Source: Deltaproteobacteria bacterium RIFOXYA12_FULL_61_11 (GTDB taxonomy: Bacteria; Bdellovibrionota_F; JAHFAK01; YA12-FULL-61-11). Taken from it: a DNA stretch of 28,694 bases. The stretch spans positions 1-28,694 of the forward strand of contig MGSU01000290.1 in assembly GCA_001799195.1 (NCBI GenBank). Reading direction: 5' to 3'. Of this stretch, positions 1-28,694 are shown piece by piece (position 1 is the stretch's first letter; each line of letters begins with the position of its first letter). The notes below the pieces were generated by a model. It saw nothing but the letters and a program-made list of their open reading frames with translations, did no database searches and had not been told where the DNA came from. A program made the translations under genes and the position numbers.

Positions 1-314
1 GTCAGCGCGGTCCCGGCTATCAACAAGTCGTACGGCCCGATCATCGTTCCCCGTTGTTCGAGTACAGCCCTCAAGGCCGCACAGATTCTGGCTTCCTCTG
101 CCCCGAAGGACCAGAGGGTAACATGTGAGAGGAACTCACTGAGCTGTGCTGACCTCTTATCCGGATGGTTGGACTTGGCAAGTCCGAGCTCCAATTCGAA
201 CAGCACGATGGTCGGGATAGCGATGGCTTGTGGCGGAGTATTGAGCAGCACCGTGGCGACCTTTCCCATGCCTTTGAAAAAATAGATCAAGGTATTGGTA
301 TCCAAGACGAACAT
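1..314 (-). CDS. vapC: VapC-type PIN-domain toxin, 3' end missing at window edge
   Basis: This is the start of a PIN-domain ribonuclease toxin; 104 residues are visible and the C-terminus lies beyond base 1. The N-terminus MFVLDTNTLIYFFKG is the typical first strand and helix, with the acidic residue D5. A second acidic residue is E40 (VLFELELG) and a third is D96 (GPYDLLIAGTAL), so three of the four usual Mg2+-binding acids are seen. The ATG shares its A with the TGA stop of the upstream antitoxin gene (TGATG), which implies translational coupling. VapC proteins usually cleave tRNA or rRNA, but the target here cannot be read from sequence. Confidence is high for the family. Whether the toxin is intact is unknown because the end is outside the window. 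Confidence 0.9.
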   Translation of the reverse strand, partial: MFVLDTNTLIYFFKGMGKVATVLLNTPPQAIAIPTIVLFELELGLAKSNHPDKRSAQLSEFLSHVTLWSFGAEEARICAALRAVLEQRGTMIGPYDLLIAGTAL

Positions 315-544
315 CACAATGCCTCGCGTGGGAGATCGAGCTCCTGCGGGTTTCGCAGTTGCTCTGCAGTCGGAAGATCCTTCCATGCGCCGGCGAGCTG
401 CCGGACTGATGCCGGCCATTCGGATCTGCAGCGTTCCGCGATGAGTTGCGCGATCCACTTGCTGGTCGAGAGCTGCTTCGCTTTCGCAGCGTGCTTCATC
501 GCGGTCTCGAGACGATCATCGAGATAAATGGTCACCTGACCCAT
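314..544 (-). CDS. vapB: VapB-type ribbon-helix-helix antitoxin
   Basis: A 76-residue protein. It opens with MGQVTIYLDDRLETAMKHAA, a CopG/ribbon-helix-helix beta strand followed by helix (residues 1-40). The C-terminal part, with an AGAWKDLP stretch, is probably the segment that neutralises the toxin. The start ATG at 544 is preceded by AAAGGGG at good spacing. The gene lies directly upstream of the PIN toxin with a one-base overlap, which is the standard antitoxin-first order. By family knowledge it should bind VapC and, through the RHH fold, repress its own promoter; an inverted repeat that could be the operator covers the -10 box upstream. Confidence 0.9.
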   Translation of the reverse strand: MGQVTIYLDDRLETAMKHAAKAKQLSTSKWIAQLIAERCRSEWPASVRQLAGAWKDLPTAEQLRNPQELDLPREAL

Positions 545-567
545 AGGTACCCCTTTATGGAAAAAAC

Positions 568-610
568 CACATAGAGGTGCAAGTATATGTGCTCATTCAT
601 ACTCGGTCAA
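568..610 (-). promoter_or_regulatory. vapBC promoter with candidate operator
   Basis: On the minus strand a -35 box TTGACC (605-610) and a -10 box TATACT (582-587) are separated by exactly 17 bp, close to a sigma-70 consensus. The inverted repeat CACATA (568-573) / TATGTG (586-591), spacer 12 bp, overlaps the -10 box. It is well placed for autorepression by the RHH antitoxin. The promoter boxes are seen directly; the operator role is inferred. Confidence 0.7.
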
Positions 611-629
611 GGTCAGCATGTAGTCGTAC

Positions 630-652
630 CCCCTCTCCCAATGGGAGAGGGG
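630..652. repeat. Perfect palindrome, 10-bp stem with 3-nt loop
   Basis: CCCCTCTCCC (630-639) and GGGAGAGGGG (643-652) form a perfect 10-bp hairpin around AAT. No gene ends beside it, because the vapBC genes run away from it, and there is no T-tract, so it is not an obvious terminator. Similar CCCTCTCCC/GGGAGAGGG palindromes occur as dispersed intergenic repeats in many proteobacteria. Copy number in this genome cannot be told from one window. Confidence 0.55.
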
Positions 653-705
653 TAATGATAACAAAATATTGCAATTACGGGGTGAGGTTCTGTAAGCACC
701 TCAAG

Positions 706-870
706 GATCAAAAATGATAACCACCGTCGCTCTTCACATCCTGCGACGACGGTAGGCCGACATCCCTGCCGTCACGGCCGAACACACCGCGCGTAGTAGC
801 CGTAGTCCTTAAGGTCGTTGTAGACGTAGCCGTTGTGGAAACTCACGTACCACGCGCCGTCCGCTCTACA
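706..870 (-). pseudogene. Remnant of an Lcl/DUF1566 C-terminal domain
   Basis: Between in-frame stops this strand encodes a 54-residue piece containing DGAWYVSFHNGYVYNDLKDY followed by GYYARGV. That is the closing signature of Lcl/DUF1566 (Fib_succ_major-like) secreted domains, which normally end in an AWYV...GYV...YYVRAVRGG pattern. There is no start codon, the upstream domain is missing, a TGA (877-879) blocks the frame, and the text after ARGV does not match the family's usual ending. I read it as a decayed 3' fragment. The family match is from memory of the motif. Confidence 0.5.
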
Positions 871-1335
871 GGAAAATCAAGAAGTACCGTCTCGACGTCC
901 CGACTACGGATGGTCGCGGTCAGAGGCGCTCGGCCAGTACCCGAGGAAAGTATCCCCAAGAAGGTCAGTGATTCGTTTGTGCTCGGATTGACAAGAGTAC
1001 GCACTCCGGCAATGATGCGATCCTCGACGGAGGCTCGCGTGCGTAGCACCTCACCACCTTCCAAAAACCGGTTGAAGCCCTTGCGGCGTTCCAGCGCTCT
1101 CTGCCTAGCCGCGTTTGCGGGGGGGCTTGCCCTCTGGTTGACGATTCTGCCTACCCTCCAGTTTCACCACCTCCTCTTCTCCGATCACGAGCATACCTTC
1201 TGTGATGTGCACCAGCGCTTCGAGGACGTACCCCGCGGTACCTTCTCCACCAACCCCGGGTTCCTGGCCGCGGTCAGCGAATTGGTGCCCCGGTGGAGCC
1301 ACCGACCGTTTGGGTCCCGACCGGTCCCGCACCAC
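843..1335 (-). pseudogene. Frameshifted relic of a secreted repeat-type protein
   Basis: Two minus-strand frames read into one another. 1335-1105 gives a segment with VLEALVHITEGMLVIGEEEV. 1064-843 gives EGGEVLRTRASVEDRIIAG and more. The second frame stays open upstream to a run of seven G (1119-1125 on the plus strand), so a single indel in that run would join the two into one reading frame. The joined text resembles the short strand-turn-strand segments seen in secreted adhesin-like proteins, but I cannot name a family. It stops at 843, where the Lcl remnant overlaps it, so the gene is broken at both ends. Confidence is low to moderate: the frames are visible, the interpretation is inferred. 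Confidence 0.35.
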
Positions 1336-1609
1336 GCGTGCTTGCTGCTGGCCGGCCTGACTTCAAACCAAGCTGCCTGGCTCTCAGTGCACGGCACCGC
1401 CGTGATTGCTTCCTATCCAGCTAAGCTCGCTACCTTCCCCGCTGGCGCACCGTGGGTTCCCTGCTCGGTGTTGAGCGCTGCCCCCAAGACCTCGCCGCCT
1501 CCCCAAACCGTTTGAAACAGCTTCCGATCGCCTGTCTCTAGGCAACCTCCGGGTCCCGGTCTTCCTTGGCCTCGACACACGGAGTTGAATTGGAACGGAA
1601 GGAGGTACT

Positions 1610-2128
1610 ATGCATTGTACTGTGATTCATTCCATGTGGTTACACCGGTGGTGGCGGTTCCTGGTGTTGCTTGGTTGGATTGGCTCGACCCCGAGCAGCG
1701 CTGAGATACTCGAGGGGACGCTCGCGGCTCATGGCAACACCACAACTGATACAAGCGTCGATCCTGCCAGTACAGGGGCTTCCATGGAGACTCGGGTCCG
1801 TGCGCTCGAAGCCCAATGGCACACTCTGACCGAACGTTTGGAGGTGGAGAGCACCGAACGCCTGCTCCAGGACGCCCGGCACGAAGCCCAGGCCGCCCCT
1901 GCCGAGGCTGAACCAGAGCAGCGCGAGTTCCTCGAGGGAGGCTTAGCGCTTCAGAAGCTCAACCCCGAACTCACCCTGTCGGCCGATATCCTGGCCACGC
2001 TCGTGCTCAACGGAACGAAGTTCTATGCTGGAGAACAGGATCGGAGTGGATTGGGGGTTCGCGCTCTCGGGCTGCACTTCCAACATGTGCTCGACCCTAG
2101 CGGACCCGAGAGCTCGTCGTCGGCATGA
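1610..2128 (+). pseudogene. Truncated outer-membrane beta-barrel (porin-like) protein gene
   Basis: A strong GGAAGGAGGT precedes the ATG by four bases. The 172-residue product has a signal peptide (about residues 1-31, ending SSAEI), a helical, probably coiled-coil segment (about 58-105) and then LNPELTLSADILATLVLNG and GVRALGLHFQHVLDP. That matches the first strands of a large periplasm-facing porin/receptor-like barrel family, which begins 'LNPEIS...' and continues for 300 residues or more. Here the frame ends right after 'LDP' with a low-complexity SGPESSSSA tail. Later frames contain only scraps (for example EYHPYDVS in another frame). I take it as a gene that lost most of its barrel; a secreted fragment might still be made. 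Confidence 0.5.
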
Positions 2129-2499
2129 GTACCACCCGTATGACGTAAGCGTGCTCCTCTGCATACCATATCCCTCGGGGAGGTGTCCTGGGGATGGACC
2201 TGTCTGCGGGGGTACCCGTACGGGCTGACCTCACATTGCACATACAAATAACTGGAATTGTTGCTTATTTACCGAAAGGTGAGGCGTGTGGAGCCAGTGG
2301 GCATTCGAACATGGGAGCAGAAGGATTCACCGTGGTTCCTCGCACCTTCACTTTCTTACGTGCTGTCCCTCATTGGGTCTCCCGTGTCAAAGGGCTGCAG
2401 CCCGGTTGACATTTTCCCTCCCCGGCCTTACCTGAAGCCGGTCGATGTCGGACCGGCTTCAGGCACGGTCAGGGACGATCGGAGAGAGGGAGGCGAGGT
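2129..2499. other. Gene-free stretch upstream of nifU
   Basis: This 371-bp stretch has no supportable gene. Its left part is probably debris of the truncated barrel gene. A perfect -35-like TTGACA lies at 2406-2411, but the hexamer 17 bp downstream (TACCTG) is a poor -10. A strong hairpin follows at 2431-2463, listed separately. The nifU ribosome-binding site (GGAGAGAGGGAGGCGAGG) fills 2481-2498. Confidence 0.5.
2431..2463 (+). promoter_or_regulatory. Strong hairpin in the nifU leader
   Basis: CCTGAAGCCGGTC (2431-2443) and GACCGGCTTCAGG (2451-2463) form a perfect 13-bp stem with loop GATGTCG. No T-tract follows, so it does not look like an intrinsic terminator. Its position 37 bp before the nifU ATG, just after a TTGACA hexamer, suits either a protein operator or an RNA element controlling nifUS. 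Which of the two cannot be decided from sequence. Confidence 0.5.
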
Positions 2500-3423
2500 A
2501 TGGCCTGGGAATACAGCGAGAAGACCAAGCAGTTGTTCCTCGATGCCATTTCGGCAAAGCCGGGCACGCACTTGGGTGAGATCGAGGATCCGGACGGTCT
2601 CGGTGAGCATGGTTCCATCGTGTGCGGGGACGCCATGCGCTTCGCCTTCCGGGTCAAACGCGCTGCCGACCCCCATGACGACCGCATCGTCGAAGCCAGA
2701 TACCTGACCTTCGGCTGCACCTCGGCGATCGCTTCCTCAGAAGCCCTGTGCACGATCATCGAAGAACGCAACCTTACTCCCATCGAGGCCCTGGCGATCA
2801 CCAACCAGGATATCGTCGATTTCTTGGGAGGTTTGCCCGAGCAGAAGATTCATTGTTCGGTCATGGGCGCCGAGGCCCTGGAGAGTTCGGTGATCGACTG
2901 GGCCAAGCGCCGAGGGGTCCCGTTCGAGGATCTCGGTCCGAGGATCGAGGCCGCTGCTCACGAAGAGGGTCGGATCGTCTGCGTTTGTTTCAACCTGACC
3001 GAACCCTACCTGCGCAAGAAGATCCAGGAAATGAACCTGCGGACGGTCGAAGAAGTCCGCGATGCGCTCAAGGCCGGCGGCGCTTGTGGAAGCTGCCAGT
3101 TCAAGGCAGGTGGGATCCAGGATCTGCTCGACGAGCTCTGGGGCAAGGACGAGACAGGGATCGCCGCGAGGGCTGGCGCCGCCGAGAAGTCGCCCTACCA
3201 ACTCTACAAGGAAATCGAGCAGACCATACTCCAGGTCATCCGGCCGATGTTGCAGCGCGATCGCGGCGATCTGGAAATCATCGAGATCAAGGACAAGAAG
3301 GTCTATTGCCGTCTCAAGGGAGCCTGTGCGACCTGTGCCGGTGCCGGGGTTACGCTCAAAGATGGTATCGAAAGGGTGCTGCGCGATCGCGTCGATCCCG
3401 AGATCGTGGTTATCGACGTCTGA
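2500..3423 (+). CDS. nifU: NifU, three-domain Fe-S cluster scaffold
   Basis: At 307 residues it is close to classic full-length NifU (about 310). Domain 1 (residues 1-130) is the IscU-like scaffold with C42 (IVCGDAM), C73 (TFGCTSA) and C119 (KIHCSVMG). Domain 2 (about 155-210) is a BFD-like [2Fe-2S] domain with C161-X-C163 and C196-XX-C199. Domain 3 (about 232-307) is the Nfu scaffold with C276-XX-C279. All cluster cysteines are present, so it should assemble Fe-S clusters from sulfur delivered by NifS and hand them to apoproteins in the cytoplasm. The start follows a strong purine-rich RBS. nifS starts 10 bases after its stop, so the two form an operon. No nitrogenase gene is in view, so a housekeeping role is at least as likely as nitrogen fixation. 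Confidence 0.97.
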   Translation: MAWEYSEKTKQLFLDAISAKPGTHLGEIEDPDGLGEHGSIVCGDAMRFAFRVKRAADPHDDRIVEARYLTFGCTSAIASSEALCTIIEERNLTPIEALAITNQDIVDFLGGLPEQKIHCSVMGAEALESSVIDWAKRRGVPFEDLGPRIEAAAHEEGRIVCVCFNLTEPYLRKKIQEMNLRTVEEVRDALKAGGACGSCQFKAGGIQDLLDELWGKDETGIAARAGAAEKSPYQLYKEIEQTILQVIRPMLQRDRGDLEIIEIKDKKVYCRLKGACATCAGAGVTLKDGIERVLRDRVDPEIVVIDV

Positions 3424-3433
3424 GGAGGTCTGC

Positions 3434-4651
3434 ATGTCCGACCGGGTCATTTATCTGGACAACAACGCTACCACCCCGGTCTGTCCCGAGGTCGTAGAGG
3501 CCATGCTCCCCTATCTGCGCGAGTACTTCTACAACCCCAGTTCGGCCTACGAGCAGTCCAAGCTGACCCGTGCTGCCGTTGAACAGAGTAGGGCCACCAT
3601 AGCCCGGCTGCTCAACGCCTCCCAACCGACCGAGGTGATCTTCACCGGCTCGGCCTCCGAGAGCAATACCACGGCCCTTCGCGGTACCCTGGCGGCCAAC
3701 CCCGATCGTCGCCATGTCATCACCACCGCGGTTGAGCATCCCTCGGTCATGGAAGTTTGCAAGGATTTCCAACGCAATGGCTACGAGGTCACCTTCCTCC
3801 CGGTCTCCCGCAGTGGGCAGCTCGAATTCAAGGACCTCATCCACGCCCTCAGGCCCGATACGGCCTTGGTCACGATCATGCACGTCAATAACGAGACCGG
3901 CGTGGTCTTCCCCGTGGAGAAATTGGCCAAGATAGTCAAATTGACCGATCCGAGGGTCATCTTCCATACCGACGCAACCCAGAGCGTGGGCAAGCTGCCC
4001 ATCGACCTCTCCGGGGTCTTCCTGCATGTGGATCTCTTGTCTTTCTCCGGACACAAACTCCATGCTCCCAAGGGTATCGGTGTGCTCTACATGCGCAAGG
4101 GCACGCGCTGCAGACCTCTCCTTATCGGCGGGCACCAGGAGAACGGACGCCGGGCGGGTACCGAGAACGTCCCCTATATCGTCGGTCTGGGAAAGGCGTG
4201 CGAGCTGGCGGCCGCCGATTTTCGCAATACCTATTCCGAGAAGAAGACGCTGCGGAATCGCTTAGAGGCCTTCATCCTCGAGAATATCCCCTACTGTTAC
4301 CTCAATGGCCGCGAGACCGGGAGGTTGCCGACCACCACCAGTGTGAGTTTCGAGTGCGTCGAAGGCGAATCCGTCCTCTATGCGCTCGGCGAACACGGGA
4401 TCTGCGCCTCGACCGGCTCGGCCTGTTCTTCCGGCTCCTTGGCACCCTCACACGTCCTCCAAGCAATGCACATACCGCTCACCGCCGCCCACGGCACCTT
4501 ACGTTTTTCCTACGGACGCTTTACCACCGAGGCTGATATCGACGCTCTGATCGCCGTGTTGCCAGGGATCATCGCTCGCCTCCGCACCATGTCGCCATAC
4601 TGGGACACTACCGCCAACCGCCCCAATGACAGCACCATCGCCCTGGGCTGA
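3434..4651 (+). CDS. nifS: NifS, PLP-dependent cysteine desulfurase
   Basis: The 405-residue protein has all hallmarks of class V aminotransferase-fold desulfurases. N-terminal YLDNNATTP (residues 7-15); H102 (AVEHPSV), which stacks on PLP; D180 (HTDATQS); the Schiff-base lysine K208 (SFSGHKLHAPKG); and the mobile active-site loop with C331 (STGSACSSG), placing it in the NifS/IscS group. It releases sulfur from L-cysteine, giving alanine and a C331 persulfide that is passed to NifU. AGGAGGT precedes the ATG, overlapping the nifU stop region, which supports co-translation. The last 15 or so residues after SPYW look like a non-conserved tail. Confidence 0.97.
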   Translation: MSDRVIYLDNNATTPVCPEVVEAMLPYLREYFYNPSSAYEQSKLTRAAVEQSRATIARLLNASQPTEVIFTGSASESNTTALRGTLAANPDRRHVITTAVEHPSVMEVCKDFQRNGYEVTFLPVSRSGQLEFKDLIHALRPDTALVTIMHVNNETGVVFPVEKLAKIVKLTDPRVIFHTDATQSVGKLPIDLSGVFLHVDLLSFSGHKLHAPKGIGVLYMRKGTRCRPLLIGGHQENGRRAGTENVPYIVGLGKACELAAADFRNTYSEKKTLRNRLEAFILENIPYCYLNGRETGRLPTTTSVSFECVEGESVLYALGEHGICASTGSACSSGSLAPSHVLQAMHIPLTAAHGTLRFSYGRFTTEADIDALIAVLPGIIARLRTMSPYWDTTANRPNDSTIALG

Positions 4652-4652
4652 A

Positions 4653-4708
4653 CCGGAGTAGCCCCAACTCGTCCGTTGCACGAACCGCTTGCACTCCGGA
4701 GTAGTTGG
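4653..4708 (+). repeat. Interlocked inverted repeats after nifS
   Basis: CCGGAGT (4653-4659) can pair with ACTCCGG (4693-4699), and CCAACT (4664-4669) with AGTTGG (4703-4708). The two pairings cross each other, so they are either alternatives or a pseudoknot. CCGGAGTAG is also a 9-base direct repeat (4653-4661, 4696-4704). There is no T-tract. The role is unknown; possibly it separates nifUS from the PAS gene. Confidence 0.3.
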
Positions 4709-4795
4709 TGGCACAAGGGTCCGAGCGTATCCCGGGTAGCACTGAGGGGAAGTAGAGAAGGCTTCCATCCCCGGGTCATCGGCGAGGGATCGAAG

Positions 4796-7700
4796 ATGCC
4801 GTTGGAGAGTGCGAGTAAACGCGAATTGTGGGAAGTGTTATTGACGACCCACTCCGAACCGGCTGCGGTTTTCGACGCAGACTTGGTGTGCCGAGCGTGG
4901 AACCAACCCTTGGTCGCCTTGTTGCACCGTTCAGCCCCCCTCCCGGACACTCTCTCCCTTCGTGAGTTCGTCCTCGAAGATGCACGCGTTCCCCTCGAAG
5001 CCCGTTTTCGAGAAATCCTCGCCGGAGCGGTTCCTGCTCCTCACAACTTCGAAGTCGCTTTGCGAGGTGCGCCCCCCCTCGCGGTGACCCTCCTCGCCGT
5101 TACCCTGCCCGAGGGTGATGCGGGAGTCCTGATGCTGGGACGGCAGCGTTCCACTCCTGCTCCGGACCAAGAACGGCACGAGCTCATTGCCCTGCGTCGC
5201 GCCCTCAAGACGGCCGGTCTCGGGGTGTGGAGAATCGATCCGAACATGTCTCGGGTACTGCCGGACCCCACCTTGCTCGAGTTGCTCGGTGTCGCTCCGG
5301 ACGGAGAATTCGGCGCCTTCGACCAGTGGCTCGAGCAAGTCCCGGAAGGCGAACTCGACAAGGTGAAATCCACTATCAAAGATCTCCTCACCGGGCAGAA
5401 GGACCGCTTCTCGTACCGCCACCAGTTCCGCCATGCCGATGGCCGAATGCTTTGGCTGGAGGTGTGGGGAGAGCGCATCCTGGTCGAGGGCGAGGCGATC
5501 ATCTACGGCGTCACCCAGAACATCACCAGCCGGCACTTGCAGGAAGAGAGGCAGCACGACAGCGAGGCTCTGCACCGCGCCCTGGTCGAGAACCCGCTGG
5601 TCGGGGTGACTTTGTTCCAGGACGGACAAGTCCTCTTCGCCAACACCGCTGCCTCGGCGATGCTCGGACTCCTTCCGGAAGAAGTCACGGGCATGCCCTT
5701 GAAGGTGCTCGCCTCCTACTTTCATCCCGAGGATCGCGGACGTTTCGGCGCTATGCTGGAAGCGCGCCTGCGCGGAGACAGAATCCCCAATCGCTATTCG
5801 CTGCGGCTCGTTCCCCGTGAGGGTAGCGAACGGTGGGTCGAGATCAACTCCTGCGTTGTGGACCGGAAAGGACGGCCCGCGATCCAGACCTATGTCCATG
5901 ACATCACACCCCAGAAGCAACACGAACAGGAAACCAACAGCGCCATTGCCCATTCCCAGCGCCGCTATCAGGGGCTGTTCGATGGGCTCGGCGGTATGGT
6001 ACTGGCATTCGGACTGGAGGATGAGCTCATCAGGCTGCACGATTGCAATCGGAAAGCCGAACGCACCTTCTCCATCTCTCGGGAGCAGATTCTCGGGTTA
6101 CGACTCGCGGATGCCTTGCCCTGGCTCGATATCCCCCCCTTGCTCGAAGCAGTGATCCGGGTAGGCCGCGATCATCGTCCCGAACGGTTGCACCGCTTGC
6201 ACCTCCAATTGGGGGACAGGATCCTGTGGTACGACTGCTACCTGATCGACCTCGAGGACGACGAGGTCGTGGCCGTGCTCGAGGACATCACCGAGCGCGT
6301 CGAAGCCGAGATCGCCCTGCAACGGAGCGAGGAACGCTATCGCGTCCTCTTCGAACACGCGGGCATCGGTCTTTCGTATTTCGACAATGACGGCAACCTG
6401 CTGCTCGTCAATGCCGCCGGCCGTTCCATGTTCGGTCTGGGCGAGACCGAGGTCCGGGGACGCAGCGTGTTCGACCTGTTCGAACGCGAACGGGCCGGAG
6501 CCATGATGAGCAGGTTGTACCGCACTACCAGTGCACGCCAACCCTTGAGCTTTGCCGACGTGGTTCCGGCCGAACGCGGGCAGGCAGAACTCGAACACCT
6601 CGCCGTACCCGTCCTTGCCGGCGGGGAGGTTGTTGGCATCCAACTCTTCTCCCATGATGTCACCGCCAGACGCCGTGCCGAGGAAGAGTTGCGCTCGAAC
6701 GAACAACGCTACAGGGCTCTCTTCGAGGGTTCGCAGGATGCCATCTTGTTCCTCGACCAAGAGGGGTTGATACAGGACAGTAATCCGGCCACTCGGCACT
6801 TGCTCGGATGGAACCGTCGAGAGTTGCGTGGCCGTCATCTCGGGGACCTGCACGCTGCTTCGCGAAACGAACAACTCCGGGAGATGCTGACCAGCTTCCG
6901 CCGGAATCGCAAGATCCATTATGAGACCGCCCTCGTGACCAAAGAAGGTTGCGAGCTGGAGACCAGCGTGGCGCTCAGTCTCATCGATCCTCGCCAGGGT
7001 CTTGCGCTGGCCCTGGTCCGCAATATCTCTCGGCGCAAAGATGCCGAACGAGGTTTACGCGAACAGGTCTTCTTCCTCCAACAACTCATCGACGCCATCC
7101 CGAACCCTATCTTTTACAAGGACGTCAACGGTCGCTACCTCGGTTGCAACGCCAACTTCTTGCGTTACCTGGGCCGTCGCCGGGACGAGGTCCTGGGGGC
7201 CACGGTTTTCGATCTCTACCCTGCCGAACTGGCCGCCGAATATTTCCGTAAGGACCAGGAACTCTTCGCCGATCCCGGGATCCAGGTCTACGAGTGCCAG
7301 GTCGTCACGGCCGAGGGGAAGATTCACGAGGTCGTGTTCAACAAGGCCACCTTCCTCGACCGTTATGGCAAAGTCGGTGGGGTAGTCGGCATTGTCCTCG
7401 ACCTGACCGAGGCCAAGTCGATCCAACGGGAATTGGAACAGTCCCTGCGCCATTTTCGCACCCTGTTCGAAACGGCAGGTGAAGGCATCTTGCTGATCGA
7501 TCGGACCAGCCTGCGCATTCTCCAGGCCAACCGCTCGGCTGGGGAACTGTTCGGATATGGGGACGAGGAATTCTTGACCCTGACCATGCAGGACCTCCAT
7601 CCACCTGAGTTCAAAGCGATACTGCTTGCTTCCTTCCAACTCCACTCCGAGATGGGGCGAAGCGAAACCGTGGAACTGCCCTGCATGAGAAAAGACGGCA

Positions 7701-7837
7701 GCAGCTTCCTCGCCCGGGTCAATGCCAAGCCGGTCGAGCTCGACGGCCGCACCTGCAATCTCGCCTTCTTCAGCGAAGTACTCCCCGCGCACGATTCCAC
7801 CTCCTTCGAGGTTGTGAAGGAACGCGAGGGAACGTAG
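4796..7837 (+). CDS. Tandem multi-PAS sensor protein without an output domain
   Basis: The start chosen is the ATG at 4796, preceded by GGCGAGGG; an upstream TTG at 4676 gives a non-PAS-like N-terminus. The 1013 residues read as about eight consecutive PAS modules: 1 (about 8-110, degenerate), 2 (125-248), 3 (255-380), 4 (388-503), 5 (512-630), 6 (637-751), 7 (754-878) and 8 (884-1000). Most begin with an RYRxLFE-type cap helix and end in a DIT/DVT/NIS-type PAC motif followed by a coiled linker. No HisKA, HATPase, GGDEF, EAL, receiver or HTH motif follows; the protein stops 13 or so residues after the last module. There is no signal peptide or membrane segment, so it is probably cytoplasmic. 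It may act as a partner subunit of a separate kinase. It lies 144 bp after nifS on the same strand but with its own spacing. Confidence 0.9.
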   Translation: MPLESASKRELWEVLLTTHSEPAAVFDADLVCRAWNQPLVALLHRSAPLPDTLSLREFVLEDARVPLEARFREILAGAVPAPHNFEVALRGAPPLAVTLLAVTLPEGDAGVLMLGRQRSTPAPDQERHELIALRRALKTAGLGVWRIDPNMSRVLPDPTLLELLGVAPDGEFGAFDQWLEQVPEGELDKVKSTIKDLLTGQKDRFSYRHQFRHADGRMLWLEVWGERILVEGEAIIYGVTQNITSRHLQEERQHDSEALHRALVENPLVGVTLFQDGQVLFANTAASAMLGLLPEEVTGMPLKVLASYFHPEDRGRFGAMLEARLRGDRIPNRYSLRLVPREGSERWVEINSCVVDRKGRPAIQTYVHDITPQKQHEQETNSAIAHSQRRYQGLFDGLGGMVLAFGLEDELIRLHDCNRKAERTFSISREQILGLRLADALPWLDIPPLLEAVIRVGRDHRPERLHRLHLQLGDRILWYDCYLIDLEDDEVVAVLEDITERVEAEIALQRSEERYRVLFEHAGIGLSYFDNDGNLLLVNAAGRSMFGLGETEVRGRSVFDLFERERAGAMMSRLYRTTSARQPLSFADVVPAERGQAELEHLAVPVLAGGEVVGIQLFSHDVTARRRAEEELRSNEQRYRALFEGSQDAILFLDQEGLIQDSNPATRHLLGWNRRELRGRHLGDLHAASRNEQLREMLTSFRRNRKIHYETALVTKEGCELETSVALSLIDPRQGLALALVRNISRRKDAERGLREQVFFLQQLIDAIPNPIFYKDVNGRYLGCNANFLRYLGRRRDEVLGATVFDLYPAELAAEYFRKDQELFADPGIQVYECQVVTAEGKIHEVVFNKATFLDRYGKVGGVVGIVLDLTEAKSIQRELEQSLRHFRTLFETAGEGILLIDRTSLRILQANRSAGELFGYGDEEFLTLTMQDLHPPEFKAILLASFQLHSEMGRSETVELPCMRKDGSSFLARVNAKPVELDGRTCNLAFFSEVLPAHDSTSFEVVKEREGT

Positions 7838-7994
7838 GGTCTCTGCTCTTCACCCCAGGATCAGACACCGGCAGATATCACTACTTGATTACTGAACACA
7901 TTGTACTTGCTATGTAAAAGTATTCTTTTTCTTGCAATGCATCATTCACTGTGGTAGGGGAACCGAGATCGAGGAAACAACCCGGAGCTTCTTC

Positions 7995-9242
7995 ATGGCT
8001 AGTCGTCTGTTCTGTGTCTGTGCCCTGTTGCTCGTGACCTGCGCCGTCCTGGCCCAGCAAACTCTTGACCCTACCACCGGGCGTTGTACCTGGCGAGACC
8101 CGGGTACCTCGGGGACCCTGGTCTGTCCGCCGGCCTATCCTCACTGTTCCCGTTACGAGGGGATCTGTTACGAAGTGGTCGCCGGAGCGGTCGAAGCCTG
8201 CCGTTTCGACTACACCGGCTATTATCACATCACCAGACGTTGCGTGGACTTCCAACCCACAGAACCGCCTGTCGTTACCCCCGACCCTCCGCAACCTCCG
8301 GCCCCCCAGGTCGATGCTCGGCTGCAGTGTTGGGGCGGGTTCCGGCTGACCGTGCTGGATGAACACGGGCAGGTCCTGCGCAGTGAGAATACCGAGAGTG
8401 TGTTCCTCGGGGTCGAGGAGCAACAACCTGTCCGGTACCATCTTGCCTGTGATCACCTCGAGGCTTCCGTTGACGGGCTCTATACCTTCTCCTTGGCCTA
8501 TCGTCAGAGTGCCACCCTGGTACTCGATGGAGAGACCCTGGTGGAGGAGCAGGGCGGAGTCGCCGGGGAAGACCAACGCGCGGGAGCCGAGAGGTTACTG
8601 GTCAAGGGCGGTCATAGTCTGGAACTGCTCTCGGACCAAGGCCCCGGAAGGACCACTCTCGTGCTCGGTTGGACCATGGTCGAGGAACGGCAGTGTCCAG
8701 GCCTCGAGCGTGAAGCTCCGGTTCCCTTCCTTGCCTGGGATGGGGGCGTCGTGGCGCATCGCATTCGAGCCATGCGTTTGGACAACAGCGAACTCGGCAC
8801 GATCCTGGGAGAAGAGACGGTCCAGGGCATGGAATTACGCCAGATCGCGTCCGGCGAACAGGGGCTCGCCCATGAGTACGAAGGTACCGTCACGGTGGTC
8901 GAGGCGGATCGCTACCTCTTCGAGGTCGCGGGTAGTGGGTACGTCGAGGTCGAGGTCGACGGTCGGCCGGCCTACGGACTGCATCTCCTGGCCCGCAGGG
9001 AGGTCCAGGTCCAGCAGGAAGGTATTCGGCTCGAGCCGGGGCAACATCGCATCAAGGTCGTATTCAAGCCCAAGAGCGAGTGTCTCCTCGTCGACGTCGC
9101 GGTGGTTGGTCTCGCCCCCGAAGGCGGCAGTTGTGGTGCGCTTCCCGGTTCCCCTGCCGTGATGTTCGCCCTCTTCCTCGGGTCTATGCTCTCGCTCGCT
9201 AGCTTCCGTCGGCGGAGCAGTCGTCGCTCTCACGCGGTCTGA
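7995..9242 (+). CDS. Secreted PA14-like protein with CTERM-type sorting tail
   Basis: The ATG at 7995 starts a clear signal peptide (RLFCVCALLLVTCAVLA, cleaved near residue 20); the frame is open further upstream but that part has no signal-like character. Residues 21-85 hold six cysteines (31, 44, 51, 58, 69, 83), likely disulfide-bonded, followed by a proline-rich hinge (88-106). Two beta-rich units follow: about 108-232 (GLYTFSLAYRQSATLVLDGE, like the PA14 core) and about 245-373 (ADRYLFEVAGSGYVEVEVDG). PA14 domains usually bind glycans. The C-terminus, PEGGSCG then a hydrophobic span (388-404) then FRRRSSRR, looks like a MYXO-CTERM or GlyGly-CTERM signal, implying processing and surface anchoring. 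The upstream gap 7838-7994 is A+T-rich and may hold its promoter. Confidence 0.75.
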   Translation: MASRLFCVCALLLVTCAVLAQQTLDPTTGRCTWRDPGTSGTLVCPPAYPHCSRYEGICYEVVAGAVEACRFDYTGYYHITRRCVDFQPTEPPVVTPDPPQPPAPQVDARLQCWGGFRLTVLDEHGQVLRSENTESVFLGVEEQQPVRYHLACDHLEASVDGLYTFSLAYRQSATLVLDGETLVEEQGGVAGEDQRAGAERLLVKGGHSLELLSDQGPGRTTLVLGWTMVEERQCPGLEREAPVPFLAWDGGVVAHRIRAMRLDNSELGTILGEETVQGMELRQIASGEQGLAHEYEGTVTVVEADRYLFEVAGSGYVEVEVDGRPAYGLHLLARREVQVQQEGIRLEPGQHRIKVVFKPKSECLLVDVAVVGLAPEGGSCGALPGSPAVMFALFLGSMLSLASFRRRSSRRSHAV

Positions 9243-9320
9243 TCCTATAGTATTGGACTTTTCTCCTCAGGTGCGCTACACGCTGAGAAGCCTTTGGAAG
9301 AGATACTCGAGGAGGGACCT

Positions 9321-10658
<1,338 letters not shown>

Positions 10659-10680
10659 CCCGTTTTCGGTAACGCGCAAT

Positions 10681-10740
10681 GAAGGCTTGGTGCACTTTCT
10701 GTCCAGAGCCGGGGCTTCCTCGCTGGGACTCTGAGCCTTC
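10681..10740 (+). terminator. Possible terminator structure after the subtilase
   Basis: GAAGGCT (10681-10687) pairs perfectly with AGCCTTC (10734-10740), and CAGAG (10704-10708) with the adjoining CTCTG (10729-10733), giving a long hairpin with an asymmetric bulge 23 bp after the subtilase stop. Only a weak T-run (TTTT near 10756) follows. It also separates this gene from the convergent radical SAM gene. Confidence 0.35.
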
Positions 10741-10760
10741 CTTGCACACTCAACGTTTTG

Positions 10761-12146
10761 TCAGAATTCTGCTCTTGTGAAACCCACTTGAATTCCATTC
10801 GCGTGTGCGAATTTTACAACGGTATCCAGGCGCTGCAACCTGAGTTCAAGGGTATTCCCCTCATCCGTATACCAATGTTGGTATTCTTTCCTTGAATGTT
10901 GATCCTCAGGTATCTTTATCCCAAATCGCTCAGGACATTGATCGACCTCGGACATCGGATAGATGAGAAAAGGCAGCACTACCGAAAATTTTTCAATGGA
11001 TGCTTTAGTACGCTCCAAAAAATCGAGGGTCATATCAAAGTCAGCCTGTTCCTCATTCGGAAAACCTACCATGATGTTCACTGAAACGTGAATTCCCTCT
11101 TCGTGAGCATATCGAAGATAGCCCTCGGCTGAGGTGAGATCCACGATCTTATGCATTGACCGGTGGATACGTTGGGAGCCAGTCTCAACTCCAAACCGTA
11201 GCTCATAACACCCGGATTGAGCCATTATCGCGAATAACTCCCGAGGCATACCCTTTCTTGGGATGAAATTACCGAGCCAGGTTAGTTTTATCTTGCTCTT
11301 GATGATACCCCGGCAAAGGTCAGTAAGCACCCTAGTATTTCCATTGATAGCCGAATCGTTGAACTCAAAGACATGGAAACCATGATCATAATGCATTGTA
11401 ATCTCAGAAAGAATGTTATCTACACTCCTTCCCCGGTAGGGTTTCCATATCTGGTTATCAGCACAAAAGGCGCAACTACTGACACAGCCCCTGCTAGCTA
11501 ACATGGATAGAAATCCCGCCCGATAACAATTTATGTCGAAATTGTCATAACAGGGGAATGGAATTGCATCGATATCTCCATTGATAACATCGATAACTTG
11601 TTTATTGGCGATCATTCTATTGATGAAGTTGCCGCCACTAATACTTCGTTCTTCAAGCAACGCATTGATTAGACGCGGCAGGAACATTTCTCCTTCACCT
11701 CGTACGAAGATATCAGCACAATGATCGTCAAGTATGTGCAATTCTTTTACCGAGGAGAAAAGTGGCCCCCCCATCACAACGCAGATCGATGGATTACGTT
11801 GTTTGATCAATCCTGCGAAGTAAGAGGCAAGTTTATGATTTGATCGGTTTGCTCCTATACCGATTACTCGAATGGGGGAGCCGGCAATATCACGGGCTCG
11901 TTCTTCGAGCAGGGGGCTTAAAGAAGTTTTCCACCTGCGAAAACAGTCCCCTTCAGACCAGTTGACGTCATAGTTCTGCCACATATCTTCGATCCCGAAT
12001 TCAGCGCGGCGATGATAGAGTTCGATGTTCAAATCCATAAAATGGTAATCGATTTTATTACTTTTCAGACTCCCGAGGAGATAACCCATGGCAAGATGTG
12101 GTTTTTCTATTGCGGCAGGGGGTAGGGAGATGAGTAAAAAGGACAT
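10761..12146 (-). CDS. B12-binding-type radical SAM protein
   Basis: The ATG at 12146 is preferred over a TTG six bases upstream because AGAGG lies seven bases before it. The 461-residue product starts with FLLISLPPAAIEKPHLAMGYL, the opening of cobalamin-binding (Rossmann-type) radical SAM enzymes. A GIGANRSNHKLA...VVMGGPLFS...FVRGEGE series follows (about 97-152), typical of this B12-like domain. The radical SAM core has C221-XXX-C225-XX-C228 (RGCVSSCAFC) for the [4Fe-4S] cluster, with later FEFNDSAING, FGVETGSQRIHRSMHK and NIMVGFPNEE motifs. Members methylate or rearrange unactivated carbons, or act on RiPP peptides; the substrate here is unknown. The gene is clearly richer in A+T than its neighbours, which points to acquisition by transfer. 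A small ORF lies 36 bases upstream. Confidence 0.9.
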   Translation of the reverse strand: MSFLLISLPPAAIEKPHLAMGYLLGSLKSNKIDYHFMDLNIELYHRRAEFGIEDMWQNYDVNWSEGDCFRRWKTSLSPLLEERARDIAGSPIRVIGIGANRSNHKLASYFAGLIKQRNPSICVVMGGPLFSSVKELHILDDHCADIFVRGEGEMFLPRLINALLEERSISGGNFINRMIANKQVIDVINGDIDAIPFPCYDNFDINCYRAGFLSMLASRGCVSSCAFCADNQIWKPYRGRSVDNILSEITMHYDHGFHVFEFNDSAINGNTRVLTDLCRGIIKSKIKLTWLGNFIPRKGMPRELFAIMAQSGCYELRFGVETGSQRIHRSMHKIVDLTSAEGYLRYAHEEGIHVSVNIMVGFPNEEQADFDMTLDFLERTKASIEKFSVVLPFLIYPMSEVDQCPERFGIKIPEDQHSRKEYQHWYTDEGNTLELRLQRLDTVVKFAHANGIQVGFTRAEF

Positions 12147-12182
12147 CGACAAACCTCTGATTTCCTGTATGGTCCTATTGAA

Positions 12183-12350
12183 CTAAAAAACTGGTTGAAA
12201 CACAAGATTTAGTTTGCTTCCGTCTGGGAGAATAACCCTGGTGACACAATGACCAGTCCTGGGACTACCATCGTTGAAAAATACAAAACCATAAGACTTA
12301 TCAAAAAACATCTCTTTGATTACCCCAGATTTTCCTTGAATAATGTGCAT
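12183..12350 (-). CDS. Small protein (55 aa) upstream of the radical SAM gene
   Basis: An ATG at 12350 opens a 55-codon ORF ending in TAG at 12183, 36 bases before the radical SAM start. It contains SGVIKEMFFDKSYGFVFFND, TGHCVTRVILPDGSKLNLVF and the end FQPVF. It shares the A+T-rich composition of the radical SAM gene. The GVIKEMFFDKSYGFVFF part loosely recalls the RNP1 region of cold-shock domains (KGYGFI). Its position equally allows a precursor peptide for the enzyme, with one Cys (residue 35) and a short C-terminal segment. No clear RBS precedes the ATG, which lies exactly at the composition boundary, so the true 5' end may have been cut off there. It is a real candidate but unproven. Confidence 0.4.
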   Translation of the reverse strand: MHIIQGKSGVIKEMFFDKSYGFVFFNDGSPRTGHCVTRVILPDGSKLNLVFQPVF

Positions 12351-12352
12351 GA

Positions 12353-13135
12353 TCGAAATCCGACCACGGCAAGATCCAGGGCGGTTCGAACCTGCATTTC
12401 GGCACCATCCTCGGCAGACGTTCCGTAGCTGGGGTCAAGTTCCAGGGCGATGGTGGCGGCAAGCCGCCCGAGGATCACAGCGGCTGGGTGCGCGATGTCT
12501 CGGTCGACACCATCGTTATAGAAGAGATGGAGGAAAAAGGGCTCTATTTCTACTTCTCCGAGCGGGTACACATCGGCCGCTACACCGGTCGCCATAATGG
12601 CCACGGTATCCACGCCGTGTTGCAACTTCCTCCCGAGCGGTGGCCGAACTTCAAGGATTTCTCGGACCTCTACGGTATCTCCTCGACCGAGATCGTCATC
12701 GACGAGTTCCTCTCCGAACGGGCCCAGGCCGGGGTGATTATGCTCCAGAAGGTCGCGGAGGAGGCAGATGCCCATGAGTATCCGACCGGATCCTGGTCGA
12801 TAGGCAGGCTCAGGGTAATCGACCCGGCTCCGGCTTGGATGGTATACGTGCTCGACGGTCGGCTCGACCTCGACCGGTACGAATTCCGTGCGTCGGACCC
12901 CGCCCATGTCGACGGAAGCCTCCTCGCCGCCCGTAACCCCCCCGATTCGACAAATCCTTGGTGGGAAGTCGACAACCTGTCGATTGGGGAGCTGCACAGC
13001 GACCTCGACTTCGGGGCTGAACCCGGGGCCGGCTTCTTGGTCCTCGACGTGCCGTACGGAGAGGGTACGGAGAACCACCTCAGGGTTGAACGGGCCACCA
13101 TGGCTGGCCGGGAACCCTTCACCGTGGCCTGGTGA
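12353..13135 (+). pseudogene. 5'-truncated gene, possibly of a beta-helix surface protein
   Basis: The frame is open from 12353, just after a TGA at 12350-12352, but it has no credible start; the first usable codon is a GTG at 12488 inside clearly protein-like sequence. The text upstream of that GTG (SDHGKIQGGSNLHFGTILGR, then RSVAGVKFQGDGGG) reads as genuine coding sequence, so the 5' end is missing. About 260 codons remain. Repeated short strands (VSVDTIVIEEM, EIVIDEFLSE, WSIGRLRVID, LSIGELHSDLDF, LRVERATMAG) with Gly/Asp turns suggest a right-handed parallel beta-helix. The break coincides with the edge of the A+T-rich radical SAM segment, so the insertion probably removed the promoter and N-terminus. 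The function of the parent gene is unknown. Confidence 0.55.
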
Positions 13136-13146
13136 TGAGACCCGGG

Positions 13147-13173
13147 TTCTGGAACCGAGTTCGTTCTGGAACC
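13147..13173. repeat. Short direct repeat at a convergent gene junction
   Basis: TTCTGGAACC occurs at 13147-13156 and again at 13164-13173, between two converging reading frames. The second copy can also pair with GTTCCGGA (13187-13194), giving an 8-bp stem with one G-U pair and a 14-base loop that reaches into the 3' end of the DTW gene. It may act as a shared transcription stop; the evidence is weak. Confidence 0.3.
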
Positions 13174-13183
13174 AAGCTGGACT

Positions 13184-14368
13184 TCAGTTCCGGACTTCGG
13201 GGGCGAGTGTTTCTCTCAGCCAGGTGTACATGGCCGCAGTGCACGCGAGGCGGGCGTTGGCCCTTCCTTGGAGTTTGAAATCAGTGAGTTCCAGAAGGAG
13301 CTTCTGTACCACGTGGTCGAGATGCCCTGGGGAGGTTCCGATCCTGTTCGCATACACGCTCTTGAGAGACCCGAGGGGAGCGGTCCCAGCGATACCGCTC
13401 CAACGAAAGAAGAAATCGAGATGCCGCTGTTCCCAGGCAAGTAGACTACGCCCCTCACCTGACCAGGAAATCCACTCGGGCAGGAAACTCTCTCGAGTAA
13501 CGAGAGGTGCACCGGGCTTCAAGCCTATGCGCTCCAGGTGAAAGTCCGGTAATGTGGTGAAACCTTCCTCAAAGGTCCATTCGCGAACCTCTCTACTGTC
13601 AGGTTTCCATGCCACCCACTGCACGAGGACCCCTTCTCGTTTCCCGGTGGCCTGAGAGGCTCCGGTTTTCGGCCCAAGATACTCCGGGTAAACCACAACA
13701 ACCTGAGAAGCGGGCAATCTGAGATACGGCGGCAAGCCCGAAGAGAAACGTCTTCGGGCGCGAGCATACCTTGGCTGCTGAGCCCGGGTATGGAAGTTCA
13801 ATTGCCGATCGATCATTTTTTCGAAAGAGGTAAGTAACTCCTGCAGTCTGCCGTTCTCGGGTTCCAGGGTCGAAAGTGCATAATAGACTGCCTCGAGCGA
13901 GGACTGATAGGAGATCTCGGGTTGTTTGCGAATTCGATAACGACTTGGTTGGTCAGCTTCGATACGTAAGCGGGGTAATTCCGCGAGTTGGGGATTGCTC
14001 AGAAAGAGTTTTTTTGCCTGGGACCATGTTCCATCGAGAATAATCAGGTTTTCGAGCTCAGGCCGTGCAGCGGTCAGCAGTTCTGAACCTGGACCAGGGA
14101 AGAGCAAAGCACTGTGCTCTCGGTCTAACCTGAAATCCGCGGGCAGAAGGCCTTCGTAGCAATGCACAACCCTGCAATTAGGTAGGGCGCTCTTGAGGAT
14201 ACGTACGGTTCCAATAGGATGGAAACGTTCTCTGTGGTGTTGCAAGATAAGCACTCTGGTCCTGGTCGGGACTACCGCCACCGAGGCGCAGATACACATC
14301 GAACCGGCTTTGCTGCAGCGATAGCAATAATCCCGCGCTTTGAACGGTTCGACTGTCACTGCGGCCAC
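13184..14368 (-). CDS. DTW-domain protein (TapT/YfiP-like) with long C-terminal extension
   Basis: Residues 1-195 match the DTW family (tRNA-uridine aminocarboxypropyltransferase). They include a Cys cluster C15-XX-C18...C25-X-C27, RVLILQHHRERFHPIGT (38-54), the defining D112-G-T-W115 (ILDGTWSQAKKL) and the SRYRIRKQP...SSLEA stretch. Family members use SAM to place a 3-amino-3-carboxypropyl group on uridine in tRNA (E. coli TapT, about 230 aa). This protein has 394 residues; about 195-394 form an extra, Trp/Phe-rich region I do not recognise (WVAWKPD, WTFEEGFTTLP, WISWSGEG). The start is a GTG at 14368, just after an in-frame TGA, with a GAGGCG upstream; a GTG three codons later is possible. 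A possible extended -10 (TGTGATAAT on the minus strand, 14480-14488) lies upstream. Confidence 0.85.
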   Translation of the reverse strand: MAAVTVEPFKARDYCYRCSKAGSMCICASVAVVPTRTRVLILQHHRERFHPIGTVRILKSALPNCRVVHCYEGLLPADFRLDREHSALLFPGPGSELLTAARPELENLIILDGTWSQAKKLFLSNPQLAELPRLRIEADQPSRYRIRKQPEISYQSSLEAVYYALSTLEPENGRLQELLTSFEKMIDRQLNFHTRAQQPRYARARRRFSSGLPPYLRLPASQVVVVYPEYLGPKTGASQATGKREGVLVQWVAWKPDSREVREWTFEEGFTTLPDFHLERIGLKPGAPLVTRESFLPEWISWSGEGRSLLAWEQRHLDFFFRWSGIAGTAPLGSLKSVYANRIGTSPGHLDHVVQKLLLELTDFKLQGRANARLACTAAMYTWLRETLAPEVRN

Positions 14369-14566
14369 GATGCAATCGCCTCATTCACATTCTTGCACAA
14401 GCCCATCCCCTGAAGAAGCCAATCACCATGCGTGGATTTCCCAATGCATCCTTCGCAGCGACGGGACAGCACTGGGAACATTATCACATTTAGCTCGAAC
14501 TATCGAATTTGCGAATCGGATCTACCATTGATAGAATTTGAAACCTAGCCGGATACCTTTCATTGC

Positions 14567-15811
14567 TCAATATTCAATTTGCAATCTTGGAGTGAGGTTT
14601 TTTGCTGGTGATCCAGGGGCTTGATAATTCATTCCTGCAAAATAAAATTCAACATGCGGGTGGCACCCCTCAACGGTACTGTAACCAGCAGGTAATCCCC
14701 ACCTTCCTCGAATGACAAACCCATTATTCGCAATTTCAGCACTATACCAAGCCTTTACGATATCAGTCACTTCAAAATCAAGTCCCCCAGCAAGAGGTTC
14801 CTCTGCACGAAAACACGTATATTTCGTCATACAAGCTGTCTGTTCTACGTGACCATCAACCCTGTCAGGACAAGGACATTGGAAGCAGGTTGTACACCCA
14901 CAAGGTGGTTCTATCACACGTTCAGTAGATCGAAGCGCTGGGAAATATTCCTTTTCTGGCATCAGTGCTCCTGGCTTTTCCCATTTGTTGCCTAGACCAT
15001 CATTCCACCAGTCCGCCTCCGAAGACCAGGGTTTAGCCAAAGCAAAGACATCGATGTAAGCCGGGCAGTCTTGGCCAAACTTTTCATGAAGCCAATGCCG
15101 ACAGGTATGCCCTGGATAAAACCAGAGGGTTAGTATTGCTTTCTGCACTTGGGCACCTTCGGGCAGTGCGGGGAGATCTGAAAAATGTATCAACCCCTCT
15201 TGATACGATATTGCTGGAGAGGAAACTCCATCCCAGTCGTTGTCCGTGCGCATTTTACTGTTATCACAACTTGTTTGGGTACAGGGCAGATAGGTATCAT
15301 TGACGATATTCGCCGTTTTCACCCCCTTATACTCAGCCACGCCTTTTTGAAGTACGAAAACTTTCCCGTTCAGTGGTGCAATAGTCCCCGGAGATATTGG
15401 AGTTTGGTTATCACCGGCAGGCGGTTCAGGCCCTGGCGGAGGGAGCGTGCCACCTGGTATTTCCTGGCTCGCTTCGGTAGTGGGAGCAACTGGGTCTGCC
15501 GTAGGAGAATTGTCAGCGCTCAACGAAGTGTCATCCGCGGTAGTCACGTTTTGAGGCTCACCTCGCGACCCATTCGGGAGCTGGGGTGTGCCAGGATTTT
15601 GGTCGCCATCAAGGTTTCCCGATTCTGTCTTTTCATTGGCTTGTATCTGTATCGGCGAACCGCACTGAATGCCTCCAAAAACTATTACCATGAAAATAAC
15701 TATCATCTTCAGAGGATACTTTCGTCCTCCTGTGTAGAACGTGGGTACATTGGCTTCCTTTCTACCGATCTTCTCGTCGACCACTTGACACCTTGAAGCA
15801 CATTTCCCCAT
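14567..15811 (-). CDS. DNRLRE-like surface lipoprotein or secreted protein
   Basis: A hydrophobic stretch MIVIFMVIVFGGIQCGSP starts at codon 36 (ATG 15706). Cys follows it as in a lipoprotein, but Q at -1 is unusual, so the lipobox is doubtful. The start is also unclear: AGGAGGA lies 18 bases before this ATG, and the frame is open to an ATG at 15811. A Pro/Thr/Ser-rich linker follows, then a beta-sandwich typical of DNRLRE/CBM96-like domains (VQKAILTLWFYPG, DVFALAKPWSSEADWW, FEVTDIVKAWYSAEIANNGF). Inserted in it is an unusual Cys cluster (EPPCGCTTCFQCPCPDRVDG, about 14868-14940), perhaps metal- or disulfide-bound. The gene is less G+C-rich than the core genes. The cargo or ligand is unknown. 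Confidence 0.75.
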   Translation of the reverse strand: MGKCASRCQVVDEKIGRKEANVPTFYTGGRKYPLKMIVIFMVIVFGGIQCGSPIQIQANEKTESGNLDGDQNPGTPQLPNGSRGEPQNVTTADDTSLSADNSPTADPVAPTTEASQEIPGGTLPPPGPEPPAGDNQTPISPGTIAPLNGKVFVLQKGVAEYKGVKTANIVNDTYLPCTQTSCDNSKMRTDNDWDGVSSPAISYQEGLIHFSDLPALPEGAQVQKAILTLWFYPGHTCRHWLHEKFGQDCPAYIDVFALAKPWSSEADWWNDGLGNKWEKPGALMPEKEYFPALRSTERVIEPPCGCTTCFQCPCPDRVDGHVEQTACMTKYTCFRAEEPLAGGLDFEVTDIVKAWYSAEIANNGFVIRGRWGLPAGYSTVEGCHPHVEFYFAGMNYQAPGSPAKNLTPRLQIEY

Positions 15812-16030
15812 TCGTCGGAACTATCGCACATGCAGCCACCTCTGTAAACGGGTCAGAAAGGGAAGTATGAAACACAGCTTGTATTTGGCTGGACAAGCTG
15901 GCTACGGTCTGGCGCAACTTGATCGTGACACAAGTCCAAGCGGGGGCGCTATTCTATCCCGCAGCGAAAACTGCGCCGCGATCTCCCACTGGGCCTCAAT
16001 CCCCCTGAGACGTCCTGGCGTTCGCCGAGT

Positions 16031-17131
16031 TCAATCGTGCAGACAGTTCCGGCACACCTTGCACGCCGGATCCTCGGGGTCCATGGCTCCGGAGCAGGGC
16101 GGTAATTCCCGGGGAGGAGTTGCGGGAGCGGTCGACAACGTGGGCGCGGTCGGGCGCGGTGGAGGCGAGGTGGAGGCACTCCTCGCCGGAGTGGGTTGGG
16201 GAGTGGTCGGTCGTGGAGGAGGGGACGGTGGGGAACTCGGCTGTCTCGGCGTCTCCGGCGGCGGAGTTGCCGGACGTGCCGGACGAGATGGTTCCTCGGA
16301 TCGCGGACCCTCGGAGGCATGCTGGGGAGGGGTGGGCTCGTGCGGAGGAGGTTGGCTTCCCTCGCAAGGGTCGGTCTGAGGAGTTGCGCTCGAAGGGCAG
16401 GGCATTGCGTAGCATTCCTCGATGGCTCGGATCGAACGGTCGAGGCCGAACCTGCCGAGCAAATAGCCGAGGACCTCGGTGGTGGGCGCGAGTAGAGAGG
16501 CCGCGAGGCAAACGGGTTGTTCGGGGGGGAGCAGGCCTCGGCGACGCGGTAGTGGAGCGCCGAGCTCGGCAAGGCGATGCCGGCGCTCGTTCCTGAGCCG
16601 ATCGAGGAACGGCATGGCGCGACTCAGGAGGGTGGTGAGGTGTTGGGGACCGCGGCGGTCAGCGGCTCCTTCGGCCAGGAGGACCTCTAAGCCCCGGTCG
16701 CGATAAAAGGCCCTGAGCGCTTCCGTGGTTGCTTCGTCCCGCGGCCGCAAGTGGAGGTCACAGCCCGTGCCGGTGAGGAGGACCTTTTTGATTCCCTGGC
16801 GGTGACAGAACTCTGCCAGGGAGAGATGCTGGGCCAACTCGCATCTAAGACACCAATCCGCAGGTCGTTGCCGCAGGAGACCCGACACGGCCGAGGTGAG
16901 CAGGTGACCGCGCACGTCGGCGAGTGCTTGGCCGAGTTTCAATGCATGATACTCGAATTTTCCGGGAAGCAGTCGTTCCAGGGTCCGCGAGGCTTCCCGG
17001 GAGCGCTCGGCGCCGATGACGCCGGGGACCATGTGCCCGACGAGGTAGAGACGTTCCAGGTTCTGGGCGGCGAGGATCGCGGCCAGGCGCGAAGCGGTGG
17101 CACCGGTGAACAAAAGCGCGGCGGTGGTCAT
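16031..17131 (-). CDS. Degenerate PP-loop-like protein with Pro-rich tail and C-terminal Cys motif
   Basis: The start at 17131 (MTTAALLFTGATASRL) follows an AGGAGA; the frame is open upstream into the preceding gene but without sense. Residues 1-210 resemble PP-loop tRNA-thiolation/QueC-type ATPases: a strand-loop start, C94-XX-C97 (WCLRCELAQHLSLAEFC) and the KVLLTGTG strand. In true enzymes the loop is SGGxDS; here it is FTGATAS, so ATP pyrophosphatase activity is doubtful. Residues about 250-345 are extremely rich in Pro, Ser and Thr. The end carries C346 and C357-XX-C360-XX-C363 (PACKVCRNC). It lies 43 bases after the HTH/receiver gene on the same strand, so the two probably form an operon. 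The function is unknown; a metal-binding or redox-linked partner of that regulator is a guess. Confidence 0.65.
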   Translation of the reverse strand: MTTAALLFTGATASRLAAILAAQNLERLYLVGHMVPGVIGAERSREASRTLERLLPGKFEYHALKLGQALADVRGHLLTSAVSGLLRQRPADWCLRCELAQHLSLAEFCHRQGIKKVLLTGTGCDLHLRPRDEATTEALRAFYRDRGLEVLLAEGAADRRGPQHLTTLLSRAMPFLDRLRNERRHRLAELGAPLPRRRGLLPPEQPVCLAASLLAPTTEVLGYLLGRFGLDRSIRAIEECYAMPCPSSATPQTDPCEGSQPPPHEPTPPQHASEGPRSEEPSRPARPATPPPETPRQPSSPPSPPPRPTTPQPTPARSASTSPPPRPTAPTLSTAPATPPRELPPCSGAMDPEDPACKVCRNCLHD

Positions 17132-17174
17132 GGATCGATCATCTCCTGTTGAATCTCCACTTCCGGCCTGGGAA

Positions 17175-17942
17175 TCAACCGTCGCCGAGCAAGCATCCGC
17201 GAAGCTCCTCGACCGTAAAGGGACGGTGCAACCAGGCATAGACTTGCTGATTGCAGCCGGGAATTTTCTCGCGAGAGGGAGAACAGAGCATCAGTTTCAC
17301 GGAGGGAATGCGCGGATCGTTGGAAAGTTCGTGACACAACTCTTTGATCTGTTTTGATCCCATGGAGGTATCGAGGACGATAAAATCGGGTCGATGATGT
17401 TCGATCAGTGTTGCGCCTTGATAAACCCCACCGGCCAAGTACAGCTCGAAATCGGCTTTGTATTGATTGAGCGCGAGTTGGGTCCTGAGTTCCTCGTCCT
17501 CACTGATCACGATGACCGTCAGCCCTCTTCCGTAAGCGATGTGGTAATAACTGCACGAAGTGCAATCCCCCGTGCAGAAGACCTTGCGGTGACCGAAGCC
17601 GTCGGGCAGGTTCTTCAGTTCGTAACAACGTTTACTCCTGCTGCGATAGACAATGCACTCGCGGCACTGTTCGCGGTGACCGTCCTTCTCCTCGCCCAGG
17701 AAATCCCAGCAATAGCGGAAGCGCTTTTCGGTGTAGAGTAGGGGGGGGGGAGATGCTTCTCTGGTGTTCGATTCGCGTTGTTTGAGCAGGGCCTCGAGTT
17801 CGGCGAGAGCGATGCGATGGTGCCCTCCGAGGGTGCGTCGAGCGCGCAACCGGCCGTTCTTGACCCATTTCAGTACCGTGTCCGGTGATACCTCGAGCAG
17901 GTTTGCTGCTTGGGTCGTGGTCAGGAATTGACGCTCGCGCAT
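17175..17942 (-). CDS. HTH / Cys-cluster / receiver-like regulator
   Basis: The 255 residues contain three parts. Residues 5-55 are a MerR/excisionase-type HTH (LTTTQAANLLEVSPDTVLKW, then RTLGGHHRI). Residues 75-135 are a Cys-rich module with seven cysteines (78, 93, 96, 106, 123, 127, 130), suited to an Fe-S cluster or Zn. Residues 140-255 are a receiver-like domain: acidic D149/E150, probable phospho-site D191 (FIVLDTSMG) and LHRPFTVEEL, in which the usual conserved Lys before Pro is Arg (R240). It is a DNA-binding regulator that could sense redox or metal state and/or phosphorylation. The linker between HTH and Cys module is coded over a run of ten C. It runs divergently from the macro-domain/redox operon and could control it. 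A promoter with an overlapping inverted repeat lies upstream. Confidence 0.8.
   Translation of the reverse strand: MRERQFLTTTQAANLLEVSPDTVLKWVKNGRLRARRTLGGHHRIALAELEALLKQRESNTREASPPPLLYTEKRFRYCWDFLGEEKDGHREQCRECIVYRSRSKRCYELKNLPDGFGHRKVFCTGDCTSCSYYHIAYGRGLTVIVISEDEELRTQLALNQYKADFELYLAGGVYQGATLIEHHRPDFIVLDTSMGSKQIKELCHELSNDPRIPSVKLMLCSPSREKIPGCNQQVYAWLHRPFTVEELRGCLLGDG
17741..17750. repeat. G10 homopolymer inside the HTH/receiver gene
   Basis: Ten consecutive G on the plus strand (ten C in the coding strand) encode Pro-Pro-Pro at residues 65-67, between the HTH and the Cys module. A tract this long is prone to slippage; gain or loss of one base would separate the DNA-binding part from the sensor and receiver parts. 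As written, the frame is intact. Confidence 0.9.
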
Positions 17943-17980
17943 GAGCCTATCGACCTCACCCTCGTGCCCGTCGGTGAACT

Positions 17981-18023
17981 ACTGTCTGAGGACCTATGTA
18001 GACAGTGCGCGAGGTTCTGTCAA
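17981..18023 (-). promoter_or_regulatory. Promoter of the HTH/receiver gene with overlapping inverted repeat
   Basis: On the minus strand TTGACA (18018-18023), a 17-bp spacer and TACATA (17995-18000) form a plausible sigma-70 promoter. The repeat ACTGTCT (17981-17987) / AGACAGT (18000-18006), spacer 12 bp, covers the -10 box. MerR-family regulators usually bind such promoter-overlapping dyads, so autoregulation, perhaps with control of the divergent operon, is a reasonable inference. Confidence 0.55.
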
Positions 18024-18177
18024 CGCACCTGCATAGTGGTTTCATCTGCAGTACTGCATCATCCCAAGCTGAATAGTAATTATGGATAAAAATCGTAAAT
18101 ATATTGAAATATGCAATAACATGATGAAATAATAATTTTAATATTCCTTGTGATTTTCTGTGATTTATGATTATAGG

Positions 18178-18232
18178 CTCCTGACGGTGGTGCTCCGCCG
18201 TCGGGTGGTGCTCCCCTGAGTCGCTTCAGGAG
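18178..18232 (+). ncRNA. Candidate structured leader RNA upstream of the macro-domain operon
   Basis: CTCCTGA (18178-18184) can pair with TCAGGAG (18226-18232), enclosing two hairpins that share the same apex GG-TGCT-CC. Hairpin 1 is GACGGTGG/CCGCCGTC (18183-18190, 18195-18202; one G-U pair; its first two bases compete with the outer stem). Hairpin 2 is 18203-18216 with one bulged T. TCAGG (18226-18230) can instead pair locally with CCTGA (18215-18219), so two folds are mutually exclusive. GGTGGTGCTCC is repeated almost exactly. The element lies 70 bases before the ATG, after a very A+T-rich stretch (18060-18175) with TGTGATTT repeats. It matches no riboswitch class that I recall. Confidence 0.45.
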
Positions 18233-18301
18233 ATAAGCTCATGCCGGGGACTCCGGACACCCCCTCGCCATGCTGATCAGTTCTCTGGAGGACGAGAAGT
18301 C

Positions 18302-18838
18302 ATGAACCAGCGCTCCTTTGGCAATTGTACCCTGCGGGTTCAAGAGGGCGACATTACCGACCTCGAGGTTGAGGCCTTCGTGTTCGCCTGCCGCGATGAT
18401 CTCGAGCTCGGTACCGGTTTCGGCACGGCCATATCCATGCGTGGCGGCCCCAAAATCCAAGAAGAACTGCGTACCATCGGCCACTGCGCCAAAGGTGATG
18501 CGGTCGTCACTAGGGCCGGAGACCTCAAGGCTTCCTATATCATCCATGCCAATGGTCCGAAGTTCCAGGAGACAGAGCTCGAGAACAAGCTTGCTGCGGC
18601 GACCAGGGCTTCCTTGGTCAGGGCCAGGGAAAGAAAGGTCAAGAATGTGGCGTTCCCGGCTTTGTGCTCGGGTTTTTACGGTGTGTCGGCAGACCTGTGT
18701 GCCAAGGTGATGTTGCAGACCGCATGCGATGAGGTGCAACGCCATCAAGCCCCTGCCGAGGTGATCTTCTGTCTGCGCGACGAACGGGAACTCGGACCCT
18801 TCCGTGCCGAACTCGCCAAACTGGAGGTCCGTCCATGA
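18302..18838 (+). CDS. Macro-domain protein (ADP-ribose binding or hydrolysing)
   Basis: The 178 residues are a single macro domain. Seen: QEGDITDLEVEAFVFACRDD (14-33), LGTGFGTAISMRGGPKIQEE (37-56), KGDAVVTRAGDLKASYIIHA (64-83, near canonical) and FPALCSGFYGVSAD, the late phosphate-binding loop. The usual NAAN after the first strand is replaced by FACRDD, so the catalytic Asn of MacroD-type hydrolases is absent; it may bind ADP-ribose or a related nucleotide rather than cleave it. A GGAGGA precedes the ATG. The stop overlaps the next start as ATGA, so it is translationally coupled to the membrane subunit. A macro domain leading a redox operon is unusual and suggests an NAD-derived signal. GCR at the substrate site is inferred from alignment by eye. 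Confidence 0.88.
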   Translation: MNQRSFGNCTLRVQEGDITDLEVEAFVFACRDDLELGTGFGTAISMRGGPKIQEELRTIGHCAKGDAVVTRAGDLKASYIIHANGPKFQETELENKLAAATRASLVRARERKVKNVAFPALCSGFYGVSADLCAKVMLQTACDEVQRHQAPAEVIFCLRDERELGPFRAELAKLEVRP

Positions 18839-19518
18839 GCGTCGTCCTGCACTTTGCCCAGCATACGCTGCAAGAGGTCGCCCTCTTCGTCATGGCTGTA
18901 GTGTACCTCCTCCGGTTGCGCTGGCTCTTGAGCTTCAAACCCGGCCGTGACCGGCAGCGTCCGACCGGCGGAGGGGAAGGCAGGAGCGGCGGTCTCTACT
19001 CCCTCGGTACCATCGCCATGCCCTGGGTCATGGAGAGTACACGCACCAATCCGTTCTTCTACGCGCAGTTCGTCGTTTTCCACCTCGCCGCGACAGCCGC
19101 GATTCTCCTCTCCTTTGTCATTCCCTATGCCCCCGGTCTCCTCGAGGTTCGACCTGTGACCGGGTTGTTCCAGCTCTTCATCGGTATGGGGTTCCTGGTG
19201 GGATGCCTCCGTCTGGTACGGCGAGTGACTCAGCGGACCATGCGCGCGCTCAGTTCTCCGGACGACTATTTCTCCTTGATTTTGCTGACAGTATGGCTGG
19301 CCAGCGCCTTCTTGGCGGCACCGAACGACCCGGCCGGCGGCGAGGGCGCCCTGTTGGCCTTCTTCTTCCTGACCGCCTTCTTCCTGCTCTATGTGCCGTT
19401 CAGCAAGATCAGCCATTACCTCTATTATCCCTTCACCCGGTATTACCTCGGCCGCACCCTAGGACATCGCGGTGTCTTCCCGCCGCGCCGCGGGCCTTCG
19501 GTTTCCAGCTCAATCTGA
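18835..19518 (+). CDS. Membrane cytochrome b-like subunit (NarI/TmcC/HmcE type), module 1
   Basis: The 227-residue integral membrane protein has about five hydrophobic spans: near 12-33, 74-98, 108-126, 146-162 and 171-189. Likely haem-ligand histidines are H83 (VVFHLAAT) and H194 (SKISHYLYYP), as in the NarI/DsrM/TmcC family, which passes electrons between menaquinone and a cytoplasmic Fe-S partner. At 227 residues it is of usual NarI size. Its ATG overlaps the macro-gene stop, and the HdrD-like partner starts 12 bases after its stop with GAGGAG as RBS. This is the expected TmcC-TmcB-type order. No periplasmic cytochrome c gene is present here. Identity as this family is confident; haem content is inferred. 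Confidence 0.85.
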   Translation: MSVVLHFAQHTLQEVALFVMAVVYLLRLRWLLSFKPGRDRQRPTGGGEGRSGGLYSLGTIAMPWVMESTRTNPFFYAQFVVFHLAATAAILLSFVIPYAPGLLEVRPVTGLFQLFIGMGFLVGCLRLVRRVTQRTMRALSSPDDYFSLILLTVWLASAFLAAPNDPAGGEGALLAFFFLTAFFLLYVPFSKISHYLYYPFTRYYLGRTLGHRGVFPPRRGPSVSSSI

Positions 19519-19530
19519 AGAGGAGTAGAA

Positions 19531-21270
19531 ATGGATACGCTCACTCGTTCGCACAAGGCCCAGAAACTTATCGAAAGACTGCCCAAGAAGCTCAATCGGC
19601 AGTTCGTCGCCTCCCTGGTCGGTTGCGTCCACTGCGGCATGTGCACCAACTCCTGTCACTATGTGCTTGCCAATCCCGATGACCCGACCTATGCGCCGGC
19701 CTACAAGGCCGACCAGATCCGCAAGCTGTTCAAGCGTCACGTCGACTGGACCGGCAGGTACCTGCCGTGGTGGGTCAAGGCAGGAACGGTGAAAAGCGAC
19801 GAGGACCTAGAGCAACTCAAGGACACCGTCTTCGGCAAGTGCACCAACTGCCGACGCTGTTCTCTGAACTGTCCCATGGGTGTGGATTACGCCAGTTTCA
19901 ATCGCATGGCCCGCGGTCTGTTGGTCTCGGTCGGTGTCATGCCCGAGGGGGTGGCCGCGGTCAGCAAAGACCAATGGGAAATCGGCAACCAGATGGGGGT
20001 ACTTAAGGAGGACTATCTCGACACCTTGGAATGGCTCTCCGACGAGCTGGCCGAGGAATTCGGCGACGAGGCGGCACGCATCCCGGTGGACGTCAAAGAC
20101 GCCGAGGTCGTTTATGCCATCAACCCACGCGAGATCAAGTACGACCCGCGTTCCATCTCGGATGCCGCCCGCATCTTCTACCAGGCCGGGGAGAACTGGA
20201 CTATGCCCAGCGAGGGTTGGGACATGACCAACTTTGGCCTGTTTTCCGGGGACGACGAACTGGGCGGTACCGTGGCGAAACGACTCTATAGTAAGGTCAA
20301 AGAGCTGCGAGGCAAGAAGCTGGTTATCTCGGAATGTGGCCATGGCTACCGCTCGACCCGTTGCGAGGGGCAGAACTGGGCTGCGTTGGGTGAGGTTGGT
20401 TTCGAGATGGAGAGCGCGGTGGTGACCATGCTGCGTTACATCGACCAGGGCCGCATCAAGGTCGACAAAAATGCGAACAAAAAACCCATGACCTTCCATG
20501 ATTCCTGCAATTTCGCACGCAGTTGCGGCATGACCGAAGAACCGCGCGAGTTGCTCTCGGCCGTTTGCACCGAGTTTCGAGAAATGTATCCGAACCGGGC
20601 CGAGAACTATTGCTGCACGGGCGGCGGCGGAGCCATGTCCATGTCCGAGTATACCCCGAGGCGGCTGAAATCGGCCAAGATCAAGGCTGACCAGATTCGG
20701 ACCACAGGAGCCAAGATGGTGGTCACGACCTGCCATAACTGTGTCGATGCGCTCAATGACCTGATCAAACACTATAAACTCGACTGCGAGGTCACCCAAC
20801 TTGTCAACCTCGTGGCCAACGCTCTGGTGCCGACCCGAGCTGCCGTGTCCGTGACCAAGGTCGAGAAACCGGCCCTTCCCCTCGAAGGGTATACCATTCT
20901 GGTGGCCGACGATGAGCCGGACATCACCGCCTTCTTCAGCACCGCATTGTCCGACCAGGGTGCCCAGGTGCACTGTATTTCCAGTGCCGATCAGGTGTTG
21001 GAAACAGTACGCCGCGAAAAACCCGACCTGGTCACCCTTGATCTCTCGATGCCCGGCAGGAGTGTCGGTGAGGTGTTTGAAGCCCTGCGCCGCGACCCCG
21101 AGCTGGCCAAAACCAGGGTCTGTGTCATCACCGGAAAGCCGGAACTGCGCTCGCTCATCTACGAACGCCCCGTGCCGCCTCCAGACGGCTTCTTGGACAA
21201 GCCCGTCAGCGAGGAAAAGCTCATCTTCAACGTGCGCAAGATTCTCGAAATTTCCGAAAAACAGCAGTAA
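19531..21270 (+). CDS. HdrD-like Fe-S oxidoreductase fused to a response-regulator receiver
   Basis: Residues 1-435 are an HdrD/TmcB/DsrK-like subunit. Two [4Fe-4S] motifs: C32-XX-C35-XX-C38-XXX-C42 and C104-XX-C107-XX-C110-XXX-C114-P. A degenerate first CCG unit (C269, C278) and a full second one (C326...C361-C362...C401-XX-C404), which in HdrD holds the special [4Fe-4S] centre for disulfide chemistry. Residues about 452-579 are a complete receiver: acidic D460/D461, phospho-site D504 (LVTLDLSMPG), T534 and K557 (FLDKPVSEEKL). The two parts are in one frame with no stop, and the joint is a short VTKVEKPALPLEG linker. Family members take electrons from the membrane subunit and reduce cytoplasmic disulfides or partners. 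A receiver on such a protein is unusual and implies coupling of redox state and phosphorylation. A kinase gene follows. Confidence 0.92.
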   Translation: MDTLTRSHKAQKLIERLPKKLNRQFVASLVGCVHCGMCTNSCHYVLANPDDPTYAPAYKADQIRKLFKRHVDWTGRYLPWWVKAGTVKSDEDLEQLKDTVFGKCTNCRRCSLNCPMGVDYASFNRMARGLLVSVGVMPEGVAAVSKDQWEIGNQMGVLKEDYLDTLEWLSDELAEEFGDEAARIPVDVKDAEVVYAINPREIKYDPRSISDAARIFYQAGENWTMPSEGWDMTNFGLFSGDDELGGTVAKRLYSKVKELRGKKLVISECGHGYRSTRCEGQNWAALGEVGFEMESAVVTMLRYIDQGRIKVDKNANKKPMTFHDSCNFARSCGMTEEPRELLSAVCTEFREMYPNRAENYCCTGGGGAMSMSEYTPRRLKSAKIKADQIRTTGAKMVVTTCHNCVDALNDLIKHYKLDCEVTQLVNLVANALVPTRAAVSVTKVEKPALPLEGYTILVADDEPDITAFFSTALSDQGAQVHCISSADQVLETVRREKPDLVTLDLSMPGRSVGEVFEALRRDPELAKTRVCVITGKPELRSLIYERPVPPPDGFLDKPVSEEKLIFNVRKILEISEKQQ

Positions 21271-21301
21271 CCTTCTTTGCCACTGAATCAGGGGGCGCAC
21301 C

Positions 21302-22735
21302 ATGACCGAGGCCCGTTTTCGCGAATACCTCGACGCGCTGCCTTGTTACCTCACCGTCCAAGATAAGACCCTGCGTATCATCCATGCCAACCGTCGCTTC
21401 GAGGAGGATTTCGGCGAATGGTCCGGTCGTTTTTGCTATCAGGTCTATAAACACCGTTCCGAACCGTGCGAGGTCTGCCCGGTCGAGAAGACCTTCCGCG
21501 ACGGCAGCGGCGCCTCGAACGAGGAACTCGTGCGCAACCTGGAAGGCAGGGAGATCGCCGTCCTGGTCAACACCACGCCCCTCTATGACGAGCATGGGGC
21601 CGTGACCGCGGTGCTGGAGCAGTCGACCGACGTGAGCGACTTAGTCAGGCTACAGGTGTTGCTGCGCGAGAGTCAGCAGAAGTATCGCCTGCTCTTCGAT
21701 GAAGCACCCTGTTTTGTGTCCATCCAAGACAGTGAATTACGCATCACCGAGGCCAACCGGGCCTTCCGAGAAGCCTTCGGAGAAGCTTACGGCAGCCATT
21801 GCTACCGCACCTATAAGCACCGCGGCGAGGTCTGCTCCCCCTGTCCGGTCCAAGAGACGTTCAAAGATGGTCAGGTGCATACCAGTGAGGAGGTCGTTGC
21901 CTCGCCGGGTGGCGAAACGGTCAACGTTCTGGTACGCACTGCACCGCTCAAGGACGACGAGGGCAGCATCCGAGCCGTGATGGAGATGAGCACCGACATC
22001 ACCGAACTGCGCCGCCTCCAGGACCAGCTCACCTCGATTGGACTCCTTATTAGCTCAATTTCTCACGGCATCAAGGGCCTGCTGACTGGTATGGACGGCG
22101 GCATCTACCTGGTCAACAGCGGTTTCGAGAAGAACGACAAACCCCGGGTGCAACAAGGCTGGGAGATGGTCCAACGCAACATCGACCGGATTCGCTCCAT
22201 GGTTCTCAACATTCTCTACTATGCCAAGGAGCGTCCACCGGACTGGAGGGAACTCGACCTCGGCGATTTATGCGCTTCGGTCGCCGCGGTCATTGCCCCC
22301 AAGGCTGCCCAGCTCGGCATCACCTTCACCGTCGCGTCCGAGTTGCAAGACCGTATCGAAGGCGACGAGGCCGCCCTTCGGGCCATGCTCCTTAACCTGC
22401 TCGAGAACGCCGTGGATGCTTGCCGTTTGGCCAAAGACGGGAAAGTCCACCGTGTGACCCTCGGAGCACGCCGGGAACCCGGCTGCATCGTCCTGTGCAT
22501 CACCGATGACGGTATCGGTATGGACCAAGAAACATGCAATAAGGCATTCAGTCTGTTCTTTTCCTCCAAAGGTCTGGAGGGCACCGGCCTCGGCCTGTTC
22601 ATCGCCAATCAGATTGCCGAAACCCATGGCGGGGACATCCGGGTGAGCGCGGAACCCGGCCGTGGCTCGAGGTTCGAGGTAACCTTGCGGCAACAGCGCC
22701 TCGGTCCGTCTGCTACCCTCGATCAGCCCTCCTGA
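21302..22735 (+). CDS. Histidine kinase with two Cys-cluster PAS domains
   Basis: The 477 residues have PAS 1 (about 5-115), PAS 2 (about 128-237), a HisKA region with H255 (ISSISHGIKGLLTG) and a HATPase domain: N box N369 (LLNLLENAVDA), G1 D402-X-G-X-G406 (TDDGIGM), F box and G2 GTGLGLF (427-433). Each PAS carries the same cluster: C45...C56-XX-C59-P (HRSEPCEVCPV) and C167...C178-XX-C181-P (HRGEVCSPCPV). Three Cys per PAS suit an Fe-S, haem or thiol redox sensor. There is no membrane segment, so it is cytoplasmic. It starts 31 bases after the HdrD-receiver gene, making that receiver a likely partner; the stand-alone receiver 3 kb downstream is another. It has no own receiver. Confidence 0.93.
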   Translation: MTEARFREYLDALPCYLTVQDKTLRIIHANRRFEEDFGEWSGRFCYQVYKHRSEPCEVCPVEKTFRDGSGASNEELVRNLEGREIAVLVNTTPLYDEHGAVTAVLEQSTDVSDLVRLQVLLRESQQKYRLLFDEAPCFVSIQDSELRITEANRAFREAFGEAYGSHCYRTYKHRGEVCSPCPVQETFKDGQVHTSEEVVASPGGETVNVLVRTAPLKDDEGSIRAVMEMSTDITELRRLQDQLTSIGLLISSISHGIKGLLTGMDGGIYLVNSGFEKNDKPRVQQGWEMVQRNIDRIRSMVLNILYYAKERPPDWRELDLGDLCASVAAVIAPKAAQLGITFTVASELQDRIEGDEAALRAMLLNLLENAVDACRLAKDGKVHRVTLGARREPGCIVLCITDDGIGMDQETCNKAFSLFFSSKGLEGTGLGLFIANQIAETHGGDIRVSAEPGRGSRFEVTLRQQRLGPSATLDQPS

Positions 22736-23005
22736 CCGGCTGTTCCGTGCTCCTTCAGCTCTTGGGGCATGGGAGTGCGACCCTCATCGCCGTCGTGATG
22801 AGTGGCTTTATGTACCTCTGGTTGATATTTGAAATTTTAAACCATTCAAATTGTTATGAAAAATTTCGAGAAAATACATAAAATCATGAATAGGATCAAG
22901 GGAATGTGTCCTTTTTCGGGATTGACAGGGGCTGGAGCGAGATGCTAGAGCGTGCCTGGTGTTACATTTTTGAAACACCGCACGGCATCTTCGAGAGGAG
23001 CATTC
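22736..23005. other. A+T-rich gap between the two redox modules
   Basis: This 270-bp gap has no gene. 22810-22915 is strongly A+T-rich, like the leader before the macro gene. A TTGACA hexamer lies at 22922-22927, but the sequence about 17 bp on (GCTAGAG) is a poor -10. GAGAGGAG at 22993-23000 is the RBS of the next gene. Module 2 therefore probably has its own promoter. Confidence 0.45.
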
Positions 23006-23941
23006 ATGAACAGCGTTCTTCTGCACCTGCTCAGCTATACCGGCCTGGTGGTCGCCCTGGCGGCCATGGCCCGTAGGGTCCAGGTCTATCTCAGCACCCC
23101 GTTGCACCTGCGCTGGGAATTGTATCCCGTGGCGCACGAGGGAGGGAAACGCGCCGGGTACGGTGGGTCCTACCTCGAAGAAGTCGATTGGTGGACGAAG
23201 CCACGTCATACCAATATATTCAATGAAATAAAAGCAATGGCTCTCGAAATCCTCTTTCTGCGCGGGGTGTGGGAACATAACCGGAGTTTGTGGTACCGAT
23301 CCTTCCCCTTTCATTTCGGTCTCTATCTCGTCTTGGCTTGGTTGGCGCTCCTTGTCATCGGGGCTTTCTTGCAAATGTTCGGCTTCGACCCGGCAGGCGA
23401 TGGCGCCCTGGCTACCCTGCTCCGCGTAAAGACGACCTTCTGTGGGGTGTTTGGTTTCTTATTGACCATGATCGGTTCTGCAGGGCTCTTCTTCCGCCGC
23501 TACCTCGATGAAGACCTGCGCAACTACTCGAGCAGCGCCGACTTCTTCAACCTCGCCCTGATCTTCGTGACCATGTTGACCGCGTTCTGCAGCTACATTT
23601 TCGAAGACCACGGTTTCTTCCAGGCGCGAGCGTACGTCCACAGTCTGTTGACCTTCGATTTCGCCGAGCTCGGCGGGGTCCTGTTCGGGGTCCAGGTTCT
23701 GCTCGGTGCTGTGTTGATGGCTTATATCCCGCTCACGCACATGGCGCACTTCTTCACCAAGTACTTCTTCTATCACGACATCCGCTGGAACGACACCCCC
23801 AACGTCAGGGGGGAGACCTACGACCAGCAGATCAGCGAGGTACTTGGCTACAAACTCAATTGGAACGCTCCACACATCAAGGCCGAGGGCAAGAAAACCT
23901 GGGCCCAGGTCGCAACCGAGGAGACAAAGGACAATGACTGA
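23006..23941 (+). CDS. Membrane cytochrome b-like subunit (TmcC/DsrM type), module 2
   Basis: The ATG at 23006 follows GAGAGGAG; a longer open frame upstream is not protein-like. The 311-residue protein has hydrophobic spans near 3-21, 101-125, 143-164, 179-199 and 222-243. A conserved-looking cytoplasmic segment (34-98: LRWELYPVAHEGGKRAGYGG then WWTKPRHTNIFNEIKAMALE) is characteristic of the TmcC/HmcE branch. Probable haem ligands are H103 (FPFHFGLYLV), H212 and H245/H248 (PLTHMAHFF). It is longer than the module 1 subunit and has a soluble C-terminal tail (about 255-311). It should exchange electrons between menaquinone and the HdrD-like partner, whose start overlaps its stop by 8 bases. 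Confidence 0.88.
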   Translation: MNSVLLHLLSYTGLVVALAAMARRVQVYLSTPLHLRWELYPVAHEGGKRAGYGGSYLEEVDWWTKPRHTNIFNEIKAMALEILFLRGVWEHNRSLWYRSFPFHFGLYLVLAWLALLVIGAFLQMFGFDPAGDGALATLLRVKTTFCGVFGFLLTMIGSAGLFFRRYLDEDLRNYSSSADFFNLALIFVTMLTAFCSYIFEDHGFFQARAYVHSLLTFDFAELGGVLFGVQVLLGAVLMAYIPLTHMAHFFTKYFFYHDIRWNDTPNVRGETYDQQISEVLGYKLNWNAPHIKAEGKKTWAQVATEETKDND

Positions 23942-25544
23942 GAAGAAAATCAAGATCGAGGACATGGGGCGCCAGGATCTCGACCGTCTGAGTACCTTCG
24001 ACAAGAAACGTCAGCCGCCATTGCCTCCGCCCTATGACAAGCTCGAGGAAGAACCGGATTTCCCACCTCTCTCCGAGGATGTGAAGCAGAAGTATGAGGC
24101 CCGGCTCGACGACACTCTGGCCATCAGCATACCCAAGCCCAAGACTCCTGAGGAAGAGGCCGTGCTGGTCCAGAAATTCCTTACGGGTCTCGAGAAGCTC
24201 TTCGTCAAGGAGAACAACTGGACCTTCCTCCAGCCGCTCCTCCTGACCATGGACCACTGCGCCAAGTGCCACACGTGCTCCGAGGCCTGTCATATCTACG
24301 AAGCCAGCGGCCGAGACGAGCTCTACCGGCCCTCGTACCGTTCCGAGGTCTTCCGGCGTCTGTACCGCAAGTTCGTCAACAAGGGTTCCTTATTAGAGAG
24401 TTGGCGGGCGGGCGACATCAAATTGAGTTGGACCCTGATCGCCCGCTTGGCTGAGCTCGCCTACCGCTGTAATTTGTGCCGGCGTTGCGCTCAAACCTGT
24501 CCCATCGGCGTGGACAACGCCCTGGTGGCGAGGGAAATCCGCAAGTTGTTCAGTCAGGAACTGGGCATCGCGCCCAAGGAAATCCATGACAACGGCGCGC
24601 TGCTGCAGCTCAAGGTCGGGTCCTCGACCGGCATGTCGGCCCTGGTGGTCAAGGACAACATCGAGTTCATCGACGAGGACATCAGCGAGAAGACCGGCCT
24701 CGATCTCAAGACCCATTGGGACGTACAAGGCGCCGACGTCCTGCTCATCCACAACGCCGGCGAGATCATGGCCTGGCCGGAAAATCCCGGGGCTTTCGCC
24801 GTGATCCTGGAGAAGGCAGGGATCAGTTGGACCTTGTCCAGTGACCTGTGCGCGTATGACGGGATCAACTACGGCGTGTGGTACGACGACACGCTCTTCG
24901 CCAAGGTCGCGATCAAGCACATGCAGGCAGCCAAGAAGCTCGGCGTGAAGAAGATCGTTATCGGCGAGTGCGGCCACGCCCACAAGGCCCTCACCGTGAT
25001 CGCCGACCGGGCTCTGCCCAAGGATCTGCAGGTTCCGCGCGAGAGCGCCATGACCTTGCTCGAGGAGATCGTCTTCAGCGGCAAGATCGCCTTCGACCCC
25101 TCGCGCAACGATTTTCCGGTGACCCTGCACGATCCCTGCAACCTGGTGCGGCTCATGGGCATCGTTGAGCCACAGCGCCGCATCCTCAGGTATCTCTGCC
25201 CGCAGTTCCGCGAGATGACCCCGCACGGGGTCGAGAACTACTGCTGCGGCGGCGGTAGTGGTTTTGCGATCATGTCCGGCCACAACTTCGGGCAGTGGCG
25301 CATCAATGTGACGAGCCGCAAGAAGTTCGAGCAGATCCTCAATGCCTTCCAGGACTGCATCGACCCGGGTATCCACAAGTACGTTTGTGCACCGTGCAGC
25401 AACTGTAAAGGTGCGATCCGCGATATTCTCGCCCACTATGAGGCCTTCGAGAAGTGCGGCATCCTATACGGCGGCCTGGTCGAATTGATCGTCAACGCCA
25501 TGGTCGACGTCAAACCTGGTTTCATCGACTGGGAGTGGCGCTGA
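23934..25544 (+). CDS. HdrD-like Fe-S oxidoreductase (TmcB/DsrK type), module 2
   Basis: The ATG at 23934, with GAGGAGACAAAGG upstream, overlaps the end of the membrane-subunit gene and is better than the upstream open frame. The 536 residues begin with a charged, Pro-rich extension (1-100) not seen in module 1. Then come two [4Fe-4S] motifs, C109-XX-C112-XX-C115-XXX-C119 and C179-XX-C182-XX-C185-XXX-C189-P. A partial first CCG unit (C346) and a second one follow, with C402 (HDPCNLV), C437-C438 (NYCCGGGSG) and C485-XX-C488-XX-C491. The extra Cys before the final CXXC is notable. The role should match module 1: electron transfer between the membrane quinone subunit and a cytoplasmic disulfide or protein. 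It has no receiver of its own; the next gene supplies one. Confidence 0.93.
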   Translation: MTEKKIKIEDMGRQDLDRLSTFDKKRQPPLPPPYDKLEEEPDFPPLSEDVKQKYEARLDDTLAISIPKPKTPEEEAVLVQKFLTGLEKLFVKENNWTFLQPLLLTMDHCAKCHTCSEACHIYEASGRDELYRPSYRSEVFRRLYRKFVNKGSLLESWRAGDIKLSWTLIARLAELAYRCNLCRRCAQTCPIGVDNALVAREIRKLFSQELGIAPKEIHDNGALLQLKVGSSTGMSALVVKDNIEFIDEDISEKTGLDLKTHWDVQGADVLLIHNAGEIMAWPENPGAFAVILEKAGISWTLSSDLCAYDGINYGVWYDDTLFAKVAIKHMQAAKKLGVKKIVIGECGHAHKALTVIADRALPKDLQVPRESAMTLLEEIVFSGKIAFDPSRNDFPVTLHDPCNLVRLMGIVEPQRRILRYLCPQFREMTPHGVENYCCGGGSGFAIMSGHNFGQWRINVTSRKKFEQILNAFQDCIDPGIHKYVCAPCSNCKGAIRDILAHYEAFEKCGILYGGLVELIVNAMVDVKPGFIDWEWR

Positions 25545-25615
25545 AAGAGGTGTAACCTTTGGAGTTACCTGGATAGCTTGATGGAGAGTAGGCAAGAAAC
25601 CGAGAAGGAGCCTTC

Positions 25616-25996
25616 ATGAACGACAAGAAGAAGATCCTGATCATCGACGACGAGCCGGACGTAGTCACCTTCCTGACCACCCTGCTCGAGGACAACGGCT
25701 ATCTCACCGTGACCGCGACCGACGGAGAGGAGGGCTTGGCCAAGGTCAAGAGCGAGCGGCCCGACGCCGTGACCCTGGACATCACCATGCCCAACACCAC
25801 CGGCGTGCGCTTCTACCGCGAGCTGCGCGAGAGCGCCGAGTTCGCGAAGCTCCCTGTGATTATGGTTACCGGCGTGACCGGCGGCTTCGACAAGTTCATC
25901 TCGTCGCGCCGTCAGGTACCGCCGCCCGAGGGCTTTGTCTCCAAGCCCATCGACCAGCAGAAGCTGCTCGCCTTGTTGGCCAAGGTGTTACAGTAA
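25616..25996 (+). CDS. Stand-alone response-regulator receiver
   Basis: A 126-residue single receiver domain: D11/D12 (LIIDDEPD), phospho-site D55 (AVTLDITMPN), T85 (VIMVTG) and K110 (GFVSKPIDQQKL). There is no output domain. The VPPPEGF stretch before the conserved Lys-Pro matches VPPPDGF in the receiver fused to the module 1 HdrD-like protein, so the two receivers are close relatives and differ from ordinary CheY-like sequences, which lack this insertion. It starts 71 bases after the module 2 HdrD-like gene, with AAGGAG as RBS. Similar small receivers (Rrf1) accompany hmc operons in Desulfovibrio. It may act by protein-protein contact with the HdrD-like subunit or as phosphate sink for the kinase encoded upstream. 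Confidence 0.93.
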   Translation: MNDKKKILIIDDEPDVVTFLTTLLEDNGYLTVTATDGEEGLAKVKSERPDAVTLDITMPNTTGVRFYRELRESAEFAKLPVIMVTGVTGGFDKFISSRRQVPPPEGFVSKPIDQQKLLALLAKVLQ

Positions 25997-26061
25997 TCGT
26001 AATCTACTTCTAACCTCGCAACGCGCCCTCGCGAGATGATCCCCGCGTCGCATTGTCCGGG

Positions 26062-28149
26062 TCAGCTTTTGGTGAAGTCGGTCTCAGCCTTCAGATACAT
26101 CGTCTCGAACATTTGCATGACCCGCTGCACCGCATCGCGGTTGACGTGGCGGCAGTCGTCGGCCCACGGTTGCGGCAGGCAGGTGGTGACCAGCTCGTAG
26201 CTCGGGAAATAGTGGATATTGGGGTTCCGCCGGACCAGCTCTTCCGCGGCGACGCGGAGTACGGCCTTGGAGTGGCTGTTGGCTTCGACGACATGGTGGG
26301 TTTTCCCTCGGCCGGTCGCGAGGAAGGGCACCGGCGAGACGCTGAGGATGATGGTGAAGGCTGGGTTGTGTCGGAGGCACAGGTCATTGAAACGTTCGAC
26401 GGCGTCGATGTTCTCCTGGACGTCGAGAACCCGGTGCCGGGCGAAGAAATAGCCGTTGTCGCGAGGGTTGCGCGACATGACCGTGCCGTCCCAGAGTTCC
26501 CAGCATTCGTTCAGGCCGAGGGTGACGACGAAGACCTCGCAGGTTTCGAGGGCACGTCGTACCGCGGTTGTATGCACTTCGCGATCCGCATCGTAACAGG
26601 CAGCCGAGGCGAAGTAGACCCCCTCGCGGTAAGGATCGACATAGGTGTGGGTGGCCTGATCGCGGAAGAGGAGTGGATGGAACCCCCGTTCGCCGAATGC
26701 CCGCTCGGCGAGCTGGCTGAAGCTGGGCGCGTTGAAGAGGAGCCCGTAATTGGCGCAGAACGGGGTGAGCCCGTCCTCGGGGCTGTAGCCGTCGACCACG
26801 ACTCCGCTCTCCGGAGCCGGAATGGTCTCGGTGACCACGTACCGGTAGCCGTTGAGCTGCAGGTACTGCGAGATTTCGGCTGCGAAGCAGCTCCCCGCGC
26901 TGCCGATCGGGGTGCTGCGATCGAGCAGAGGATGACGTTGCACGAAGGGCAGGGTGTCAGCCAGGGACCTCGGATGGGACTCGTGTACCGGGTTGGGCCA
27001 GAAGACATCCTCGGGTCGGCCGACGCGGTAGCGGGTACGGGAGTCTTCGTACTGGGCCTCGAAGCTCAGGAAGGCGCGGAGCCGGTCGTTGTCTGCCGCA
27101 GGGAGAGGAGTGGTCCGGTTGAGCGCCGCTGCCATGCCTTTGCGCAACGCAAGACAGAGCGCACTCTGGTCGGGCACCACTGGGACTTCTCCCGGAGCCA
27201 GCTTGTCGGTCAGGGTCAGGACGTAGTCCGGATCCCCAAAGATGCGTTCGAGGGCCAGGCCGAGTTGGGCGCGTTGCTTGAACTCGCCGTGTTCGCCGAC
27301 GATCAGGCTCGTACCTGTTGGGAGTGCGGTCTCGAGGAAATGCTCGGCCGCGCCCACCACCTTGAGCTGTCCCAGCTTTGGCTCCCACTGCCCCTCGAGT
27401 TGGGTAAGCCAGGGTTTCGGGCAGGGCAGCAGGACTAGGTGCAGTAGTAGCACCTCGGTTTCGGAACGAGCATGGAAACGTGCCAGCCGCCGGTATGGAT
27501 CGAGCAGCACGATGTCCCCCGGAACCAGGAGTGTGTCGGGGATGTCGTGAGGTTGACCGAGCGCGGTTAGAACGGGGGCGAGGTCGCACTGCCAGGCTTC
27601 GGGTTGGCAGCCGACGTAGCCGGCATGGTGCAGGGCCTTGGTCTGGAGCTCGCTGAGGAGGTCGCAATGCACTTCGCCGGTAGCCTGCAACAGGAAGAAG
27701 AGTTCGAGGGCGTGCGTGCCGAAGAAGGAGCGGTTCCACGGAGAGAGTTCGGCCGGAGAGAGGCTCCGTTCGAGGAAGATGCCTGCGACGAAGAATTCGC
27801 TGCCGAAGTAGTGCCGGTAGTGTTCGGCCGGTTTCGGTTCGAGCAACCCGGGGAGCAGGGAAGGGAGTCGCTGTTCCACTCCGGCCAGATCGAGTTTGGC
27901 CAGGGGGGTACAGGCCCGGCTGCAGATCAGAACCCCATTAGCAAGGGCGCCACGGTAGCTCTCGGTAACCCCACTTTCCATGGAACGGGCGTACTCGTGC
28001 AACTCGGCGAGACGGAGGGTGAAGTCGAAGTAGGTGATCAGGTTCAGCGCTTCTTTGGCACGCAAGCGCAGCTCTCGCGGCGGTTCACCGGGTAGGCGCA
28101 GCAGGTAGGGGGTGCCGGTAGTCAGGTGGTTGGATTGGATCATGGTCAT
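26062..28149 (-). CDS. Large protein with C-terminal GSCFA domain
   Basis: The ATG at 28149 follows GAGAGGCGAC and lies 8 bases after the uup stop; an ATG two codons later is also possible, and the longer open frame upstream overlaps uup. Of 695 residues, about 410-695 form a GSCFA domain: FVQRHPLLDRSTPIGSAGSC containing the name motif near residue 420, VVTLGLNECWELWDG (GLNE catalytic-type block), FTIILSVSPVPFLATG and DDCRHVNRDAV near the end. GSCFA proteins have an SGNH-hydrolase-like fold and are linked to surface glycan or lipid modification. Residues 1-400 are not a family I can name; they hold no signal peptide or membrane span. The fusion is longer than usual GSCFA proteins (about 320-350). 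Confidence 0.8.
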   Translation of the reverse strand: MTMIQSNHLTTGTPYLLRLPGEPPRELRLRAKEALNLITYFDFTLRLAELHEYARSMESGVTESYRGALANGVLICSRACTPLAKLDLAGVEQRLPSLLPGLLEPKPAEHYRHYFGSEFFVAGIFLERSLSPAELSPWNRSFFGTHALELFFLLQATGEVHCDLLSELQTKALHHAGYVGCQPEAWQCDLAPVLTALGQPHDIPDTLLVPGDIVLLDPYRRLARFHARSETEVLLLHLVLLPCPKPWLTQLEGQWEPKLGQLKVVGAAEHFLETALPTGTSLIVGEHGEFKQRAQLGLALERIFGDPDYVLTLTDKLAPGEVPVVPDQSALCLALRKGMAAALNRTTPLPAADNDRLRAFLSFEAQYEDSRTRYRVGRPEDVFWPNPVHESHPRSLADTLPFVQRHPLLDRSTPIGSAGSCFAAEISQYLQLNGYRYVVTETIPAPESGVVVDGYSPEDGLTPFCANYGLLFNAPSFSQLAERAFGERGFHPLLFRDQATHTYVDPYREGVYFASAACYDADREVHTTAVRRALETCEVFVVTLGLNECWELWDGTVMSRNPRDNGYFFARHRVLDVQENIDAVERFNDLCLRHNPAFTIILSVSPVPFLATGRGKTHHVVEANSHSKAVLRVAAEELVRRNPNIHYFPSYELVTTCLPQPWADDCRHVNRDAVQRVMQMFETMYLKAETDFTKS

Positions 28150-28157
28150 GTCGCCTC

Positions 28158-28694
28158 TCACTCTCCTGCCAACTGCTGCCGCAGGGTTTCCAGTTCCTGC
28201 CACCGGAGATACAGTCTCTCGACCTCTTCCCGCGCTGCGGCTTCTTCGGTGCAGAGGGCGACGAGGGTGTCGGCCGCGCTGAGCACCTCGGGATCTTGGA
28301 GCTTCAATCGTACCTTCGCGAGGGTCTCCTCGGCTGCGGCGAGCCGTGCTTCCATGCCGTCGAGCTCGAGTTGGTCGCGGTAGCCGAGCCGGGTCTTTTG
28401 GCGTGGCCGGTCGACGACCTCTTTGGCTTTCCTTACCTTGCGTTCAGTGCTTGCGAGGGCTTCCAACCATTGCGCGCAATCGGCGAAACTGCCGATAGTA
28501 CCCTCGTCGAGGAAGCCCAAAACCGAGGTCGCGAGGCGGTCGAGAAAGGCCCGGTCATGGCTAACCAGAACCACTGCACCGGGAAAATCCTCCAAACGCT
28601 CTTCCAATACCGCGAGAGTCAAGAGGTCGAGGTCATTGGTCGGTTCGTCGAGCAGCAGGAGATCGACCTCCTCGAGCATGATCCTGGCCAAGGA
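28158..28694 (-). CDS. uup: Uup-type ABC-F ATPase, 3' part
   Basis: The last 178 codons are visible; the 5' part is beyond the window. The piece opens in the signature-to-Walker B region of the second ATPase domain: LARIMLEEVDLLLLDEPTND, with E of the Walker B glutamate, followed by VLVSHDRAFLDRLATSVLGF (H switch). The end, about 70 residues with KTRLGYRDQLELDGMEARLA and a heptad-rich helix pair, matches the C-terminal coiled-coil domain of Uup, which binds DNA or ribosome-related partners in E. coli. ABC-F proteins act on the ribosome, not in transport. It is followed 8 bases on by the GSCFA gene, so they are likely one transcript. Confidence 0.9.
   Translation of the reverse strand, partial: SLARIMLEEVDLLLLDEPTNDLDLLTLAVLEERLEDFPGAVVLVSHDRAFLDRLATSVLGFLDEGTIGSFADCAQWLEALASTERKVRKAKEVVDRPRQKTRLGYRDQLELDGMEARLAAAEETLAKVRLKLQDPEVLSAADTLVALCTEEAAAREEVERLYLRWQELETLRQQLAGE

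Follow-up and report, generated by a model that had tools for sequence, protein, structure and literature searches.

A conserved macro–b–HdrD~receiver–kinase–receiver cassette belongs to DsrAB-type sulfur metabolism

We found that the window (the whole stretch of 28,694 nt that was analyzed) encodes a conserved unit, macro-b-HdrD~REC-kinase-REC, and that this cassette belongs to DsrAB-type sulfur metabolism. A scan of genomes supported the view that redox and two-component genes together make up one conserved unit across many phyla. In our judgment, there is an even chance that the cassette acts as a menaquinone:DsrC-type thiol oxidoreductase, the HdrD subunit of which is phosphorylated by a thiol/redox-sensing kinase, with two-component control of its own.

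The cassette and its conservation

ORF, domain and profile searches confirmed all genes named in the initial annotation where it had placed them, including the macro domain gene at the head of the first operon (Table 1). Genes 1–4 of the cassette (18302–22735) overlapped or lay no more than 31 bp apart, HdrD and its receiver being encoded by a single ORF (19531–21270). The second trio (23006–25996) was set off from the kinase gene by a 270-bp gap; the ATG at 23006, preceded by AGGAG, is the likelier start of the NarI/DsrM-like gene. A scan of the whole window revealed no Rfam families or tRNAs, and nothing in the upstream regions matched a sigma-54 pattern.

Table 1. Features of the cassette and its divergent neighbor
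Feature	Position	Strand	Basis
Macro domain protein	18302..18838	+	Pfam Macro E 8e-26
b-type membrane subunit, HmcE/TmcC-like	18835..19518	+	weak NCBIfam HmcE/TmcC matches
HdrD-like domain of fusion (HmcF/TmcB type), residues 1-436	19531..20838	+	Fer4_8 + CCG
Receiver domain fused to HdrD	20875..21270	+	Response_reg E 1.8e-14, residues 456-565
Sensor histidine kinase, two Cys-PAS	21302..22735	+	Pfam: two PAS, HATPase_c
NarI/DsrM-like b-type subunit, second module	23006..23941	+	Nitrate_red_gam E 1.7e-10
DsrK-like protein (second HdrD-type)	23934..25544	+	DsrK model 324.8 bits
Stand-alone receiver, DVU0259-like	25616..25996	+	Response_reg E 8e-23; DVU0259 model 109.9 bits
HTH_17 (BldC/MerR-like)–seven-Cys–receiver-like protein	17175..17942	-	HTH_17 E 1e-13; weak Response_reg

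The genome co-occurrence search proposed in the initial annotation was run, and the arrangement turned out to be conserved well outside the source genome, at 80 loci assigned by their record titles to about 13 named phyla and other lineages. The HdrD~receiver fusion was present in 70 of them, and the order macro–b–HdrD~REC–kinase was kept in almost all loci with enough flank. The b-type subunit gene was found in 77/77 loci, the macro gene in 67/74 (loci with enough upstream DNA, a duplicate contig having been removed), the kinase gene in 60/66 and a nearby stand-alone receiver gene in 51/65, in most loci after the kinase. The HdrD domain showed a mean identity of 76% (44 loci). All 80 scan records seem to be MAG or otherwise assembled sequences of uncultured bacteria. 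The source genome is a fragmented MAG of 342 contigs and nearly all other cassette genomes are MAGs as well, so that mis-assembly, a false fusion or unrelated neighbors might be suspected; however, the same fusion and order recurred in dozens of independent MAGs, including two closed chromosomes, which excludes chance clustering or an assembly artefact for all practical purposes.

The receiver and the kinase went together. Among fused loci with enough downstream DNA, 58/59 carried the kinase. Seven loci were unfused: five had neither a receiver gene nor the kinase, and two encoded the kinase along with a separate receiver (Fisher p=1.4e-5, a value that ignores ancestry and reflects few independent losses). 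The joint absence was seen on two independent branches.

The initial annotation had viewed the locus as two redox modules, each wired to a receiver. A conserved redox/signaling unit was indeed observed, but the two-module theme was not conserved: the DsrK-like module occurred in only 11/80 loci, and on this ground we do not regard the two modules as equivalent. The stand-alone receiver gene also lay mostly 3' of the kinase gene and not of the second module. The latter is a facultative add-on, in which the NarI/DsrM-like gene recurs together with the DsrK-like gene. Its proteins scored below the curated cut-offs (DsrK 324.8 against 400 bits, DsrM 27.5 against 300 bits) and hence fell outside DsrMK as defined by these models; the DsrK-like protein of the window formed its own clade (support 100), apart from canonical DsrK, and the canonical DsrMKJ of the source genome is encoded elsewhere, on another contig (G000 contig C98).

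Residues and folds of the cassette proteins

The HdrD domain combines two [4Fe-4S] motifs with one CCG domain and its ligands, as in HdrD-type CCG oxidoreductases. Its Fe-S cysteines (C32-C42, C104-C114, C326, C361/362 and C401/404) were conserved in 99–100% of 71 sequences. AF2 models, all of them predictions for single chains, gave this domain a mean pLDDT of 85.8 and a fold like those of EtfD, LutA and HdrB. The b-type subunit has two histidines, His 83 and His 194, invariant in the cassette alignment.

The fused receiver of the window possesses Asp504, Asp460/461 and Lys557 and a VPPPDGF loop. Within the family, D461, E462, D504 and K557 were retained in 99–100% of 70 sequences, which indicates selection as a working receiver. 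The stand-alone receiver carries Asp55, Lys110 and a VPPPEGF loop, with D12, D55, P104 and K110 at 98–100% in 54 sequences. The VPPPxGF insertion had been called unusual. It proved rare indeed, the pattern PP[DE]G[FY]xxKP giving eight exact DNA matches in 41 genomes, two of them in the source genome, exactly in the two receivers of the window; of the remaining six, four fell in loci of this kind or were close to a further HdrD gene of the same contig. Within the cassette family, however, the Pro-Pro loop, defined by a slightly looser motif, was common without being universal (46/70 fused and 18/42 stand-alone receivers).

The kinase was confirmed to have two Cys-cluster PAS domains, each with one C-x10-C-x2-C (C45/56/59 and C167/178/181). 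All six cysteines and the phosphoacceptor His255 were conserved in 100% of 57 sequences, and N369, D402 and G404 accompany H255 in the HATPase_c-containing protein (E 2e-24). Its AF2 model (pLDDT 85.2) resembled the WalK, NifL and LOV-HK kinases, with the NifL-NifA complex as the second-best match among PDB folds. The C-x10-C-x2-C PAS domains could also be structural metal sites rather than sensors. A distance-matrix comparison was set aside as evidence of kinase–receiver partnership, because correlated divergence is explained by shared operon history.

The macro protein lacks the Asn of the MacroD-type NAAN motif and the Asp of GGGVDGAI, having FACR and GTGFGTAI in the window instead; these residues disfavor a role as an ADP-ribosyl-hydrolase of the MacroD type. 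The family conserves Asp33, Gly37/39/41, His82, Gly85 and Pro86, and the closest solved structures were the PARP14 macrodomain and TTHA0132. The domain probably provides a ligand site for an ADP-ribose/NAD-type nucleotide.

Association with dsr genes and relation to known systems

The association with DsrAB-type sulfur metabolism was seen at several levels. Among 18 cassette genomes examined, dsrA was present in 18 and DsrC in 17. In Zixibacteria, dsrA was detected in 26/32 genomes with the cassette versus 20/100 without it (Fisher p=6e-10), and in Thermoanaerobaculales of the Acidobacteriota in 9/11 versus 10/137 (Fisher p=6e-8); the eight of 43 cassette genomes of these two samples with no dsrA detected may reflect MAG incompleteness. 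In a Zixibacterium and in Syntrophaceae, the cassette lay inside the dsr operon directly 3' of dsrC, in the order dsrA-B-N-(L)-dsrC-macro-b-HdrD~REC-HK. Such co-operonic loci numbered six of 80, the cassette being separate elsewhere, the source genome included; the window itself yielded no DsrC. In the unfused Nitrospirota loci, DsrC-like genes adjoined HdrD.

The nearest relatives by NCBIfam models were the HmcEF and TmcBC families of Desulfovibrio, with scores far from the cut-offs: HmcF 329 of 750 and TmcB 312 of 735 bits for the fusion protein, HmcE 45 of 275 and TmcC 40 of 240 bits for the b-type subunit. Hmc/Tmc and the cassette share an HdrD-type Fe-S protein, a small b-type anchor and nearby receiver and Rrf2 regulators, but only the cassette has the HdrD-fused receiver, the dedicated Cys-PAS kinase and the macro domain, and it has neither an NrfD subunit nor a multihaem cytochrome c. 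No ORF for a periplasmic multihaem cytochrome c was found in the window cassette. Among the gene families repeatedly seen around the 80 loci, the only such cytochrome was the DsrJ-like subunit of neighboring DsrMKJOP. With DsrMKJOP the cassette shares a quinone-linked b-type subunit, an HdrD-type protein and location in dsr operons, and its second module is DsrMK-like, whereas DsrK itself has no receiver. The DVU0259 family (NF045717) was the best model for the stand-alone receiver, whose 109.9 bits are below the 160-bit cut-off and whose operon context differs. ArcBA, RegBA, NreBC, NifL and RsfSR likewise rely on a Cys-bearing or redox PAS kinase reading the respiratory state, but only in the cassette is a receiver part of the respiratory oxidoreductase, with which the kinase shares an operon.

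The initial annotation knew of no system with this exact gene set, and none was found in the open-access literature searched, an absence that is weak evidence. Keyword searches of two dsr genomics papers (PMC7596348 and PMC6018796) returned no mention of kinases, response regulators, macro domains or HdrD in the text searched.

Possible functions

We infer that the HdrD domain would assemble with the b-type subunit into a complex of the HmcEF/TmcBC/DsrMK type, linked to menaquinone and with a cytoplasmic DsrC-type thiol/trisulfide protein as its partner in electron exchange. The kinase would sense the cytoplasmic thiol/persulfide redox state via its two three-cysteine PAS domains and pass phosphate both to the stand-alone receiver and to the fused one, in the latter case gating or retuning electron flow through the complex. 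Transcription would probably be tuned in parallel by an adjacent HTH-Cys7-receiver, Rrf2-type or sigma-54 regulator.

The same genes may be read as a sensor, in which b-HdrD would chiefly be an antenna relaying the quinone/thiol redox state to the kinase, the fused receiver a kinase dock or phosphate sink, and transcription the output via the stand-alone receiver and the HTH-Cys7-receiver, Rrf2 or sigma-54 regulators. ArcB is a precedent for a two-component system reading the respiratory state. RsfSR is another (PMC10950880). The cysteines conserved in the kinase and the HTH–Cys7–receiver alike are consistent with the sensor reading, as are the regulators recurring just upstream (HTH-Cys7-REC at 15, Rrf2 at 22 and sigma-54 at 14 loci); but the regulator type differs by lineage while the fused receiver is constant, and the catalytic CCG and Fe-S ligands of HdrD are all intact, as would suit an active oxidoreductase. 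We regard this reading as somewhat unlikely. Ordinary co-regulation, with the kinase and receivers controlling the expression of sulfur-respiration genes and the fused receiver an inert tether or localization tag that leaves catalysis unaffected, appears improbable: Desulfovibrio hmc operons do carry the regulators rrf1 and rrf2, and HdrD orthologues without a receiver exist in Nitrospirota-type loci, but an inert tag fits poorly with the near-invariant phosphoacceptor Asp, acidic pair and Lys or with the loss of the receiver jointly with the kinase.

To our knowledge, the control of sulfite/sulfate respiration is largely obscure, above all in the uncultured phyla now dominating dsrAB diversity. 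The cassette, highly conserved and located in the dsr operons of some lineages, offers a tangible candidate for how this respiration is put under redox control and a rare case of a receiver as part of a respiratory enzyme. In a tentative extension of the phosphorylated-oxidoreductase reading, the receiver of the catalytic subunit would let a dedicated thiol-sensing kinase directly gate electron flow into sulfite reduction in about 13 phyla of sulfite/sulfate-respiring bacteria. Phosphorylation may act in cassette bacteria as an on–off switch for part of their respiration, and His-Asp post-translational gating of anaerobic electron flow becomes directly testable in bacteria.

The HTH–Cys7–receiver gene, absent, like the dsr link, from the initial annotation, is divergent from the cassette and likely encodes a transcriptional output. 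Of about 67 loci, 15 had a homologue, in most cases immediately 5' of the macro gene. Seven cysteines and Asp191 were invariant in 17 sequences; the usual receiver Lys position is mostly occupied by Lys and, in the window, by Arg.

Composition and spread of the cassette

Open reading frames and domain and family profile matches in the window bore out the gene calls of the initial annotation: genes for a macro domain, a b-type subunit, an HdrD-type protein with a receiver (HdrD~REC) and a histidine kinase form a single tight operon. The window corresponds to contig C290 in a 4.64 Mb MAG made up of 342 contigs.

Features of the window and of related loci
Feature	Location	Strand	Remarks
1053-aa protein	4676-7837		at least six PAS domains
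Radical-SAM/B12-binding-like protein	10761-12152	-	identified by eye only
HTH_17-Cys7-receiver	17175-17942	-	divergent from macro gene
Macro domain gene	18302-22735 (operon)		first gene
Small b-type subunit	18302-22735 (operon)		second; weak HmcE/TmcC similarity
HdrD-type protein	18302-22735 (operon)		third; HmcF/TmcB/DsrK group, receiver at end
Histidine kinase	18302-22735 (operon)		fourth; two PAS domains, one C-x10-C-x2-C each
NarI/DsrM-like subunit, then DsrK-like protein	23006-25544		after 270-bp gap downstream of operon
Stand-alone receiver	25616-25996		follows DsrK-like gene
DsrC-like genes beside HdrD	L132: 11464-11730; L129: from 11463; L085: 11805-12398, 14120-14395; L101: 1820-2095
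HdrD-type/cytochrome c/NrfD-like operons, window genome	L054 (contig C64): 4266-12346; L055 (contig C10): 2016-14287

The arrangement is conserved outside this genome: when each species was represented by a single genome, scanning found at least 80 related loci in many phyla. Among the 80 loci listed, identity in the best segment was 49-78%, and the carriers were labelled Zixibacteria, Syntrophaceae and other Thermodesulfobacteriota, Myxococcota, Acidobacteriota, Planctomycetota, Calditrichota, Elusimicrobia, Ignavibacteria/Bacteroidota, Electryoneota, LCP-89, Abyssobacteria, Gemmatimonadota and Nitrospirota. One receiver-less cassette, L124, comes from a contig whose title names Candidatus Nealsonbacteria (CPR) and is probably mis-binned. 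The cassette occurred in 32/132 Zixibacteria genomes, 11/148 genomes of the class of a Thermoanaerobaculales genome and 2/245 Nitrospirota, both without the receiver.

Among the listed loci with enough flank (L053 and L089, the same contig, counted once), the b-subunit was present in 77/77, macro in 67/74, the kinase in 60/66 and the stand-alone receiver in 51/65; 70 of the 80 HdrD proteins were fused to a receiver. The DsrM/DsrK-like module was found in only 11 of the 80 and is therefore an add-on. Hence, of the double module initially described, the macro, b, HdrD~REC and Cys-PAS kinase set is recurrent and the second module facultative. The commonest order is macro-b-HdrD~REC-kinase-REC, from which the window differs in having its receiver behind the inserted module.

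Association and conservation of kinase and receivers

Kinase presence was scored only where the sequence downstream extended for at least 1.6 kb. Among those listed, the kinase was present in 58/59 fused loci and in 2/7 unfused ones, both with a separate receiver gene adjoining HdrD (Fisher p=1.4e-5, uncorrected for shared ancestry). In the HdrD tree, joint absence of receiver and kinase maps to just two independent branches, concordant but too few for a test. The receiver-less Nitrospirota forms nest among the fused ones, so receiver loss is a simpler reading than original absence.

In 57 kinase sequences His255, Cys45/56/59, Cys167/178/181 and Cys374 were 100% conserved, and Cys137 98%. Alignments showed D461, E462 and D504 (100%) and D460 and K557 (99%) in the HdrD-fused receiver, D12, D55 and P104 (100%) and K110 (98%) in the stand-alone receiver, and Fe-S and CCG cysteines of HdrD at 99-100%. 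Histidines 83 and 194 of the b-subunit are invariant and would suffice for a single bis-His haem. The macro domain is read as a probable ligand binder because the hydrolase NAAN/VDGAI residues are missing. AlphaFold single-chain models of HdrD~REC and the kinase were confident; in structure comparison the former matched EtfD, LutA, HdrB and receivers, the latter PAS kinases, including NifL.

The VPPPxGF insertion, initially called unusual, is a Pro-rich loop preceding receiver strand 5. It is indeed rare, PP[DE]G[FY]xxKP matching eight times in 41 genomes, although within the cassette receiver family it is frequent, not universal. The two matches in the window genome are the window's two receivers; one in genome G007 (contig C58) falls within an orthologous cassette, and others lie near other HdrD-family genes (~0.4 kb in G025, ~3.5 kb in G021, ~6 kb on C25 of G007).

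Link to dsr genes

The initial annotation did not mention this link to sulfite respiration. dsrA scored above its curated cut-off in 18/18 sampled cassette genomes and DsrC was found in 17/18. dsrA was present in 26/32 Zixibacteria genomes with the cassette vs 20/100 without (p=6e-10), and in 9/11 vs 10/137 in the class of the Thermoanaerobaculales genome (p=6e-8).

Names of dsr operon genes other than dsrA, dsrB and dsrC were read from sequence by us. Zixibacterium SpSt-1246 has the order dsrA, dsrB, dsrN-like, dsrL-like, dsrC, macro, b, HdrD~REC, kinase, one uncharacterised gene, then dsrM-, dsrK-, dsrO- and dsrP-like genes. In five Syntrophaceae-type loci dsrA/dsrB and dsrC form a single run with the cassette, its receiver and the DsrK-like module. 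In the window genome dsrA and dsrC accompany Qmo-like genes (C333), and dsrB accompanies dsrL-, dsrN- and dsrMKJ-like genes (C98); in the tree, the canonical DsrK on C98 falls outside the clade of the window's DsrK-like protein.

A DsrC-like gene adjoins HdrD in receiver-less Nitrospirota loci and also in L085 and L101. As far as they were read, the DsrC-like proteins of L132, L129, L085 and L101 have another residue in place of the Cys usual in GAC, the motif being GAY in L132, L101 and one of the L085 copies, and have a Cys at FPCG; they are possibly a special DsrC variant for that HdrD. Tandem two-DsrC-domain ORFs (~220-263 aa) were seen in five genomes (G383, G041, G052, G391, G007), with up to 12 DsrC-domain matches in G383.

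Putative control of the redox module and adjacent regulators

In HmcEF, TmcBC and DsrMK, electrons pass between a thiol partner in the cytoplasm and either menaquinone or cytochromes. DsrC has been proposed as this partner (PMC4215793). Most simply, the b-HdrD pair would be another such module, with DsrC as its likeliest partner because of gene order. The cassette is regarded as a variant of Hmc/Tmc/DsrMK-type modules coupled to a two-component system; it was not placed in any of these families because the window proteins fell below the curated cut-offs and the cassette lacked the multihaem cytochrome of Hmc/Tmc.

The two three-cysteine PAS domains of the kinase would suit a thiol, persulfide, metal or Fe-S signal. 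With a working receiver fused to the redox subunit, phosphorylation would reach the enzyme itself, and our first choice is that phosphorylation gates the b-HdrD enzyme, with phosphotransfer, complex formation and the direction of control all putative. The main rival gives the fused receiver a sensor or sink role instead of gating. No description of the gene set was found in the open-access literature searched. The components are of known kinds; their conserved combination appears new, chiefly in that the HdrD subunit of a respiratory module bears a receiver and shares its operon with a Cys-PAS kinase.

Regulators recur upstream in the 80 loci listed: HTH_17-Cys7-receiver in 15, Rrf2-family in 22 and a sigma-54 PAS protein in 14, counts that rest on similarity thresholds, so that a few may sit elsewhere in the neighbourhood. 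Seven cysteines and Asp191 of the HTH_17-Cys7-receiver are invariant in 17 sequences; in the window Arg replaces the receiver Lys. The L054 and L055 operons of the window genome each adjoin Cys-PAS kinases, receivers and a sigma-54 PAS regulator, L055 also another HTH-Cys-rich protein. Hmc-like complexes and Cys-PAS kinases seem to be paired as a general pattern. NCBIfam matches to the 1053-aa PAS protein of the window included no kinase or other output domain. G+C around the Radical-SAM/B12-binding-like gene is 0.48 vs about 0.60, and this stretch was possibly acquired.
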